DNA from: Flavobacterium luteolum
GTDB lineage: Bacteria; Bacteroidota; Bacteroidia; Flavobacteriales; Flavobacteriaceae
Assembly: GCF_027111275.1 (NCBI RefSeq)
Contig: NZ_CP114286.1
Span: 620,001-684,000 of the forward strand
Direction of reading: 5' to 3'
Length of the DNA stretch: 64,000 nt
Part shown: one piece after another, positions 1-64,000 of the stretch
How positions within the stretch are numbered: position 1 is the first letter of the stretch
Layout of the letters: each line of letters opens with the position of its first letter
Notes under the pieces: model-generated
What the model was told of the DNA's origin: nothing
What the model saw: only the letters and a program-made list of their open reading frames with translations
Databases searched by the model: none
Position numbers and translations under genes: made by a program

Positions 1-1200
1 GAAATCGAAGATGCTATAAAAGCCAAACAGCTGGCAGAAGCTGCTAGCAAATCAAAATCTGACTTTTTAGCCAATATGTCTCACGAAATCAGAACTCCAC
101 TAAACGGAATTATTGGTTTTACACACTTATTGATGAAAACAGATCTGGAGGAAATTCAAGAAAAATACATGACCACGATTAACCAATCTGCTCATTCACT
201 TCTTGAAATTATAAATGATATTTTAGATTTTTCTAAAATTGAAGCTGGGAAATTAGAACTGTTTATTGATTTATATGACATTAAAAAGGTTCTAGGACAA
301 GTCTTTGATTTAATTGTTTTTGAATCCAACAAAAAAAATCTAGAACTTGAATTGAATATTGATCCAGACGTTCCAAAATACATCTGGACAGATATTGTTC
401 GTATTAAACAGATTTTGATTAACCTGCTTTCTAACGCTGTCAAATTTACAATTGAAGGTTCGATCAAATTAAATGTTTCTGTTTTAGAAAAGAAACAAAA
501 CAATAAATGCACTATCCGTTTTGCTGTAAGCGATACCGGAATTGGTATTTTGGAAAAAAATCAAAAGAAAATTTTCAAAGCTTTTTCTCAGGAAGATAGT
601 TCTACAACAAGAAAATTTGGAGGAACTGGCTTAGGTTTAACTATATCCAATCAGTTGCTTGCTTTAATGGAAAGCCGTTTGCAACTGGAAAGTAAAATTG
701 ATGAAGGAAGCACTTTCTTCTTCGATTTAAATTTAAAAACAAGCAACCAAAGTATCACTGATAAATACAACGTCGAACTTAAAAATCTAAATATTGATTT
801 AGATTCTTATAAGACACAAACAAATGGCAATCATATTACCTTTCTAATTGTTGAAGATAATAAGGTAAATATGCTTCTTCTTAAAACAATTATAAAAAAT
901 TTATACAAGAACGCTTTTATCGTCGAGTGTGAAAACGGCTACGAAGCCATTCAGCAATTTGAAAAAATAGATCCAACCCTTATTTTCATGGATATTCAGA
1001 TGCCAATTATGAATGGTTACGAAACCGCAAAAGCCATTAGAAATACTACCAAAGGACGTGATGTTCCAATAATTGCAGTTACCGCCGGCGCAGAAAAAGA
1101 TGAACGAAACAAATGTCTTTCTGCAGGAATGGATGATTATATCTCTAAACCAATTATGAAAGGAATTGTTGAAGAAGCTTTAATTAAATGGCTGGGATGA
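1..1200 (+). CDS. hybrid sensor histidine kinase, 3' part (5' end outside window)
   Basis: The reading frame is open from base 1, so only the C-terminal part of the protein is in the window; the sensor region is missing. Visible in order: a HisKA dimerisation helix with the phosphoacceptor His in [10 protein letters not shown] (about 79-108), a HATPase_c domain with N box (about 418-450), G1 box DTGIGI and G2 box [10 protein letters not shown], then a receiver domain (from about 840) with acidic pocket VEDN, phosphorylatable Asp in MDIQMP (991-993) and conserved Lys in SKPI. This is the standard layout of a hybrid kinase that relays phosphate His to Asp. The input signal cannot be read here. 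No response-regulator gene follows, so the partner is elsewhere. Confidence 0.95.
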
Positions 1201-1244
1201 TTTTTAGTTTTAAGTCGTGGCTCAGTTTTAGCTGAGACTAAAAA
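1201..1244 (+). terminator. hairpin after the hybrid kinase
   Basis: TTTTTAGT (1201-1208) pairs with ACTAAAAA (1237-1244) around an inner CTCAG/CTGAG pair. The helix is interrupted, so terminator function is only likely. Confidence 0.4.
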
Positions 1245-1348
1245 CTGCAACTAAAAACTAAACATAAACGATTCAATTTCAAAATTTATCATAAAAAATC
1301 TATAAATTCGTACAACGTTTTAATTAACAAATTAAAAAACAATTCAAT

Positions 1349-2203
1349 ATGAAATGGCAAGGCAGAAGACAAAGTGATAATGTCGAAGACAGAAGATCAA
1401 TTTCCGGCGGAGGAAAAGCGATAATTGGCGGAGGAGTTATTGGGATCATTGTTTTGCTTCTGAATGTTTTTGGTGGTGAAACTGGTCAGCAAATAGCACC
1501 GATTCTAGAACAAATGCAAGGCGGACAAGGTCAGCAAACCGAAGCTGCAGCCCCATTAAGTAAGGAAGATGAAGAAATGGGAAATTTTGTGAGAGTTGTT
1601 TTGGCTGATAACGAGGACATCTGGAGTAAAATTTTTGCCGAAAATGGCATGACATACGAAAAACCTAAATTAGTGCTTTTTAAAGGCGCTGTACAAACCG
1701 CCTGCGGAGGCGCATCATCTGCTTCTGGGCCATTTTACTGTCCTGGCGATCGAAAAGTGTATATGGATTTGGGTTTCTTTGAAGAACTGAAAACTAAATT
1801 TGGTGCAAAAGGAGGCGATTTTGCCATTGCTTATGTAATTGCGCATGAAATTGGACATCACATTCAGACTTTGCTAGGAACCTCTTCCAAAATGCGCCAA
1901 ATGCAACAAGGAAAAAGTGAAGCCGAAGCCAATAAATTATCAGTAGCATTAGAATTGCAAGCCGATTTTTATGCTGGTGTTTGGGCACACTATAATCAAG
2001 CCAATCTAGACACAGGAGATATTGAAGAAGCCTTGAGTGCCGCAAATGCTGTTGGAGATGATGCAATACAAAGTAAAATGCAAGGACACGTTGTTCCTGA
2101 TTCTTTCACCCACGGAACTTCAGAACAAAGAATGTATTGGTTTAACAAAGGTTTTAAAAGTGGCGATATTAAACAAGGAACTACATTTGAAGAAATTCGA
2201 TAA
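1349..2203 (+). CDS. YpfJ-family neutral zinc metallopeptidase
   Basis: A 284-residue protein of the family formerly called UPF0042/YpfJ neutral zinc metallopeptidase (COG2321). The start MKWQGRRQSDNVEDRR is typical of the family and is followed by one hydrophobic segment (about residues 24-42), giving an N-in membrane anchor with the catalytic domain outside the cytoplasm. The zinc motif HEIGHH is at 1843-1860, and the downstream ELQADFYAGVWAH block carries the third ligand. The length fits the family. Substrate is unknown for the whole family. It stands alone between a kinase and a strong terminator. Confidence 0.9.
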   Translation: MKWQGRRQSDNVEDRRSISGGGKAIIGGGVIGIIVLLLNVFGGETGQQIAPILEQMQGGQGQQTEAAAPLSKEDEEMGNFVRVVLADNEDIWSKIFAENGMTYEKPKLVLFKGAVQTACGGASSASGPFYCPGDRKVYMDLGFFEELKTKFGAKGGDFAIAYVIAHEIGHHIQTLLGTSSKMRQMQQGKSEAEANKLSVALELQADFYAGVWAHYNQANLDTGDIEEALSAANAVGDDAIQSKMQGHVVPDSFTHGTSEQRMYWFNKGFKSGDIKQGTTFEEIR

Positions 2204-2231
2204 TACATAAACCAAATATAATAACCACCAG

Positions 2232-2264
2232 AAAGCATGATGCAAACGTCATGCTTTTTTTATT
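2232..2264 (+). terminator. rho-independent terminator of the metallopeptidase gene
   Basis: Stem AGCATGA/TCATGCT (2234-2240 with 2249-2255) followed by a T run, about 30 bases after the stop codon. Confidence 0.85.
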
Positions 2265-2348
2265 TTTCAACTATATAAGTGATATAAGGTCATTTTAGAC
2301 TTTGGTTATATTTCAATAAAAAATCAATTAGAGGTCATATTAGAAAAC

Positions 2349-2443
2349 ATAGCCAGCGGTTTCAACCGCTGGAGCGCAACGCATATCACGATTTATTTCT
2401 ATATCTATTTTATTAGCATCCTGTGGCTGAAACCACGGGCTAT
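2349..2443. repeat. REP-like element: two hairpins bounded by ATAGCC/GGCTAT
   Basis: ATAGCC (2349-2354) and GGCTAT (2438-2443) are inverted ends. Inside lie a perfect hairpin CCAGCGGT-TTCA-ACCGCTGG (2353-2372) and a second imperfect hairpin CCTGTGG/CCACGGG (2420-2439). The two hairpins share the motif 'GGTTTCAACC / GGCTGAAACC' in opposite sense, as in paired REP sequences. No coding potential. It occupies most of the gap between the metallopeptidase and tRNA-His. Confidence 0.6.
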
Positions 2444-2551
2444 ATTTGAATATTAGTTTCTTTATTTAAATCTTCTGTTTAAACCTTATTATTCAGCCTT
2501 AATCTAAACTGAACTTATATAACTTATATGGTTCAAAAAAATTAAACGTAC

Positions 2552-2581
2552 AAAAAAAGCCTTGAATTTCTTCAAGGCTTT
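2552..2581 (-). terminator. terminator of tRNA-His
   Basis: Perfect 9-bp stem AGCCTTGAA/TTCAAGGCT (2558-2566 with 2571-2579), loop of 4. On the minus strand it is followed by a run of Ts, directly after the tRNA. Confidence 0.85.
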
Positions 2582-2588
2582 AAATCTG

Positions 2589-2663
2589 GGTGGCTGACCG
2601 GGTTCGAACCGGCGACCCGCGGCACCACAAACCGCTACTCTAACCAGCTGAGCTACAACCACC
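2589..2663 (-). tRNA. tRNA-His (anticodon GTG)
   Basis: Full cloverleaf on the minus strand. The acceptor has 8 pairs (GGTGGTTG with CAGCCACC), including the extra G-1:C73 pair diagnostic of tRNA-His. D stem is GCTC/GAGT, anticodon stem GCGGT/GCCGC with loop TTGTGGT (anticodon GTG), and T arm GCCGG-TTCGAAC-CCGGT. The 3' CCA is not encoded in full, so CCA must be added after transcription. Confidence 0.96.
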
Positions 2664-2683
2664 ATTTTTCTGCTTAGCGAGTG

Positions 2684-2691
2684 CAAATATA
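2684..2691 (-). promoter_or_regulatory. promoter of tRNA-His (TATATTTG box)
   Basis: Minus-strand TATATTTG matches the flavobacterial -7 consensus TAnnTTTG. A TTG lies 19 bases upstream (2711-2713). It is about 20 bases before the tRNA. Confidence 0.75.
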
Positions 2692-2741
2692 AAACAAAGG
2701 TTGAGTTCTACAAAGAAAAAAATGAAAAATTTTCATAAAAA

Positions 2742-3458
2742 TTATATCAAATTTTCTAAGCTATTGACTGCCAAACATCTTTCAACTGTAAAACCTTCTG
2801 CAAAATCTTTCCCAACTAGTCTTCCTAAGTCCTGCGCACGGTAATTTAAGCTTTCAAAAAAGTTTTTACTTGTAATTGGCGTTGCAGGCTCACTTGAATT
2901 CGGATCGTAAAATTGTGTTTTATATGCCATAATTGCTTCAATTTTCTTTTCTTCGAATCCTGTAATATCTACAACAAAGTCTGGTTCAAGATTTTTCCAT
3001 TGAATATAATGATACACCACTTTTGGCCTCCACGCTTCTTGTCGCACTCCATCAATAGAAGTTTCGATTTTCATTAACCCTGAAAGAAAACAAGAATCAG
3101 AAACTAATTTGCTTCCTTTTCCGTGATCAATATGACGATCGTCGATTGCATTGCACAAAACGATTTCTGGTTTGTACTTACGAATCATTTTAATAACTTC
3201 TAATTGATGCTTTTCATCATTAACGAAAAAACCATCACGCATTGCCAAATTTTCACGCACAAGAACCCCCAAAATATCAGCAGCATCTTTTGCTTCCTGA
3301 TCTCTCGTTTCAGCTGTTCCCCGCGTTCCTAATTCACCGCGAGTTAAATCAACAATACCTACTTTTTTACCAAGTGATACTTCTTTTAAAATAGTTCCCG
3401 CACAACCCAATTCTACATCGTCTGGATGTGCCCCGAATGCTAATATGTCTAATTTCAT
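2742..3458 (-). CDS. bshB1: bacillithiol biosynthesis deacetylase BshB1
   Basis: A 238-residue LmbE/PIG-L type zinc deacetylase. Metal-binding AHPDDVE is at residues 10-16, the second metal site is the HIDHGKG segment in mid-protein, and the conserved block TRGELGTRGTAETR is present. In Bacteroidota and Firmicutes this subfamily removes acetyl from GlcNAc-malate to give GlcN-malate, the second step of bacillithiol synthesis, in the cytoplasm. Length and motifs match BshB1 well. It follows the isochorismate synthase gene on the same strand but is separated from it by a strong hairpin repeat, so it may be transcribed separately. Confidence 0.92.
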   Translation of the reverse strand: MKLDILAFGAHPDDVELGCAGTILKEVSLGKKVGIVDLTRGELGTRGTAETRDQEAKDAADILGVLVRENLAMRDGFFVNDEKHQLEVIKMIRKYKPEIVLCNAIDDRHIDHGKGSKLVSDSCFLSGLMKIETSIDGVRQEAWRPKVVYHYIQWKNLEPDFVVDITGFEEKKIEAIMAYKTQFYDPNSSEPATPITSKNFFESLNYRAQDLGRLVGKDFAEGFTVERCLAVNSLENLI

Positions 3459-3475
3459 TTATTTTTTGTTTCAAA

Positions 3476-3536
3476 TTTCAAGTTTCAGGTTTCAAGTTGT
3501 CACCAGAACGTGAAACTTGAAACCTGAAACTTGAAA
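3476..3536. repeat. perfect 23-bp inverted repeat between menF and bshB1
   Basis: Arms 3476-3498 and 3514-3536 are exact reverse complements around a 15-base spacer. The arms themselves are built from iterations of the unit TTTCAAG/GTTTCAG. No T run marks it as a plain terminator on the minus strand. It fills almost the whole intergenic gap. Confidence 0.85.
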
Positions 3537-3548
3537 CAATTTTATAAA

Positions 3549-4613
3549 CTATTTTCTCAAAACTCTTTTCATCGTCATCGATTTATTGACGCTTTCTTCC
3601 CATTCTTTTTCAGGAATACTTTCTTTTGTGATTCCGCAACCCATGTATAAAATCGCTTTATCTTCCTGAATCTGCATGCAACGTAAATTTACAAATAAAT
3701 CAGAACTTGAATTATTTCCTTCAAAAGAGCTATTTAGCTCTCCTAAAAAACCAGTGTAGAAAGTCCTATCGTAATTTTCATTTTCTAGAATAAATGTTTT
3801 CGATTTCTTTTTAGGAAGTCCGCAAACTGCGGGTGTTGGATGCAGCGTATCAATAACCTCTTCTAAAGTTGAGTTATCTTTCAAAACTCCAGAGATATCT
3901 GTTTTAATATGCCAAATCGATCCAGCTTTCAAACTATAAGGTTCAGAAACCACAACCGAAGCCGTAAATTCTCGAAGTCTTTTCACAATAAAATCGGTTA
4001 CAAATTGCTGCTCGTCTTTTTCCTTTTGCTGCCAAAGGATTTCTGTTTCCTTATTATCTTTCTGTGTTCCTGCCAAAGCCATGGTTTCGAAAACATTTCC
4101 GTTTGCCTTCAAAAGTTTTTCTGGAGTTGCTCCCATCCAAAGTCCAATATTCGGATGAAAGAAACAATAACAGAAAGTTGCCGGATATAATTGAACCAAG
4201 TGCTGAAAAGTTTCAATAAAATCAAATTCAGACAAAGGCACTTCTTCACTTCTCGACAAAACTACTTTTTTGAATTCTTCATTTTTAATCGCCTGAATTC
4301 CTTGGGCAACTAAATATTCATATTGAAATTTAGCTTCTTGATCAAAACTCAAATCATCAATTTCTATAGACTCAAATGAAGTTGTTTCCTTTTCGGTGCT
4401 AATAATTTCAGATTCGTTTTCTGGAATCAGGATTAGTTGTTTTTCATCAAAAGAAGCAAAAACAAACCCTTTTTCACTATAATCTGAAACGGTATTTAAA
4501 ATAGAATTTTGCTGTAATATACCAATATAGTTTGTTGCATTGGGTTTTGAATAAAGTACAAAAGGTAAATTTTGCTCTTTATGATTTTTAATTTTTAAGA
4601 AAAATGGATTCAT
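3549..4613 (-). CDS. menF: isochorismate synthase (chorismate-binding, MenF type)
   Basis: A 354-residue chorismate-utilising enzyme. The C-terminal two thirds hold the family blocks KVVLSRSEEVP, ATPEKLL, ETMALAGTQ, HPTPAVCGLPK, and the final MGCGITKESIPEKEWEES segment, which provides the conserved Mg-binding Glu residues and the C-terminal Lys. The usual GAGI is GCGI here. The enzyme converts chorismate to isochorismate, the entry to menaquinone. The neighbouring thioesterase (3-base gap) and the menE gene near 62 kb in the same window support menaquinone rather than siderophore synthesis. Symbol by family and context; EntC-like function is not formally excluded. Confidence 0.85.
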   Translation of the reverse strand: MNPFFLKIKNHKEQNLPFVLYSKPNATNYIGILQQNSILNTVSDYSEKGFVFASFDEKQLILIPENESEIISTEKETTSFESIEIDDLSFDQEAKFQYEYLVAQGIQAIKNEEFKKVVLSRSEEVPLSEFDFIETFQHLVQLYPATFCYCFFHPNIGLWMGATPEKLLKANGNVFETMALAGTQKDNKETEILWQQKEKDEQQFVTDFIVKRLREFTASVVVSEPYSLKAGSIWHIKTDISGVLKDNSTLEEVIDTLHPTPAVCGLPKKKSKTFILENENYDRTFYTGFLGELNSSFEGNNSSSDLFVNLRCMQIQEDKAILYMGCGITKESIPEKEWEESVNKSMTMKRVLRK

Positions 4614-4616
4614 AAT

Positions 4617-5048
4617 TTACTCACTTTTCTTTCTATCTAAAACCATATTCGTCAATTTGCAAAGCGAAACTAGATTCCCTGCTTCATCGGTAATTTTGAT
4701 TTCCCAAAGATGAAGGCTTCTTCCTTTGTGGATAATTCTGGCTGTCCCAAAAACATAACCTTCGCGAATACTTTTTAGATGATTTGCCGAAATTTCGATA
4801 CCTCTTACCTCCTGTTCTTTCGGATTGATAAAAAAGAAAGAAGCGGCACTTCCAACGCTTTCTGCTAAAGCTACAGAAGCTCCGCCATGCAACAATCCCA
4901 TTGGCTGGTGAACATTCGGATTTACAGGCATTTTTGCAGTTAAAAAATCTTCTCCGGCATCGATATATTCAATTTTTAGCGTTTCCATTAATGTGCTTTT
5001 AGAAAACTCATTACAGCGCGCTAAAATCTGTTCTTTTGTATAATTCAT
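4617..5048 (-). CDS. PaaI-family hotdog thioesterase, probably DHNA-CoA hydrolase
   Basis: A 143-residue single hotdog domain. The motif HQPMGLLHGGASVALAESVGS holds the catalytic region (HGG followed by the acidic residue in AES) typical of the YdiI/PaaI-like acyl-CoA thioesterases. The gene lies immediately upstream of menF with a 3-base gap on the same strand, so it is co-transcribed. By analogy with other bacteria, the likely role is hydrolysis of 1,4-dihydroxy-2-naphthoyl-CoA in menaquinone synthesis. That role is inferred from context; the fold assignment is firm. Confidence 0.85.
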   Translation of the reverse strand: MNYTKEQILARCNEFSKSTLMETLKIEYIDAGEDFLTAKMPVNPNVHQPMGLLHGGASVALAESVGSAASFFFINPKEQEVRGIEISANHLKSIREGYVFGTARIIHKGRSLHLWEIKITDEAGNLVSLCKLTNMVLDRKKSE

Positions 5049-5192
5049 TAAAATAAACTTTAAAAACGTAAAATTAAAGAAAGATAAGACATAAATCTAA
5101 AATCCGATCCTAAATTTAAAATTCAACTTCAAACGTGTAGGTTTTTTGTTATTTTTACAAAAACAATCAAAATCAATCTTTGGCCATTTTTT

Positions 5193-5340
5193 GCCACAGA
5201 TTACACAGATTAAAAGGATTTTGAAATACTTTGTGTTGATTTTTTTTTACCACGAATTCACTAATTTTTCTAATTTAAAAAACAAATAATTAGTGAACTC
5301 GTAGCGGAAAAAAATCTTTTTAATCCTTTTAATCTGTGGC
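5193..5340. repeat. nested intergenic inverted repeat (GCCACAGATTA family)
   Basis: Outer arms start GCCACAGATTA (5193) and end in its complement TAATCTGTGGC (to 5340), with near-matching AAAAGGATTTT blocks. An inner pair holds CCACGAATTCACTAATT and its degenerate complement. The inner arm is the same family as the repeat at 11145-11209. This accounts for nearly all of the 307-base gap between the thioesterase and the lipoprotein gene; no gene is seen in it. Confidence 0.7.
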
Positions 5341-5355
5341 TAAAAAAACATTCAA

Positions 5356-6867
5356 ATGCGTCAATACTTTACAATCTTTCTTCTTGGTTTAATTTTAGCA
5401 TTCAGTTCTTGCCGAACTGACTTTGATACCGTTGCCAGCACTGGAGATTTGAAGTTTTCAAAAGATACCGTTTATTTGGATACTGTTTTTAAAAATATCG
5501 GTTCAAGCACGTATCAATTGAAAGTTTACAACCGAAGCAAAAATGATATTTCGATTCCGATTGTGCAGTTCAAAAAAGGTTTGAGCTCAAAATACCGCAT
5601 GACAGTTGACGGAATGAGCGGCAACAACGGAAAAATCTTCAAAGATGTTACGCTTTTAGCAAAAGATAGTTTATACATTTTTATAGAAACTACGGCAGAT
5701 ATTACAGATGCAAATCCGACTGATTTTCTTTATACCGATGAAATCCAATTTGACAGCGGCGCGAATCTGCAAAAGGTCGCTTTAGTAACTTTGATTCAGG
5801 ATGCCGTTTTTCTTTATCCAAATCAAAACCCTGACGGAACAAAAGAAAAAATAAAAATTGACGGCAAAGATGTTGACGGTTTTTATTTAAGCGAAAATGA
5901 TTCACAAAACGGAAACGAGTTGATTTTTACCAACCAAAAACCATACGTAATTTACGGTTACGCGGGAGTTCCAGAAAATAAAACAGTAACTTTTGAAGCT
6001 GGCGCAAGAGTTCATTTTCATGCTAATTCTGGTTTATATGTTGCAAAAAATGCTTCTCTTCAAATCAACGGAACAAATTCAACAACTGATAAATTAGAGA
6101 ACGAAGTTATTTTTGAAGGCGATCGATTAGAATCAATGTACTCTGACATTCCTGGACAATGGAAATCGGTTATTTTTGAGAAAGGAAGTGCCAATCATTC
6201 CATTAATCATTTAACTTTAAAAAATGCGATTGTTGGTTTAGATTTTAGAAATTCTTCCAATACTATTGAAATCAAAAACTCACAGATTTACAATTGTGCC
6301 GAATACGGAATTCTAGCTCAAAATGCTCAAATTAACGGAGAAAACTTAGTAATTAACTACGCTGGTTTGGCTAGTTTATCTTGTGTTTATGGCGGAAATT
6401 ATAAATTCACACATTGTACTTTCAATAATAATTGGTCATCTTCATCTCAATTTGCTGTTAGCTTAAGTAACTCATTGGCAGGAGCAACTCCAGAAACCAA
6501 TCCGCTGACACAGGCTACTTTTAACAACTGTATCATTTACGGGTCAAGTACAAACGAATTTAATTTAAGTAAAAGCGCTAATTCGTCATTTGTTTATCAG
6601 CTGAACAATTGTCTTTTAAAATTCAGCAGTTCATCAACAAATCCACTTTATCAATTTAAAACTGATACAGAACATTATACTAATATTATTCTAAACGAAA
6701 ATCCTAAGTTTTATAAACCTTCTGAAAACAAATTCAATATTGATAAAACTTCTTCCGCTTTCGCTAAAGGAAATCAGGCGTATATCATTACAACAGATAT
6801 CTTAGGAATTACAAGAACTTCACCTCCAGATTTGGGTGCTTATCAGAGTCAGGAGTTTCCTAAATAA
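5356..6867 (+). CDS. lipoprotein with right-handed beta-helix repeat region
   Basis: A 503-residue protein with a lipoprotein signal peptide (hydrophobic stretch, then FSSC with the lipidated Cys at residue 19). After an N-terminal beta-sandwich-like part (about 25-150, short YxLxVxN strands) comes a long region with many N/S-rich strand-turn units (for example ITLKNAIVGLDFRNSS, IKNSQIYNCAEYGIL), the pattern of parallel beta-helix proteins. It ends DLGAYQS, a tail common to Bacteroidota beta-helix lipoproteins. It is probably attached to the outer membrane. No catalytic residues can be recognised and the function is unknown. Confidence 0.8.
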   Translation: MRQYFTIFLLGLILAFSSCRTDFDTVASTGDLKFSKDTVYLDTVFKNIGSSTYQLKVYNRSKNDISIPIVQFKKGLSSKYRMTVDGMSGNNGKIFKDVTLLAKDSLYIFIETTADITDANPTDFLYTDEIQFDSGANLQKVALVTLIQDAVFLYPNQNPDGTKEKIKIDGKDVDGFYLSENDSQNGNELIFTNQKPYVIYGYAGVPENKTVTFEAGARVHFHANSGLYVAKNASLQINGTNSTTDKLENEVIFEGDRLESMYSDIPGQWKSVIFEKGSANHSINHLTLKNAIVGLDFRNSSNTIEIKNSQIYNCAEYGILAQNAQINGENLVINYAGLASLSCVYGGNYKFTHCTFNNNWSSSSQFAVSLSNSLAGATPETNPLTQATFNNCIIYGSSTNEFNLSKSANSSFVYQLNNCLLKFSSSSTNPLYQFKTDTEHYTNIILNENPKFYKPSENKFNIDKTSSAFAKGNQAYIITTDILGITRTSPPDLGAYQSQEFPK

Positions 6868-7150
6868 TAGTTTTGCCACGAAGGCGCTAAGGCGCAAAGT
6901 TTTTTTAGAATTTTACTTGTGTATTTTGCTCACAAAGACGCAAAGTCGCAAAGTATTTTGACAAAGTATCCATGACGTTTGTCATTTCGACGAAGGAGAA
7001 ATCTTCGCGAGTAACTCCGCGAAGAGAATCCAATCTTTGTCGAGCTTCTTGTGAAGATTTCTCCTCCGTCGAAATGACATAAATTGAGAAAAAATTTTCT
7101 TTTTTTAATAAAAAAACTTTGCGACTTTGCGTCTTTGCGAGATTAAATTT
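6868..7150. repeat. nested repeats: CGCAAAGTCGCAAAG arms around a TGTCATTTC hairpin
   Basis: The outer arms 6929-6954 and 7117-7142 are complementary over 26 bases with one mismatch. Inside them is a second inverted repeat with 27-base arms (6980-7006 and 7053-7079; one mismatch, G-U compatible) ending TGTCATTTC/GAAATGACA. A further CGAAGGCGCTAAGGCGCAAAG unit sits at 6880-6899. A reading frame of about 80 codons crosses this stretch on the minus strand, but it is repeat sequence only. The gap to purL holds the repeats, then AT-rich sequence and the purL promoter. Confidence 0.75.
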
Positions 7151-7409
7151 CCTCAATCTTGCAATTTTCTCGGATTTCCTTTAAAAAAAATTGTAATTAA
7201 ATTTTAAGAATCTCTTTCTTATCTAGAAGTCCTTTTTTGATTCAAATTTGAAAAACAACAATAGTTTACAGCGAAAATCTGATGATCAAAAAATGTTAAA
7301 TTTCATATGTTTCAACTAGCAAAAAAATTGCATTTTTAGGGCAAAAAAGTGGAAAAATAAATAATTAAAAAGGCTCAGATTCTTGCTTTTTTTTTCGGTT
7401 TAGATTGAC

Positions 7410-7417
7410 TAAATTTG
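7410..7417 (+). promoter_or_regulatory. promoter -7 box of purL (TAAATTTG)
   Basis: Exact match to TAnnTTTG, 25 bases upstream of the purL ATG. Confidence 0.75.
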
Positions 7418-7442
7418 CAGCTCAATACAACAAACTACACAA

Positions 7443-10400
7443 ATGATCCATTTCTTTGAAAACCAAAGCAAAACTGTTTTTGCCGTACAAACGCAAAACG
7501 AAATTTCAGCTCAAGACATTTCAAAATTAAACTGGCTTTTTGCCGACGCAAACAAGATCGAAAAATCTGCATTGACAGGATTTTTTGTTGGTCCACGCGC
7601 CACTATGATCACACCTTGGAGTACAAATGCTGTAGAAATTACTCAAAACATGGGGATTTCTGGCATTATCAGAATTGAAGAATTTCATCCTGCAACGGAA
7701 GATTTTACAGATTTTGATCCAATGCTTTCTCAAAAATTCAACGAATTAGATCAGGAAATCTTCACTATCAACATTCAGCCGGAACCAATTCTGGAAATTG
7801 ATGATATTGCCACTTACAACAAAGTAGAAGGTTTAGCTTTAAGCGAAGAAGAAGTTGATTACTTAAACAATCTTTCGACTAAACTAGGAAGAAAATTAAC
7901 TGATTCTGAAATTTTTGCTTTCTCACAAGCGAATTCAGAACACTGCCGTCACAAAATCTTCAACGGAACTTTTGTAATTGACGGTGAAGAAAAAGAAACT
8001 TCTCTTTTCAAATTAATCAAAAAGACATCTCAGGAAAATCCGAACGATATTGTGTCTGCTTACAAAGACAACGTTGCTTTTGTAAAAGGACCAAAAGTGC
8101 AGCAATTTGCACCAAAATCGGCTGACAAACCTGATTTTTACGAAATAAAAGAATTTGATTCGGTAATCTCATTAAAAGCCGAAACACACAATTTCCCAAC
8201 AACAGTTGAGCCTTTTAATGGAGCTGCAACAGGTTCTGGAGGAGAAATTCGTGACCGTTTAGCCGGAGGACAAGGTTCATTGCCTTTAGCTGGAACTGCG
8301 GTTTACATGACTTCATATTCTCGTCTAAAAGAAGATAGAAAATGGGAAAATGCAGTTGAAGAAAGAAAATGGTTGTACCAAACTCCAATGGATATTTTGA
8401 TCAAAGCCTCAAACGGAGCTTCTGATTTCGGTAATAAATTTGGTCAGCCGCTTATTACAGGTTCTGTTTTAACTTTCGAACACGAAGAGGAGAACCGTAA
8501 AATTGGTTACGATAAAGTAATCATGCAAGCGGGAGGAATTGGATACGGAAAACTAGATCAATCAATTAAAAAGAAACCACAAGAAGGCGATAAAATCGTA
8601 ATTCTTGGAGGAGAAAATTATAGAATCGGAATGGGTGGTGCTGCGGTTTCTTCTGCAGATACAGGAGCTTTCGGTTCAGGAATCGAATTAAATGCGATTC
8701 AACGTTCAAATCCTGAAATGCAAAAACGTGCTGCAAACGCGATTCGTGGTTTAGTTGAAAGTGACAATAACCCAATTGTTTCTATTCACGATCACGGAGC
8801 TGGAGGACACTTAAACTGCCTTTCTGAATTAGTGGAAGAAACTGGAGGTTTAATCGATTTAGATAAATTACCAGTTGGAGATCCAACACTTTCTGCAAAA
8901 GAAATTATCGGTAACGAATCTCAGGAAAGAATGGGATTGGTTATTGGTCAAAAAGATATTGATACTTTACAAAGAATTGCTGATAGAGAGCGTTCGCCAA
9001 TGTACGAGGTTGGAGATGTAACGGGAGATCACCGTTTTACATTCGAATCAAAATCAAATGGTTCAAAACCGATGGATTATGCTTTAGAAGATTTCTTCGG
9101 AAGTTCTCCAAAAACGGTTATGACAGACAAAACTATCGATAGAAAATATGCTGATGTTGCGTATTCAGCAAATGACTTCGAAAGTTATTTAAAAGACGTT
9201 TTACGTTTAGAGGCTGTTGCTTCAAAAGACTGGTTAACGAACAAAGTTGACCGTTGCGTTGGTGGAAAAGTAGCAAAACAACAAAATGCAGGTCCGTTAC
9301 AATTGCCTTTGAATAACGTCGGCGTTATGGCTCTGGATTATTTAGGTAAAGAAGGAATTGCAACTTCTATCGGACACGCTCCTATCGCTGCTTTGATTGA
9401 TCCGGTTGCAGGAAGTAGAAATGCTATTGCAGAATCGTTATCAAACATTATCTGGGCGCCAATTAAAGATCAGATAAAAGGTATTTCATTATCTGCAAAC
9501 TGGATGTGGGCTTGTAAAAACGAAGGTGAAGACGCTCGTTTATACGATGCTGTACAAGGTTGTTCAGATTTTGCAATTGAATTAGGAATCAATATTCCAA
9601 CAGGAAAAGATTCACTTTCAATGAAACAAAAATATCCAAACGATGAAGTAATTGCGCCGGGAACGGTTATTATTTCAGCTGCTGGAAACTGTACCGATAT
9701 TAAAAAAGTAGTAGAACCTGTTTTACAGAAAAACGGAGATTCTATCTATTATATTAATTTGTCTCAAGATGATTTCAAATTAGGAGGTTCATCTTTTGCA
9801 CAAATCAGAAACACAATCGGAAACGAAACTTCTACAATTAAAGACGCTTCTTTCTTTAAAAATGCTTTTAATACAATCCAGGATTTAATTGGTGAAAACC
9901 AAATTTTAGCGGGTCACGATATTGGAAGCGGTGGTTTAATCACTACTTTATTAGAATTGTGTTTTGCTGATGTGAATTTGGGAGCTAAAATTGATTTCTC
10001 TGCATTTGCTGAAAAAGACTTGTTGAAAATCCTTTTCGCAGAAAACATCGGAATTGTTTTCCAAGCTAAATCTGACGCAGCTGTTGAAGCTAAATTGAAA
10101 TCTAATAATATTGAATTCTTCAAAATTGGTTCTGTAACTTCTACAGCAACTTTAGAAATTGCAGATTATAAATTAGATATTCCAACTTATAGAGACGTTT
10201 GGTTTGAAACTTCTTATTTATTAGATCAAAAACAATCTAAAAACGGAAGAGCTCAGGCACGTTTTGAAAACTATAAAAATCAGGTTTTAAACTATACTTT
10301 CCCAACACATTTTACAGGAAAGAAACCAGAAATCGACAATTCTAAACCAAGACCAAAAGCGGCTATTATTCGTGAAAAAGGAAGTAATTCTGAGCGTGAA

Positions 10401-11096
10401 ATGGCAAATGCGATGTACTTGGCAGGTTTTGACGTAAAAGACGTTCACATGACGGATTTAATTTCTGGTCGTGAAACGCTTGAAGATATTCAGTTTATTG
10501 GAGCTGTTGGAGGATTCTCTAATTCAGATGTTTTAGGTTCTGCTAAAGGTTGGGCTGGAGCTTTCTTATACAACGAAAAAGCAAAAACAGCTTTAGACAA
10601 TTTCTTCAAAAGAGAAGATACTTTATCTGTTGGAATCTGTAACGGTTGCCAATTGTTTATGGAACTGGAAGTAATTAATCCTGAGCACGAAGTTCACGGA
10701 AAAATGCACCATAACGAAAGCCAGAAACACGAAAGTATCTTTACTTCTGTAACAGTTCAAGAAAATAATTCGGTTATGTTATCGACTTTGGCTGGAAGTA
10801 CTTTAGGAGTTTGGGTTTCTCACGGAGAAGGTAAATTCAAATTGCCTTATGCAGAAGACCAATACAACATTGTTTCTAAATACGCTTACGAAGGTTATCC
10901 TGCAAACCCGAATGGTTCTGACTACAACACAGCAATGATGTGTGATAAAACCGGAAGACATTTGGTTATGATGCCTCACATTGAGCGTTCGACTTTCCAA
11001 TGGAACTGGGCGCATTATCCAAAAGATAGAAATGACGAGGTTTCGCCTTGGCACGAAGCTTTTGTTAATGCTAGAAAATGGATTGAGAAAAACTAA
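7443..11096 (+). CDS. purL: phosphoribosylformylglycinamidine synthase
   Basis: A 1217-residue large single-chain PurL. It catalyses the ATP- and glutamine-dependent conversion of FGAR to FGAM, step four of purine synthesis, in the cytoplasm. Domain order: PurS-like N-terminus, linker, two AIRS-type ATP-binding halves (SEHCRHKIFNG and ETHNFPTTVEPF early, GTGKDSLSMK-like IPTGKDSLSMK later), and a class I glutamine amidotransferase from about residue 975 with nucleophile Cys in GICNGCQ and His/Glu in PHIERS. Length is slightly below the roughly 1290 of gamma-proteobacterial PurL but normal for Bacteroidota. It is monocistronic, with its own promoter and terminator. Confidence 0.97.
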   Translation: MIHFFENQSKTVFAVQTQNEISAQDISKLNWLFADANKIEKSALTGFFVGPRATMITPWSTNAVEITQNMGISGIIRIEEFHPATEDFTDFDPMLSQKFNELDQEIFTINIQPEPILEIDDIATYNKVEGLALSEEEVDYLNNLSTKLGRKLTDSEIFAFSQANSEHCRHKIFNGTFVIDGEEKETSLFKLIKKTSQENPNDIVSAYKDNVAFVKGPKVQQFAPKSADKPDFYEIKEFDSVISLKAETHNFPTTVEPFNGAATGSGGEIRDRLAGGQGSLPLAGTAVYMTSYSRLKEDRKWENAVEERKWLYQTPMDILIKASNGASDFGNKFGQPLITGSVLTFEHEEENRKIGYDKVIMQAGGIGYGKLDQSIKKKPQEGDKIVILGGENYRIGMGGAAVSSADTGAFGSGIELNAIQRSNPEMQKRAANAIRGLVESDNNPIVSIHDHGAGGHLNCLSELVEETGGLIDLDKLPVGDPTLSAKEIIGNESQERMGLVIGQKDIDTLQRIADRERSPMYEVGDVTGDHRFTFESKSNGSKPMDYALEDFFGSSPKTVMTDKTIDRKYADVAYSANDFESYLKDVLRLEAVASKDWLTNKVDRCVGGKVAKQQNAGPLQLPLNNVGVMALDYLGKEGIATSIGHAPIAALIDPVAGSRNAIAESLSNIIWAPIKDQIKGISLSANWMWACKNEGEDARLYDAVQGCSDFAIELGINIPTGKDSLSMKQKYPNDEVIAPGTVIISAAGNCTDIKKVVEPVLQKNGDSIYYINLSQDDFKLGGSSFAQIRNTIGNETSTIKDASFFKNAFNTIQDLIGENQILAGHDIGSGGLITTLLELCFADVNLGAKIDFSAFAEKDLLKILFAENIGIVFQAKSDAAVEAKLKSNNIEFFKIGSVTSTATLEIADYKLDIPTYRDVWFETSYLLDQKQSKNGRAQARFENYKNQVLNYTFPTHFTGKKPEIDNSKPRPKAAIIREKGSNSEREMANAMYLAGFDVKDVHMTDLISGRETLEDIQFIGAVGGFSNSDVLGSAKGWAGAFLYNEKAKTALDNFFKREDTLSVGICNGCQLFMELEVINPEHEVHGKMHHNESQKHESIFTSVTVQENNSVMLSTLAGSTLGVWVSHGEGKFKLPYAEDQYNIVSKYAYEGYPANPNGSDYNTAMMCDKTGRHLVMMPHIERSTFQWNWAHYPKDRNDEVSPWHEAFVNARKWIEKN

Positions 11097-11111
11097 AAAT
11101 ATATTTTTACT

Positions 11112-11145
11112 AAAGCGCCCGAATTTTATCGGGCGTTTTTTTTTA
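11112..11145 (+). terminator. terminator of purL
   Basis: CGCCCGA (11116-11122) pairs with TCGGGCG (11129-11135), followed by a run of Ts, 20 bases after the stop. Confidence 0.9.
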
Positions 11146-11209
11146 GCCACGAATTCACAAATTTCTATTTTCAAAAAATAGAATCAAGAAAATTCGTGAA
11201 TTCGTGGCT
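11145..11209. repeat. inverted repeat AGCCACGAATTCAC / GTGAATTCGTGGCT
   Basis: The ends are complementary over 14 bases with an inner AAATTTCTATTTT/AAAATAGAA match. It belongs to the same family as the inner arms of the 5193-5340 repeat. Confidence 0.75.
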
Positions 11210-11231
11210 ATAAAAACTATTTAAAACTATT

Positions 11232-11278
11232 CTAAGATTAATTTAATGGTATCTTAAGACAGCTTAAGCAAGCGTAAA
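11232..11278 (+). promoter_or_regulatory. phased direct repeats, candidate response-regulator operator
   Basis: CTTAAG occurs at 11253 and 11263 and a related CGTAAA at 11273, exactly 10 bases apart. Weaker in-phase matches (CTAAGA near 11232, TTTAAT near 11242) extend the series upstream. Direct repeats at one helical turn are typical of OmpR/PhoB-family regulators. They lie just upstream of the TATCTTTG box of the receptor gene. Confidence 0.45.
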
Positions 11279-11290
11279 CATTCTGGTAAA

Positions 11291-11298
11291 TATCTTTG
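11291..11298 (+). promoter_or_regulatory. promoter box TATCTTTG, implies leaderless or near-leaderless mRNA
   Basis: Matches TAnnTTTG but ends only 4 bases before the ATG at 11303, so the predicted start of transcription coincides with the start codon. Confidence 0.5.
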
Positions 11299-11302
11299 CT
11301 AC

Positions 11303-13711
11303 ATGAAAAATATTATACGCAAAATATACCTCGCAATTCTCTTATTTACTTTAAGCCAATTTTCTTTTGCTCAAAAAACAGCAATAAAAGGAACCATCAC
11401 AGACGGAAAAAATCCTATAGAATTTGTTGATGTAATTTTAAAAAACACAGCCGATTCAACCAAAACCGCTAATTATGCTGTTACGGATATTTCTGGAAAT
11501 TTTTCATTAGAAAATGTAACTTCTGGAGAATATCTGCTTCAGTTTAAATTAATTGGTTTTAAAACCAATACTAAAAAAATAAAATATACCGGTACAGCTA
11601 TTTCACTTGGCACGATCACTTTGCAAGAAGATGCCAACCAGCTTAATACTGTCGTGGTAAATTCACAGAAAAAACAGATTCAGAAAACAAACGAAGGCTT
11701 TATTTTTAATGCTGTTTCGAATATTTCGCAAACGGGCGGAACCGCTACAGATATGCTTAAAAGTATTCCAACGGTTGCTGTCGATGCAGAAGGCGGTATT
11801 ACCTTAAGAGGAAAATCGCCAATGATTTTGATCAACGGAAAAAATTCGGCTATTACCAATATGGATCAGATTGCTGCGAGCAGTATTGAAAGTATTGAAG
11901 TAATTAGTAATCCTACGGCTAAATATGATGCAAATGCCGAAAGCGGTATCATTAATATAAAACTCAAAAAGAACAACCTCAGCGGTACAAATGGTGCTGT
12001 AGCATTGGGCGCAGGTTTTGGTGCAAAAGGAAGAGTAAATAGTTCTGTTCTTTTCAATCATAAAACAGAAAAATGGAATTTTGGTTTAGGCTATGACAAT
12101 CGTTTTGCTGGAAGAACAAAGAAAATAAATGCCGACCGAACCAATTATTTTATTGATGACGAACATTTTATTCATCAAAATCGAAATGATGAACGAACTG
12201 AGGGTCTTCAGAATCTCAAATTAAATATTGATTTTTCTCCAAATGACAAAAATAGCTTTTCATTTGAAGCGCTTGGAAATCTAGAAACTCAAGACAATGA
12301 CGAGACTTTATACACGCAGGTAAACACAAGTGCCAATGCCTTTTTCTCCAATAACAGAAGACATTCATTAGAACTGGAACGCTCAAAAGTTGGCGAACTT
12401 GCTTTTACCTATGATCGTAAATTTGATGATGCCCGAAAAAGTTTAAATACCTCAATTACCTCTTCTTTCGGAAAACACAGAGAAAATACCGATATTGACA
12501 CTTATAATTACGATGAATATCAGCAGCAGATTGGTGACGCTTTGTTACAGAGAACACATAATTACGAAAATCAAAATATTTCGAATGCCATAGTTAATTA
12601 TGCTTTTCCAATTTCTGAAAAATCAGTTATAGAAACGGGTTACAAAGGAACCTTCAGATTTTTCAATTCAGATTTTGAAAGTGCCGATATGATTAATGGT
12701 GATTATGTTGTAAATCCTTTAGCTAGTAATAGTTTTGAATTCAATGAACAGATAAACGCTGTTTATGGTTTGATCAATTCTTACATTGGTGATAGCGAAA
12801 ATCCAAAATGGAAATACAATTTAGGTTTACGTGCCGAAAATGTTTCCAATACTGGAGCAACGCAAAATAATAGCGATCGATTCAGTAATAATTACTTGAA
12901 ACTCTTTCCATCAGCTTCCATACAATTGAATTTAAAACCTTATGAATTCATAAAGCTAGGATATAGCAAACGAATTAACCGTCCTGATCTCGATGATTTA
13001 AATCCGTTTATTGATATTACAGATGCACTGAATCCGCATGGTGGAAATCCGTACTTAAAGCCAGAGATCATTCATATTGCCGAAATGAGTTATAATAAAA
13101 ACTGGAAAAATTATTCTTTCTCGACCAATGCTTTTTACAGAAATGCAACCGATGCCATTAGGCAATATGCACAGCTTTTGGACAATGGTGTAATTTTACT
13201 TCAGCCACAAAACATTGGAAGTACTGTTACGTACGGTTTAGAAACAATTTTCAGTCTTAAACCATTTTCTTTTTATGATGCCAATATTAGTTTAACTGCT
13301 TTTCAGCAAAACATTAATGCAGACAATTTGCCACAGGCCGAAGATGTTGTAAGCAGTGCTTTTAGCTGGTACGGAAAAATCATTAATAATTTTGTTCCTT
13401 GGAAAGGCGGAAAACTTCAAATTATTGGCAACTATAATTCGGCTGTTGCAACTCCGCAAGGAAAAAGAATTCCGATTTATAATGTTGATATGGGATTTCA
13501 GCAAAAATTAGGAAAAGGAAATGCTCGACTAGGTTTGGTTGTTACAGATATGTTTAATACACTCGAAAGCGGTTATAAAAACAATACACTTTTGTTTAGC
13601 AATAACCGAACGAACAAATCAGATACGCGTGCTCTAATGGCAACTTTTGCTTACACTTTCAGATCTGATTTTAAAGAAAAACTACTCGAAAACCAGTTTT
13701 CTACGGAATAA
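11303..13711 (+). CDS. outer-membrane beta-barrel (TonB-receptor-like) family protein
   Basis: An 802-residue protein with a signal peptide ending SFAQ. An N-terminal carboxypeptidase-regulatory-like beta-sandwich (about 25-110, IKGTITDGKNPIEFVDVIL) is followed by a plug-like domain (about 115-220, GGTATDMLKSIPTVAVDAEGGITLRG), then a long barrel of alternating strands ending in aromatic residues. The plug and barrel fit the 'outer membrane beta-barrel family protein' group related to TonB-dependent receptors. There is no SusD partner and no TonB box that I can identify, so cargo is unknown. Phased CTTAAG repeats upstream suggest control by a two-component system. The gene stands alone. Confidence 0.85.
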   Translation: MKNIIRKIYLAILLFTLSQFSFAQKTAIKGTITDGKNPIEFVDVILKNTADSTKTANYAVTDISGNFSLENVTSGEYLLQFKLIGFKTNTKKIKYTGTAISLGTITLQEDANQLNTVVVNSQKKQIQKTNEGFIFNAVSNISQTGGTATDMLKSIPTVAVDAEGGITLRGKSPMILINGKNSAITNMDQIAASSIESIEVISNPTAKYDANAESGIINIKLKKNNLSGTNGAVALGAGFGAKGRVNSSVLFNHKTEKWNFGLGYDNRFAGRTKKINADRTNYFIDDEHFIHQNRNDERTEGLQNLKLNIDFSPNDKNSFSFEALGNLETQDNDETLYTQVNTSANAFFSNNRRHSLELERSKVGELAFTYDRKFDDARKSLNTSITSSFGKHRENTDIDTYNYDEYQQQIGDALLQRTHNYENQNISNAIVNYAFPISEKSVIETGYKGTFRFFNSDFESADMINGDYVVNPLASNSFEFNEQINAVYGLINSYIGDSENPKWKYNLGLRAENVSNTGATQNNSDRFSNNYLKLFPSASIQLNLKPYEFIKLGYSKRINRPDLDDLNPFIDITDALNPHGGNPYLKPEIIHIAEMSYNKNWKNYSFSTNAFYRNATDAIRQYAQLLDNGVILLQPQNIGSTVTYGLETIFSLKPFSFYDANISLTAFQQNINADNLPQAEDVVSSAFSWYGKIINNFVPWKGGKLQIIGNYNSAVATPQGKRIPIYNVDMGFQQKLGKGNARLGLVVTDMFNTLESGYKNNTLLFSNNRTNKSDTRALMATFAYTFRSDFKEKLLENQFSTE

Positions 13712-13855
13712 AAACTCATCTAAAATAAATAAAACATAAAAATTTCATTCTTGTATTTTTAAGCTTCCATTCTATAAAAAAAATGGATTATATTCGCCCA
13801 ACAAAAAATCAGCCACTAGATTTTTTCGGCCCAAAAACACTTAAACCTACATCGA

Positions 13856-14290
13856 ATGAAATTTTTAAAATTACTTTTTATTTTCAGCATCTTCTTTGCT
13901 GTTACACCATCGCATTCACAAGTTCACGTAGATCAGATTATTCACAATTCTAAAGAACGCTATATCACCACAACTATCGGTTATCCAGTTCCTGGAACTT
14001 ACGCACCTTTAAATCAAAAACAGCCTATAACGGTATTAAATCCAGACGGAACAGGTTTTATTCAGGCCGAAGATTTAAGCAAACAAAAAATCAATTGGGG
14101 AATAGAATGTAACGAAGAAGGTGTTCCTGTCTTTAAAGAAGGATTCAATAGTGCCTCTTATACGTTTTGGTACAGACCAAACGATAGTGAAGAATGGTAC
14201 TACTCTCAATTTTCTATTCATTTTGTCAAGAAAAAAATGTTTTTGATGGGCGAAAGAGTAAAAGAATATGTAGATTACAACGTACAATAA
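13856..14290 (+). CDS. small secreted protein of unknown function
   Basis: A 144-residue protein with a clear signal peptide (residues 1-21, cut near SHSQ). The mature part is about 120 residues, rich in aromatic residues, with a short beta-rich segment (TTTIGYPVPGTYAPL, FWYRPNDSEEWYYSQFSIHF). No known motif recognised. It has no close neighbour on the same strand within 140 bases and no clear promoter. Confidence 0.6.
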   Translation: MKFLKLLFIFSIFFAVTPSHSQVHVDQIIHNSKERYITTTIGYPVPGTYAPLNQKQPITVLNPDGTGFIQAEDLSKQKINWGIECNEEGVPVFKEGFNSASYTFWYRPNDSEEWYYSQFSIHFVKKKMFLMGERVKEYVDYNVQ

Positions 14291-14467
14291 GCATTAAAAA
14301 AAGAATCCAAATTAAACTTTTCTTGATTTTTAGGAAATTTCACCGCAAAAAAGAAAACGTTTTCGTTGATTTTTAATAGTCTCTATAAATTTTCCCATAA
14401 AATTTCATTAAATAAAAAATCATACCTAATTTTTATTTAATTTGCGATAAAATTCAATATATTAAAC

Positions 14468-16246
14468 ATGGTTTCAATCACACGCCTTTTTGATTTTCCC
14501 TATTATCAACAAGAAACTTACAACCTTCCAGTTGCTCTTGCAACCAAAAAAAATGGAGTCTGGGAAAAAACATCCAGTGAAGAATATATTGCAAAAGCAA
14601 ATGCTATTTCGAGAGCATTATTGCGTATGGGCGTTCAGAAAGATGATAAAATTGCTTTAATAAGCTCAAATAACCGTACCGAATGGAATATTATGGATAT
14701 TGGTATTTTGCAGACTGGTGCTCAGAATGTTCCAATTTATCCAACTATTGCAGAAGAAGATTACGAATATATTTTAAACCATAGTGGCAGTATCTATTGC
14801 TTTGTTTCTGATGAAGAAGTGCTACAGAAAGTAAATGCAATTAAAGCCAATGTACCTTCATTGAAAGAGGTTTATTCTTTTAATGAAATTGATGGCTGTA
14901 AACATTGGTCAGATTTATTGATTTTAGGCGAAGATGACAGCAATCAAAGCGAAGTTGAAGCTAGAAAAGATAGCATCCACACAGACGATTTAGCAACAAT
15001 TATTTATACTTCTGGAACAACAGGAAGACCAAAAGGCGTTATGCTTTCGCACAAAAATATTGTGTCAAATGTTTTAGACAGTTCGCCAAGAATTCCGTTT
15101 GATCCAGGAAAAAGTACAGCATTAAGCTTCTTGCCTATCTGCCATATTTTTGAAAGAATGATTTTATACATCTATCAATATTATGGTGTATCGGTTTACT
15201 TTGGAGAATCTATTGATAAAATCAGTGATAACTTAAAAGAAGTACGTCCAACTGTAATTACTGCTGTACCAAGGCTTTTAGAAAAAGTATACGATAAAAT
15301 TTATGCTAAAGGTGCAGAATTAACAGGTATCAAGAAAAAACTGTTTTTCTGGGCTATCGATTTAGGTTTAAGATATGAACCATACGGAGCAAATGGCGCT
15401 TGGTATGAATTTCAATTAAAAATTGCCCGCAAACTTATTTTCAGCAAATGGAAAGAAGGTTTGGGCGGAAATTTAGATTTAATGGTTTCTGGAAGTGCCG
15501 CTTTACAGCCACGTTTAACAAGAGTTTTTGCTGCTGCAGAAATTCCGGTTATGGAAGGTTACGGTTTAACTGAAACTTCTCCAGTAATTGCCGTAAACGA
15601 CCAAAGAAACAAAGGATTTAAAATTGGAACTGTTGGAAAACCAATCCGTAATGTGGAAGTGAAAATTGCCGAAGACGGAGAGATTCTATTAAAAGGTCCG
15701 AACGTAATGTTAGGCTACTATAAAGACCCAGAAAAAACTGCTGAAGCTGTAATTGATGGTTATTTCCATACCGGAGATATTGGAGAAATTGACAACGAAG
15801 GTTTCTTAAAAATTACAGATCGTAAAAAAGAAATGTTTAAAACTTCTGGCGGTAAATATATTGCTCCGCAAATGATCGAAAATGCAATGAAACAATCTCG
15901 TTTTATTGAGCAGATTATGGTTATTGGTGAAGGTGAAAAAATGCCAGGCGCTTTTATTCAGCCAAACTTCGAATTTGTAAAAGAATGGGCTAAAATCCAT
16001 AAAATTACTTTAGGAAGTTCTGATGCAGAAATTAGTGCTAATCCAGATGTTATTAAACGCATTGACGAAGAGGTGGAAGGCATCAACAAAAAATTCGGAC
16101 ACTGGGAACAAGTAAAACGTTTTGAGCTTACACCAGATGTTTGGTCTATAGATGGCGGACAGCTTACTCCTACTCTAAAATTGAAACGTAAAATTATAAA
16201 AGAAATTTATAAAGATCTTTACGGAAAAATCTACGGAAACAATTAA
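14468..16246 (+). CDS. long-chain fatty acyl-CoA synthetase (AMP-dependent)
   Basis: A 592-residue ANL-superfamily ligase. The P-loop-like motif YTSGTTGRPKGVML lies near residue 178, the A5 motif GYGLTETSP near 361, the A7 region GYFHTGDIGEID near 435, and the A8/A10 lysine segments TDRKKEMFKTSGGKYIAPQ. Sequence and length match the FadD15-like group that activates long-chain fatty acids with ATP and CoA at the inner membrane face. It probably feeds the beta-oxidation operon at 30-36 kb. A strong palindromic terminator follows. Confidence 0.92.
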   Translation: MVSITRLFDFPYYQQETYNLPVALATKKNGVWEKTSSEEYIAKANAISRALLRMGVQKDDKIALISSNNRTEWNIMDIGILQTGAQNVPIYPTIAEEDYEYILNHSGSIYCFVSDEEVLQKVNAIKANVPSLKEVYSFNEIDGCKHWSDLLILGEDDSNQSEVEARKDSIHTDDLATIIYTSGTTGRPKGVMLSHKNIVSNVLDSSPRIPFDPGKSTALSFLPICHIFERMILYIYQYYGVSVYFGESIDKISDNLKEVRPTVITAVPRLLEKVYDKIYAKGAELTGIKKKLFFWAIDLGLRYEPYGANGAWYEFQLKIARKLIFSKWKEGLGGNLDLMVSGSAALQPRLTRVFAAAEIPVMEGYGLTETSPVIAVNDQRNKGFKIGTVGKPIRNVEVKIAEDGEILLKGPNVMLGYYKDPEKTAEAVIDGYFHTGDIGEIDNEGFLKITDRKKEMFKTSGGKYIAPQMIENAMKQSRFIEQIMVIGEGEKMPGAFIQPNFEFVKEWAKIHKITLGSSDAEISANPDVIKRIDEEVEGINKKFGHWEQVKRFELTPDVWSIDGGQLTPTLKLKRKIIKEIYKDLYGKIYGNN

Positions 16247-16264
16247 TAAATCAGAATAATATAA

Positions 16265-16305
16265 CCAAACGAAAACGGCTGTCAATTGACAGCCGTTTTT
16301 AATTT
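16265..16305 (+). terminator. terminator of the acyl-CoA synthetase gene
   Basis: A 28-base perfect palindrome (16272-16299, AAAACGGCTGTCAA and its complement) followed by Ts. Confidence 0.9.
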
Positions 16306-16363
16306 ATGTGTAAATCCCTCAATGACTAATGTCATGATAATTATCAAAATGCTTTCTATTTTT

Positions 16364-16867
16364 CTAGAAGAAAAAGTTTTTAAAATCTAGGAAGAAACTT
16401 CTTTTCTTAGCTTTCTTTTCAAGCTTTTCTTTTTTTTCGGTTCTTTTCTTTTTGAGAACCTCTTTAGCTTTCTCCATCCGTTTAACCGGCTTTATTTCCT
16501 GTGTTTTAGAATTTTCGTAAAACTTTTTGAAAGGACGCGGTTCAAAATCAACCAAAATTGCAGCCATATTTATAGCATCAATGTTTGATGGATCCGTTTC
16601 ACCTTTAAAGAAAGTCTCGATAGGTCTAAACTTATCTTTCTTCTCCTTAAATTTATTCTTTTTGCTGTGATCGAAATCTAAACCCAAAAGATTACTGAAG
16701 ACATTCATATCATCTTTGGCTGGGTTGTCTTCGAAAATCAACCAGCACAAATCACGAAGTTTACCACGAGAAGGCTGATACAAATAATCAAAGTATTTAC
16801 CTTCCTTTTCTATCTCGTATTTTTTTCTAATTGCTTTTTTATATTGTTGTAATGTATTGTTTTCCAT
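16364..16867 (-). CDS. lysine-rich protein of unknown function
   Basis: 167 residues; ATG preceded by an AT-rich leader. The first 110 residues look globular (KEGKYFDYLYQPSRGKLRDLCWLIFEDNP); the last 50 are a charged Lys/Glu helix ending in a Phe-rich tail. No known domain recognised. It is the last gene of the leftward accessory block. Confidence 0.55.
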   Translation of the reverse strand: MENNTLQQYKKAIRKKYEIEKEGKYFDYLYQPSRGKLRDLCWLIFEDNPAKDDMNVFSNLLGLDFDHSKKNKFKEKKDKFRPIETFFKGETDPSNIDAINMAAILVDFEPRPFKKFYENSKTQEIKPVKRMEKAKEVLKKKRTEKKEKLEKKAKKRSFFLDFKNFFF

Positions 16868-16976
16868 GGTATTTTGATTTTGTAGTTCTTGGGAATCTCA
16901 GGAAATCGAAGGTTTTTCTAAGAAATCCAATATCACACAAGTTCAAAAGCACCATTGCTTTACCAGAGAAATTTCT

Positions 16977-17135
16977 CTAAATGATATGTATAATTTTCCT
17001 AAAATTCACCTTTCCTTTCCATAGGTTAATAAGTTCTAAATCCACCTCTCTACTCGAGGCAAATGGCAACTCACTAAATTCCACTTTATCTGTTTGACCA
17101 CTATAGTCTGACCTAAGTCCTATTTTTTGATTCAT
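16977..17135 (-). CDS. possible 52-residue protein
   Basis: ATG at 17135 with AAGG five bases upstream; 52 codons to TAG. The composition (acidic first half, WKGK near the end) is plausible for a real protein, and the gap it fills is otherwise empty. No TAnnTTTG box is seen upstream; the upstream 60 bases are an interspersed CTTAG-rich repeat. It could be a remnant of a longer gene. Weak call. Confidence 0.3.
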   Translation of the reverse strand: MNQKIGLRSDYSGQTDKVEFSELPFASSREVDLELINLWKGKVNFRKIIHII

Positions 17136-17160
17136 CCTTAAATTTTTATTGTTTAGTATT

Positions 17161-17240
17161 AAGCTTCTGAGGCACTAAGATTCTAAGCAGCTAAGCTTTT
17201 CAAAACCTTTGTCCCTTTGTTTCTATGAACCTCAGCCCTA
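17161..17240. repeat. CTTAG/CTAAG-rich interspersed repeat
   Basis: Iterations of 'gCTAAGatTCTAAGcagCTAAG' and GGCACTAAG, the same flavour as the AAGGTGCTAAGG units at 23893-23935. No gene is seen in it. Confidence 0.4.
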
Positions 17241-17251
17241 GAAACAAAAAA

Positions 17252-17271
17252 AGCACCCAATTAAAGGTGCT
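17252..17271 (-). terminator. terminator of micro-ORF cassette B
   Basis: AGCACC/GGTGCT stem; read on the minus strand it is followed by seven Ts. It lies 27 bases after the stop of the 31-residue ORF. Confidence 0.8.
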
Positions 17272-17297
17272 TCTATAACAAATACGATATAACTATC

Positions 17298-17393
17298 CTA
17301 TTGCCTATATTGATGCACCGACATGTAAAAGCATTCACGAAACGAAGTCGCGGCTACTAATCCTGGGTTGTGTATGTATAATTTAAAACTCAT
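17298..17393 (-). CDS. micro-ORF cassette B: 31-residue peptide
   Basis: ATG at 17393 in the leader ...AAATAAATAAA, 31 codons, stop TAG at 17298-17300. The peptide is basic and aromatic and has one Cys at position 21 (TSFRECFYMS). It has its own strong promoter (TTG-N21-TATCTTTG) and its own terminator, so it is a stand-alone transcription unit. I recognise no family. It resembles cassette A in layout and in having Cys in the last third, but not in sequence. Alternatives: a small regulatory RNA with an incidental ORF, a toxin peptide, or a ribosomally made peptide precursor. Confidence 0.5.
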   Translation of the reverse strand: MSFKLYIHNPGLVAATSFRECFYMSVHQYRQ

Positions 17394-17456
17394 TTTATTT
17401 ATTTTTTATAATTGTTGTTGTTGTTTTCTGAAACGCTTTGTTTCAATTTTGTTTGG

Positions 17457-17464
17457 CAAAGATA
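17457..17464 (-). promoter_or_regulatory. promoter of micro-ORF cassette B
   Basis: Minus-strand TATCTTTG with TTG 21 bases upstream (17486-17488), an exact consensus match. Confidence 0.8.
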
Positions 17465-17724
17465 TGATAGAAAAATTCATATTTCCAAATATTTTTTAGT
17501 ATTAATTTTCTGACTATCAATTAGTTAGACTTAAAATTTAGACAAAGAAATTCCTGTCCGCAAACTGGTGCAGATCTCATTTTTGTATCAAATGACTGTT
17601 ACTCATTAGATTACTTTCCAAGACTATATCTTTCTATTTTTATTACTCATTAAACATTTTGGTCAACTATTTTTTTAGTTTTTTTAGTTCTGGTTTGTTT
17701 TCTCTATCATTTTAAACATCTTTC

Positions 17725-17763
17725 TTGTCATATTGAGCGAATTTCATTGTCACACTGAGCGAA
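17725..17763 (+). repeat. direct repeats TTGTCAnAnTGAGCGAA
   Basis: Copies at 17725-17741 and 17747-17763 differ at two of 17 positions. The second continues GTCGAAGTGC. Related to the TGTCAT-ended hairpins elsewhere in the window. The surrounding stretch 17465-17780 shows no convincing gene. Confidence 0.6.
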
Positions 17764-17788
17764 GTCGAAGTGCTAAAAACAAAAAAAA

Positions 17789-17806
17789 CGTCCTACAATG
17801 AGGACG
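17789..17806 (-). terminator. terminator of micro-ORF cassette A
   Basis: CGTCCT/AGGACG stem, followed on the minus strand by eight Ts; about 40 bases after the stop of the 30-residue ORF. Confidence 0.8.
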
Positions 17807-17845
17807 CTTTTCTATTTTATGATGAGTTTGACTCTAAATACTAAA

Positions 17846-17938
17846 TCATAATTTCATAAAAATACATACGCATCCTGAGCTATTAGCTGGAAAATCTCCT
17901 GCTAAAGGTTCAAAAAATTGGCTTGATGAATATTTCAT
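17846..17938 (-). CDS. micro-ORF cassette A: 30-residue peptide
   Basis: ATG at 17938, 30 codons, TGA at 17846-17848. The first half is Ser/Phe-rich (KYSSSQFFEPLAG); the second ends GCVCIFMKL with a CxC pair and a hydrophobic tail. It is framed by an exact-consensus promoter 31 bases upstream and a terminator downstream, giving a transcript of about 180 bases. I do not recognise the family. The CxC motif and the hydrophobic end would suit a secreted or membrane-active peptide or a modified peptide precursor, but no modification enzyme is next to it. Confidence 0.5.
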   Translation of the reverse strand: MKYSSSQFFEPLAGDFPANSSGCVCIFMKL

Positions 17939-17968
17939 ATGTATTTTTTCTATTATTAATTACAGATA

Positions 17969-17976
17969 CAAATGTA
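17969..17976 (-). promoter_or_regulatory. promoter of micro-ORF cassette A
   Basis: Minus-strand TACATTTG with TTG exactly 21 bases upstream (17998-18000), the same spacing as cassette B. Confidence 0.8.
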
Positions 17977-18034
17977 CTATATTTTAGATTAATTTAACAA
18001 AATATAGCCAAAATATATTTTTTTGTAACAAAAA

Positions 18035-18061
18035 ATCCCGACAATTGGTTATTGTCGGGAT
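18035..18061 (-). terminator. terminator of the 93-residue gene
   Basis: Perfect 11-bp stem ATCCCGACAAT/ATTGTCGGGAT with a 5-base loop, followed on the minus strand by Ts. Confidence 0.9.
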
Positions 18062-18069
18062 TTGAGTTT

Positions 18070-18351
18070 TTATTGAAATAATTTACGGTTGCTACTACAA
18101 GCCTTATAAATCTGCTTCTCTGAAAATAGCGATAAGGTTTCTGCCAGATTTCGGCTGGTTCTTAAACAGCTCAGGATTTTTTGCCTTAAATTGATATCGT
18201 CGCCAAACTCTGTATGCATTAAAAGCTCGAAGATTTCCTGCAAATACAAGGGCTGTTCTTTGTAATCTCCCTCAAACAATTCGTCTGAAAGGAAATTAAT
18301 TACGGATGGCACTACATCACGATGTGTTGGTTTTTGATTTTCTTTTGTCAT
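18070..18351 (-). CDS. 93-residue protein of unknown function
   Basis: A soluble helical protein, 93 residues, with no signal peptide. Blocks: HRDVVPSVINFLSDELFEGDY, then three predicted helices with two Cys (SCLRTSRN, YKACSSNRK). No known motif recognised. It sits behind a 166-base leader with two long mutually interleaved helices and has its own promoter and terminator, so its expression is probably controlled at RNA level. It lies just downstream of the ABC-type operon but in a separate transcript. Confidence 0.65.
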   Translation of the reverse strand: MTKENQKPTHRDVVPSVINFLSDELFEGDYKEQPLYLQEIFELLMHTEFGDDINLRQKILSCLRTSRNLAETLSLFSEKQIYKACSSNRKLFQ

Positions 18352-18517
18352 TTTTCTGAAAATATTAAACGCACGAAACCCTCATCTTCGGTTGTGACAA
18401 AACATTCTTATCGAATGAGATTAGGGCTATCACTAGCTCCAGCAACGTGAATGAGGGCTTCGCTTATGTTAACTTATAAAGTTTCAAAGTTCTCGATTGC
18501 CGATAAAATGTTTTGTC
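18352..18517 (-). ncRNA. structured leader or small RNA with interleaved helices
   Basis: On the minus strand, helix A pairs 18501-18517 with 18396-18413 (17 pairs, one bulge). Helix B pairs 18451-18462 with 18374-18385 (12 pairs, one G-U). The order is A5', B5', A3', B3', so the helices form a pseudoknot or exclude each other. A local hairpin GCTA-GTGA-TAGC lies inside (about 18425-18436). The predicted transcript start coincides with the first base of helix A. B3' ends 22 bases before the ATG of the 93-residue gene. It could be a regulatory leader or an independent RNA (a 6S-like terminal helix is an alternative reading). Confidence 0.5.
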
Positions 18518-18522
18518 GAGAA

Positions 18523-18530
18523 CAAAGATA
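18523..18530 (-). promoter_or_regulatory. promoter box of the structured leader (TATCTTTG)
   Basis: Minus-strand TATCTTTG, about 6 bases before the 5' strand of helix A; no clear TTG upstream. Confidence 0.6.
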
Positions 18531-18681
18531 TACTTTTCTTTTGAAAAGAAAGAAAAAACTTACTTTTAAACTTTTTTTTTAAAATTTAATTTTGATTTTA
18601 GGTTGAAAACAAAGATATTGATTAATGCTTAGGTCTTGAATTGCTTAACATAATTTAATTTTTGAAGGAATTAATAGTTTT

Positions 18682-21012
18682 CTAAATTCTATTTTTCATA
18701 TTAATAGATTTACCTGTTAAGCCAAATCTATCATATTTGTATCGAATAAATTTAGAATATCTATCTTCATGCGTTGAAAGAATTAATTGTTGATCACTAA
18801 AATTATACTTCAGCAATTCTACCAATGAATGAGTATTAATTTCATCTAAAGTCTGTAATGGATCATCAATTAAAATAGTTCCCAGTTTTGACTGATTAAA
18901 AACTTTATTCAAAACTAGCATTAAAGATATAACAGTTGCTGATAGCTGACCAGAACTTAAGAGATACGCCACTTCTTGATCTTTACAAGTTGGTCTTATA
19001 TAAACCTGTTTTTGTTTACCTGTTTCAAATTCTATAGAAAGCCCAGAACCTAAACTATGATTTTGTAAAATTTTACCAGTATATATGTGGAAAGGAATAC
19101 TTATTTTATTAATAATTTCTTCCGTGTAATCTTTTATTTTCTGATCATAAACTTTTATAATACCGTTCAATTTATCCTCAACAGTTTTAAGTTTATTATG
19201 CTTTAATTTAAAACTTTGTAGCTCAGAATCAATTGCTTTTAAATATTGCGATTGAACATATTTCTTTTTATCTAATATATCATCTGAAGTAACTTGTTCT
19301 AAAACTTCTAGTGATTTATTGAAATAGTTTTCAAAATCAGCTAAAACTGAATTAATTTCTATTTCTTCAGAAATTTTTGGCTTATTATCATTTATAAAAG
19401 AATATACTTTTCTGATAATTTCATCAATAGTATCAATAACTCTATTGTTTACAAGACTAATTAATTCATCTTTTTTATTCAATACAAACAATTCTAAAAA
19501 ATGATCAAACTTATTTTTCAAATTTTCAAATCTGTCCTTTAGCTGTAAAAATTCATCATTCCTTATTAATTTTTTATTTTCTTCATCTAAAGAATTATTT
19601 TCTTTTATCAAAAATTCTTTAATTGGATTCAGATTTTCATTAATCAATAATTGTTTTTGCTCTTCAAAATTTTTATTGTTAATTAAATAATCACTAAATA
19701 TCTTTTGCTGAGTAACATTTATCTGCTCGATTAATGCTTCATTCGTTTTCCAATCAAAGCCACAAGTGGGGCACTCGCCATCATTTAAATTAATGTGATT
19801 TTTATGTTCATTACGAAAATCAATTAAATCTTGCCTTCTATCTTTAAAATTTGATAAAATAGTATTTTGTATTGATAAACTTTCTTGTAAGCTTTTAACC
19901 AATCTAATTTTTACTAGAAATTCTTCTATATTAATTTTTAATTTTTCTTTTTCTAATAAAAAATTATAAAAAGATTCATCATTTAAATCGGTAAACTTTT
20001 GTTTCTCTATAAGCTCAATTTTTAAATTGTTATTTTTAATTTCTCTCTCGTTTTTATTCCTTGTAGAATATTCATTTTCTAAAAATTCAAAATTTGTTAT
20101 GCTCCAATAATTTTTTGAAAATTCTTCTGCGAATGTTAAGTTTGAATAATTATTTAATTTACTGATTAATTCGATATCATTTAATAAAGATTTATTCTCA
20201 AATAGATAGCTTATTTTATCTATTTCATTTAAGTATGAAATATTAATATCCAAGACAGTATTTTTAATTTCACTTTTATCCCATTCAAAATCTTTGTCTG
20301 AAATTAAACGCTTATAGCTTAATTCATAATTTATATTTGAAAAATCATAATTTAATTTTTCAATTTCACCAATTCTTTCTTTGTATTGCTTTTTTCTTCT
20401 AAAGATGTCTAAACCACATTGCGTGATTTTAATCAATTCGTTTCTTTCTTCTTCACCTCCAATTAATGAAACCAAAAAAGAATCATACCTATCTTTAGGG
20501 TCTTTTTTTAGAAAATAGGTATTTTCATCTTGTTCTACGTAATTTAGAACAGAATAAAGTTTATATAAATTTGAGAAATCTAATGTTTGTTCTAAAATAT
20601 CATAAGTAGATTCTTTATTATTGATAAAAAGAGTAGAATCGTTAAAAATTTGACTTATATTATTTGATTTTGATTTACCTATACTTTTCGGAAAAACTCT
20701 TTTTATTGAATGTTCTGTTTCATTTCCATCATTTATAATTAATTCCAACTCTACTTCTAAATTATTAGATTTATGTATTGGGCTATCCAAAAAAGTATAT
20801 CTAGCATCTAAGTTGACGTCTCTAAATCTTCTCGGCTTTTCAGTAAATAATATTTCTATAGCCTCAAAAACGGTGGTTTTACCATATCCGTTTGGTCCAT
20901 CAAAAACAATTAAATTATTAGAATCAAAACTAAATTCAATTTCATCAATGCATTTGAAATTTTTAATTTTTAATTGACTAATTCTAAATCTATTCCCTTG
21001 ATTCATTTTCAA
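18682..21012 (-). CDS. SMC/RecF-like ABC ATPase of a three-component conflict system
   Basis: A 776-residue ABC-type ATPase. Walker A GPNGYGKTT is at residues 39-47. Two long coiled-coil arms meet at a zinc-hook-like CPTC (residues 414-417). The signature LSSGQLSATVISL lies near 685, Walker B TILIDDPLQTLDE near 714, and the switch His in LSTHEDR near 747. This is a Rad50/SMC-like layout: head, hook, head. The start overlaps the end of the preceding gene by 23 bases. With the two upstream genes it matches the ABC-three-component (ABC-3C) architecture known from computational surveys of conflict systems. The gene is visibly more AT-rich than the flanking core genes, which suggests transfer. Its role is inferred to be sensing or loading on DNA and activating the effector. 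Confidence 0.8.
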   Translation of the reverse strand: MKMNQGNRFRISQLKIKNFKCIDEIEFSFDSNNLIVFDGPNGYGKTTVFEAIEILFTEKPRRFRDVNLDARYTFLDSPIHKSNNLEVELELIINDGNETEHSIKRVFPKSIGKSKSNNISQIFNDSTLFINNKESTYDILEQTLDFSNLYKLYSVLNYVEQDENTYFLKKDPKDRYDSFLVSLIGGEEERNELIKITQCGLDIFRRKKQYKERIGEIEKLNYDFSNINYELSYKRLISDKDFEWDKSEIKNTVLDINISYLNEIDKISYLFENKSLLNDIELISKLNNYSNLTFAEEFSKNYWSITNFEFLENEYSTRNKNEREIKNNNLKIELIEKQKFTDLNDESFYNFLLEKEKLKINIEEFLVKIRLVKSLQESLSIQNTILSNFKDRRQDLIDFRNEHKNHINLNDGECPTCGFDWKTNEALIEQINVTQQKIFSDYLINNKNFEEQKQLLINENLNPIKEFLIKENNSLDEENKKLIRNDEFLQLKDRFENLKNKFDHFLELFVLNKKDELISLVNNRVIDTIDEIIRKVYSFINDNKPKISEEIEINSVLADFENYFNKSLEVLEQVTSDDILDKKKYVQSQYLKAIDSELQSFKLKHNKLKTVEDKLNGIIKVYDQKIKDYTEEIINKISIPFHIYTGKILQNHSLGSGLSIEFETGKQKQVYIRPTCKDQEVAYLLSSGQLSATVISLMLVLNKVFNQSKLGTILIDDPLQTLDEINTHSLVELLKYNFSDQQLILSTHEDRYSKFIRYKYDRFGLTGKSINMKNRI

Positions 21013-21700
21013 ATAAATTATTAGTTAATAAAAAGTCTTCTATGTCTTGATTTTGGTAAAAATTACTTAGAATAGTCTCAACAAATATCTTTTCAGAATC
21101 ATTCAATTCTGAATTAATCTCATTTTTAATATTTTTTAATTGCTGATTATCATTTAAGGGAATATAGTTAAGAAAAGGAAGCTTAATAAACAAACTCATT
21201 AGAAGCTTATACCATGTTTCTTTTTTATTATTTAATAAACTACTATTTTTTATCGCTATTTTATTCAGTTCAACAATTGCATTTCTCGATTTAATCTTTT
21301 GTTTTAAATTGTTAACATCTTCTTTATTGTACGGCAGTATATATTTTTTAGCGATCCGATAATTCTCTTCAATTTTATGCAATTCTTTCAAAATTAAATC
21401 TGTTTCTTCTTCAAGGTTTAGAATTAAAATAAATGAAAGATTATAATCTAAATTAACAGCATCAAATTCTTTTAAATGTTTTTTTCTGATATCTTCTTCA
21501 ACGACAGCATTTATCAAAAATTCAAACTTAAATTCACTGTCTCCATTCAAAATCTTTAGTTCCTCATAACTCATAAATAACAAAACATAATAATCTTCCT
21601 TTCCGTCTTCAAAAAAAGTAAAATACATTTTGTAATCATATTGAATCTCATGAAATACCATTTTATTTTCAATCAATATTTCTTTAATAATCTCATCCAT
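20990..21700 (-). CDS. middle component of the three-gene ABC operon
   Basis: 236 residues, acidic, mostly helical with an N-terminal alpha/beta part. It overlaps the upstream gene by 8 bases and the ATPase gene by 23, so the three are translationally coupled. No domain recognised from sequence alone. Position and size fit the 'middle component' (MC) proteins of ABC-3C systems, which vary greatly and are named mainly by their place in the operon. Function unknown. Confidence 0.65.
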   Translation of the reverse strand: MDEIIKEILIENKMVFHEIQYDYKMYFTFFEDGKEDYYVLLFMSYEELKILNGDSEFKFEFLINAVVEEDIRKKHLKEFDAVNLDYNLSFILILNLEEETDLILKELHKIEENYRIAKKYILPYNKEDVNNLKQKIKSRNAIVELNKIAIKNSSLLNNKKETWYKLLMSLFIKLPFLNYIPLNDNQQLKNIKNEINSELNDSEKIFVETILSNFYQNQDIEDFLLTNNLFENESRE

Positions 21701-22886
21701 TGTTTATTTCTCTTATTGAATTTTCAACACTTTTAAATTCGAATTCAAACCTTTTATCGGTTATATCTAACCCTTTCTCTACTTCAAAATTTGGTTGCAT
21801 AATATTTCTTAAAACATCTTTTACTTGCTGTTTTTCTAAATTTAAATTTTGAGTAACAATAGTATTTATTTTACTCAAATTATTGTTTTCAATGTTTGAG
21901 CAAAACTCATAAAGTCTCTTTTTTTGATGCGTTCTAGAATTTTCATCAATGTTTAAATTAATTAAACTAAGTTGATAATTATTTTCATTATGATTATAAG
22001 TAAGGTCTTTAAACAATGGATCAATACCAATGTCTTCAAAACATTTAATTATTATTTCTCTTATTTCATTTTCAGGTAAATAACCAGTAAAATTTTCAAC
22101 TTTAATATCCTTTTCTAAAAGTATATGGGCATTTATTCTATCCTTAATCAATATTTTAATATCATCAGAAGGTAAGTCATTAATTTCTTCTAGATATCTA
22201 ATTAATTTTTGTTTTAGTCTACTCTCTATTGCATCATTTTCATCATATTGTTCGATACAATCTCTAATTGTCTTAAAAAATTTCTTTATAATTGAAATCC
22301 AAGCTATTTCTTCATTAAAAGCAAGATCAGAGTTCAAAATCCATTCTCGTATTTCATTAAGCGAAAAAGATTTAACCGTTTTAGTTCTATGTCTCTCTTT
22401 TATTGCAGAACATATTTTGTAACAACTATAATTCCTCTTTAATTCAACATCAGAATTGTTTAATCCAGGCAAAAGTAATTTTATAGCATCATCAATTTTT
22501 GTTGTTATATTTTCAAGAGTATAAACTCCAGATAATACATTTGCTTCTAGTCTTTCCTTTTCTAGAGTTACATTAAATTTATTTAGCTCAATATCACTTT
22601 TATGGAGGTAAAGAAAATTGCGTTGGGCATTATCAGGAAATCGAGTCATCATATCATCCCATGCCTTTGAATATTTCGTATAATTATGTGTTCCGTATGC
22701 TTTAACTTGAAAGGCTTCCCAAATATTTGTCGTTATTGAAAAATCCTCATCCTCTTCTAATTTTAGACAATAAGATTCTGGAATATCATTCCCTAATAAT
22801 TTATTAATTTCTTCAAGCGCTTTACATAAAGCTACCTCACCTTGAAATATATATCCCGACCAACTGGGTGTAGCATCTGTACTCAT
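21693..22886 (-). CDS. nuclease-like effector candidate of the three-gene ABC operon
   Basis: 397 residues; first gene of the operon. The N-terminus has the SWSGYIFQ motif (residues 8-15), then an acidic block EEDEDF with Asp48, then EAFQVKAY with Gln60-x-Lys62. The order GxxxQ, D, QxK is that of restriction-endonuclease-fold nucleases such as the Cap4/DUF4297 type. The rest (about 120-397) is helical and not recognised. I infer a DNA- or RNA-cutting effector; it could equally be a catalytically weak sensor, since the acidic motif is only loosely conserved. The gene is AT-rich like the two that follow. Confidence 0.65.
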   Translation of the reverse strand: MSTDATPSWSGYIFQGEVALCKALEEINKLLGNDIPESYCLKLEEDEDFSITTNIWEAFQVKAYGTHNYTKYSKAWDDMMTRFPDNAQRNFLYLHKSDIELNKFNVTLEKERLEANVLSGVYTLENITTKIDDAIKLLLPGLNNSDVELKRNYSCYKICSAIKERHRTKTVKSFSLNEIREWILNSDLAFNEEIAWISIIKKFFKTIRDCIEQYDENDAIESRLKQKLIRYLEEINDLPSDDIKILIKDRINAHILLEKDIKVENFTGYLPENEIREIIIKCFEDIGIDPLFKDLTYNHNENNYQLSLINLNIDENSRTHQKKRLYEFCSNIENNNLSKINTIVTQNLNLEKQQVKDVLRNIMQPNFEVEKGLDITDKRFEFEFKSVENSIREINNG

Positions 22887-22950
22887 ATCTTATTTTTAAT
22901 GATTTTTCTAATAAAAATTACCCCTTATTCTATTTATTCGTTACAAATAT

Positions 22951-22967
22951 CAATAAAGATTTTATTG
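22951..22967. promoter_or_regulatory. palindrome upstream of the ABC operon
   Basis: CAATAAA-GAT-TTTATTG, next to a near-consensus GATATTTG box on the minus strand, 65-80 bases before the first gene. A possible operator; weak. Confidence 0.3.
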
Positions 22968-23091
22968 GTGTTTTACGGTTTTCCATAATCTCAACAATTT
23001 TAATTTGCTCAAATATATACAAACAAAAAGCCTTCAAACCAAGTACAAACACCTGATTTAAAAGCCAACAAATAATCTCTATAATTAAGAC

Positions 23092-23889
23092 TTAAATCCC
23101 AAAAAAGCTCTTAGAATTCCTAGTAGTTTCCTCCGCTACTTTAGCTAAAGTAATTCCTTTAAACTGTGCAATTGTTCCGGCAACATACGGCAGAAAAGCA
23201 GGTTCGCAACGACGTTCGTGGTATTTCTTAAGGAGGCTGTTCGGGACATTTTTAGGAAGCATAAACGGCGCATCGGTTTCAATCATCATTCGGTCGAGCG
23301 GTACGTACTGAATGACTTCTTTTAAATGGCTGAAACGCTTGGCATCTGAAATCGCTCCCGTAAAACCCAAATAAAATCCGTGATCGAGATAGGTTTTGGC
23401 CTCCTGCAAAGTTCCCGTAAAACAATGCACAACGGCTTTTGGCAATTGCGGTAAATAGTCTTTGGTAATATTCATAAAAGAACTAAAAGCGCTTCTTTCG
23501 TGCAAAAACAAAGGTTTCTGTACTTCAATCGCCAATTCTAATTGTGCTTTATAACATTCTTCCTGTTTGTTTCGGGGCGAAAAGTCACGATCAAAATCGA
23601 GTCCGCATTCGCCAACGGAAACAACGTGTTTCAGTTCTAATAATTTCCTGAGTTTCGAAATACTCTGCGCATCGAAACTCTTCGCATCATGCGGATGTAT
23701 GCCCGCCGTAGCGTACAGCACGCCTGGATACTGTCTCGCAATCCTTGCAGATTCTTCGCTATTTCGTACGCTGGTGCCTGTGAGTATCATTTGCGATACA
23801 TCGGCATCGAGCGCGTCTTGTACGACATCGTCTATGTCGTTTTGGAATTGTTTGTTCGTTAGGTTGATTCCTATGTCTATGTAATTCAT
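23092..23889 (-). CDS. tatD: TatD-family metal-dependent hydrolase
   Basis: 265 residues, TIM-barrel amidohydrolase fold. Landmarks: DIGINLT at the N-terminus (the TatD form of the first metal motif), GECGLDFDRD, HERSAFSSF, VVHCFTGTLQE, and IETDAPFMLP near the C-terminus. TatD proteins are Mg-dependent 3'-5' DNases acting on single-stranded DNA and abasic DNA, in the cytoplasm. The N-terminus is nearer to E. coli TatD than to YcfH. The gene is clearly richer in G and C than its surroundings, unusual for this genome, which suggests a different origin or selection. Confidence 0.88.
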   Translation of the reverse strand: MNYIDIGINLTNKQFQNDIDDVVQDALDADVSQMILTGTSVRNSEESARIARQYPGVLYATAGIHPHDAKSFDAQSISKLRKLLELKHVVSVGECGLDFDRDFSPRNKQEECYKAQLELAIEVQKPLFLHERSAFSSFMNITKDYLPQLPKAVVHCFTGTLQEAKTYLDHGFYLGFTGAISDAKRFSHLKEVIQYVPLDRMMIETDAPFMLPKNVPNSLLKKYHERRCEPAFLPYVAGTIAQFKGITLAKVAEETTRNSKSFFGI

Positions 23890-23892
23890 TTT

Positions 23893-23935
23893 TTTAAGGT
23901 GCTAAGGTTCTGAGAGGCTAAGGTGCTAAGGTTTT
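23893..23935. repeat. AAGGTGCTAAGG tandem units
   Basis: Two copies of AAGGTGCTAAGGTT separated by CTGAGAGGCT, just upstream of tatD. Confidence 0.5.
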
Positions 23936-23972
23936 TTCCTCTCAACCGATTATTTTTTCTTTTAAGATTTTG

Positions 23973-24100
23973 TAGAAGAAAGAAGCAAGAGGCAAGACGG
24001 TCATATCTTTCTTCTTGGTTCTTGTTTCTTTCTTTTCCAAAATTCAAAGAAGCAAGAAAGAAATCTCAAAAATCTTGCTTCTTGTCTCTTGCTTCTTCTT
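23973..24100. repeat. inverted repeat of the AGAAGCAAGA family
   Basis: The left arm 23974-23997 (AGAAGAAAGAAGCAAGAGGC...) pairs with the right arm 24073-24100; an inner pair lies near 24010-24033 and 24046-24063. It abuts the rtcB stop codon. The same family flanks the four-helix-bundle gene at 34023-34516 and occurs empty at 32735-32802. Confidence 0.75.
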
Positions 24101-25520
24101 AGTCTTCTCGGCTTCCATCATCAGCCATTCTAACCAATTTCGGTGTAAACTTCGCCACAACATCAACTAAATCCTGTTGCGCTTCCATCACCTGATTGAT
24201 ATCTTTATATGCCATTGGGGCTTCGTCAAGACCTGCTCCGATAAGCGTAACGCGATGATCTCTCAGGATCGATTTCATTTCGGTTTGTGTGATGTTTTTT
24301 ATGGCTTGCGTTCTGCTCATTTGTCTTCCTGCTCCATGCGAAGCCGAATTGATGGCATTCTCCTCGCCTTTTCCTCTCACCAAAAATCCTGGCGCGGTCA
24401 TACTTCCCGGAATGATTCCCATAACGCCTTTTCCGGCTGGAGTTGCTCCTTTTCTATGTACGATCACTTCTTCGTCGTTCCAGATTTCTTTCCAAGCAAA
24501 ATTATGGTGGTTTTCGACTTTGGCTAAAATCGTTGCTCCCAAAGCGCGTTCCATTTTGTTATGGATAATCTCGTGACAAGCCGAAGCATAATCTCCCGCC
24601 AAATTCATCGCCAGCCAATATTCCTGACCTAATTGCGAATTCATATCTAAATACGCTAAATTTCTGGCAACTTCTGGAAGTTTACATTCGTCTTTGGCGA
24701 TTTTGGTATAATGACCTGCAATGGTCGCACCCATTCCGCGTGAACCGGAATGCGTTAACAAAGCGACGTATTTTCCTTTTGGGATATTCAAAACCGCATC
24801 GTCTTGCGCAAATTCCATGATTCCGAATTCCACAAAGTGATTTCCACCACCCGAAGATCCTAATTGCGACCAGGCTTTATCTTTCAAGTTCTTCACAAAC
24901 GCATTCATATTAAACGTTTCGTTCTCCAAAACCGCATGATCTGATTTGTACTGACCGTGAAATCCGTGACCTGCTCCAAAAATAGAATTCGCAATTAACT
25001 CTTTTTTAAATTTGGCTTCATTTTCAAAGTAAAACTCTTCTGGAATATCATAAACCGACAACGCCATTCTACATCCAATATCAACACCAACACCATACGG
25101 AATAATGGCATTTTTTGTGGCTAGAACTCCGCCAATTGGTAATCCGTAACCTTGGTGCGCGTCTGGCATTAAAGCTCCAGCAACCGTAATAGGCAGTTTC
25201 ATGGCAACTTCCATTTGTTTTCTGGCTCCGTCCTCGATATGATCCAATCCGTAAGCCGAATACGCATTCGGAGTTTCATTTAAAGCAATGAAATCTTCTG
25301 GTTTTTCATTCGATTTTTCGATTAAAGCCACAGCCAGTTTGCTGAAGATTTTATCGTCTATATAGTTTTCCGGAGTTTCTAAGACGTTTTTAAAATTAGC
25401 CATCATTTCGTCTCTTGTGAATCCGTTTCTTTTGCTGTTTATTTTTAAGGCGATTCCGATTATTTTTCCTTCTGGAAATCCTAATTCTAATATATCTGTA
25501 CCGTTTATTTGTGTTTTCAT
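24099..25520 (-). CDS. rtcB: RtcB-family RNA ligase
   Basis: 473 residues from the ATG at 25520. An upstream in-frame TTG falls inside repeat DNA and is rejected as start. RtcB joins 3'-phosphate or 2',3'-cyclic-phosphate ends to 5'-OH ends using GTP and Mn. Seen: GVDIGCRMALSV (metal Cys region), SSGGGNHFVEFG with the HF motif, HSGSRGMG, HNFAWK, and the Ser/Gly-rich C-terminal SHGAGRQMSR with its nucleophilic His. It is the short bacterial type. It follows slipin on the same strand, and tRNA-like sequences lie upstream of slipin, so it belongs to a putative RNA-repair operon. Confidence 0.95.
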   Translation of the reverse strand: MKTQINGTDILELGFPEGKIIGIALKINSKRNGFTRDEMMANFKNVLETPENYIDDKIFSKLAVALIEKSNEKPEDFIALNETPNAYSAYGLDHIEDGARKQMEVAMKLPITVAGALMPDAHQGYGLPIGGVLATKNAIIPYGVGVDIGCRMALSVYDIPEEFYFENEAKFKKELIANSIFGAGHGFHGQYKSDHAVLENETFNMNAFVKNLKDKAWSQLGSSGGGNHFVEFGIMEFAQDDAVLNIPKGKYVALLTHSGSRGMGATIAGHYTKIAKDECKLPEVARNLAYLDMNSQLGQEYWLAMNLAGDYASACHEIIHNKMERALGATILAKVENHHNFAWKEIWNDEEVIVHRKGATPAGKGVMGIIPGSMTAPGFLVRGKGEENAINSASHGAGRQMSRTQAIKNITQTEMKSILRDHRVTLIGAGLDEAPMAYKDINQVMEAQQDLVDVVAKFTPKLVRMADDGSRED

Positions 25521-25545
25521 TTTTTCTTTTTTAAGGGACAAAGGC

Positions 25546-25665
25546 GCAAAGGTTTTTTTACTGCTTCGCAGTTGTTCTGCATAACTATTTTAATTCTAAG
25601 TTTTTTTGCTCCGCGAAGACATATTTCTCGCAAAGTCGCAGAGACGCAAAGGTTTTTTGATTTAA
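25546..25665. repeat. GCAAAG-type interspersed repeat
   Basis: Units such as GGGACAAAGGCGCAAAGG (25539-25556) and CGCAAAGTCGCAGAGACGCAAAGG; the same family as 6880-7142. Confidence 0.5.
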
Positions 25666-25666
25666 G

Positions 25667-25733
25667 TTTGTCATTTCAGCAAAAGTTAGCTGAATCCGTT
25701 ACCTAAATAAGTAACCTTTACCGAAATGACAAA
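25667..25733. repeat. TGTCATTTC-ended inverted repeat, third copy
   Basis: Ends TTTGTCATTTC (25667) and GAAATGACAAA (to 25733) with a partly complementary interior (GTTAC...GTAAC). The mismatches in the arms become G-U pairs if read from the minus strand. Confidence 0.65.
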
Positions 25734-25772
25734 ACAATGTAACAATACTAATAATGAACATGTGCAGTAGCG

Positions 25773-26870
25773 TTATTTCACGAAAATTTCTTTCAATTGA
25801 CTGATTACGTTTCCACCGCCCGAAATCGTAATTTCACCAATTTTATCAGCAATTTTTTCTACATATTCCATCTCTTTCAATTTCCACAACATTTCATTTT
25901 CTTCCATAAGCTTTGCTGTGTTTAATAAACTTCTTGTTGCAGCAGTTTCCTCTCTTCTCATAATGCTATTTGCTTGCGCTTTCTTCTCAGCAACCAAAAC
26001 CTGGTTCATAATTTCCTTCATATCACCTGGCAAGATTACATCTCTAATTCCTGCATCTGAAATTACTAAACCTAAATCTTTGATTTTAGTTTTTGCATCT
26101 TCTAAAATAGCATCTCCAATGGCATCTTTTTTAGTCAATAATTCGTCCAAGGTCAAACCTCCAATAAAGGCTCTTAAAGCCAATTGCATTGCGACATACA
26201 ATTGTTTTTCGAAATCTTTATTATCAACCAAAGCTTTCAAAATATCTACAACTTGATATCTTACAAAAAAATTGATTCGTAATCCAGCCTTATCTTTGGT
26301 TAACAATTCCTGACCAGAAATTTCAACTTGTTGTTGTCTTGTATCTACTGTTTTAACTTCGATCGTGATTGCATTATTCCAAAAATAATGAGTTCCTGAT
26401 TTCAATTCTTTTACGAAAGTACCATTTACAAACAACAAAGCTTTGTCATTGCTTGATACAATGTATTTTCTTGTAAAGAATCTCATTTTAGCATTTTCCA
26501 ATAAATTAACTCCAATGTCTTCTGTAATTTCGATTTTAGATAAATCTGCTTTTATAAACTCATTTTTTACAATTCCTTTCCAAAAAGCGTATTTTCCTGG
26601 CACCAAAACTTCTTTGAAATTTCCTTTAACGAATTGCAAAACAATTTCGTTATCGGCAACCTCAACAATTTCTAAAAGTGAATTTAAAACTTCATTTTGC
26701 AATAAAATATCCAATTCAAAAGGTGCTTGAAAAGATCCGTTTACATCGTAAATCATTACATTTTTGTTTCCGACAATCCAGTGTAATCCTTCTTCAATCA
26801 CTTTTACTAATTTTCTGTTTTCGAACACCAAGCCCACTTGGAATGCTTCGATTTTAATTCTTTTAATCAT
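25773..26870 (-). CDS. slipin (SPFH/band 7) protein
   Basis: 365 residues. The C-terminal two thirds form a band-7 domain (about 150-310: TVDTRQQQVEISGQELLTKDK, INFFVRYQV, DAGIRDVILPGDMKEIMNQVLVAEKKAQAN) followed by a helical tail. The first 150 residues are a beta-rich half resembling a degenerate repeat of the same fold (GLHWIVGNKNVMIYDVNGSFQ, VPGKYAFWKG). There is no clear N-terminal transmembrane helix. Slipins of this type recur next to rtcB in many bacteria. They are thought to assemble scaffolds at membranes, but their role with RtcB is not known. The gap to rtcB holds repeats, so co-transcription is likely but not proven. Confidence 0.85.
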   Translation of the reverse strand: MIKRIKIEAFQVGLVFENRKLVKVIEEGLHWIVGNKNVMIYDVNGSFQAPFELDILLQNEVLNSLLEIVEVADNEIVLQFVKGNFKEVLVPGKYAFWKGIVKNEFIKADLSKIEITEDIGVNLLENAKMRFFTRKYIVSSNDKALLFVNGTFVKELKSGTHYFWNNAITIEVKTVDTRQQQVEISGQELLTKDKAGLRINFFVRYQVVDILKALVDNKDFEKQLYVAMQLALRAFIGGLTLDELLTKKDAIGDAILEDAKTKIKDLGLVISDAGIRDVILPGDMKEIMNQVLVAEKKAQANSIMRREETAATRSLLNTAKLMEENEMLWKLKEMEYVEKIADKIGEITISGGGNVISQLKEIFVK

Positions 26871-27080
26871 GGTTATATTTTTATTCTTTTGTTTTTTTAA
26901 TTCGTTTTTTTTTCAGATTTCAAGTTTCAGATCTAAAATCCTAAACTTCGTTATCTCTATTTTTTTTAACATTCTCTTCTAATTCTAAATAAAAAAACTT
27001 CATTGCCTTTCTCCTCTGAGAAAAACGGACGAATAGTTTACGCTTTGGTTATCTGGATTGTTTACGATTTTATTTTATAA

Positions 27081-27103
27081 AGAGAATCCTCAAATTCTCT
27101 TAA
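27081..27103 (-). other. hairpin in the slipin leader
   Basis: AAGAGAAT and ATTCTCTT form an 8-bp stem with a short loop, within the 400-base stretch 26871-27266 that separates the tRNA mimics from slipin. No gene is seen in that stretch. Confidence 0.4.
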
Positions 27104-27266
27104 CAATCAAACCGAAAAGAAAACAAGCGTTTCAAAACATATTGATACTCGCACAGGCTTTATCAGAGTGTGAAATTTCAGATTCGAAAATCGTGATTGC
27201 ACTGACAAAGACAAATCAGTTTTTTTCCTAATGGTCATCTTTTTAAGAGTGATGGTCTCTGAAAAT

Positions 27267-27336
27267 ACAGATTTTTAGTCTGCTGACTTACCAATTCGTC
27301 CAATCAACCATAGGTTGATGCAGGATTCGAACCTGC
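27267..27336 (-). ncRNA. tRNA mimic M1, circularly permuted arm order
   Basis: Read on the minus strand: T stem-loop GCAGG-TTCGAAT-CCTGC (27336-27320), acceptor-like strands ATCAACC and GGTTGAT (27319-27313 and 27309-27303; seven perfect pairs) closed by TAT, linker TG, D arm GAC-GAATTGGTAA-GTC (27300-27285), then an anticodon-like arm GCAGA-CTAAAAA-TCTGT (27283-27267). Every piece of a tRNA is present, but the 3' half precedes the 5' half and the acceptor is capped by three bases, so there is no free CCA end. The anticodon loop would read AAA. The D loop and anticodon arm resemble tRNA-Leu. It is directly downstream of M2 with a 5-base spacer. Confidence 0.7.
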
Positions 27337-27341
27337 AGATT

Positions 27342-27408
27342 TCTATTACTCTAACCGGACTGAGCTACCGCATTACTGCGAATGGGATTCGAACCCATGA
27401 CAAATAGA
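27342..27408 (-). ncRNA. tRNA mimic M2, circularly permuted, ends in the anticodon stem
   Basis: Read on the minus strand: TCTAT (paired at the end with ATAGA), 5-base variable loop TTGTC, T arm ATGGG-TTCGAAT-CCCAT (27386-27382 and 27398-27394 as stems), acceptor-like stem TCGCA/TGCGG capped by GTAA (27381-27368), T8-A9-like TA, D arm GCTC-AGTCCGGTTA-GAGT (27365-27348), A26, ATAGA. Spacings equal those of a class I tRNA with the anticodon loop removed and the acceptor closed by a tetraloop. Bacterial Y RNAs (YrlA type) carry tRNA-like modules and are often found near Ro60 and RtcB genes; this fits that idea, but no Ro60 gene is in the window. Confidence 0.75.
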
Positions 27409-27414
27409 TTGTGA

Positions 27415-27436
27415 GATAGTTTTTTGGAAAACTACC
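27415..27436 (-). other. 9-bp stem-loop just upstream of tRNA mimic M2
   Basis: GGTAGTTTT-CCAA-AAAACTATC on the minus strand, one G-U pair. It probably belongs to the same RNA as M2 and M1. Confidence 0.5.
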
Positions 27437-27503
27437 AAAACCTCCAAACCAAGCTGCATAGAAAAACATAATACGCTTTAGCGAAAAGTCTGCTACAATG
27501 GTG

Positions 27504-27623
27504 CTATACAGAAACACCCAACGAGGCTTGTTTGATATTTTCTTCAAAGTTTCCTTTGATCATTTCAATTTCTAAAAGAACTTGTTTTATTTCTTGAGCA
27601 AAGATTTCAAAACCACTACGCAA
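27504..27623 (-). CDS. possible small ORF upstream of the tRNA mimics
   Basis: TTG at 27623 (stop codon directly before it) opens a 39-codon frame ending TAG at 27504-27506; an internal ATG at 27563 would give 19 residues. The product has a heptad-like helix (IFAQEIKQVLLEIEMIKG). It starts inside the palindrome between the divergent promoters. It could be a leader peptide or not translated at all. Confidence 0.3.
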   Translation of the reverse strand: MRSGFEIFAQEIKQVLLEIEMIKGNFEENIKQASLGVSV

Positions 27624-27638
27624 TTATTTTGCGCAGTG
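27614..27638. promoter_or_regulatory. palindrome between the rtcB and HD-WYL operons, candidate WYL operator
   Basis: CACTACGCAA and TTGCGCAGTG (one G-U-type mismatch) flank 5 bases. It overlaps the TTG of the rightward promoter and lies upstream of the leftward transcript. It is a logical site for the WYL regulator encoded next door. Confidence 0.45.
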
Positions 27639-27650
27639 AAAAAAGAATTT

Positions 27651-27658
27651 TAAATTTG
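27651..27658 (+). promoter_or_regulatory. promoter of the HD-WYL operon (TAAATTTG)
   Basis: Exact TAnnTTTG match with TTG 19 bases upstream (27629-27631); 13 bases before the ATG at 27672. Confidence 0.7.
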
Positions 27659-27671
27659 AGTAAAAAACAAG

Positions 27672-28286
27672 ATGAGTTTAAAAGAAATTTATTCTGATTT
27701 ACTTTCTAATATTGGTTTTTCAGCCAATGAAATTCAGCAAAACTGGTTGGATTTAGAAAAGGCATATTCCAAAAAATCAAGGCATTACCACAATTTCACG
27801 CATTTAAAAGAAATGATTGAAAGTTTTGAAGCGTATCGAGACAAACTTGAAAACCCAAACGAAATATTATTTTCAATTTTTTATCATGATTTTGTTTATT
27901 CGGCTTCTAAAAAAGATAACGAACTTAAAAGTGCTGAATATGCTTTGGCTGTTTTACCTGAAAATAGCAATCTAAATAAGCAATTGGTTTTTGATGCGAT
28001 CTGCGCCACACAGCAACATCAGCAAAATGAAATTGAAGACATTAACTGGTTAATCGATTTTGATTTAAAAATCCTCGCTAAAGATTGGGAAGATTATAAA
28101 ATCTACTTCGAACAAATCAGAAAAGAATATCGCATTTATCCTGATTTTCTATACAAACCCGGGCGTGCAAAAGCGTTGAAACATTTTCTGGAGAATGAGT
28201 TTATTTTTCAGACTGATGCGTTTAGGAGTTTGTATGAAGAGAAAGCGAGAGCGAATATCGAAAAAGAAATAAAGTTATTAAGCTAA
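27672..28286 (+). CDS. HD-superfamily predicted metal-dependent hydrolase
   Basis: 204 residues of the COG4339 type. Metal-ligand motifs visible: SRHYHNFTHL (His pair), FYHDFVYS (HD), and a later Asp in INWLIDFDLKIL. No regulatory domain is attached. The family is predicted to hydrolyse phosphate esters; its substrate is unknown. It is the first gene rightward from the rtcB locus, divergent from the slipin-rtcB operon, and precedes the WYL regulator. I infer a place in RNA or nucleotide end processing from context only. Confidence 0.8.
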   Translation: MSLKEIYSDLLSNIGFSANEIQQNWLDLEKAYSKKSRHYHNFTHLKEMIESFEAYRDKLENPNEILFSIFYHDFVYSASKKDNELKSAEYALAVLPENSNLNKQLVFDAICATQQHQQNEIEDINWLIDFDLKILAKDWEDYKIYFEQIRKEYRIYPDFLYKPGRAKALKHFLENEFIFQTDAFRSLYEEKARANIEKEIKLLS

Positions 28287-28300
28287 AAAATTGAATTTCG

Positions 28301-28550
28301 CAATCCCGATAGCTATCGGGAGCGAAGTCGCAAAGTATTTATTTAAAGTATTAATTAAACGCACAGTTTGTCATCCTGAGGAACGAAGGATCACATCCAA
28401 TATTCTTCAAAGAGAATCGCCAATCTTTGTCGAGCTTCTTGTGTGATCCTTCGTTCCTCAGGATGACAAAAAAATCATTTTAATCCTCATAATCTGTGGC
28501 TTAAAAACAAAAAAACTTTGCGCCTTTGCTCCCGATAGCTATCGGGATTG
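28301..28550. repeat. nested inverted repeats around CCCGATAGCTATCGGG
   Basis: The 16-bp perfect palindrome CCCGATAGCTATCGGG occurs at 28305-28320 and 28531-28546 within larger complementary arms (CGCAATCCC...GGGATTGCG). Nested inside is another inverted repeat with perfect 29-base arms, 28367-28395 and 28442-28470, starting TTTGTCATCC. This fills the gap between the HD and WYL genes. Confidence 0.85.
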
Positions 28551-28572
28551 CGAGCAAAAAACACACAAAGCA

Positions 28573-29610
28573 ATGTCACAAAACAAAAACGCCTTAATTC
28601 GCTACAAAACGATCGATAAATGTCTACAGAATAAATACCGGCAATGGACATTAGAAGATTTAATCGAAGAATGTTCTGAAGCTTTATTTGAATACGAAGG
28701 AAGACAGAATCCAATCAGCAAACGAACGATTCAGATGGATATTCAGCTCATGCGAAGTGAAAAACTAGGTTATAATGCGCCAATCGTGGTTTATGATAAA
28801 AAGTATTATAAATATGAAGACGAAGATTTTTCGATAACCGATATTCCGCTGACGGAAACAGATATGAATGTTTTAACGGAAACGGTTTCTATGCTGAAAC
28901 AGTTTAAAGATTTCTCTCTTTTTAATGATGTTTCAGATATTCTGCAGAGATTGGAAGATAAAATCTACGCTGAGAAATCGCATACCAAACCCGTTATTTA
29001 TCTGGATAAAAATGAGAAACTAAAAGGACTGCATTATTTAGACGAAATTTATCAGGCGATAATTAAAAAAGTTACGTTGGTAATTACTTATAAATCTTTT
29101 AAATCGCAAGAAGAAACAAAATTTCATTTTCATCCCTTTATATTAAAGGAATTCAATAACCGTTGGTTTTTAATCGGAAGGAAAAAAGCCTCTCAACCAA
29201 TTACCAATTTGGCTTTGGATAGAATTATAGCAATTGATTATGATTTCAACCTTCCTTATATAGAAGAAGATTTTGACGCTGATTTATTTTATAAAAACGT
29301 AATTGGGGTCACGGTTAATACTGGTTTAAAACCCAAACGAATCGAACTTTGGATTGATGCCGTAAATGCACCTTATGTTCTGACAAAACCTTTGCATCAG
29401 TCTCAGCGTTTAATTAAAGAAAATGAAGATCAAAGTATCATTGTTCATGTTTTTCTTTTGCCAAATTATGAAATGGAACGCATTTTATTAGGTTTCGGAG
29501 ATGGAATTGAAATTCTTCGACCCGAAAACCTTCGAAACCGAATGAAAAAAATCCTTCAGAAGGCAATTTCGAGATATGATTCTGAAAAACCAACTGAAAT
29601 AAATGCATAA
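28573..29610 (+). CDS. WYL-domain transcriptional regulator
   Basis: 345 residues. The N-terminal winged-helix region (about 1-80, TIDKCLQNKYRQWTLEDLIEEC) is followed by a WYL domain (about 150-230, with FILKEFNNRWFLIGRKK) and a WCX C-terminal extension. WYL proteins bind nucleic-acid ligands or nucleotides and control phage-defence and RNA-repair genes. Here it is next to the rtcB-slipin locus and probably regulates it, perhaps through the palindrome at 27614-27638. It is downstream of the HD gene on the same strand, though a large repeat lies between them. Confidence 0.88.
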   Translation: MSQNKNALIRYKTIDKCLQNKYRQWTLEDLIEECSEALFEYEGRQNPISKRTIQMDIQLMRSEKLGYNAPIVVYDKKYYKYEDEDFSITDIPLTETDMNVLTETVSMLKQFKDFSLFNDVSDILQRLEDKIYAEKSHTKPVIYLDKNEKLKGLHYLDEIYQAIIKKVTLVITYKSFKSQEETKFHFHPFILKEFNNRWFLIGRKKASQPITNLALDRIIAIDYDFNLPYIEEDFDADLFYKNVIGVTVNTGLKPKRIELWIDAVNAPYVLTKPLHQSQRLIKENEDQSIIVHVFLLPNYEMERILLGFGDGIEILRPENLRNRMKKILQKAISRYDSEKPTEINA

Positions 29611-29781
29611 TTTTTTACAGAATACAGAAATAAATGCGTTTTAAAAACTAAAAAAAGATTTTTACCGCATTAAAAATGTTAAAATCTAAAAAAAGAATAG
29701 TATATTTCACTTAAAATAAACCACCAAAACCCTCTAAATCAGGGATATTTTATAACTAACCAAAAATTTATTAAAAAATTA

Positions 29782-29793
29782 TATGCATGCATA
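29782..29793. promoter_or_regulatory. 12-bp palindrome at the marR-fad promoter, candidate MarR operator
   Basis: TATGCATGCATA, perfect, 12 bases upstream of the -7 box and about where the -33 element should be. A bound repressor would block RNA polymerase. Confidence 0.55.
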
Positions 29794-29805
29794 GTATTTT
29801 TTAAT

Positions 29806-29813
29806 TATATTTG
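29806..29813 (+). promoter_or_regulatory. promoter of the marR-fad operon (TATATTTG)
   Basis: Exact TAnnTTTG match 19 bases before the marR ATG at 29832. Confidence 0.75.
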
Positions 29814-29831
29814 AAATCGATATAGTTACCT

Positions 29832-30290
29832 ATGAAAGACAAAACGATAGATTATATTTTAAGAGCGACATGGCAGGCTGTTTCAAGAATGTATAATGAA
29901 GAAGCTGCTAAATACGATGCCACAATGGCGACTGGATTTGCTCTTTTAAGTATGGACAAGGAAGAAGGAACTCCATCAACGGCTCTTGGCCCAAGAATGG
30001 GAATGGAAGCCACCAGCTTAACAAGAACCTTAAAATCTATGGAAGAAAAAGGTTTGATTGTTCGCAAAAAAAACCCAAGTGATGGCCGAGGCGTTTTAAT
30101 CTACTTGACCGAATTTGGAAAAGAAAAAAGAGATTTATCTAAAAATACAGTTCTAAAGTTTAATGAAAGCGTACGAAAACATGTTTCTGAAGAAAAACTG
30201 AAGCATTTTATCGAAGTTTCTGAAATCATCAACGAACTGATTCACGATAAAAACATATTTAATCACACAGAAAACACAGAAGAAAAATAA
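29832..30290 (+). CDS. MarR-family regulator of the fatty-acid degradation operon
   Basis: 152 residues with a winged helix (ALGPRMGMEATSLTRTLKSMEEKGLIVRKKNPSDGRGVLIYLTEFGKE), the recognition helix and wing of MarR. It is the first gene of the fad operon, 49 bases before fadN, so it most likely represses itself and the operon and is released by an acyl-CoA, as in other fatty-acid repressors. The ligand is inferred. A perfect palindrome lies at the promoter. Confidence 0.88.
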   Translation: MKDKTIDYILRATWQAVSRMYNEEAAKYDATMATGFALLSMDKEEGTPSTALGPRMGMEATSLTRTLKSMEEKGLIVRKKNPSDGRGVLIYLTEFGKEKRDLSKNTVLKFNESVRKHVSEEKLKHFIEVSEIINELIHDKNIFNHTENTEEK

Positions 30291-30339
30291 TCAATTTTTG
30301 ATTGTCCTAATTCTGTAAAAAAACAAATAGTAACAAATT

Positions 30340-32730
30340 ATGAAACGCACAATTAAAAAAGTTGCTGTAATTGGATCCGGAATTATGGGTTCAGGTATAG
30401 CTTGTCATTTTGCTAACATTGGTGTCGAAGTTTTACTTCTGGACATTGTACCGCGTGAACTGACCGAAGCTGAAGCTAAAAAAGGATTAACACTTGAAAG
30501 TAAAGCCGTTCGCAACCGTGTGGTAAACGAACATTTGGCGAATTCATTAAAATCGAAACCATCTCCTATTTACAGTCAGAAATTCGCTAATAGAATTACA
30601 ACTGGAAATACGACAGATGATATGGCAAAAATTGCTAATGTTGACTGGATTATCGAGGTTGTTGTAGAGCGTTTAGACATTAAGAAATTAGTTTTTGAAC
30701 AAATCGAGAAATTCCGTAAACCGGGAACATTAGTTACTTCTAATACTTCTGGTATTCCAATTCATTTTATGAGTGAAGGAAGAAGCGAAGATTTCCAACA
30801 ACACTTCTGCGGTACTCACTTTTTTAACCCTGCGCGTTACTTAAAATTATTTGAAATTATTCCTGGTCCAAAAACTTCAACTGAAGTATTGGATTTCTTA
30901 AACGAATACGGATCTAAATTCTTAGGAAAAACTTCGGTTGTTGCTAAAGATACTCCGGCGTTTATTGGAAACAGAATTGGTATTTACGGAATCCAAAGTT
31001 TATTCCACCTTGTAAAAGAAATGGGATTAACGATTGAAGAAGTTGATAAATTGACTGGACCAGTAATTGGTCGTCCAAAATCGGCTACTTTCCGTACCGT
31101 TGACGTTGTTGGGTTGGATACTTTGGTACACGTTGCCAACGGTATTTACGAAAACTGCCCAACAGACGAACAACACGAATTGTTCAAACTTCCTGATTTC
31201 ATCACAAAAATGATGGAAAACAATTGGTTAGGAAGCAAAACCGGACAAGGTTTTTATAAAAAAGTAGATAAAGATATTCTTTCTTTAGACTTAGATACAT
31301 TAGAATACCGCGCTGCTAAAAAAGCAAATTTTGCTACGCTTGAACTAACTAAAACTATTGATAAACCAATCAATCGTTTTAAAGTTTTAGTAAAAGGAAA
31401 AGATAAAGCGGGTGAATTCTACCGTAAGAGTTTCGCCGGAATGTTTGCTTATGTGTCAAACAGAATTCCTGAAATCTCAGACGAATTATACAAAATTGAC
31501 GATGCCATGAAAGCTGGTTTTGGATGGGAAAATGGTCCATTTGAAATCTGGGATGCTATTGGTGTTGCCAAAGGAATTGAAATCATGAAAGCTGAAGGTT
31601 TAGAGCCTGCTGCATGGGTTACTGAAATGTTGGCTTCAGGAAGCGACAGTTTCTATACTGTAAAAGAGGGAGCGACTTATTTCTATAACATTCCGACAAA
31701 ATCACAAGTAAAAGTTCCTGGACAAGATTCATTCATTATTCTGAACAACATTCGCGAAAGCAAAAAAGTTTGGAGCAATAGCGGTGCAATCATTCAGGAT
31801 TTAGGAGACGGAATCTTGAACTTAGAATTCCAATCTAAAATGAATACAATTGGTGGCGATGTACTTCAGGCTATCAATAAAGCAATCGATTTATCTGAAA
31901 AAGAATATCAAGGTTTAGTTATTGGAAACCAGGCAGCAAATTTCTCTGTTGGGGCTAATATCGGAATGATTTTCATGATGGCGGTTGAGCAGGAATACGA
32001 CGAATTGAACATGGCAATTAAATTGTTCCAAGATACAATGATGCGCGTTCGTTATTCATCTATTCCAGTTGTGGTTGCACCTCACGGAATGACTTTTGGT
32101 GGTGGATGCGAAATGAGCTTACACGCTGATAAAGTGGTTGCTGCTGCTGAAACGTACATGGGATTAGTTGAATTTGGTGTTGGTGTGCTTCCTGGTGGTG
32201 GTGGATCTAAAGAAATGGCTTTAAGAGCTTCAGATTTATTCCGCAAAAATGATGTGGAATTAAATGTTCTTCAAGAGTATTTCTTAACTATCGCTATGGC
32301 TAAAGTTTCGACTTCTGGTTATGAGGCTTTTGACACTGGACTTCTTCAACATGGAAAAGATATTATCGTAGTAAACAAAGATCGTCAGATTGCTGAAGCT
32401 AAAAAACATGCTTTGTTAATGGCTGAAGCTGGTTATACACAACCAATTAGAAGAACTGATGTTAAGGTTTTAGGTAAACAAGCTCTTGGAATGTTCTTAG
32501 TTGGAACGGATCAAATGGAAGCTGGAAAATACATTTCTGAACACGATAAGAAAATTGCTAACAAACTGGCTTATGTAATGGCTGGCGGTGATTTATCTGA
32601 AGCGACTTTAGTATCTGAACAATATTTATTAGATATCGAACGTGAAGCTTTCTTGAGTTTATGTACTGAGCGTAAGACTTTAGAGAGAATCCAATATATG
32701 TTAACTAAAGGAAAACCGCTTCGTAACTAG
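30340..32730 (+). CDS. fadN: 3-hydroxyacyl-CoA dehydrogenase / enoyl-CoA hydratase (FadN type)
   Basis: 796 residues, two enzymes in one chain. The N-terminal half is an NAD-binding 3-hydroxyacyl-CoA dehydrogenase (GSGIMGSGIACHFANIG near residue 12, HFFNPARY, then the C-terminal helical domain). The C-terminal part (about 480-700) is a crotonase-fold hydratase (ANFSVGANI, GMTFGGGCEMSLHAD, EFGVGVLPGGGGSKEMALR). The order dehydrogenase then hydratase is that of Bacillus FadN, opposite to E. coli FadB. The gene order fadN-fadA-fadE is also that of Bacillus. It carries out the middle steps of beta-oxidation in the cytoplasm. Confidence 0.9.
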   Translation: MKRTIKKVAVIGSGIMGSGIACHFANIGVEVLLLDIVPRELTEAEAKKGLTLESKAVRNRVVNEHLANSLKSKPSPIYSQKFANRITTGNTTDDMAKIANVDWIIEVVVERLDIKKLVFEQIEKFRKPGTLVTSNTSGIPIHFMSEGRSEDFQQHFCGTHFFNPARYLKLFEIIPGPKTSTEVLDFLNEYGSKFLGKTSVVAKDTPAFIGNRIGIYGIQSLFHLVKEMGLTIEEVDKLTGPVIGRPKSATFRTVDVVGLDTLVHVANGIYENCPTDEQHELFKLPDFITKMMENNWLGSKTGQGFYKKVDKDILSLDLDTLEYRAAKKANFATLELTKTIDKPINRFKVLVKGKDKAGEFYRKSFAGMFAYVSNRIPEISDELYKIDDAMKAGFGWENGPFEIWDAIGVAKGIEIMKAEGLEPAAWVTEMLASGSDSFYTVKEGATYFYNIPTKSQVKVPGQDSFIILNNIRESKKVWSNSGAIIQDLGDGILNLEFQSKMNTIGGDVLQAINKAIDLSEKEYQGLVIGNQAANFSVGANIGMIFMMAVEQEYDELNMAIKLFQDTMMRVRYSSIPVVVAPHGMTFGGGCEMSLHADKVVAAAETYMGLVEFGVGVLPGGGGSKEMALRASDLFRKNDVELNVLQEYFLTIAMAKVSTSGYEAFDTGLLQHGKDIIVVNKDRQIAEAKKHALLMAEAGYTQPIRRTDVKVLGKQALGMFLVGTDQMEAGKYISEHDKKIANKLAYVMAGGDLSEATLVSEQYLLDIEREAFLSLCTERKTLERIQYMLTKGKPLRN

Positions 32731-32734
32731 AAAA

Positions 32735-32803
32735 GTAGAAGAAAGATGCAAGAAGCAAGATTTCAAAACAAAGTTTTGTCTTTTCTCTTGGCTCTTGCTT
32801 CTA
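32735..32803. repeat. AGAAGCAAGA-family inverted repeat, empty copy, between fadN and fadA
   Basis: The left arm AGAAGAAAGATGCAAGAAGC (from 32737) pairs with GCTCTTGCTTCT (to 32802); an inner CAAAAC/GTTTTG hairpin lies at 32764-32778. It carries no gene. Confidence 0.7.
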
Positions 32804-32827
32804 TAAATCTTTAAAAAACAAAAACAA

Positions 32828-34009
32828 ATGAAAACAGCATATATAGTAAAAGCATATAGAACAGCAGTTGGAAAAGCTCCAAAAGGTGTTTTTAGATTTA
32901 AAAGACCTGATGAATTAGCTGCAGAAACGATCCAGTTTATGATGGACGAACTGCCTAATTTCGACAAAAAACGTATTGATGACGTTATGGTAGGAAATGC
33001 CATGCCGGAAGCAGAACAAGGTCTAAACGTTGGACGTTTGATCTCTTTAATGGGATTAAAAGTTGAAGACGTTCCTGGTGTTACAGTAAACCGTTACTGC
33101 GCATCTGGATTAGAAACTATCGGAATGGCAACTGCTAAAATCCAATCAGGAATGGCAGATTGTATCATTGCAGGTGGTGCAGAAAGTATGAGTTATATTC
33201 CGATGGGAGGTTACAAACCAACTCCGGATTATAAAGTTGCTGCTGCAGGTCACGAAGATTACTACTGGGGAATGGGTTTAACTGCTGAAGCGGTGGCAAA
33301 CCAATACAAAATCTCTAGAGAAGATCAGGATGAGTTTGCTTACAACTCTCACATGAAAGCTTTGAAAGCTCAGGCTGAAGGAAAATTTGACAAACAAATC
33401 GTTCCAATTACTGTTGAGCAGACTTTCATCAATGAAAATGGTAAAAAAGAAACAAAATCATACGTTGTAAATAAAGACGAAGGTCCAAGAGCAGGAACTT
33501 CTAAAGAAGCTTTAGCAGGTTTAAGACCAGTTTTCGCTGCTGACGGAAGTGTAACTGCTGGTAACTCTTCTCAAATGAGCGACGGTGCTGCATTCGTTTT
33601 AATTATGAGCGAAGAAATGGTAAAAGAATTAAACCTTGAGCCAATCGCACGTTTGGTAAACTTTGCTTCTTCTGGTGTTGAGCCAAGAATTATGGGTATT
33701 GGTCCGGTAAAAGCAATTCCGAAAGCCTTGAAACAAGCGGGATTGACATTAAACGATATCGAGTTAATTGAATTAAACGAGGCTTTTGCTTCACAAGCTT
33801 TAGCAGTAACTCGCGAATTAAACATAAATCCAGAAATCGTAAACGTAAATGGTGGAGCGATCGCTTTGGGACACCCTCTAGGATGTACAGGAGCTAAACT
33901 TTCTGTTCAGTTATTCGACGAAATGAAACGCAGAGGTAATAAATACGGAATCGTTTCGATGTGTGTGGGGACTGGGCAAGGTTCTGCGGGGGTTTACGAG
34001 GTATTATAG
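32828..34009 (+). CDS. fadA: acetyl-CoA C-acyltransferase (thiolase)
   Basis: 393 residues, a typical thiolase. Nucleophilic Cys is in NRYCASGLETI (near residue 92), the GHPLGCTGAKL block contains the catalytic His and second Cys, and the start is the classic AYRTAVGKAPKG. It cleaves 3-ketoacyl-CoA in the last step of beta-oxidation. It is the third gene of the fad operon, following fadN. Confidence 0.93.
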   Translation: MKTAYIVKAYRTAVGKAPKGVFRFKRPDELAAETIQFMMDELPNFDKKRIDDVMVGNAMPEAEQGLNVGRLISLMGLKVEDVPGVTVNRYCASGLETIGMATAKIQSGMADCIIAGGAESMSYIPMGGYKPTPDYKVAAAGHEDYYWGMGLTAEAVANQYKISREDQDEFAYNSHMKALKAQAEGKFDKQIVPITVEQTFINENGKKETKSYVVNKDEGPRAGTSKEALAGLRPVFAADGSVTAGNSSQMSDGAAFVLIMSEEMVKELNLEPIARLVNFASSGVEPRIMGIGPVKAIPKALKQAGLTLNDIELIELNEAFASQALAVTRELNINPEIVNVNGGAIALGHPLGCTGAKLSVQLFDEMKRRGNKYGIVSMCVGTGQGSAGVYEVL

Positions 34010-34022
34010 AGTGTTTTTAAGA

Positions 34023-34516
34023 GGAAAGAAGCAAGAAGCAAGACTTAATGTTGGAATGAAGATATTCTGAAAATACATTTCATAAAAGTAGTAAAAAACT
34101 TACTTTTAATTTTTCTTCTTATCTTGCCTCAAAAAACATGAGACACAATTTTAAGAATTTGAAAATTTGGATTTTAGCTATGGAAATTACAAATGATATC
34201 TATAAACTGACTGCCACTTTTCCAAAATCAGAAACGTATAGTTTAGTAAGTCAAATGAATCGATGCTCTGTTTCAATGCCTTCTAATATTGCCGAAGGTT
34301 CAAACAGAGGGAATAAACACTTTCAGCATTATTTAAATATTAGTTTAGGTTCGTCATTTGAATTACAAACACAATTATTGATAGCTTTTCAAAATGATTA
34401 TCTATCTAAAATAAAAACAGAAGAAATAGAAAACAAAATAATTGAATTTCAAAAGATGACCACAGGTTTCATCAACAAGTTAGACAACAATCTTTCTTCT
34501 TGACTCTTGCATCTTT
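34023..34516. repeat. AGAAGCAAGA-family inverted repeat enclosing the four-helix-bundle gene
   Basis: The left arm 34023-34043 and the right arm 34491-34516 are near complements of the same family as the empty copies at 32735-32803 and 23973-24100. The stop codon of the enclosed gene lies within the right arm. Confidence 0.65.
34138..34503 (+). CDS. four-helix-bundle protein (S23 / 23S-rRNA intervening-sequence family)
   Basis: 121 residues. Family marks: NLKIWILAMEITNDIYKLT at the start, then SLVSQMNRCSVSMPSNIAEGSNRG and a helical C-terminus. The fold is a pentamer-forming four-helix bundle found in rRNA intervening sequences and scattered widely in Bacteroidota genomes; its function is not known. 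It interrupts the fad operon between fadA and fadE and is enclosed by inverted repeats, suggesting a mobile or repeat-borne cassette. Confidence 0.88.
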   Translation: MRHNFKNLKIWILAMEITNDIYKLTATFPKSETYSLVSQMNRCSVSMPSNIAEGSNRGNKHFQHYLNISLGSSFELQTQLLIAFQNDYLSKIKTEEIENKIIEFQKMTTGFINKLDNNLSS

Positions 34517-34535
34517 TAATCTAAACAAAAACAAA

Positions 34536-36341
34536 ATGGCAGATACAATCCAAAAAAACGTGACTCGTGGTGGTCAGTTTTTAGTTAAAGAAACAAAATG
34601 CGAGGACATCTTCACACCAGAAGATTTCTCTGAAGAGCAGTTAATGATGCGTGACTCTGTAAAAGAGTTCGTAGACAAAGAATTATGGGCACACAAAGAT
34701 CGTTTTGAGAAAAAAGATTATGCCTATACTGAATCATCTATGCGTAAAGCTGGTGAACTTGGACTTCTAGGGGTTGCGGTTCCTGAGGAATACGGCGGAT
34801 TAGGAATGGGATTCGTATCTACAATGTTAGTTTGTGATTACATTTCTGGCGCTACAGGATCGTTCTCAACTGCTTTTGGTGCTCATACAGGTATTGGAAC
34901 TATGCCAATTACGCTTTATGGTACTGAAGAACAAAAGAAAAAATATGTTCCTAAATTGGCTTCTGGAGAATGGTTTGGAGCTTATTGCTTAACTGAGCCA
35001 GGTGCAGGATCTGATGCTAACTCAGGAAAAACAAAAGCAGTTTTATCTGATGATGGAAAATACTACTCTATTACAGGACAAAAAATGTGGATTTCGAATG
35101 CAGGTTTCTGCAGCGTTTTCATCGTTTTTGCTCGTATTGGAGATGATAAAAACATAACAGGTTTCATCGTAGAAAATGATCCGTCTAACGGAATTTCTAT
35201 GAATGAAGAAGAACATAAATTAGGAATCCGTGCTTCTTCTACTCGTCAAGTTTTCTTCAACGAAACAAAAGTTCCAGTTGAAAACATGTTATCTGAAAGA
35301 GGAAACGGTTTCAAAATTGCAATGAATGCTTTGAATGTTGGTCGTATTAAACTAGCTGCAGCATGTCTTGATGCTCAAAGAAGAGTTACTTCTGGAGCTG
35401 TAAAATATGCTAACGAAAGAATTCAGTTCAATACTTCTATCTCCTCTTTTGGAGCTATCCGTTCTAAATTAGCTGAAATGGCAACTAATGCTTACGCTGG
35501 AGAAAGTGCTTCTTACCGTGCTGCAAAAGATATCGAAGACAGAATCGCTGCTCGTGAAGCAGAAGGAACTTCTCATCAAGAAGCTGAATTGAAAGGTGTT
35601 GAAGAATATGCTATCGAGTGTTCTATCTTGAAAGTAGCGGTTTCTGAGGACGTTCAATCTTGTTCTGACGAAGGAATCCAGATTTTTGGTGGAATGGGAT
35701 TCTCTGAAGACACTCCAATGGAAAGTGCTTGGAGAGATGCTCGTATCGCTCGTATTTACGAAGGTACAAACGAAATCAACAGAATGCTTTCTGTAGGTAT
35801 GTTGATCAAAAAAGCAATGAAAGGACACGTTGATTTACTTGGACCAGCAATGAAAGTTCAAGAAGAATTAATGGGAATTCCATCTTTTGATACTCCAGAT
35901 TTCTCTGAATTATTCTCTGAAGAAAAAGGAATTATTGCTAACCTTAAGAAAGTTTTCTTAATGGTAGCAGGAAGCGCTGTTCAAAAATACGGTCCAGAAC
36001 TAGATGCTCACCAACAATTATTAATGGCAGCTTCTGATATCTTGATCGAGATCTACATGGCTGAAAGTACAATTTTGAGAACTGAAAAATTAGCAAAAGC
36101 TCAAGGCGAAGATAAAGTTCAGGAGCAAATCGCTATGGCAAAATTATACTTATACAAAGCTGTAGATATCGTAAACTTAAGAGGAAAAGAAGGAATCGCT
36201 TCTTTCGCTGAAGGTGACGAACAAAGAATGATGTTAATGGGATTGAAACGTTTTACAAAATACACAAACTTGCCAAACGTTGTCGCATTAAGAGAAAAAA
36301 TCGCAGCAAAATTAGTAGCAGAAGATACTTACTGCTTCTAA
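34536..36341 (+). CDS. fadE: acyl-CoA dehydrogenase (FadE type)
   Basis: 601 residues from the ATG at 34536; an earlier in-frame TTG lies in the repeat arm and is not used. Flavin-dependent acyl-CoA dehydrogenase: FAD/substrate motifs GAYCLTEPGAGSDANS and TGQKMWISNAG, then the helical C-terminal domain with GIQIFGGMGFSEDTPMES and ARIARIYEGTNEINRML, and an extra C-terminal domain of about 170 residues as in Bacillus FadE. It performs the first oxidation of beta-oxidation. It is the last gene of the fad operon. Confidence 0.92.
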   Translation: MADTIQKNVTRGGQFLVKETKCEDIFTPEDFSEEQLMMRDSVKEFVDKELWAHKDRFEKKDYAYTESSMRKAGELGLLGVAVPEEYGGLGMGFVSTMLVCDYISGATGSFSTAFGAHTGIGTMPITLYGTEEQKKKYVPKLASGEWFGAYCLTEPGAGSDANSGKTKAVLSDDGKYYSITGQKMWISNAGFCSVFIVFARIGDDKNITGFIVENDPSNGISMNEEEHKLGIRASSTRQVFFNETKVPVENMLSERGNGFKIAMNALNVGRIKLAAACLDAQRRVTSGAVKYANERIQFNTSISSFGAIRSKLAEMATNAYAGESASYRAAKDIEDRIAAREAEGTSHQEAELKGVEEYAIECSILKVAVSEDVQSCSDEGIQIFGGMGFSEDTPMESAWRDARIARIYEGTNEINRMLSVGMLIKKAMKGHVDLLGPAMKVQEELMGIPSFDTPDFSELFSEEKGIIANLKKVFLMVAGSAVQKYGPELDAHQQLLMAASDILIEIYMAESTILRTEKLAKAQGEDKVQEQIAMAKLYLYKAVDIVNLRGKEGIASFAEGDEQRMMLMGLKRFTKYTNLPNVVALREKIAAKLVAEDTYCF

Positions 36342-36374
36342 TATAAAGATAGTTTTTAGCTTTTAATTTGTTAT

Positions 36375-36412
36375 AAACCCGCGCAAGTCCGAAACTGTGC
36401 GGGTTTATTTTT
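36375..36412 (+). terminator. terminator of the fad operon
   Basis: 11-bp stem AAACCCGCGCA/TGTGCGGGTTT (one G-U) followed by Ts. Confidence 0.9.
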
Positions 36413-36571
36413 TTATAATTTTCAACGAAAGGCATTTCTTATAAGACGCAATATTTTTGCAGTTATTTGCAAAATATTTGTTAAAATTAGCTTTTCGACT
36501 CATGGAGAATAGTTAAACATCAAATGTATTACATTATATTTAGCGTTCTAAAAACTATAAAAAACAAAATA

Positions 36572-37666
36572 ATGAAACAAACTAACCTAATTGCATCATT
36601 TTTATTGTGCTTTTGTATCAGTGTTACTTTCGCACAAAAGAATAAAAAAATGGACATTATTGCCTATTACACTGGCGATTCTCAACTTATTGATCAATAC
36701 GAAGTTGGAAAATTGAACCAGATTATTTTTAGTTTTTGTCATTTAAAAGAAGGCAAACTAAGTGTCGATTCAGCAAAAGATTCTCTTACAATCAAACATT
36801 TAGTTTCGCTAAAAGCGAAAAATCCGCAACTTAAGATTGTTTTATCACTTGGTGGCTGGGGAGGTTGCGAACCTTGTTCAGAAGCTTTTTCTACTGCAGA
36901 AGGGCGCTTAAAATTTGCAAAATCTGTAAAAGAAGTAAGTGACTATTTTAAAGTTGATGGTTTAGATTTAGATTGGGAGTATCCATCAATTGAAGGACTT
37001 CCAGGTCATTTATATCAAGCTGCTGATAAACCTAATTTTACAGAACTTCTTAAAATTTTACGTTCAACATTAGGAAAAAAATATGAACTAAGTTTTGCAG
37101 CTGGAGGTTTTCAAAAATGTTTAGACGAGTCTATCGACTGGAAAGCTGTTGCTCCTTATGTAAACCGCATCAATATTATGAGTTACGATTTAGTAAACGG
37201 ATATTCAAAAGTTACAGGACATCACACTCCATTATACAGCACAAATCCGAAAGAAGAATCTACTGATAGAGCTGTTGAATTTTTATTAAAAGCTGGTGTT
37301 CCTGCTGAAAAACTAGTAATTGGAGGCGCATTTTATACTAGACAATGGAAAAACGTAGAAAACATCAATAACGGATTATATCAAGCTGGAGAACACTTTC
37401 AAGGTGTTGATTTTAAAAACTACGCTACAACCTACACAGAAGCAAACGGCTGGAAATATTTTTATGATGAAAAAGCTCAAGCACCATATTGGTACAACGC
37501 TTCCACGAAAACTTTTGCAACATCAGATGATTTAAAATCGATCAAAGCAAAAGCTGAATACGCAAAAGCAAAAAAATTAGGCGGAATTATGTTTTGGGAA
37601 CTTACTTTAGATAGTTTCCGCGACGGAATGGTAAATGAGATTTACAAAGTCAAAACTGAAAAATAA
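36572..37666 (+). CDS. secreted GH18 chitinase-family glycosyl hydrolase
   Basis: 364 residues from the ATG at 36572, which opens a clear signal peptide (KQTNLIASFLLCFCISVTFAQ-like, cut at FAQ). The 16 codons upstream lack signal character and are left out. TIM barrel with the GH18 catalytic motif VDGLDLDWEYPS (DxxDxDxE), the SLGGWGG strand, MSYDL and MFWELTLD. It is expected to cleave beta-1,4-linked N-acetylglucosamine polymers outside the cell or in the periplasm. No carbohydrate-binding module and no type IX secretion tail are seen. It stands alone with its own terminator. Confidence 0.9.
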   Translation: MKQTNLIASFLLCFCISVTFAQKNKKMDIIAYYTGDSQLIDQYEVGKLNQIIFSFCHLKEGKLSVDSAKDSLTIKHLVSLKAKNPQLKIVLSLGGWGGCEPCSEAFSTAEGRLKFAKSVKEVSDYFKVDGLDLDWEYPSIEGLPGHLYQAADKPNFTELLKILRSTLGKKYELSFAAGGFQKCLDESIDWKAVAPYVNRINIMSYDLVNGYSKVTGHHTPLYSTNPKEESTDRAVEFLLKAGVPAEKLVIGGAFYTRQWKNVENINNGLYQAGEHFQGVDFKNYATTYTEANGWKYFYDEKAQAPYWYNASTKTFATSDDLKSIKAKAEYAKAKKLGGIMFWELTLDSFRDGMVNEIYKVKTEK

Positions 37667-37675
37667 GATTTTAAA

Positions 37676-37712
37676 AAACAACCTGAACAACTTTTTTTCA
37701 GGTTGTTTTTTT
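37676..37712 (+). terminator. terminator of the chitinase gene
   Basis: CAACCTGA/TCAGGTTG stem (37679-37686 with 37698-37705) followed by a long T run. Confidence 0.88.
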
Positions 37713-37718
37713 TTGTAG

Positions 37719-37726
37719 TATTTTTG
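37719..37726 (+). promoter_or_regulatory. promoter box of the MscS gene (TATTTTTG)
   Basis: TAnnTTTG match 25 bases before the ATG at 37752, directly after the chitinase terminator. Confidence 0.65.
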
Positions 37727-37751
37727 ATAGGACTTTAAAAACCAAAACATT

Positions 37752-40247
37752 ATGACATTTTTCAATAAAACGCGTTATGTTTTTTTCCATCTAAAGAATA
37801 CTGCACAAAAACTGACTTTAAAAGTCTTTATTACAATATGCCTTCTACATAATTTCACCACTCATTCACAATCCAATTTAACTAAAGATTCTATTGGCTT
37901 AAACAAAGGTAAAATAGAAAATTTACTGAAATTAGATGAAACCAACAGCAATGATCTTTTTAAAGAAAATCAAACCCATAGACAGCGTGCTTTATTGTTT
38001 GATGCCATTGCAAAAAATATCCAAAGTGCCGATCTTATTCTAAAAACTGGAATTGACTATAAAGGTTTTACCTCAGAATTAGATTATGTCATCAAATTAA
38101 AAAAAACTGCAATTGATGGTATAATCAAAAATAAAAATGATTTTCAGACCCTGAGAAACATTACAGTTACCTCTGTTATGCTAACAGAATTGCAGACAAG
38201 AGTTGATCTTCAGCTCGAAAAAATCCAAAAAAACAATTTAGAACTGAGTCAAATACAAAGTACCATTGATTCTCTCACCATAAAAAAAGCGCTTTTTATA
38301 TTACCGAAAGATTCTTTAAGAAAATCATTGTATTATGAACGTTATTCTGAAATGAATTCTCAGGTTAAAAAATTAAATGTAAGATTTAAAAACGCATTAG
38401 ACAGCATCAGTAAACTACAGATTCTTGCCAGTAAATTTAAATATGATTTACAAAATGATATAATTGAAACTGATAATATCAGAAAAAATGAATTTGAAAA
38501 TCTGTTCCATTCTGACGGACAAGTTTTTAAAACCAGTTCCAACAAAATGTCTTTTTATGATTCCTTTTTTTATTCCTTTTTTAAAGAATTTGTAATATTA
38601 GCCTTTTTCATATCAAATCATTTTAATACTCTTACCTTAATGCTATTGCTTGCAATTGCATTGATTGTTTATCTTTTGTTTCTCAAAAACAAATACAAAC
38701 ATGAAGGCATCTACAATCAGATTGAATTTTCTAAGCGTATTTTTAAACATCCTGTAGCCTGCGCTATATTAATTTCCTTTACGCTGTTTAATTTTTTCTT
38801 TGTTTATCCACCTTTTGCTTTTACTGCTTTAATTTGGCTTATTTCAATCATTGCCCTCAACGTAGTCAACAAAGAGTTTTTCAACGCCAAGGATAAATTT
38901 ATTTGGAGAGTCTTTGTTTTACTATTCCTTCTTACTTTATACGACAATAATATTTTAATCCATTCGGTAAAAGAGGTTTTTCTCATTCTGATTTTAGCCA
39001 TTGCATCTACACTGTTTAGCATTTACAATTTAAAAAACAATAAAAATCACCTAAATCCTCTTTTCAAATACAGTTTGTATGCATTAATCGTTTTTGAAAC
39101 CGCTTCTGTGCTCTTTATTGTAATTGGCCAAAATTATAACTTAGGAAAATTGCTGATGGTAAACGGAATCATAACCGTTTTAATGTATTATCTGTTTTCA
39201 AACGCTTATCGATTACTGGCTGACATTATAAATTATTCGAATCTTATACGCGAAAGAAACGAAGAAGGCCAACTTGCAATAAATAAACTGGAACACATTA
39301 CTTTTAATAGAACTCAAAATATATTATTCCTTATAAGCTGGATTATAACAGTCGGAAAAAACTCTTATTTTTTCCATACAATACTCGATCCTGTAATTGA
39401 TTTTTTCTACGAGCGCAGAACCATTGGCGATATTAATTATTCTTACGACAGCATTGTAATTTTCTTCTTTATTATTTTTATTTCGGTAGTTATAGCAAAA
39501 ATTGTCGCTTTTCTCACAAGCAATTCAATTGGCACTTCTGATACAAACAAAAAAAACAAGCTGGGAAGCTGGCTAATATTAATTCAGATTATCATTTTTA
39601 GCATTGGAATTAGCCTTGCTTTTATCTCTTCTGGAATTCCTGTTGACCGCTTAACAATCATCATTAGTGCATTAGGAGTCGGAATCGGGTTTGGTCTTCA
39701 AACATTAGTTAATAATTTGGTAAGCGGACTTATTATTGCTTTTGAAAAGCCTGTCAATATTGACGATACTATAGATATTGGTGGTCAGACTGTAAAAATG
39801 AAATCAATTGGAATAAGAAGCAGCGTTGTTGCCACATTTGACGGTGCCGACGTAATTATACCAAATGGCGATTTATTAAGCCAACACTTAACTAATTGGA
39901 CTTTATCAAATAATAAAAAAAGAACCGATATTTCCATTGGCGTAGCCTACGGTTCTAATCTAGAAGAAGTGAAAAATTTATTAAATGAAATACTAAAAAA
40001 TCATTCTTTAGTTTTACAAAATCCCGCTCCTATTATTTGGTTTAAAGAATTTAATTCTAGTTCAATTGATATTATAATTAAATTTTGGGTAAACCATATC
40101 AGCATGGCAAATGATGTAAAAAGTGATCTAATAATTTCGATTGATAAAGCTTTTAGAGAAAACAAGATCGAAATTCCATTTCCTCAACAAGACATTTACA
40201 TCAAGCAAATTAACTCAAAAGAATCAGAGGATAAATCGGATATTTAA
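37752..40247 (+). CDS. large MscS-family mechanosensitive channel
   Basis: 831 residues. A signal-like hydrophobic N-terminus is followed by a periplasmic coiled-coil domain (about 40-250, Lys/Leu/Asn-rich) and about ten membrane segments (from about 275 to 640). The MscS core follows: pore helix GVGIGFGLQTLVNNLVSGLIIAFEKP near residue 645, then the beta domain (FDGADVIIPNGDLLSQHLTNWT) and a cytoplasmic alpha/beta end. The size and periplasmic part resemble MscK/YbdG-large types. It releases solutes on osmotic downshock at the inner membrane. A bidirectional terminator follows. Confidence 0.9.
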   Translation: MTFFNKTRYVFFHLKNTAQKLTLKVFITICLLHNFTTHSQSNLTKDSIGLNKGKIENLLKLDETNSNDLFKENQTHRQRALLFDAIAKNIQSADLILKTGIDYKGFTSELDYVIKLKKTAIDGIIKNKNDFQTLRNITVTSVMLTELQTRVDLQLEKIQKNNLELSQIQSTIDSLTIKKALFILPKDSLRKSLYYERYSEMNSQVKKLNVRFKNALDSISKLQILASKFKYDLQNDIIETDNIRKNEFENLFHSDGQVFKTSSNKMSFYDSFFYSFFKEFVILAFFISNHFNTLTLMLLLAIALIVYLLFLKNKYKHEGIYNQIEFSKRIFKHPVACAILISFTLFNFFFVYPPFAFTALIWLISIIALNVVNKEFFNAKDKFIWRVFVLLFLLTLYDNNILIHSVKEVFLILILAIASTLFSIYNLKNNKNHLNPLFKYSLYALIVFETASVLFIVIGQNYNLGKLLMVNGIITVLMYYLFSNAYRLLADIINYSNLIRERNEEGQLAINKLEHITFNRTQNILFLISWIITVGKNSYFFHTILDPVIDFFYERRTIGDINYSYDSIVIFFFIIFISVVIAKIVAFLTSNSIGTSDTNKKNKLGSWLILIQIIIFSIGISLAFISSGIPVDRLTIIISALGVGIGFGLQTLVNNLVSGLIIAFEKPVNIDDTIDIGGQTVKMKSIGIRSSVVATFDGADVIIPNGDLLSQHLTNWTLSNNKKRTDISIGVAYGSNLEEVKNLLNEILKNHSLVLQNPAPIIWFKEFNSSSIDIIIKFWVNHISMANDVKSDLIISIDKAFRENKIEIPFPQQDIYIKQINSKESEDKSDI

Positions 40248-40256
40248 CAAACAAAA

Positions 40257-40286
40257 AAAGGCAGTTATATATTTATAACTGCCTTT
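40257..40286. terminator. bidirectional terminator between the MscS gene and the 40.3-kb gene
   Basis: AAAGGCAGTTATA and TATAACTGCCTTT, 13 perfect pairs, loop of 4, A/T runs on both sides; convergent genes. Confidence 0.92.
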
Positions 40287-40304
40287 TTTCAATAAAGATA
40301 TTTT

Positions 40305-40790
40305 TTACTGTACCTTATTCTTATCTAATTCCCCAATAAACGGAATTGCTTCTAAAATTTCGCTTCTAATTATGGTTTGAAGATATACCTCAAGCTGAAT
40401 AAACTTCGCTGCATTTATAGAACCAATAGCCTTTTTTGCCTGATTATATGTTTTAGAATAAAGCTTTTCATAATCAATATGGTTCTTTAATGTTGCTTTT
40501 GCCAATTCATCAGCTTTAGCATCGGTTAAAGTTTCGTAATTAGCCGCATAATCATTTATCAATTGAAACTTTGTCTGACCTAAAGCCTTTCGCGACGTTT
40601 CATAATTATCATAAACTTTAGCAAAGGCTGTAGCTTGTGCATCAGATAAATTCATGTACTGTTTTACCAATTCGGCTTTAGATTTTCCATACACACTTTG
40701 TACTACTTCTAAATCTTCTTTGTAAGAAGACTGCGCATAAGATGAAAATGAGGCTACTGCCATGATAAGAATAAGACTTAATTTTTTCAT
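40305..40790 (-). CDS. secreted helical protein of unknown function
   Basis: 161 residues from the ATG at 40790, which starts a good signal peptide (KKLSLILIMAVASFSSYAQ); the longer in-frame start adds 21 residues without signal character. The mature part is helical, Tyr/Lys/Ala-rich, with MNLSDAQATAFAKVYDNYE resembling the LTxxQ-type Spy/CpxP helices and the 'sensor' protein at 54880. Probably periplasmic. No function assigned. Confidence 0.7.
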   Translation of the reverse strand: MKKLSLILIMAVASFSSYAQSSYKEDLEVVQSVYGKSKAELVKQYMNLSDAQATAFAKVYDNYETSRKALGQTKFQLINDYAANYETLTDAKADELAKATLKNHIDYEKLYSKTYNQAKKAIGSINAAKFIQLEVYLQTIIRSEILEAIPFIGELDKNKVQ

Positions 40791-40873
40791 AGTTTCAATT
40801 TTAAATTTGTTTTTAAAAATATATGCATACTCAAATATACTGATTTTAAACACATTAAATTATAATCAATATT

Positions 40874-41788
40874 TTAAAAGAAAGAATATTGATAAACTGC
40901 TGATAAGGCATAATAATTTAGTCCGTTGTTGGTATAAGCTCCGATATGATATTGAAATCTGACCGACTGCCCTTTGGCAATTGGAGTAGAAAAAGTTCCT
41001 CCTACTCGCCAGTTATCAATCTGGCTATCATCTGAAACTCCATCAGTAATAGTTCGACCTCCAAAAAACCAAGTCGTATTGAAGCCAACCCACATTTGGT
41101 TTTTAAAATAATAGCTTGCATGCGCCTGAAGGCTATAGGTTGGTTTTTGCTCTAATTTTTTTCCTAAATAATCATTATTATCCGTATAAAACCACATCCC
41201 GCCATAGGCTTCGGCATAAACATGAGCAAACCGTTTCGATACCCCTATTTCGGGTTTAAAAGCCCAGCGATTTGTTCCAATGTTTACTTGTTTATCGCCA
41301 TAATATCTTCCTGTTGGAACTGAAGTAACCAAACTGACTCCAAGAATTGTTTTTTGCTCAAAACTTCTAAATTCAGATTTATCAAGTGCAGGAGAACCTA
41401 GCAAATTAATTCCGAAACGCACTTTCATATCTGCAAAACCAGTTCTTGAGCCAGTAACCAGCTGATCACTAATTACAGCAGATCCATCCATAAACGTAAA
41501 AGGTAGCGCTACCTGTATACGAGCCAGTTTATCTGCCATACCAAAAGTTCTGATATAATTTACAGCCATATTGTGGCTTTGAAGCGTAAAATCTTTTATG
41601 GGTAGAGAAGGATCTGTCAGCACATTTCCGTTCATAAAAACATAACCTGCAGCAATTACATTTAAACCTTTAGGAACATTTGCATACACTCTGGGTTCCA
41701 AATCCTGACCAAATACGCTGAACACACCAAAAAAGAAAAATAAAATCGAAAACTGCCACTTTAATAACCAAAGAAAGATTCTTACCAT
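40874..41788 (-). CDS. outer-membrane transporter-like barrel (phenol MetA family)
   Basis: 304 residues with an N-terminal signal peptide ending VFGQ. The rest is beta-barrel: alternating strands ending in aromatics (WVGFNTTWFFGG, VRFQYHIGAYTNNGLNYYALSAVYQYSFF), with the C-terminal Phe typical of outer-membrane proteins. The overall pattern matches the 'transporter, MetA-pathway of phenol degradation' family, whose members are mostly of unknown cargo. No degradation genes are nearby. Confidence 0.7.
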   Translation of the reverse strand: MVRIFLWLLKWQFSILFFFFGVFSVFGQDLEPRVYANVPKGLNVIAAGYVFMNGNVLTDPSLPIKDFTLQSHNMAVNYIRTFGMADKLARIQVALPFTFMDGSAVISDQLVTGSRTGFADMKVRFGINLLGSPALDKSEFRSFEQKTILGVSLVTSVPTGRYYGDKQVNIGTNRWAFKPEIGVSKRFAHVYAEAYGGMWFYTDNNDYLGKKLEQKPTYSLQAHASYYFKNQMWVGFNTTWFFGGRTITDGVSDDSQIDNWRVGGTFSTPIAKGQSVRFQYHIGAYTNNGLNYYALSAVYQYSFF

Positions 41789-41829
41789 ATATTCAGACGA
41801 ATTTGTGACAAGTTTAGTATTGAATTAAA

Positions 41830-42345
41830 TCATTGTTTCTCTGCTGTTTTTGGAGCATATATTACTCCATCATAACTAATTGGACCTCTATTATTGCTAC
41901 TCACAGAAAGTGTTGTACTACCATTATAGAATATAGAAAAGGTTAAATCGTAGACATCACTTTTACCTCTTACTGTTGCCTTTAGAATGGTATTATTCTT
42001 TTTACTTTCGACTCTAATATTCTGCGGCTTCCCTTCAAATTTTATACCTCCATCGGTATTATAGCCTACATTATAACCACGTCCAAAAAAGGGAAGATCG
42101 CAAGTTGTGCTATCAACTTTAAACTTTAAAAAATAAGTATTATAATCTAGCTGAATTAATCTCCCGCCTTGAGGCGTTGTTTTTTGAGCTTCAAAAACAA
42201 AATTCCGACTATCTATAAGCGCTTTAATTTCATTTTGTTTCTTGAGTTCTCTTTCTTGCTTAAGTTCTTTTTTTGTTTTTTCCTGTCCATAAACCGAAAA
42301 GTTAATTACAATCAAAAACAGTAAAACAGACATCGTAGTTTTCAT
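41830..42345 (-). CDS. DUF4251-domain secreted protein
   Basis: 171 residues; signal peptide (VLLFLIVINFSVYGQ), then a Lys/Glu-rich helix and a beta-rich domain with RNFVFEAQ, LDYNTYFLKF and GRGYNVGYNTDGGIKFEG, the features of DUF4251 proteins of Bacteroidota. Function unknown. It ends 41 bases before the 40.9-41.8 kb barrel gene and starts 4 bases after the META gene, so the three may be one transcript. Confidence 0.78.
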   Translation of the reverse strand: MKTTMSVLLFLIVINFSVYGQEKTKKELKQERELKKQNEIKALIDSRNFVFEAQKTTPQGGRLIQLDYNTYFLKFKVDSTTCDLPFFGRGYNVGYNTDGGIKFEGKPQNIRVESKKNNTILKATVRGKSDVYDLTFSIFYNGSTTLSVSSNNRGPISYDGVIYAPKTAEKQ

Positions 42346-42349
42346 AACA

Positions 42350-42778
42350 CTATTTTTTAGTAAAACGCATCATGGCAATATCTCCAGAAATAAAATTCAA
42401 GGTCTTACCATCATCAGTTACATCGTAAGAAGTTATTTTTTGAAGCGTACTCAAATAAGTTTGTTCACCTTGCAATCCATCCAGACACATCATTTTTGTT
42501 ACTGCCATTGGTTGCGTAAAATCAATTTTGTTGCCATCAACAACCAATTTTCCTGTGTATGAATTACAGCTTGCGTTACCAGAAATCTGATTTGTTTTGG
42601 TATCAAATTGTATGGTTGGTTTTTTATTTGGATATAATCCATCAAAAGCAATTCGTGGTCCAGAAATGTAATTCAGTTCCCAATTTCCATCAAGCTTAGA
42701 AACTGCATCCGTTTTTGCGCATTTGCAGGAAATTAAAAACGAACTAAAAAAAACGAGGGTAATAATCTTTTTCATCAT
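42350..42778 (-). CDS. META-domain lipoprotein (HslJ-like)
   Basis: 142 residues; lipoprotein signal with SCKC (lipidated Cys near 18). META domain signatures: GNWELNYISG, PTIQFDTKTNQISGNASCNSYTG, TKMMCLDGLQGEQTYL. META proteins such as HslJ are linked to stress resistance at the envelope, but their biochemical function is unclear. It is adjacent to the DUF4251 gene (4-base gap). Confidence 0.85.
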   Translation of the reverse strand: MMKKIITLVFFSSFLISCKCAKTDAVSKLDGNWELNYISGPRIAFDGLYPNKKPTIQFDTKTNQISGNASCNSYTGKLVVDGNKIDFTQPMAVTKMMCLDGLQGEQTYLSTLQKITSYDVTDDGKTLNFISGDIAMMRFTKK

Positions 42779-42991
42779 AACATTAAGGATTAAATGTGAG
42801 CGAATTAGATAAATGGTTTTCAGAAATTATTCGTTAAAAACCTATACGAATTTAAACAATATTTTCGATTTTTAACTCAATCAATATCAAATTATAACGT
42901 ATAGTTTGACTTTTTTTTAACTTTTAGAGTTAATCAATTCCGTTATTTTATGTTAAATTTACTTAATCTTTAACTAAAAATGCCCGTAGAT

Positions 42992-43519
42992 ATGAAAAAA
43001 CTAATTGTTTCTTTCGCTATAATTACAGCCTTAATCATTGGCTGTAAAACAAATAACAAATCAAATGACGCTAAAACTCTGACTGTTGCATTAGAACCAA
43101 AAAGCAACAGCAAAGTAGCCGGAACTGCTACTTTTGTTGAGAAAAATGGTAAAGTAACTTTTACAGCAAAAATTACTGGATTAGAACCTGGAGTTCACGC
43201 AATTCACATTCATGAAAAAGCAGATTGTAGTTCTGCAGACGGAAGTTCTGCTGGAGGACACTGGAATCCAACTTTCAAAAAACATGGAAAATGGGGAGTT
43301 GGGGAATATCATAAAGGTGATATTGGAAACTTTACCGCTGATGCAAAAGGTAACGGATCTATCACTTTAACTACTGACGAATGGTGCGTTGGATGTGGAG
43401 ATTCTAATAAAGATGTTCTTGGCAAAGGTTTAATTGTGCATGCCGGAACAGACGATTTTACAACTCAGCCAACTGGAAATGCTGGAGGAAGAGTTGCCTG
43501 CGCAGGAATCATCAAATAA
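42992..43519 (+). CDS. sodC: Cu/Zn superoxide dismutase family lipoprotein
   Basis: 175 residues from the ATG at 42992, which opens a lipoprotein signal ending LIIGC; the in-frame ATG four codons earlier is less likely. Cu/Zn-SOD motifs are complete: GVHAIHIHEKADCS (Cu ligands and disulfide Cys), GGHWNP with H, HKGDIGNF, LIVHAGTDDFTTQPTGNAGGRVACAGI. It removes superoxide in the periplasm, anchored by lipid. It has its own terminator. Confidence 0.93.
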   Translation: MKKLIVSFAIITALIIGCKTNNKSNDAKTLTVALEPKSNSKVAGTATFVEKNGKVTFTAKITGLEPGVHAIHIHEKADCSSADGSSAGGHWNPTFKKHGKWGVGEYHKGDIGNFTADAKGNGSITLTTDEWCVGCGDSNKDVLGKGLIVHAGTDDFTTQPTGNAGGRVACAGIIK

Positions 43520-43532
43520 GAAAAATCATAAT

Positions 43533-43570
43533 AACCGCTATTTTTAACAAAATCTAGCGGTTATTTCATT
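43533..43570 (+). terminator. terminator of sodC
   Basis: AACCGCTA/TAGCGGTT stem (43533-43540 with 43555-43562) followed by a T-rich stretch. Confidence 0.7.
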
Positions 43571-43601
43571 TTAAAATGAATCCTAAAACAAGAAAAAGAC
43601 A

Positions 43602-43609
43602 TAGCTTTG
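43602..43609 (+). promoter_or_regulatory. promoter box TAGCTTTG upstream of the LETM1-related gene
   Basis: Exact TAnnTTTG match 20 bases before the ATG at 43629. Confidence 0.7.
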
Positions 43610-43628
43610 CATCAGCAAAATAAAGTCC

Positions 43629-44831
43629 ATGATTAACCCATCAGCACCAGGCTGGATCGATAAATTTTTTAGTGAACAGAAGTTTTCAGAAGCTATTCCT
43701 TTTGAAACTGTAGATTCGTTTTACTATAAAGTAAGAGAAACGGGATTTATTTACGGACATATTATCGCTATAGATTCGCAAGTTCCTATTCCGATAAAAG
43801 GCTGGTTTAAAACCGAAATTTCAAAAGTCGCTTTACTTAATACTCTATATCATGTTTTTTGCTTAGAGAAAAGAAATTCGGAACCTAAAAATTTTATTTC
43901 TGAAGCTTTAAAGTTCTACAAGCAAATGAATCCAGAAGGATTTAATTTATTTAAAATTTTATTGCCAAAAGATACTCCTTCTCTATCTCTAGAAAACATT
44001 ATTGACCAGAGAGTTCAAACCAATGATAGCATTATCAGCAAAAACTTCTCACATTTGGTAACCAATGCGTTATTGTTTATTGATGTTTTGGCCTTTAGAC
44101 AATATTTGGAGCATGGAGAAATTCCTGAAAAATATTTAAAAAGAATTGAAGAAACGGTTCTCGGAATTGTTGGTTTGGCTTTAAAAACTAAAACTGTAAA
44201 ATCACAGCACGACGATCTTTTAATCAAACTTTTTGAAGCTTCTATACGCTATTCCAAATTTTCAAAAGTTACTGTTGAAACTTTAGAAACTTTACAGCTT
44301 GATTATTTTAAAAATGAATTAGAGCATTATTATCTAATTGACATGGCTGGAATGGCTTTATGGAGTGATGGTGTTGTAGAAAATGAAGAATCGTATTTTT
44401 TATATGCCTTAGGGTCAACAATGGGAGTTTCTGATGATTTTGTAACGAAAAGCATGGATACAACCAATACTTTTATCACAACACATAAAAAGAAGATTCC
44501 ATACTTTAATTATTCGAATCCTGTTAAGCACTTTTATGACCAAATGACACATAGTGTAGTCAAACTAATCATACGAAACAAAAACCGATTGATTAAGGAA
44601 ATTGTACAGAGTAAAGAATTGATGGTGCTACTCGCCTATTCTACAACGAGAGATTTAGATGCAAAGGAAAAGAAGAAAGTAAAAAAACAGCTTTTGGACA
44701 TTTGTAAAACCATTCCATCGCTAACCATATTTTTACTTCCTGGAGGAAGTTTACTTTTACCAATACTGATTAAGTTTATCCCAACAATGCTGCCATCGGC
44801 ATTTAATGAGAATTTAGACGAAAACGAATAA
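43629..44831 (+). CDS. LETM1-related biofilm-associated protein
   Basis: 400 residues, mostly helical, with a C-terminal region (about 320-385, TTRDLDAKEKKKVKKQLLDICKTIPSLTIFLLPGGSLLLPILIKFIP) that resembles the membrane-proximal part of mitochondrial LETM1, including a Gly/Leu/Pro-rich hydrophobic hairpin. A TerB-like acidic helical part precedes it. Flavobacterial homologues are annotated as LETM1-related and biofilm-associated; I give this from recall of the family. Whether it transports ions is not known. Confidence 0.6.
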   Translation: MINPSAPGWIDKFFSEQKFSEAIPFETVDSFYYKVRETGFIYGHIIAIDSQVPIPIKGWFKTEISKVALLNTLYHVFCLEKRNSEPKNFISEALKFYKQMNPEGFNLFKILLPKDTPSLSLENIIDQRVQTNDSIISKNFSHLVTNALLFIDVLAFRQYLEHGEIPEKYLKRIEETVLGIVGLALKTKTVKSQHDDLLIKLFEASIRYSKFSKVTVETLETLQLDYFKNELEHYYLIDMAGMALWSDGVVENEESYFLYALGSTMGVSDDFVTKSMDTTNTFITTHKKKIPYFNYSNPVKHFYDQMTHSVVKLIIRNKNRLIKEIVQSKELMVLLAYSTTRDLDAKEKKKVKKQLLDICKTIPSLTIFLLPGGSLLLPILIKFIPTMLPSAFNENLDENE

Positions 44832-44834
44832 AAA

Positions 44835-44866
44835 AAATCGCCCTTTTGAGGGCGATTTCTATTTCT
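44835..44866. terminator. bidirectional terminator between the LETM1-related and carbonic anhydrase genes
   Basis: AAATCGCCCT-TTTG-AGGGCGATTT, 10 pairs, A run before and T run after; convergent genes. Confidence 0.9.
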
Positions 44867-44871
44867 ATCTA

Positions 44872-45507
44872 TTAAAGATCTAATTGGTAAACTTCGTCTA
44901 GTTCATCATTCGAAGCGATGTTTACATCTAAATCGGTTACAAAACCTGAATTTAATCCGTAAACCCATCCGTGAAGCATTAAATCTTGGCCATTTTTCCA
45001 AGCATTTTGTACAATAGATGTTTTTGCTAAGTTGTAAACTTGCTCTTTAGTATTAATTTCAACAAAAGCATTAAAACGCTCTTCTTCGTTTTCAATAGAA
45101 TTCAAATATTTATCGTGCAGACGGTATTCATCTTTAATATGACGTAACCAGTTATCGATAATTCCAACAGACTGATGTCCCATTGCAGCTTTTACACCTC
45201 CGCATCCATAATGTCCGCACACAATAATATGTTTAATTTTCAAAACATTTACAGCATAATCTAATACACTTAACATGTTCATATCAGAATGCACAACCAT
45301 ATTGGCAATGTTACGGTGAACGAAAACTTCTCCCGGTTTTGCACCGACAATTTCGTTTGCAGGAACACGGCTATCAGAACATCCAATCCATAATAAAGGC
45401 GGTGATTGTCCTTTTGCTAAATCAGCAAAATAATTAGGATCTTTTGCCAATGAAGTTTCAACCCACTTTTTATTATTTTCTAATAACTGCTCATAAAATT
45501 TTCTCAT
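44872..45507 (-). CDS. beta-class carbonic anhydrase
   Basis: 211 residues. Zn ligands C43, H99 and C102 with the dyad D45/R47 (CSDSR, CGHYGCGG) place it in the beta class. It interconverts CO2 and bicarbonate in the cytoplasm. It follows the SulP transporter gene on the same strand with 115 bases between, suggesting joint bicarbonate uptake and use. Length is typical. Confidence 0.94.
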   Translation of the reverse strand: MRKFYEQLLENNKKWVETSLAKDPNYFADLAKGQSPPLLWIGCSDSRVPANEIVGAKPGEVFVHRNIANMVVHSDMNMLSVLDYAVNVLKIKHIIVCGHYGCGGVKAAMGHQSVGIIDNWLRHIKDEYRLHDKYLNSIENEEERFNAFVEINTKEQVYNLAKTSIVQNAWKNGQDLMLHGWVYGLNSGFVTDLDVNIASNDELDEVYQLDL

Positions 45508-45622
45508 TTTTTTTATTTTTTTGTGTGGTGATTTCTAATTTATAATAGTCTCAAAAAATGAACTTGATGTAAAGTTACCTAAAATTTGAGATTTCTTCTG
45601 CCTTAAAAACACCTTATTTTAA

Positions 45623-47269
45623 TTATTCGCTTTTAACAACCTCTCTTTGAACCAGTTCTCTTTTTGCCACATCATAATAGTGTTCAATCGTAACATGATT
45701 ACTATTTTCTGGCGTATTTTCCAATTCGTAAGCTTCTTTGAAACCTTTAAGCTTCACTTTAATATTTTCATCAACAGCTCTCGTCTCTTTAAATTCACGA
45801 ATTAAATCTAAAACATCATGCGCGATGTACTCTGTATCATGAGCATTGATAATCACTTTAGAATTTTCAGGAATATGATTCAATGTTTGTTTAATCGCAG
45901 CTTTATTTAAAAACGAAACTTCTTGCGCTAAATCGATATGAATAATATCACCGTCTTCATATTCTTCTTTCTTGAAAACATAAGCTCTTTTCAAGTTTCC
46001 TCTTAGAACAAAAATAATACTGATGATAATTCCCAACGCAACACCTTTTAGCAAATCTGTCGCAACAACAAAGACCAAAGTTGCAATGAAAGGTACAAAC
46101 TGGTATTTCCCCTTTTCCCAGAAATGCATAAAGGTTGCTGGTTTAGCTAATTTATATCCGACCAAAATCAAAACAGTCGCCAATGTTGCCAATGGAATCT
46201 TGTTTAGAATTGCCGGTATAGACAATACACTTATTAATAAAAGTACACCATGAATAATAGCAGACATTTTAGATTTTGCACCTGCATTATTATTTGCAGA
46301 AGATCTTACAACCACAGAAGTCATTGGCAAACCTCCTAAAAGAGAACTTATCATATTACCAACACCTTGCGCTCTTAATTCTACGTTGGTGTTTGTATAA
46401 CGTTTTTGCACATCCATTCTATCAGAAGCTTCTATACATAAAAGAGTTTCAATAGAAGCGACAATGGCAATTGTAATAGCAACTACCCAAACTTGCGGAT
46501 TTGTAACAGCAGTAAAGTCTGGGGTAATTATAATTGATTTAAAGTCATCAAAAGATTTTGGAACTGGCAAAGAAACCAAATGTTCTTTCGCAATTGCCAA
46601 AGTGCTTCCTGTAGATACAAATATTTCGTTTAAAACAACTCCTGCAATTACAGCAACCAAAGCTCCAGGAACTAGTTTTATTCTTTTTAAGAAAGGAACT
46701 TTTTCCCAAGCCAGCAAGATTACCAATGAAACTGCAGAAACTACTACAGCCCCTAAGTGAATATGATTTAAGACGTCAAACAAAAATGAAAATGAATTAC
46801 TTCCATCGTTTTGAACAAAAGCCTGATCTCCTTCGAAATCTGCATCATAACCAAAAGCGTGCGGTATTTGTTTTAGGATGATAATAATTCCGATACCTGC
46901 TAACATTCCCTCGATCACGTTTGTCGGAAAATAGTTTGATATACTTCCTGCCTTTAAAAATCCTAATGCTAATTGAATTAATCCAGCAATAAAAACAGAC
47001 ATTAAAAATACATCGAAAGCTCCTAAATCGGTAATTGCGGTTAAAATGATAGCTGTTAACCCAGCAGCTGGACCTGATACACTAATATGCGACTGGCTTA
47101 AATATCCTACAACAATACCACCCACAACACCAGCAATAATTCCAGAAAATAATGGTGCTCCAGAAGCCATTGCAATACCTAAACACAACGGAAGAGCCAC
47201 CAAGAAAACCACTAAACCTGAAGCAAAATCAGATTTAAGGTTGGCAAAAAGATTGATTTTTTTTGTCAT
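45623..47269 (-). CDS. SulP-family anion (probably bicarbonate) transporter
   Basis: 548 residues with about 12-14 membrane segments, the SulP signature region (GPAAGLTAIILTAI) and a C-terminal STAS-like domain (about 440-530, HIDLAQEVSFLNKAAIKQTLNHIPENSKVIIN). SulP proteins carry sulfate, bicarbonate or related anions with Na or H. The next gene downstream is a carbonic anhydrase, a pairing known for bicarbonate uptake (BicA-like). The substrate is inferred from this context. Confidence 0.88.
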   Translation of the reverse strand: MTKKINLFANLKSDFASGLVVFLVALPLCLGIAMASGAPLFSGIIAGVVGGIVVGYLSQSHISVSGPAAGLTAIILTAITDLGAFDVFLMSVFIAGLIQLALGFLKAGSISNYFPTNVIEGMLAGIGIIIILKQIPHAFGYDADFEGDQAFVQNDGSNSFSFLFDVLNHIHLGAVVVSAVSLVILLAWEKVPFLKRIKLVPGALVAVIAGVVLNEIFVSTGSTLAIAKEHLVSLPVPKSFDDFKSIIITPDFTAVTNPQVWVVAITIAIVASIETLLCIEASDRMDVQKRYTNTNVELRAQGVGNMISSLLGGLPMTSVVVRSSANNNAGAKSKMSAIIHGVLLLISVLSIPAILNKIPLATLATVLILVGYKLAKPATFMHFWEKGKYQFVPFIATLVFVVATDLLKGVALGIIISIIFVLRGNLKRAYVFKKEEYEDGDIIHIDLAQEVSFLNKAAIKQTLNHIPENSKVIINAHDTEYIAHDVLDLIREFKETRAVDENIKVKLKGFKEAYELENTPENSNHVTIEHYYDVAKRELVQREVVKSE

Positions 47270-47352
47270 AATATAATACTAAAAAAATTATTCATTAAAG
47301 ATTTACCCCATCTCAATAGAAATGCGGCTAAAGTTCGAAATAATCGGAAGTA

Positions 47353-47634
47353 TTATGCTACGTTAGGTGGTGGAGCAAATATGCTCGGAGATATGTTGTC
47401 TAGTTTGACAATATTTTCAGAAATAATTGTTTTTTTCTCGATATAAACCGGAATCAAAACTTCATGCTCAAGAATAGTAGGGTGAACTACATTTTTAAGT
47501 TCCTTATGCACTTCTTCTTCAGAGATACTAAAAGATATAGCCGTATTATTCCCTTTCTTAATCGCCTGAACAATTGTCGGGGTCGATAAGAAGGCAATAA
47601 ATATGAATAGTAATATGCGGGCTACAAATTTCAT
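47353..47634 (-). CDS. small exported protein of unknown function
   Basis: 93 residues from the ATG at 47634, which starts a hydrophobic signal segment (KFVARILLFIFIAFLSTP). The mature part is about 65 residues ending in a Pro-rich SIFAPPPNVA. It precedes the SulP gene on the same strand (83 bases). No domain recognised. Confidence 0.55.
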   Translation of the reverse strand: MKFVARILLFIFIAFLSTPTIVQAIKKGNNTAISFSISEEEVHKELKNVVHPTILEHEVLIPVYIEKKTIISENIVKLDNISPSIFAPPPNVA

Positions 47635-47701
47635 CAGAACAAAAATAGCGTTAAACAAATAAAATCAAAGAAAATTCATAGAAATTTAACACAAACAAAA
47701 A

Positions 47702-47731
47702 AGCAGAATGCAATTTTTATTCCATTCTGCT
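47702..47731 (-). terminator. terminator of dps
   Basis: AGCAGAATG/CATTCTGCT stem, 9 pairs, followed on the minus strand by Ts; 25 bases after the dps stop. Confidence 0.85.
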
Positions 47732-47755
47732 TCTAATTATTTAAAAAACAATTAT

Positions 47756-48235
47756 TTACAAAGTTTCTTCTAACCAAGCATTCATCATCCAAATCGTTTT
47801 TTCCTGCTCAGCAATGAAGTCACTCATCATAGAATTGGTACCTTCATCATTAATTTCATCAGATTTGTTCAATATTTCTCTCTCGATTTTCAATAAATCT
47901 GATAAAGAGTGAACAATCAATTGAACTGCCTTTTCATCGTTAGAAATATTTTTTCCAACCGTCAATTTATTGTTTTTAATATAATCTTCAAAAGTATGCA
48001 GAGGCGTTCCGCCAATTGTCAAAACTCTTTCTGCGATCATATCTATTTTCAATTGTGCATCAGTATATAATTCTTCGAATTTCACATGTAAATCAAAAAA
48101 ACGCTTTCCACGAATATTCCAGTGAATTCCTCTCAAGTTTTGATAATAGACTTGAAAATTTGATAATAACACATTCAGTTCTTTTACTAATAATTCTGAC
48201 TCTTTTACTGGTAATCCTAAAATATTTGTCTTCAT
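47756..48235 (-). CDS. dps: Dps-family DNA-binding ferritin-like protein
   Basis: 159 residues, four-helix ferritin-like. The ferroxidase residues lie in NLRGIHWNIRGKRFFDLHVKFEELYTDAQLKIDMIAERVLTIG (His, His, Asp, Glu). Dps forms a 12-subunit shell that stores iron using peroxide and shields DNA. It is divergent from oxyR, which is expected to activate it under peroxide stress. Own promoter and terminator. Confidence 0.93.
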   Translation of the reverse strand: MKTNILGLPVKESELLVKELNVLLSNFQVYYQNLRGIHWNIRGKRFFDLHVKFEELYTDAQLKIDMIAERVLTIGGTPLHTFEDYIKNNKLTVGKNISNDEKAVQLIVHSLSDLLKIEREILNKSDEINDEGTNSMMSDFIAEQEKTIWMMNAWLEETL

Positions 48236-48262
48236 AATCTAATTTTTTACACTAATTTACTA

Positions 48263-48270
48263 CAAATTTA
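48263..48270 (-). promoter_or_regulatory. promoter box of dps (TAAATTTG)
   Basis: Minus-strand TAnnTTTG match 27 bases before the dps ATG. Confidence 0.7.
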
Positions 48271-48314
48271 GAGTAACTTTACTAAAATAAACATAAATAA
48301 AAATTATATTTTCT

Positions 48315-48322
48315 TATTTTTG
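48315..48322 (+). promoter_or_regulatory. promoter box of oxyR (TATTTTTG)
   Basis: TAnnTTTG match 20 bases before the oxyR ATG. The 44-base interval between the two promoter boxes is where an OxyR site would have to lie; I see no clear palindrome in it. Confidence 0.65.
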
Positions 48323-48342
48323 CATCACAAATTACTATCAAC

Positions 48343-49287
48343 ATGACTATAACTCAATTGCAATATGTGTTAGCGGTTGCTGAGCATAAAAATTTTACAC
48401 TTGCTGCAGAAAAATGCTTTGTAACTCAGCCAACTCTTAGTATGCAAATACAAAAAATTGAAGAAGAACTTAATATTTTAATTTTTGACCGAAGTAAAAA
48501 ACCGATTCAGCTTACCGATATAGGACAAAAAATCGTAAATCAGGCAAAAAATATCGTAAACGAAGCTGATCGTATAAAAGATATAGTAGAACAACAAAAA
48601 GGTTTTATTGGCGGAGAATTTCGTTTAGGAATTATTCCAACTATTATGCCTACGCTTCTACCAATGTTTTTGAATAATTTCATTAAAAAATATCCAAAAG
48701 TAAAACTCTTAATCGAAGAGCTTAATACAGAAGAAATTATCCTGAAACTAAAAAACGGACATCTCGATGCGGCAATTGCGGCAACTCCGCTTGAAGACGA
48801 AAAAATAAAGGAAATTGTTTTATACTTTGAACCATTTGTAGCTTATATTCCGGAACATCATGCTAGTTTCCAGAAAGAAGAAATAGAAGTTGCCGACTTA
48901 AACCTAAATGAAATCCTGCTTTTACAAGACGGACATTGTTTTAGAGATGGTATTTTGAATTTATGCAAAAACGTTTCTGACACCGACCAAACTAATTTCC
49001 AGATTCAAAGTGGAAGTTTTGAAACCTTAATTAAATTAGCAGACGAAGGCCTTGGTACAACGTTACTTCCGTACTTGCACACCTTAGACTTAAAAGAGTC
49101 CGACAAACTGAAGCTCCGAAACTTTAAGGAGCCAAAACCAGCTCGAGAGGTAAGTTTGATTTACCCAAAGAGCGAATTAAAGATGCAAATCATCGATGCA
49201 CTCAGATCTACAATTGCAGGCGTCGTAAAAGGTGCAATTGTTTTTCAGAATGTTCAAATCATTAGTCCATTACAAAAGAAAGCGTAA
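48343..49287 (+). CDS. oxyR: OxyR peroxide-sensing LysR-type activator
   Basis: 314 residues. N-terminal LysR winged helix (ITQLQYVLAVAEHKNFTLAAEKCFVTQPTLSMQIQKIEEEL), then a substrate-binding-type domain. The redox pair is at Cys199 (DGHCFRDG) and Cys208 (LCKN), the same positions as in E. coli OxyR, so peroxide sensing by disulfide formation is expected. It is divergent from dps. Confidence 0.94.
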   Translation: MTITQLQYVLAVAEHKNFTLAAEKCFVTQPTLSMQIQKIEEELNILIFDRSKKPIQLTDIGQKIVNQAKNIVNEADRIKDIVEQQKGFIGGEFRLGIIPTIMPTLLPMFLNNFIKKYPKVKLLIEELNTEEIILKLKNGHLDAAIAATPLEDEKIKEIVLYFEPFVAYIPEHHASFQKEEIEVADLNLNEILLLQDGHCFRDGILNLCKNVSDTDQTNFQIQSGSFETLIKLADEGLGTTLLPYLHTLDLKESDKLKLRNFKEPKPAREVSLIYPKSELKMQIIDALRSTIAGVVKGAIVFQNVQIISPLQKKA

Positions 49288-49290
49288 TAA

Positions 49291-49315
49291 AAAAGGAGCC
49301 AATTTGGCTCCTTTC
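49291..49315. terminator. bidirectional terminator after oxyR
   Basis: AAAGGAGCC/GGCTCCTTT stem with A and T runs; shared with the convergent 65-residue gene. Confidence 0.88.
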
Positions 49316-49318
49316 TTT

Positions 49319-49516
49319 TTATACTTTAATTAGTTGTAGACTTTGTTTTAATTCTGGTTTTCCGACAACGAAATTCAGTAACCACTCTTGCAATTGTTCC
49401 ATTTCGTAAGGTAACAGTGTTTTGATAGCTTTTTCTAACTCTTTGCAGAAAAGTATCGGATCGAAACTAACTCTTTCAAGTATTGATTTCGTGTAATCAA
49501 ACATCATTTTTGACAT
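49319..49516 (-). CDS. 65-residue conserved-type small protein
   Basis: A soluble, helical small protein (FDYTKSILERVSFDPILFCKELEKAIKTLLPYEMEQLQEWLLNF) with no signal or motif. Codon use and the shared terminator support it as real. Small proteins of this kind are common in flavobacteria, but I know no function. Confidence 0.6.
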   Translation of the reverse strand: MSKMMFDYTKSILERVSFDPILFCKELEKAIKTLLPYEMEQLQEWLLNFVVGKPELKQSLQLIKV

Positions 49517-49682
49517 AATAAAATAAGATTTTCGGGGGTTATCTATTTTTTTAAACTCGAACCAAATTTAAACAAATAACTAACATAAATACTACATTTA
49601 ACTTATTTTTTTAAAAAATTTAGCAACGAATACGTTTTCTTAAAACACATAAATCAATATAGAATTATTCTAAATAACTCAT

Positions 49683-50390
49683 TTAAACCTTTTTAAAAGC
49701 TCGAAACATTTCTCTTTTTCCTGGAGGCCCTGTTAATTTTTCCACAGTAAATCCGACTTCAATCATACTTCTTTTAACAACTCCTCGAGCAGCGTATGTA
49801 ACCAAAACGCCATTTGGTTTTAAACTATTGTACATTTTTTGAAAAATCTCAGTACTCCAAAGCTCCGGCTGCACTCTATATCCGAAGGCGTCAAAGTAAA
49901 TCAAATCAAAAATTTCAAAATCGTTTATTTCGTGAAAAAATTGTTTCCTTTTGGTTAACGAGAACAGGTCGCAAATTTCTGCCTTTTCATTCCATTCACT
50001 TTTATGCATTTTCTCGAAAATGTTCTCAAATTCCAATGCCTCAAGTTCAGCTGCATAATTCATTTCCAAGATTTCGTCTGCATCAACCGGATAAGCTTCT
50101 ACTCCAACATAATCTATTTTCTGATTTTTTCTAATGGCTTCCAAATAGGTGATAAAAGCATTTAACCCAGTCCCAAAACCTATTTCTAAAATACTTATCG
50201 GATTTTCGAATAAAGAAAGTCCGTTTTTAATAAAAACATGTTTTGCTTCCTGAATTGCTCCATGTTTAGAATGATAACATTCGTCCCATTCAGGCAAACG
50301 AATTGTAGTTGAACCATCTAGCGTTTTAATTATTTCTCTTTTCACTTTTTTCAGAATTTTACAATGGCCCTTTATTGGTTTTAAAGCCAT
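49683..50390 (-). CDS. mnmD: tRNA 5-methylaminomethyl-2-thiouridine methyltransferase MnmD
   Basis: 235 residues from the ATG at 50390 (an ATG four codons upstream is possible). Class I SAM methyltransferase: SILEIGFGTGLNAF (motif I), VGVEAYPVD, FDLIYFDAFGYRVQPELW (catalytic DAFxP-like block), LVTYAARGVVKRSM. It corresponds to the N-terminal half of E. coli MnmC and adds the last methyl of mnm5s2U34 in tRNA. The FAD-dependent MnmC2 half is absent, as in many bacteria. Confidence 0.88.
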   Translation of the reverse strand: MALKPIKGHCKILKKVKREIIKTLDGSTTIRLPEWDECYHSKHGAIQEAKHVFIKNGLSLFENPISILEIGFGTGLNAFITYLEAIRKNQKIDYVGVEAYPVDADEILEMNYAAELEALEFENIFEKMHKSEWNEKAEICDLFSLTKRKQFFHEINDFEIFDLIYFDAFGYRVQPELWSTEIFQKMYNSLKPNGVLVTYAARGVVKRSMIEVGFTVEKLTGPPGKREMFRAFKKV

Positions 50391-50562
50391 TTTAATAATC
50401 AAATTTAATCAAAACTAATGCGTAAAGCCTCAAAAAACCATACTTTTTTCATAAAATCTTTATAAAAACCAATCAAATATTTGAGTTTATTATAGGATAA
50501 ATAAATCTCAGTCAAAAGCTATAAATAATGAATTTTCACTAAGCATTTTACAGATTTTTACT

Positions 50563-50570
50563 TAATTTTG
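50563..50570 (+). promoter_or_regulatory. promoter box of ilvE (TAATTTTG)
   Basis: Exact TAnnTTTG match; it leaves a leader of about 80 bases before the ATG at 50656. No attenuator is seen in the leader. Confidence 0.65.
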
Positions 50571-50655
50571 CATTCAATAAATTCTATTTTACATGATATC
50601 ATCACTTTAGTTTTTTCGACAGTGAAAAATATCTCACAAAAAAACTTACATAACT

Positions 50656-51726
50656 ATGAGTACAACTCAAACAAGCAAAATTGAAATCATCAAAGCTGCT
50701 TCTACAAAAATCAATGAAGTAGATTTTGACAACTTAAGTTTTGGTGCTGTATTTACAGACCATTTATTCGAATGCGATTTTAAAAACGGGCAATGGCAAA
50801 ATCCTGTCATTAAGCCTTATGCTCCTATTTTAATGGATCCATCTTCAAAAGTCTTCCATTACGGACAAGCAATTTTTGAAGGAATGAAAGCTTATAAAGA
50901 TGACAATAATGATGTTTGGTTGTTTAGACCAGATGAAAACTTTAACCGTTTCAACAAATCGGCTGTAAGAATGGCAATGCCAGAAGTTCCTGAAGCTATT
51001 TTTATGGATGGTTTAAATGAATTATTGAAATTAGACAAAGACTGGATTCAAAGAGGAAACGGAGCTAGTATGTACATTCGTCCATTTATGATTGCGACAG
51101 GTCCTGGAGTTATCGCAAATCCTTCTGACGAATATAAATTCATGATTTTACTTTCTCCTGCAAAAGCTTATTATGGAGGTGAAGTAAAAGTTATCATTGC
51201 TGAGCATTTCAGCAGAGCTGCAAATGGTGGAATCGGTGCTGCAAAAGCTGCCGGAAACTATGCTGCTCAATTTTACCCAACTAACTTGGCGAACAAAGAT
51301 GGTTTCCAACAAGTTATCTGGACAGATGATGCAACGCACACAAAACTAGAAGAAGCTGGAACAATGAACGTTTTCTTCAGAATTAATGACACTTTATTAA
51401 CTGCTCCAACAAGCGAAAGAATTTTAGATGGTGTTACCAGAAAAAGTTTAATTGCAATGGCAGAAAAAGAAGGATTAAAAGTTGAAGTTCGCCCAGTAAT
51501 TGTTTCAGAATTGGTTGAAGCTGCTAAAAACGGATCTCTAAAAGAAATCTTTGGAGCAGGAACTGCTGCAGTTATTAGCGTTATCAAAGGATTCTCTTAT
51601 AAAGATGAATACTTCGAAATGGCTCCAATCGAGAATTCTTATGCTACTTTCTTAAAAGAAAAATTAACAAGTCTTCAAAACAAACTTTCTGAAGACACTT
51701 ACGGATGGACAATTAAAGTTCAATAA
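50656..51726 (+). CDS. ilvE: branched-chain amino acid aminotransferase
   Basis: 356 residues, fold-type IV PLP enzyme of the eukaryote-like BCAT II group. GQAIFEGMKAYK at the start, RPFMIATGPGV, the PLP-binding Lys in AAKAAGNYAAQ, and EEAGTMNVFF with its catalytic-site Glu. It makes or degrades Leu, Ile and Val with 2-oxoglutarate. Own promoter and terminator. Confidence 0.93.
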   Translation: MSTTQTSKIEIIKAASTKINEVDFDNLSFGAVFTDHLFECDFKNGQWQNPVIKPYAPILMDPSSKVFHYGQAIFEGMKAYKDDNNDVWLFRPDENFNRFNKSAVRMAMPEVPEAIFMDGLNELLKLDKDWIQRGNGASMYIRPFMIATGPGVIANPSDEYKFMILLSPAKAYYGGEVKVIIAEHFSRAANGGIGAAKAAGNYAAQFYPTNLANKDGFQQVIWTDDATHTKLEEAGTMNVFFRINDTLLTAPTSERILDGVTRKSLIAMAEKEGLKVEVRPVIVSELVEAAKNGSLKEIFGAGTAAVISVIKGFSYKDEYFEMAPIENSYATFLKEKLTSLQNKLSEDTYGWTIKVQ

Positions 51727-51746
51727 TCCAAAACCATTATAAAAAG

Positions 51747-51778
51747 AAACCCGATAAATTTACTTTTATCGGGTTTTG
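51747..51778. terminator. bidirectional terminator after ilvE
   Basis: AAACCCGATA/TATCGGGTTT stem, 10 pairs, between convergent genes. Confidence 0.88.
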
Positions 51779-51782
51779 TTTT

Positions 51783-52163
51783 TTATAATAATTTCGAAAA
51801 ATCAGGTTTAAAATAATTTGGGCCTTTCATTACTTTTCCGTCTTCACGATAAATTGGTTTTCCATCTTCACCCAATTTACTCATATTACTGCGTTGAATT
51901 TCATCAAATACAGCTTCTATTTTATCTTGAAGTCCGTGTTCTATAATTGTTCCGCACAAAATATACATCATATCTCCAAGTGCATCTGCAATTTCAACCA
52001 AATCATTATTTTGAACTGCCTCGTAATACTCTTCATTTTCTTCCTTCATTAAATTATAACGAAGCAATTTTTTCTCTGCTCCTACATCGGCAATTGGAGT
52101 TGCGCTATGGCCAATTTTAAAAGCAGTGTGAAATTCGGTTACGGCGTCAAGTTGTTTTTTCAT
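51783..52163 (-). CDS. MazG-like nucleoside triphosphate pyrophosphohydrolase
   Basis: 126 residues, all-alpha NTP-PPase. The Mg-binding EENEEYYEA and EIADALGDMMYIL blocks give the EExxE and ExxD pattern of the MazG/phosphoribosyl-ATP pyrophosphohydrolase superfamily. It should hydrolyse nucleoside triphosphates to monophosphates, perhaps cleaning the nucleotide pool. Convergent to ilvE; otherwise alone. Confidence 0.82.
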   Translation of the reverse strand: MKKQLDAVTEFHTAFKIGHSATPIADVGAEKKLLRYNLMKEENEEYYEAVQNNDLVEIADALGDMMYILCGTIIEHGLQDKIEAVFDEIQRSNMSKLGEDGKPIYREDGKVMKGPNYFKPDFSKLL

Positions 52164-52269
52164 ATAGTAGTTTTCTTTTTTTTGCTAATTTAAGTCACTT
52201 TCTAATAAATCTGAAAATTTATTGAATGAAATGAAAAGCCAATTTAGCAGCAAATCGTTTACAAATCTC

Positions 52270-52277
52270 TAAATTTG
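52270..52277 (+). promoter_or_regulatory. promoter box TAAATTTG of the small membrane protein gene
   Basis: Exact match, 18 bases before the ATG at 52296. It overlaps an in-frame TTG, which therefore cannot be the start. Confidence 0.65.
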
Positions 52278-52295
52278 CTAAAAATTTTTATAACT

Positions 52296-52484
52296 ATGTT
52301 TAGTCAAGGACAAATACTATTTGGAGTATGCTTTTTTATCGCTTTTGTAATCATTATGATATTTGCTTATCGAAAAGATTTAAAATTACATAAAGTCTTT
52401 TATAAAGGAAATTACAAAGTACTCCTAGCCTTTCTGCTTTTTATTGTCCTTTTGTTCGTAATTAAAATATTTTTAAAAAGATAA
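52296..52484 (+). CDS. small two-helix membrane protein
   Basis: 62 residues: transmembrane helix about 6-25, charged loop AYRKDLKLHKVFYKG, second helix about 42-60, Lys/Arg end. Both termini are probably on the same side. No known family recognised. Confidence 0.6.
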   Translation: MFSQGQILFGVCFFIAFVIIMIFAYRKDLKLHKVFYKGNYKVLLAFLLFIVLLFVIKIFLKR

Positions 52485-52579
52485 ATTATTCTGGTCGCCA
52501 TAAAATAAACCTAATCATTATGGGTTATTAGTAAGACTCATGATAAATTTATAACTTTACCGAAACCAAACAATCTACC

Positions 52580-53773
52580 ATGAAAATTCTAAAGTATTTA
52601 TTTCTTTTTGCACTTTTAAGCTTTGTTGCTCTTACTGTTTTTGTTGCTACTCAGAAAGGAGATTTTTCTGTAGAAAGAAGTAAAGTTATCAATTCGCCTC
52701 GTGCAACGGTTTATAACTACTTAAATGACTTTAGAAATTACGAAGATTTTGAATCATGGTCGGTTGAAGATCCTTCTATCAAAATGACGTATGCTAATAA
52801 AACAAGCGGAAATGGCGCTACATTTTATTGGGATGGTGTTGATGGAAAAGGAAATTCTATTATCCTTAAAACAAAAGATGGCGAAAGTATTGACCAAAAA
52901 ATGCAATTTGATGGTACAGAAGCTAATGTAAACTGGACCTTAAAAGATACTTTGAACGGAAAAACAAAAGTTACTTGGAAAGGAAAAGGAACAATGAGCT
53001 TTTTGTTTAAAATATATACCGCATTACATGGAGGTTCAGATAGAGTTATTGGAACTATTTACGAAAAAAGTTTAGCCAATATTGATAAAAACTTAGACTA
53101 CGAAACCAAAACTTTTGCCGTTACAGTAGATGGAGTGATAAAGAAAACCGAAACTCCGTATATCAAACAGACTTTTACTAGCGAAATTGCCAAAATAAGT
53201 AAAAATGCTAGAATTGTAATTCCGAAGCTTATTCACTTTAGTGAAACAAATGGTTTGTCTGCGGTAGGAAAGCCTTTTATCATTTATCATACCTACGACA
53301 CCAAAACTGGTTTAGCAAAGATTTCAATATGTCTGCCTATTAACAAAGAAATTTCAACTAGCTCGGGAAGCGATATTTTAGCTGGAAAATTAAATGGTTT
53401 TGACGCTGTAAAAACAACTCTTACTGGAGATTACTCTCATAGAAACGAAGCAATAGCTAAAACAACTGCTTACATTAATAACCAAAAAATTATTCCAGAC
53501 TTAAGCTGGTCGCATCTTGAAATCTTGACTTTAAGCAAATTGGATGTAAAAGCTTCTTCAAAATTGGTAACTGAGATTTATTTCCCAATAAAGCCTAAAG
53601 TAGTTCCTGCTGCAACTGTTACCGAGCCTGTTTATGCTCCAGAAAGTACTGGCGAGACTACAAGCGAGCCACGTACAGAACAGCCACGCACAGAACCCGT
53701 AAAACGCAAACCAGCCGCACCAGCTCCTGCTCCAGCGCAAACACCTGCACAAGAAGAAGACTCAGAATTTTAA
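52580..53773 (+). CDS. SRPBCC-domain membrane-anchored protein with Pro-rich tail
   Basis: 397 residues. N-terminal membrane helix (4-24), then an SRPBCC (START-like) domain (about 30-170; PRATVYNYLNDFRNYEDFESWS), a second alpha/beta domain like the GyrI ligand-binding fold (about 190-345; YHTYDTKTGLAKISICLPI), and a Pro/Glu/Ala-rich tail (about 350-397). It probably binds a hydrophobic small molecule at the membrane; the ligand is unknown. It lies 79 bases before the ECF sigma gene on the same strand, but linkage to it is uncertain. Confidence 0.78.
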   Translation: MKILKYLFLFALLSFVALTVFVATQKGDFSVERSKVINSPRATVYNYLNDFRNYEDFESWSVEDPSIKMTYANKTSGNGATFYWDGVDGKGNSIILKTKDGESIDQKMQFDGTEANVNWTLKDTLNGKTKVTWKGKGTMSFLFKIYTALHGGSDRVIGTIYEKSLANIDKNLDYETKTFAVTVDGVIKKTETPYIKQTFTSEIAKISKNARIVIPKLIHFSETNGLSAVGKPFIIYHTYDTKTGLAKISICLPINKEISTSSGSDILAGKLNGFDAVKTTLTGDYSHRNEAIAKTTAYINNQKIIPDLSWSHLEILTLSKLDVKASSKLVTEIYFPIKPKVVPAATVTEPVYAPESTGETTSEPRTEQPRTEPVKRKPAAPAPAPAQTPAQEEDSEF

Positions 53774-53852
53774 ATAATTCCAAAGGTTTATTAAACCTTT
53801 TGCTTTAAATTCTGTCTAACTTCTATTAAAAAAAGTTTACAAAACAAAAAGT

Positions 53853-54395
53853 TTGATAGACGAGAAAGAATTTATAAAACAATTATTAACCCCTGAAACG
53901 CAAAATGTTGCGTTTCAAAGACTCTTGTCCGATTATCAGCGTCCTCTGTATTCTCATATTCGAAACATTGTTTTGAATCATGATGATGCTGATGATGTTT
54001 TACAGAACACTTTCGTAAAAGTCTTTCAAAATCTTAAAAACTTTAAAGGAGAAAGTAAACTTTTTTCCTGGATGTATCGCATTGCTACCAATGAAGCTTT
54101 GACTTTTTTATCTCAAAAAGCAAAATTAAATGGCATTTCGTCTGAAGATCTGCAAAACAAAACGATTGATAATTTAAAAGCTGATCTTTATTTTGATGGA
54201 GATGAAATTCAAATCAAACTTCAAAAAGCAATTGTAACGCTTCCAGAAAAACAGCAATTAGTTTTCAAAATGAAATATTTTGAAGAATTAAAATATGAAG
54301 AAATCGCAGAAATCTTAGGAACATCTGTTGGAGCTTTAAAAGCATCTTATCATTACGCAGTAAAAAAAATTGAATTATATGTTACATCAAATTAA
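53853..54395 (+). CDS. ECF-type RNA polymerase sigma factor
   Basis: 180 residues. Sigma region 2 (SDYQRPLYSHIRNIVLNHDDADDVLQNTFVKVFQNLKNFKGESKLFSWMYRIATNEALTFL) and region 4 (LPEKQQLVFKMKYFEELKYEEIAEILGTSVGALKASYHYAVKKIE) are complete. The best start is TTG at 53853: the first in-frame ATG comes within region 2. The next two genes are a membrane protein and a periplasmic 'sensor', the usual flavobacterial ECF operon. Confidence 0.9.
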   Translation: MIDEKEFIKQLLTPETQNVAFQRLLSDYQRPLYSHIRNIVLNHDDADDVLQNTFVKVFQNLKNFKGESKLFSWMYRIATNEALTFLSQKAKLNGISSEDLQNKTIDNLKADLYFDGDEIQIKLQKAIVTLPEKQQLVFKMKYFEELKYEEIAEILGTSVGALKASYHYAVKKIELYVTSN

Positions 54396-54428
54396 ACCTT
54401 TTGTAACAAAAACTATCTTATAAGTATC

Positions 54429-54848
54429 ATGAAAACATTTAAATTAGAAAACGAACCCAAAATAAAATCTGGTTTTAAAACCCCAGACAATTATTTTGAT
54501 AATTTTCCAGAAAAGGTTTTACAACAATTAGACGAAAAAGAAGTTAAAGTAATTCCTTTTTACAAACGTAACAAAACAATTTGGATGGCTGCTGCTGCCG
54601 TAATTGGATTTGCATTGTTAATTCCTGTCATAAATAATTATAAAGCAAACTCAAACGATCTTGACGAAGCTACTTTGGAAAACTATTTATCTTATCATTC
54701 TAATATCAGCCAATACGATTTAATTCAAACCTTAGACGACAGTGATATTGAAAAATTAGGCAACGATGTTACTTTGGAAGACGAAACATTAGAAGATATC
54801 TTGGCGACAAGTCCAAACTTAGAACACTTAATTTCAGAACAAAATTAA
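54429..54848 (+). CDS. anti-sigma-like membrane protein
   Basis: 139 residues: cytoplasmic N-terminus (1-45), one transmembrane helix (IWMAAAAVIGFALLIPVINN, about 52-71), an acidic periplasmic part with many Asp/Glu/Leu. It follows the sigma gene by 33 bases. The topology and place suggest an anti-sigma or sensor subunit, though no ZAS/RskA-type motif is seen. Confidence 0.65.
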   Translation: MKTFKLENEPKIKSGFKTPDNYFDNFPEKVLQQLDEKEVKVIPFYKRNKTIWMAAAAVIGFALLIPVINNYKANSNDLDEATLENYLSYHSNISQYDLIQTLDDSDIEKLGNDVTLEDETLEDILATSPNLEHLISEQN

Positions 54849-54879
54849 ATCAAACTTAACTCAACAACTTAGCTTAACA

Positions 54880-55338
54880 ATGAAAATAAAAAACATTTTA
54901 CCACTCCTGCTATTTCTGACAAGTTTTTCAATTTTTGCCCAAAGCGGAAAAATTGATGAAAAGCGAGAAAAAATCAAAGCTTTTAAAGTATCTTTTTTGA
55001 CAACAGAATTAGAATTAACTTCAACCGAAGCAGAAAAATTCTGGCCAATTTATAATGCTTACGACGATAAGCAATATGAATTAAAGTATTTAAAAATGAA
55101 AACGTATCTCAAAAAGCTTAAAGATGATAATCTTGTAAATCTTTCAGATAAAGATGCTGCAACATTATTATCTCAGATTGAAAGTACAGATAAGGAAATA
55201 TATCAGCTTCGAGAAAAATATACGAATAGTCTAAAAAAAATACTTCCAGCAAAAAAAATATTATTGCTTAAAAAATCAGAAGACGACTTTAATAGAAAAT
55301 TATTGCAACAATACCGAGACAAAGGCAATAAAGACTAA
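54880..55338 (+). CDS. periplasmic sensor of ECF-type sigma factor (Spy/CpxP-like)
   Basis: 152 residues; signal peptide (NILPLLLFLTSFSIFAQ) then a helical protein with LELTSTEAEKFWPIYNAYDDKQ, the family's LTxxE/Q-like motif. It is the third gene of the ECF operon and is commonly annotated as a sensor of ECF-type sigma factor. It probably monitors envelope stress. Confidence 0.8.
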   Translation: MKIKNILPLLLFLTSFSIFAQSGKIDEKREKIKAFKVSFLTTELELTSTEAEKFWPIYNAYDDKQYELKYLKMKTYLKKLKDDNLVNLSDKDAATLLSQIESTDKEIYQLREKYTNSLKKILPAKKILLLKKSEDDFNRKLLQQYRDKGNKD

Positions 55339-55359
55339 GAATAACAAAACAACAGCGAT

Positions 55360-55405
55360 AAGAACCCTATATAATAATACTTACTTTATTATTTAGGGTT
55401 CTTAT
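55360..55405. terminator. bidirectional terminator after the ECF operon
   Basis: AGAACCCTA (55361-55369) pairs with TAGGGTTCT (55394-55402), with inner TAATAATA/TATTATTA pairing and flanking A/T runs. Confidence 0.85.
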
Positions 55406-55409
55406 TTTT

Positions 55410-56471
55410 TTATTTAAAATTCAGTCGAACTACTTTATTATGTCCAGCTGCGATTGCAGTATTTCTGTTTACAAAACGAATGGTAAAAAATTTGGTATCT
55501 GTAGAAAGCTGCATCCAGTTTTCACCACCATTTTGAGAATATTGTATTCCTTCTGAACCTACACAAACAATTTCTCTTCCATTACCTCCAGGAACATATT
55601 GAATGCATGATGCATAACCAAATCCCATATTCTGACCAATTAATTGCCAAGTCTTGCCACCATCTTTTGTAAAAGCTTTATTATTGGCTTTATTATTAGG
55701 AAGGTCGTAATCTCCTCCTGCAATGAAACCTTGTTTAGAATCATAAAAATCGGCAGTAAAAATTCCTGTCATTTGCTTTCCTTGCACAATAGGAGTTTCT
55801 ACAACTTTCCATGTTTTTGCTTTATCAGGAGAATAAAAAACACGTGCTTTTTTTCCACCTGAAACTAACCATGTATCATTTCCTTTTATAACGATATTAG
55901 TGTTACTTGCAGCAAAAGCAGCCTCTCCAGTACTATTTGTTGGCAATTTATCAGACAGTAATTTTGTCCACGTTTCTCCACCGTCACGAGTAACAATAAT
56001 TGAGAACGTATCCTCTGTTGGATCACCAATTGCAATTCCTTCCTTATCGTTCCAAAACTGCATGCTATCGTAAAATACTTTCGGATTAATTTCTTTATAA
56101 ACCAATTTAACTTTGCGGTCTTTTTTTGAAACTGAATAAAGGAGTGCCGGATTTGCAACACTTAGCAAAAAAATATCTTTTGAAGTTTGTGCAATACTTC
56201 TAAATTCTAATTTAAGTGTATCACGATAAATATGTTCTTCAAATTTTTCTTTTTTATCCAAATCATAATAACCAAAACGAGAATTATCTGCCCCATACCA
56301 AACTTTATTTTTATCAATAAGAATTGCTCTAATACTTATTCTGTCTTTGAATAATGTATCTACAGTCATAGATGTGAAGCCATTATTGTAAACAACGTCA
56401 GTTTTATAGTTAAATGTCCTAAAAGACATCAGTAAAATAAAAATAACACAAAATAAAGCGAGTTTTTTCAT
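55410..56471 (-). CDS. BNR/YCF48-like beta-propeller protein, exported
   Basis: 353 residues; N-terminal signal segment (KLALFCVIFILLMSF). At least four Asp-box units: TRDGGETWTKL, SPDKAKTWKV, TKDGGKTWQL and SQNGGENWMQL, spaced about 50-60 residues, giving a six- or seven-bladed propeller as in YCF48/sialidase-type repeats. No catalytic sialidase residues (Arg triad) are obvious. Often mis-annotated as an oxidoreductase; I see no redox motif. Function unknown. Confidence 0.8.
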   Translation of the reverse strand: MKKLALFCVIFILLMSFRTFNYKTDVVYNNGFTSMTVDTLFKDRISIRAILIDKNKVWYGADNSRFGYYDLDKKEKFEEHIYRDTLKLEFRSIAQTSKDIFLLSVANPALLYSVSKKDRKVKLVYKEINPKVFYDSMQFWNDKEGIAIGDPTEDTFSIIVTRDGGETWTKLLSDKLPTNSTGEAAFAASNTNIVIKGNDTWLVSGGKKARVFYSPDKAKTWKVVETPIVQGKQMTGIFTADFYDSKQGFIAGGDYDLPNNKANNKAFTKDGGKTWQLIGQNMGFGYASCIQYVPGGNGREIVCVGSEGIQYSQNGGENWMQLSTDTKFFTIRFVNRNTAIAAGHNKVVRLNFK

Positions 56472-56722
56472 AGGAAATTTAAAATTTGGTTAACGCTAAA
56501 ATACAATTAATTCCCACATAGAAAATAAATTTTCCCATTTTTTTCGACAGGCCTATTTATTGTTTCATTTACAGAACTTTATACAAAAAAAAATATTAGC
56601 AAACATTTATTCAAAATTAAAAAACTAACAATCAACTATTTACATACACCGTAATAACCTTCAAATTTTATGGCACAGTAATTGGATATCTCCTATCACA
56701 AATAATTTAATACAAATTAGCC

Positions 56723-58033
56723 ATGAAAGCGAATTTACTTTTAATAGCGATATCAGCCTTAGTTTTTAGTTCTTGTGCTGTACAAGGCCAGACTACTGTA
56801 TATGCAAAAAACTCAGATATAAGCGATAACTTAGATTTAAGAGCTGTTGCTTCAATGTTTGGAGAATCAGCTAACCTTCAAGATTTTGAAAGACGTTTAA
56901 ATGATCCAAAATATCAAATATCAAATTTAGACCTTAATGGCGATAACGAAGTAGATTATCTTCGTGTTATTGAGAGCGTTGAAAACAGAACACACGTTGT
57001 AATTATTCAAGCTGTTTTAGATCGTGATGTTTACCAAGACGTTGCTACTATTGATGTAGAAAGAGACAATTACAATAAAGTAAGCGTTCAAATTGTTGGT
57101 AACACGTATTTGTATGGAGCAAATTATATTTATGAACCCGTTTACAGTGTAGCTCCTGTTATTTACACCTCATTTTGGGTAACAAATTACAGACCTTATT
57201 ATTCAACCTGGTATTGGGGCTATTACCCAACGTATTATGCGGCATGGAGACCATATCCTGTTTATAGATACAGAAACAATATTAACGTTTGCATCAATGT
57301 ACACAACACATACAACTATGTAAACGTGAGAAGAAGTTACAGAGCTCCAGCAATCTATGAAACAAGACGTACTTATGGATATGAAAGAATGCGTCCGAAC
57401 AACAGTTTTGCAGAAAGACATGCTAACACAACCAACAGATATGATTTAGATCAAAGACGTGTTACGAGCAGAGAAACTAGCAGAAATACATATAATACAA
57501 ACAGAAATTATACAGGTAGAACTTCTGATAACGGAATTTCTAACAGAACATACGCTGATAATAAAAACACAACAAGCAGACCTACTGTAGACAGAAGTAA
57601 CAATAGCTATGGTAATAGCAACAGCAACAGAGGTTACAACTCTACAGGCAGAAGTTCTGAAAGTGTAAATACTGAGAGAAGCACAAATCGTGATTATTCT
57701 ACTAGAGTAAATAATTCACAAAGAGCTGAGAGTACTCCAAGAGCACAAAATACCCAAAGAGTAGATTACGGAAGCAGCAATACTTCTGCTACATCAAGAG
57801 GATATTCTAATCGTGAGACAGCTGCTCCAAGAGCCGAAAGAAGTTCAAGAAGTTACTCAGAAAACCAATCTAGTGGAAACAATAGAGATTATTCTGCTAG
57901 ACCACAGCAAAATCAGCGTTCAGAATCTCCAAGAATGAGCCAGGAATCTTCTAGAGTAAGCCAAGAATCTCGAGGAGGACAGAGCCAAAGAGATAACGGA
58001 TCTAGTTCTAGAGGGAACGGCAGAAGAGGTTAA
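56723..58033 (+). CDS. lipoprotein with Tyr-rich middle and Arg/Ser/Asn-rich low-complexity tail
   Basis: 436 residues. Lipoprotein-like signal with SSCAVQGQ. The N-terminal part (about 30-135) has an ordered EF-hand-like LDLNGDNEVDYLRV segment. A Tyr/Trp/Pro region follows (YWGYYPTYYAAWRPYPVYRY, about 160-190). The last 200 residues are low complexity, R/S/N/G-rich, strongly basic. Such tails suggest disordered, nucleic-acid- or polysaccharide-binding surfaces, but this is inference. The 251-base gap before it holds no other gene that I can see. Confidence 0.7.
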   Translation: MKANLLLIAISALVFSSCAVQGQTTVYAKNSDISDNLDLRAVASMFGESANLQDFERRLNDPKYQISNLDLNGDNEVDYLRVIESVENRTHVVIIQAVLDRDVYQDVATIDVERDNYNKVSVQIVGNTYLYGANYIYEPVYSVAPVIYTSFWVTNYRPYYSTWYWGYYPTYYAAWRPYPVYRYRNNINVCINVHNTYNYVNVRRSYRAPAIYETRRTYGYERMRPNNSFAERHANTTNRYDLDQRRVTSRETSRNTYNTNRNYTGRTSDNGISNRTYADNKNTTSRPTVDRSNNSYGNSNSNRGYNSTGRSSESVNTERSTNRDYSTRVNNSQRAESTPRAQNTQRVDYGSSNTSATSRGYSNRETAAPRAERSSRSYSENQSSGNNRDYSARPQQNQRSESPRMSQESSRVSQESRGGQSQRDNGSSSRGNGRRG

Positions 58034-58061
58034 TTTTAGAATAAATAATATTTAAAAAGAG

Positions 58062-58090
58062 AAGCACAATTTTACGATTGTGCTTTTTTT
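58062..58090 (+). terminator. terminator of the Arg/Ser-rich lipoprotein gene
   Basis: AAGCACAAT/ATTGTGCTT stem, 9 pairs, followed by a T run. Confidence 0.88.
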
Positions 58091-58132
58091 TATCTTTTTA
58101 ATTTTAAATGCCTCTAATTTGTTTTAAAACAG

Positions 58133-58140
58133 TAAATTTG
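58133..58140 (+). promoter_or_regulatory. promoter box of kup (TAAATTTG)
   Basis: Exact TAnnTTTG match. It lies downstream of an in-frame ATG at 58108, which rules that ATG out as start of the Kup protein. Confidence 0.7.
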
Positions 58141-58164
58141 CAACCGTCTTTTTATAAAATTAAC

Positions 58165-60144
58165 ATGAGCGCATCGCATAAAAACTTACATAGTAAGTTG
58201 TCTATTGGGGGTTTATTAATTACTTTAGGGATTATTTATGGAGATATTGGAACCTCTCCATTGTATGTAATGAAGGCTATATTAGGCGATCATACGATAA
58301 ATGCTGATATTGTTTTAGGAGGTATCTCTTGTGTATTCTGGACCTTAACATTACAAACTACAATTAAATATGTACTTATTACTTTAAGTGCAGACAACCA
58401 CGGTGAAGGAGGAATTTTTGCTCTATATGCATTAGTCAAAAAAACAAAAATTCAATGGCTCATAGTACCCGCCATTATTGGAGGTAGTGCCCTGCTCGCC
58501 GACGGAATTATAACCCCACCTATTTCGATTTCATCTGCTGTAGAAGGAATTAGAGCATTCTACCCGACGATGGAAACACAAACCATTGTGTATATCGTAA
58601 TTACAATTCTATTCGTTTTATTCACCATTCAGCAGTTCGGAACTAAATTGGTTGGTAAATTCTTTGCCCCAATGATGCTGATCTGGTTTGCTATGTTAGG
58701 AACCTTAGGAGCTATTCAAGTAGCAAATTATCCAGAAGTAATAAAAGCAATCAATCCATATTACGCTTATCATTTATTATCGATACACCCTGATGGTTTC
58801 TTCGTTCTAGGTTTCGTATTCTTATGTACAACTGGAGCAGAAGCATTGTATTCTGACATGGGACACTGTGGTAGAAAAAATATCAGAATTAGCTGGATGT
58901 TTGTAAAAACGACTTTAGTTTTAAACTATTTCGGACAAGCAGCTTATTTAATTCACCACGAAGGAAGCACATTACAGCAATTAGGTGGTGAAAACGGAAA
59001 CCCGTTTTACTTAATTATGCCACATTGGTTTTTACCATTCGGAATTGTAGTTGCAACTCTTGCAGCTGTAATTGCATCTCAAGCGCTTATTTCTGGTTCG
59101 TTTACTTTGATCAACGAAGCAATGCGTCTGAACTTCTGGCCAAAAGTAAAAATCAAATACCCTACTGAAGTAAAAGGTCAATTATATATTCCGTCAATCA
59201 ACTGGTTATTGTTTTTTGGTTGTGTTGGAATCGTTTTACATTTCGAGAAATCAGGAAATATGGAGCATGCTTATGGTCTTGCCATTATTTTGTGTATGAT
59301 AATGACTACCATATTATTAAATTACTACTTAATCATGAAACGTGTAAAACTATACTTCATGGTACCGTTGATTACTATTTATTTATTGATTGAGTTTAGT
59401 TTCCTTTTCGCTAATATTACCAAATTTGCAGAAGGTGGTTATGTAACTTTAATCATTGCTAGTTTATTGATTTCTGTAATGACTATCTGGTATTTAGCTA
59501 AGAAAATCAACAAAAACTATACGAAAGTGGTTAAGGTTGACGACTACAAACAAGTTCTTGTTGAGTTAAGTCAAGATTTATCTATTCCGAAATACGCTAC
59601 GCATTTGGTTTATATGACTAATGCTAACCGCGTTGATGAACTCGAGGAAAAAATCATTTATTCTATCCTTCAAAAAAGACCAAAAAGAGCTGATATCTAT
59701 TGGTTCGTTCACGTGAATATTTTGACTGAACCTTATAAAACGCAATATAAAGTGACAGAAATTGCGAAAGATGATATTTATAGAATTGACTTTAATTTAG
59801 GTTTTAGAGAACCAACCAAAATCAATTTGATGTTTAGAGAAGTTATCAAAGACATGGTAAAACGTGGCGAAGTAGATATTACGAGCCGTTACGAATCTTT
59901 AAACAAAAACAATATTATTGGAGACTTTAAATTTGTATTGTCTGAGAAATTCTTATCAAATGACAATGATTTAAGATGGCATGAAAACATTATCATGAAT
60001 TCTTATTTCTTCATCAAGAAACTGAGTTTGTCTGAAGAAAGAGCTTTCGGTCTGGACAGTAGCTCTGTTAAGATAGAAAAATTCCCAATGGTGCTTCATG
60101 CTCCAGAAAATATTGGATTAACGCGAATTATTTCAAAAGAATAA
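58165..60144 (+). CDS. kup: KUP-family potassium uptake protein
   Basis: 659 residues from the ATG at 58165. Family start LITLGIIYGDIGTSPLYVM, then about 12 membrane segments (GGEGGIFALYALV-like NHGEGGIFALYALV, GTTGAEALYSDMGHCGRKNI-like TTGAEALYSDMGHCGR) and a C-terminal cytoplasmic domain (about 460-659). It imports K+, probably with H+. Own promoter and terminator. Confidence 0.93.
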   Translation: MSASHKNLHSKLSIGGLLITLGIIYGDIGTSPLYVMKAILGDHTINADIVLGGISCVFWTLTLQTTIKYVLITLSADNHGEGGIFALYALVKKTKIQWLIVPAIIGGSALLADGIITPPISISSAVEGIRAFYPTMETQTIVYIVITILFVLFTIQQFGTKLVGKFFAPMMLIWFAMLGTLGAIQVANYPEVIKAINPYYAYHLLSIHPDGFFVLGFVFLCTTGAEALYSDMGHCGRKNIRISWMFVKTTLVLNYFGQAAYLIHHEGSTLQQLGGENGNPFYLIMPHWFLPFGIVVATLAAVIASQALISGSFTLINEAMRLNFWPKVKIKYPTEVKGQLYIPSINWLLFFGCVGIVLHFEKSGNMEHAYGLAIILCMIMTTILLNYYLIMKRVKLYFMVPLITIYLLIEFSFLFANITKFAEGGYVTLIIASLLISVMTIWYLAKKINKNYTKVVKVDDYKQVLVELSQDLSIPKYATHLVYMTNANRVDELEEKIIYSILQKRPKRADIYWFVHVNILTEPYKTQYKVTEIAKDDIYRIDFNLGFREPTKINLMFREVIKDMVKRGEVDITSRYESLNKNNIIGDFKFVLSEKFLSNDNDLRWHENIIMNSYFFIKKLSLSEERAFGLDSSSVKIEKFPMVLHAPENIGLTRIISKE

Positions 60145-60163
60145 AAAGCTTAACAATAATTTC

Positions 60164-60193
60164 AAAAAACACTCTAAATTAGAGTGTTTTTTT
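60164..60193 (+). terminator. terminator of kup
   Basis: AAACACTCT/AGAGTGTTT stem, 9 pairs, followed by Ts. Confidence 0.88.
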
Positions 60194-60255
60194 CATTTAG
60201 TGAAAGTCTAAAGCAAGATTCAGTATTAAAAATTTAACTTTCAATCAATTAATAG

Positions 60256-60263
60256 TACCTTTG
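60256..60263 (+). promoter_or_regulatory. promoter box of the RsmB-type gene (TACCTTTG)
   Basis: Exact TAnnTTTG match 17 bases before the ATG at 60281. Confidence 0.7.
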
Positions 60264-60280
60264 CAACTCAAAATATAGAA

Positions 60281-61495
60281 ATGAGATTACACAGAAATTT
60301 AGTTTATACTACCATTGACTCTTTAAATGCAATTTTCAACGAAGGAGAATATGCTGATAAAGTGGTAGCAAGAGCATTAAAAAAAGACAAACGTTGGGGA
60401 AGTTCTGACAGGAAGTTTGTTGCTGAAACCATATACGAAATTGTTCGCTGGAAACGATTATACGCAGAAATTGCCGAAGTAAAAGAACCTTACGACAGAG
60501 ACAATCTATGGAGAATGTTTGCGGTTTGGGCTGTTTTACGCGGTTATCCAATTCCAGATTGGAGACAATTGGAAGGAACTCCTGAAAGAAAAATAAAAGG
60601 ACGTTTTGACGAATTATCTAAGACTAGAGCTATCAAAGAATCTATTCCAGATTGGATGGATGAATTGGGCGTAAAAGAACTTGGAGAAAAAGTTTGGGCT
60701 AAAGAAATTGCTGCGCAAAATCAGCCTGCAAAAGTTATTCTTAGAACCAATACTTTAAAAGGCACCAAAGAAAGTCTTCGCAATACTTTAATGGACTTAA
60801 ATATTGAAACTGAATATTTAAAAGACCAGCCAGAAGCTCTTGTTCTAAAAGAAAGAGCAAATGTATTTTTGACAGATGCATTTAAACAAGGTCTTTTTGA
60901 AGTTCAAGATGCCAACTCTCAATTAGTTGCAGGATTCTTGGATGTAAAACCAGGAATGCGTGTTGTAGATACTTGCGCTGGTGCAGGCGGAAAAACATTG
61001 CATATGGCTTCTTTAATGGAAAATAAAGGGCAATTGATTGCAATGGACTTGTACGAAAGCAAATTGAAGCAATTGAAATTAAGAGCAAAAAGAAATGGTG
61101 CTTTTAATATCGAATACAGAATTATCGACAGCACAAAAGTGATCAAAAAATTACACGAAAAAGCAGACCGTGTTTTAATTGATGCACCTTGTAGCGGATT
61201 AGGAGTTTTAAAAAGAAACCCTGATTCTAAATGGAAATTACAACCTGAATTTATCGATAATATTCGTAAAGTTCAGAGTGAAGTTTTGGAAAGCTATTCT
61301 AAAATTGTAAAACCAGGCGGAAAATTAGTTTATGCAACTTGTTCAGTTCTTCCATCAGAAAACCAAGAGCAAGTAGAGAAATTCTTAAAAACAGAAATCG
61401 GACAGCAATTTACTTTTATTGAAGATCGTAAAATGTTAGCTTCAGAATCTGGTTTTGATGGTTTCTATATGGCGCTTTTGGAAAGAAAAAAATAA
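60281..61495 (+). CDS. RsmB/NOP-family RNA (cytosine-C5) methyltransferase
   Basis: 404 residues. The N-terminal helical NusB-like part (1-130) is followed by a SAM methyltransferase core. VVDTCAGAGGKTLHMASL is motif I, DAPCSGLGVLKRNPDSKWK is motif IV with its Cys, and YATCSVLPSENQEQV is motif VI with the catalytic Cys. RsmB-like enzymes methylate C5 of cytosine in rRNA (m5C967 in 16S in E. coli). The exact target here is inferred only. Promoter and terminator flank it. Confidence 0.9.
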   Translation: MRLHRNLVYTTIDSLNAIFNEGEYADKVVARALKKDKRWGSSDRKFVAETIYEIVRWKRLYAEIAEVKEPYDRDNLWRMFAVWAVLRGYPIPDWRQLEGTPERKIKGRFDELSKTRAIKESIPDWMDELGVKELGEKVWAKEIAAQNQPAKVILRTNTLKGTKESLRNTLMDLNIETEYLKDQPEALVLKERANVFLTDAFKQGLFEVQDANSQLVAGFLDVKPGMRVVDTCAGAGGKTLHMASLMENKGQLIAMDLYESKLKQLKLRAKRNGAFNIEYRIIDSTKVIKKLHEKADRVLIDAPCSGLGVLKRNPDSKWKLQPEFIDNIRKVQSEVLESYSKIVKPGGKLVYATCSVLPSENQEQVEKFLKTEIGQQFTFIEDRKMLASESGFDGFYMALLERKK

Positions 61496-61517
61496 AATCA
61501 AATTCCAATATATTAAA

Positions 61518-61560
61518 AATCCCAAATTTCAATCTTAGTTATTGAAATTTGGGATTTTTT
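61518..61560 (+). terminator. terminator of the RsmB-type gene
   Basis: AATCCCAAATTTCAAT pairs over 16 bases with 61541-61556, then a T run. Confidence 0.92.
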
Positions 61561-61584
61561 ATTTTCTATGTCTCTCTACTTAGT

Positions 61585-61618
61585 CAACTTTGTCAAAGTT
61601 CAAAACTTTGACAAAGTT
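61585..61618. repeat. AACTTTGTCAAAGTT double palindrome
   Basis: AACTTTGTCAAAGTT and ACTTTGACAAAGTT stand side by side, each nearly palindromic itself and complementary to each other. Found between the terminator and menE. Confidence 0.7.
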
Positions 61619-61652
61619 CCAAACTCCAATTTTGGAATTTAATTATTAGGAT

Positions 61653-62708
61653 TTAATCTTGTAAAGTAGGTTTTCGCAACAACTTTCCGTTTTCGTTTTC
61701 TTTGAATTTTGAAACAAAAACTATTTCTTTGGGTTTTTCATATTTCCCTAAAACGTCAAAGAAATCAGGAGCAAATTCTTGTTTTTCTCCTTCTACAACC
61801 AAAACTAATTTTTCCCCTAAAGTAGTATCAGGAAGTCCTGTTACAAAAAACCTGTTGTTTATTTTTCCGATCAATTTCGCTTCAATCTGTTCTGGAATCA
61901 GCTTCACTCCTCCACTATTGATTACGTTGTCAATTCTGCCTAAAAATTTAAACTGTTGTTCATTTAATAATTCAACCAAATCATTGGTTACAATTGGCTC
62001 ATCAGAAATAGAGGCAACATTAGTCACCAAACACTGACGATCGTCTTGAGATATTCTTACATTTGGAAGAATCGAAAAAACAGAATCACCTAAACGTTTT
62101 GCAGCGATATGTGTGATCGTTTCGGTCATTCCATACGTTTCGTAGATTTCTGTTTTAAGTGGCAATAATTTTTCTTCGAGAGCCGAATCTAATTTTGCTC
62201 CTCCGATAATAAGTTTTCGCACTTTAGAAAGTCCTTCGATAGAATTCTGAACTTGAAGTGGCACCATCGCAACAAAATCGTAAGTAGTACTATTTAAAGC
62301 CAACGGATGCAAACTTGGCGAAACCACATCTAATTCTAATCCTAAAATCAAACTGCGAACCAGCATCATTTTTCCAGCGATAAATTGGGTTGGAAGACAC
62401 AATAAAGCCTTGTCTCCTGGTTTTAAATCAAAAAAATCACCCGTAGCCAACGCTGACTGAATCATGGCTTGTTTTTGTAATCTAACCAACTTTGGAAGAC
62501 CTGTTGTTCCAGAAGTTGTCATTTCGATATAATCCTTTTTATCAAACCAATCTAAAAAAAACTCTCCAATAGATTGTTCATAGCTATCTCCTTCTTTGAT
62601 AAAACTATAAGCTACACGGCACAAATCTTTTGCATTTAAATGATATCCATTTAATTTAAAATAATTGTGAACGTTATTATGAGTTAAGTTTTGCATATTC
62701 TTAAGCAT
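61653..62708 (-). CDS. menE: o-succinylbenzoate--CoA ligase (MenE)
   Basis: 351 residues, a short AMP-forming ligase: MTTSGTTGLPKLVRL (P-loop-like), YGMTETITHIA, FKFLGRIDNVINSGGVKLIP (A8 and the hinge), ENENGKLLRKP (A10 Lys). The short form fits MenE of flavobacteria, which activates o-succinylbenzoate with CoA in menaquinone synthesis. It starts 8 bases inside the preceding CPBP gene, or 4 bases after it if the ATG at 62696 is used; either way the two are coupled. menF is about 58 kb away in this window. Confidence 0.85.
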   Translation of the reverse strand: MLKNMQNLTHNNVHNYFKLNGYHLNAKDLCRVAYSFIKEGDSYEQSIGEFFLDWFDKKDYIEMTTSGTTGLPKLVRLQKQAMIQSALATGDFFDLKPGDKALLCLPTQFIAGKMMLVRSLILGLELDVVSPSLHPLALNSTTYDFVAMVPLQVQNSIEGLSKVRKLIIGGAKLDSALEEKLLPLKTEIYETYGMTETITHIAAKRLGDSVFSILPNVRISQDDRQCLVTNVASISDEPIVTNDLVELLNEQQFKFLGRIDNVINSGGVKLIPEQIEAKLIGKINNRFFVTGLPDTTLGEKLVLVVEGEKQEFAPDFFDVLGKYEKPKEIVFVSKFKENENGKLLRKPTLQD

Positions 62709-63633
62709 TTATTTCGACATTACTAATTTTTCCTGTTAATCTTTCTTTCCAATTGGTCCAGCCATATTTTTTACTGAAAATAAAAAGCAGAATTGGATAA
62801 ATAACTACGACTGGCAAAAGGACGTCTATTCCCGCCGAAGGTTCTGAAAGATCTTTAAATATTGCATGAGTTTGAAATGCAGACCACTCAGAGGTTACCA
62901 ATAATGCTCCTACAAGATTATTCGCAGCGTGAAAACCAAGCGCCAATTCCATTCCTTCATCCATTAAAGTAATTATTCCCAAAAATAGACCTGTACCCAT
63001 ATAATAAACCATCACTATATTACCCATTTTAGTTACCTCAGGATTACCCCAATGCAAAGACCCAAAAATAACGGAAGTCATAACAAGCGGAAACCATCTA
63101 TTGCGTGCTAAATTGGCAAATCCCTGCATTAAATAACCTCTAAAAACATATTCTTCTGTACTGGTTTGTATTGGAATTAAAATAATTCCTATAACGACCA
63201 AAATAAGAAAAGGTTTTAATTTAAAATTTAAAACAAAATTCTCTGGAGAAATAAAATAAACAATAAAAAAACTTAAAACAGAAATCGAACTCCATAAAAA
63301 GAAAGAAAAAAGAATTCGATTCCAATCTACTTTTGGCCTTGAAGTTGTGACTGATAAAAAAGTTTGATTATGCTTATATTTTACCACAAAATAAATTGCA
63401 GCAATAGCAAAAACAAAAGAAATCATTGCTAAGAAAAGCGTAATATTGGGTTCAAATATTTTCATGTAATTTCCATTAGAAGTCGAAATAATTTTACCTC
63501 CTAGATTTGCTCTAAATTCTATGGCAGCTATTAATGGAATTTGACCTATAAAAGACGCTGAAATAATAAAGACAGATCCTAAAAGATATTTCCAAAATTT
63601 ATTTTCGGGTTTAATCCCTTGTTCTAAAAACAT
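62701..63633 (-). CDS. CPBP-family intramembrane glutamic protease
   Basis: 310 residues with about eight membrane segments. The family motifs EEYVFRGYLMQGF (catalytic Glu pair with Arg), SLHWGNPEV (His) and LGFHAANN (His) are all present, so the active site is intact. Such proteins cleave C-terminal CAAX-like or bacteriocin precursors, or act as immunity proteins; the substrate here is not known. It is coupled to menE. Confidence 0.88.
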   Translation of the reverse strand: MFLEQGIKPENKFWKYLLGSVFIISASFIGQIPLIAAIEFRANLGGKIISTSNGNYMKIFEPNITLFLAMISFVFAIAAIYFVVKYKHNQTFLSVTTSRPKVDWNRILFSFFLWSSISVLSFFIVYFISPENFVLNFKLKPFLILVVIGIILIPIQTSTEEYVFRGYLMQGFANLARNRWFPLVMTSVIFGSLHWGNPEVTKMGNIVMVYYMGTGLFLGIITLMDEGMELALGFHAANNLVGALLVTSEWSAFQTHAIFKDLSEPSAGIDVLLPVVVIYPILLFIFSKKYGWTNWKERLTGKISNVEINA

Positions 63634-63750
63634 AAAGTTAAAATTTTAAAAAAATGAGAATTCAAATTCGATAAGTTAATCTTACTTTTGGTATTGCTAA
63701 AATACCCCTTTTTTATTGTAAGAATATTTGAAACGATTAAATATAACAAA

Positions 63751-64000
63751 ATGATACAAATTTACCATAATCCGAGATGCGGAAAATCGAGAAACTGCCT
63801 TGCTTTTATCGAACAATCAAAGCAAGATTTTGAAATTATACCTTACTTAACCGAAACTCCAACTTTTGAACAGCTAAAAACATTATTAGGACAATTAAAT
63901 CTTGAACCAATTCAATTAATCAGAACCAAAGAAAAAATCTGGATCGAAAATTTCAAAGGCAAGACCTTAAGTAATGATGAGATTATCAATGCAATGGTAG
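63751..64000 (+). CDS. ArsC/Spx-like thioredoxin-fold reductase, 5' part (continues beyond window)
   Basis: ATG at 63751 opens 83 codons up to the window edge without a stop. The N-terminus IYHNPRCGKSRNCLAFI has the ArsC nucleophile Cys10 in a CGKSRN context, followed by FEIIPYLTETPTFEQLKTLL and LIRTKEKIW, the family layout with the Arg expected near position 60. It is probably an arsenate reductase-type or YfgD-like glutaredoxin-dependent protein. The 3' end is missing, so the subfamily is open. Confidence 0.85.
   Translation, partial: MIQIYHNPRCGKSRNCLAFIEQSKQDFEIIPYLTETPTFEQLKTLLGQLNLEPIQLIRTKEKIWIENFKGKTLSNDEIINAMV

What the first reader, a model, noticed from the sequence alone, without database searches (positions are those of the whole stretch)
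27267..27408. Two tandem tRNA mimics with circularly permuted arm order upstream of slipin-rtcB
On the minus strand, M2 (27408-27342) and M1 (27336-27267) each contain T arm, closed acceptor-like stem, and D arm, in the order 3' half then 5' half. M2 keeps class I tRNA spacings (5-base variable loop, T8-A9, 10-base D loop) with the acceptor capped by GTAA and the 5' and 3' ends in the anticodon stem. M1 has a perfect 7-bp acceptor capped by TAT and a full anticodon-like arm. The T loops are canonical TTCGAAT. From established knowledge, bacterial Y RNAs of YrlA type contain tRNA-like modules and occur near Ro60 and RNA-repair genes. Here there is no Ro60, two modules in a row, and RtcB downstream. 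I infer a Y-RNA-like decoy, scaffold or damage sensor in the leader of an RNA-repair operon, possibly a substrate for RtcB circularisation.
Basis: partly seen in the sequence, partly recalled or inferred. Interest (0 to 1): 0.95.

Follow-up and report, generated by a model that had tools for sequence, protein, structure and literature searches.

The report
Tandem tRNA-mimic RNA beside slipin
Next to RNA-repair genes, this bacterium carries a long conserved RNA holding two dummy tRNAs whose ends are sealed shut, probably made to dock or distract tRNA-handling enzymes when the cell's RNA is damaged.

Summary
Observation confirmed. M2 (27408-27342) and M1 (27336-27267), minus strand, are permuted, acceptor-capped tRNA mimics. 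With 59 relatives, 93.8% of cells pair (78.8% after shuffling), with 308 double changes (82.6 shuffled); the tRNA tertiary pair 15-48 covaries. Chosen without using complementarity, 152 of 173 T arms in the zone are followed by a capped hairpin, against 57 of 230 farther upstream.

They belong to a larger RNA with a conserved 5' domain. All 25 strong model hits in 150 Flavobacterium genomes lie 278-507 nt upstream of slipin; 24 of 35 slipin-bearing genomes have one. A palindrome before the RNA also precedes rtcB, Ro60, Y RNAs and an RNA-ligase gene in relatives, suggesting one RNA-repair regulon.

The modules match YrlA, but this genome lacks Ro60, and the stem motif of the genus's Ro60-linked Y RNAs is in 0 of 100 slipin leaders. 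Best reading: a Ro60-independent, Y-RNA-like scaffold or decoy paired with slipin; function untested. From memory, Burroughs and Aravind (2016) already noted an SPFH-linked tRNA-like RNA.

The parts
27616..27636 (-). palindrome CTGCGCAAAATAATTGCGTAG, candidate operator shared by RNA-repair genes
   Evidence: pattern CT.CGC(9)GCG.AG upstream of module 1 in 51 of 76 Flavobacterium leaders with modules, window included; also before rtcB, Ro60 gene, Y RNAs and a ligase gene in relatives; 36 sites vs 3 for the reversed control in 8 genomes
27444..27535 (-). conserved 5' domain of the RNA, predicted three-way junction
   Evidence: anchor motif in 91 of 92 leaders that have the tandem modules; A5, 49 sequences: 27 predicted pairs including the next hairpin, 19 with changes on both sides
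27415..27436 (-). hairpin between 5' domain and first module, loop with CCAAA
   Evidence: columns 108-112/130-134 of A5, at least one double change in each of 5 pairs
27342..27408 (-). first permuted tRNA-like module (M2): anticodon-stem-like closing stem, T arm, capped acceptor-like stem, D arm
27267..27336 (-). second permuted tRNA-like module (M1): T arm, 7-bp capped acceptor-like stem, D arm, anticodon-like arm 27283-27267
27236..27254 (-). downstream hairpin CATC...GATG with loop containing CTCTTAAAA
   Evidence: seen in the alignments; not tested for covariation
25773..26870 (-). slipin, SPFH/Band-7 protein, 365 aa
   Evidence: Pfam Band_7 2.4e-28; model and fold search
24099..25541 (-). 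rtcB, RNA ligase, 480 aa
   Evidence: Pfam RtcB 1.3e-83
25564..25584 (-). possible decayed copy of the palindrome before rtcB
   Evidence: read by eye, 4 mismatches to the pattern; intact copy just before rtcB in relative L040
27672..28286 (+). 204-aa protein divergent from the RNA, on the other side of the palindrome
   Evidence: 92% identical to the 204-aa protein near the palindrome in L161; no Pfam or NCBIfam match
28573..29610 (+). WYL-domain protein, candidate regulator (inference)
   Evidence: Pfam WYL and WCX

Best explanation
SHOWN: the locus encodes a conserved structured RNA of about 270 nt or more, lying between a palindrome and slipin and on the slipin strand. It has a predicted three-way-junction 5' domain, a hairpin and two tandem acceptor-capped tRNA-like cores, the first with tRNA-type tertiary covariation, ending in an anticodon-like arm. 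It is tied to slipin, and its palindrome also occurs, in relatives, before rtcB, Ro60, Y RNAs and an RNA-ligase gene. INFERRED: RNA damage (tRNA cleavage) relieves a repressor at the palindrome and the RNA is made as the leader of the slipin(-rtcB) transcript. The 5' domain, which stands where Y RNAs carry their Ro60-binding stem, binds the slipin assembly. The two uncharged tRNA mimics then hold tRNA-binding enzymes (repair ligases, nucleases or modification enzymes) on that scaffold. It would work like a Y RNA with slipin in the place of Ro60.
For: Covariation; 15-48 tertiary pair CG 50 / TA 8 of 60, with U8 59/60, A14 60/60, G19 60/60, T54-T55-C56-A58 60/60; complementarity-blind test; 25 of 25 strong hits next to slipin in 150 genomes and 10 of 10 at phylum scale, two of these genomes shared with the genus set; with the Rfam YrlA model, not built from these loci by me, 18 of the 30 loci fetched (L010-L039) contain slipin. 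Palindrome. RtcB in 32 of 35 slipin-bearing genomes vs 29 of 115 others (Fisher 1.4e-12). In Ro60 loci permuted modules of the same kind occur with a different stem. Slipin is an SPFH protein, a family said to form rings (abstract in the listing). YrlA joins an Rsr-binding stem to a tRNA-like domain that binds PNPase (PMC8394870 passages).
Against: No expression, binding or phenotype data; nothing shows that slipin binds RNA. Adjacency to slipin fits a cis-acting leader equally well. R1 was trained on slipin-linked RNAs (window included), and the rows of A4 were picked by a descriptor that demands the capped stems, so those two helices are favoured. The 15-48 test, the RtcB test and the cell counts ignore phylogeny and genome size. 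11 of 35 slipin-bearing genomes have no strong R1 hit; three of them have weaker adjacent hits of 57-63 bits. The exact palindrome is missing in 25 of 76 leaders and seen before rtcB in 7 of the 26 loci with rtcB in reach; 12 of 30 fetched palindrome loci show no slipin, rtcB, Ro60 or module.
Confidence: 0.45

Rival explanations
1. Decoy. The capped mimics, with anticodon-like loops, soak up anticodon nucleases or other tRNA-attacking effectors and so spare real tRNAs while RtcB repairs the rest.
For: 77 of 92 loci have at least one 7-nt-loop anticodon-like arm after module 2 (loops CTCAAAA 30, CTGAAAA 19, CTTTTAA 13, no chance control made). 52 of 80 loci have at least 2 co-oriented ARAGORN tRNA calls upstream, which fits tRNA replacement. 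Competitive inhibition was suggested for YrlA by the authors of PMC7790460 (passages).
Against: Module 1 has no anticodon loop of its own; the loop sequence is not one fixed target; the large conserved 5' domain is not needed for a decoy. In Salmonella no fragments of YrlA were detected, so it was not cut by the stress nuclease (PMC7790460 passages), which those authors still thought compatible with inhibition.
Confidence: 0.25
2. Cis-acting sensor leader. Cleavage or binding at the tRNA-like modules in the 5' leader switches translation or stability of the slipin-rtcB message.
For: Same strand and 278-507 nt before slipin for the 25 strong hits; in most leaders the palindrome lies before the RNA and none was found between RNA and slipin.
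Against: No terminator-like site was found on the minus strand of the leader by a simple scan; alternative base pairing was not searched for. The modules look built to fold stably, not to switch (inference).
Confidence: 0.2
3. Permuted tRNA gene. Ends are joined by RtcB and the cap is cut to make a working tRNA.
For: The 3' half precedes the 5' half and the acceptor halves are complementary; RtcB is near; permuted tRNA genes exist in archaea and algae (recalled; papers seen only as listing).
Against: First-module stem 5 bp in 50 of 92, caps 3-5 nt in 153 of 184, CCA in 1 of 184 caps.
Confidence: 0.04
4. Decayed tRNA array: leftover halves of neighbouring tRNA genes that only look permuted.
For: True tRNA arrays lie upstream in about half or more of the loci (52 of 80), and YrlA-model hits also occur at ordinary tRNA junctions.
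Against: 88% of module-zone T arms are followed by a capped hairpin vs 25% of T arms farther upstream; acceptor-like helix 1 pairs in 99.7% of cells with double changes in 5 of 5 pairs (rows picked by descriptor).
Confidence: 0.01

Closest known systems
YrlA-type bacterial Y RNA (Rfam RF02553)
   Same: Permuted T arm / capped stem / D arm inside a closing stem; Rfam model aligns to M2; located with RNA-repair genes.
   Different: No Ro60 gene found in this genome, no Ro60-type stem motif, two modules in a row, long 5' domain of its own, partner gene is slipin.
tRNA-like molecule cognate to SPFH/Band-7 modules in RNA-repair systems (Burroughs and Aravind 2016, NAR; abstract recalled, paper not held)
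   Same: As recalled, a novel tRNA-like RNA is paired with SPFH/Band-7 in RNA-repair systems; probably the same class. [quoted passage not shown]
   Different: Could not check whether permutation, tandem modules, the 5' domain or the shared palindrome were described there.
Anabaena TrcR regulon (PMC10272220, passages)
   Same: A 26-gene tRNA operon, rtcB (all3526) and a slipin (alr0740) rise when one repressor is deleted; the tRNA operon is activated by translational stress.
   Different: Different phylum; genes scattered; no tRNA-mimic RNA mentioned in the passages seen; regulator is ribbon-helix-helix.
Circularly permuted tRNA genes
   Same: 3' half upstream of 5' half.
   Different: Short stems and caps, almost no CCA, tandem, inside a larger conserved RNA.
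Eukaryotic vault (MVP, TEP1 with TROVE domain, vault RNA; PMC7916137 passages)
   Same: Scaffold protein with an SPFH-like part, a TROVE protein and a tRNA-related small RNA in one context; slipin model aligns with MVP chains over nearly its whole length up to residue 324.
   Different: Stomatin-type SPFH chains score higher over residues 109-324; the N-terminal region alone gives no significant match.

Membership tests
YrlA-type Y RNA | Permuted tRNA-like module: T arm, capped acceptor-like stem, D arm within a closing stem | tested here: met
YrlA-type Y RNA | Rfam RF02553 gathering score of 69 bits | tested here: not met
   30.9 bits; Y RNAs in 6 of the 10 Ro60 loci searched also score only 24-43 bits, so the threshold does not discriminate here
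YrlA-type Y RNA | Ro60-binding stem, taken as TGTCGT...TACTTCG deduced by me from Flavobacterium Ro60 loci | tested here: not met
   present in 10 of 10 Ro60 loci (3-5 copies), 0 of 100 slipin leaders of up to 1.4 kb; one hit in the window at 60497, within the span of a 404-aa ORF; that this stem binds Ro60 was not tested
YrlA-type Y RNA | Ro60/Rsr gene in the genome | tested here: not met
   TROVE search of G000: none; in the genus 10 of 150 have it, 4 of these with slipin too
YrlA-type Y RNA | Binding to Rsr and PNPase | not testable with these tools
   needs biochemistry
Circularly permuted tRNA gene | 3' half precedes 5' half with complementary acceptor halves | tested here: met
Circularly permuted tRNA gene | 7-bp acceptor stem and room for end processing or CCA | tested here: not met
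   (module 1: 5 bp in 50 of 92; CCA in 1 of 184 caps); M1 of the window itself does have 7 bp
Circularly permuted tRNA gene | Bulge-helix-bulge splice motif at the termini | not tested
   not examined
Ordinary tRNA gene | Called by ARAGORN or Rfam tRNA at gathering score | tested here: not met
   subthreshold Rfam tRNA matches 18.9-25.6 bits
SPFH-linked tRNA-like RNA of Burroughs and Aravind 2016 | tRNA-like ncRNA next to SPFH/Band-7 in an RNA-repair setting | tested here: inconclusive
   context fits but the published sequence or structure was not available
Vault particle | MVP-type scaffold protein | tested here: inconclusive

The most novel reading that the evidence does not exclude
Slipin and this RNA form a Ro60-free ribonucleoprotein: an SPFH cage, distantly vault-like, whose own RNA presents two sealed tRNA mimics, acting in parallel with the Ro60-Y RNA particle under the same palindrome. 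Bacteria would then have swapped the protein ring (Ro60 or slipin) while keeping the tRNA-mimic module.
Probability: 0.25. Interest if true: 0.93.

Novelty: new variant of a known kind. Interest (0 to 1): 0.72.

Why it matters
It shows the tRNA-mimic module of Y RNAs outside the Ro60 setting, joined to a different neighbour protein and a different RNA domain within what looks like one RNA-repair regulon. That makes a testable comparison: what does the mimic do when the ring protein changes? It also links tRNA arrays, RNA ligases, slipin and mimic RNAs in Bacteroidota, similar to the Anabaena regulon.

Tried and rejected

Rows dropped: of the 100 leaders (window, 80, and 19 further loci), 92 gave a tandem pair by descriptor (missing L054, L055, L068, L083, L101, L015, L020, L019; L101 has only 67 nt of leader). 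A4 used 60 of the 62 non-redundant candidates (L118 and L011 left out), which came from 81 leaders with module spacing 60-73. A5 used 49 of 91 leaders (near-duplicates removed). A6 used 40 slipins. One search covered 6 of 10 Ro60 loci. The 52 of 80 loci with tRNA genes include ARAGORN calls that lie inside the modules; without the one in L105 it is 51.

Literature: 10 paper searches listed no description of this tandem RNA; the library lacks the key papers on YrlA and the 2016 RNA-repair survey, so absence from print is not established.

Full report
WHAT IS THERE. On the minus strand M2 and M1 are as described: each runs T arm, closed acceptor-like stem, D arm. M2 is closed by an anticodon-stem-like helix; M1 carries a following anticodon-like arm. 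Standard tRNA callers do not report them. Rfam YrlA aligns to M2 at 30.9 bits, below its gathering score of 69. Downstream on the same strand are slipin and rtcB.

IS IT REAL. A DNA search of 60 relatives found two clear homologues, both directly upstream of slipin, with complementary changes in the capped stems. A slipin search kept the best 80 of 168 loci, from Flavobacterium or Flavobacteriaceae/Flavobacteriales records. With the window, these 80 and 19 further loci, 92 of 100 leaders hold a tandem pair by descriptor. Since that descriptor demands complementarity, I repeated the test choosing T arms only by T stem and loop in the window plus the 80 loci: 152 of 173 T arms in the zone 250-1000 nt before slipin are followed by a capped hairpin of at least 5 bp, against 39 of 173 with the following bases shuffled and 57 of 230 for T arms farther upstream; 70 of 81 loci have exactly two, 80 of 81 at least one.

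COVARIATION. In alignment A4 (60 sequences, 33 pairs named by me) 93.8% of cells pair, against 78.8% in shuffles and 35-45% when slid; 308 cells have changes on both sides against 82.6. The acceptor-like helix of module 1 pairs in 99.7% of cells with double changes in 5 of 5 pairs; that of module 2 in 77.4% with 6 of 6, its register being less well aligned. The rows were picked with the descriptor, which favours these two helices; the T, D and closing helices, are free or nearly free of that for the claim of conservation. Residues that hold the tRNA core are nearly fixed in module 1, and the tertiary 15-48 pair covaries, CG 50 and TA 8 of 60, the TA cases being scattered. These counts do not correct for relatedness.

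THE LARGER RNA. Conservation continues upstream of M2. RNAalifold on 21 loci suggested a three-way junction; an alignment of 49 leaders including other genera predicts 27 pairs, 19 with double changes, and its anchor is in 91 of 92 leaders that have the modules. After the modules, 77 of 92 loci have an anticodon-arm-like hairpin; several loci of other genera have two, the first usually with loop CTTTTAA.

PARTNER AND DISTRIBUTION. A covariance model of the modules (R1) gave 25 hits of at least 85 bits in 24 of 150 Flavobacterium genomes, the next at 66 bits and below. Comparing coordinates by hand with the slipin search, all 25 lie 278-507 nt upstream of slipin on its strand. Slipin is in 35 of 150 genomes; the 11 without a strong R1 hit are G012, G020, G023, G359, G379, G381, G396, G418, G423, G442 and G468. 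Of these G379, G396 and G423 have adjacent hits of 57-63 bits, and the G012 leader (L006) shows a tandem pair by descriptor. R1 was built from slipin-linked RNAs; a less biased look is the Rfam YrlA search, where 18 of the 30 loci fetched (L010-L039) contain slipin. At phylum scale 10 of 296 genomes, the window's own included, had a hit of at least 83 bits, all next to slipin, one in another family of the order and one elsewhere in the class. Some RtcB copy is found in 32 of 35 slipin-bearing genomes and 29 of 115 others, not corrected for genome size or kinship; but rtcB directly follows slipin in only 4 of 80 loci besides the window and is within the fetched flanks of 26 of 80.

REGULON. A palindrome CTRCGCANAATAAYTGCGYAG lies upstream of module 1 in 51 of 76 Flavobacterium leaders (looser pattern; median 246 nt before the module). 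The same palindrome sits 42-86 nt before the rtcB match in L040, L075, L083, L090, L092, L094 and L095, 7 of the 26 loci with rtcB in reach. In other genomes it lies before Ro60, Y RNAs, a T4-type RNA-ligase gene (one site exact, one with 2 mismatches) and near the 204-aa gene that is divergent here. In 8 genomes the pattern, with up to 2 mismatches, occurs 36 times against 3 for the reversed control. Of 30 such loci fetched, 18 hold slipin, rtcB, Ro60 or a module and 12 do not; in this genome the three further sites (L155, L162, L169) are among the 12, their ORFs unidentified. A WYL protein lies close by; that it is the regulator is inference. Representative island proteins include RlaP, an RNase_T exonuclease and a T4-type ligase, and 52 of 80 loci have at least two co-oriented ARAGORN tRNA calls within 6 kb; the window has no such array.

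RELATION TO Y RNAs. In the genus, 10 of 150 genomes have Ro60. Their loci carry several Y RNAs, in L135 read directly between Ro60 and rtcB, some with permuted modules. In the 6 loci tested these score 24-43 bits with RF02553, the same range as M2. All 10 have the stem motif TGTCGT...TACTTCG, found in 0 of 100 slipin leaders. Four genomes have both systems, one of them with a broken slipin. So the module is shared and the rest of the RNA differs: it works like a Y RNA module, but is not shown to be a Y RNA.

HOW IT LIKELY WORKS. I favour a scaffold RNA of a slipin particle; a decoy for tRNA-attacking enzymes and a cis-acting leader are serious rivals. Steps from damage to induction, binding to slipin and docking of enzymes are inferred.

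PRIOR ART. From memory, the abstract of Burroughs and Aravind 2016 names SPFH/Band-7 modules with a novel tRNA-like molecule as cognate RNA; the paper was not held. [quoted passage not shown] The class is therefore probably not new; permutation, tandem layout, 5' domain, Ro60 independence and the shared palindrome are what this work adds, as far as my searches show.

Noticed in passing
window 18682-22886, minus strand: 776-aa protein matching PADLOC LmuB (4.2e-52) with a weak ABC-3C-type neighbour: a probable Lamassu-type defence system beside the RNA-repair genes.
   Followed up: no
L010, L012, L022, L025, L026, L074, L076, L087 and others, upstream of slipin: Arrays of 7-13 ARAGORN tRNA genes on the slipin strand; 52 of 80 Flavobacterium loci have at least two calls. 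The window has none there.
   Followed up: partly
L135 2787-3450 and other Ro60 loci: Tandem Y RNAs (3-5 copies of the stem motif per locus), in L135 between Ro60 and rtcB, several with permuted tRNA-like modules.
   Followed up: partly
L129: Three permuted modules by descriptor instead of two.
   Followed up: no
G423:C1:2971235-2972330: Slipin is broken in this genome, yet a weaker RNA hit (62.7 bits) remains upstream.
   Followed up: no
L012, L016, L010, L018, L011: Two successive anticodon-like arms follow module 2, CTTTTAA then CTCAAAA or CTGAAAA.
   Followed up: no
L036, leader: First module looks like a permuted class II tRNA-Leu with its ends in the variable arm (read by eye).
   Followed up: no
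L138 2324-2424 and L143 871-970: Flavo-1 RNA (RF01705) near Ro60 loci.
   Followed up: no
G000:C1:4300528-4301604: A second RtcB gene in this genome.
   Followed up: no
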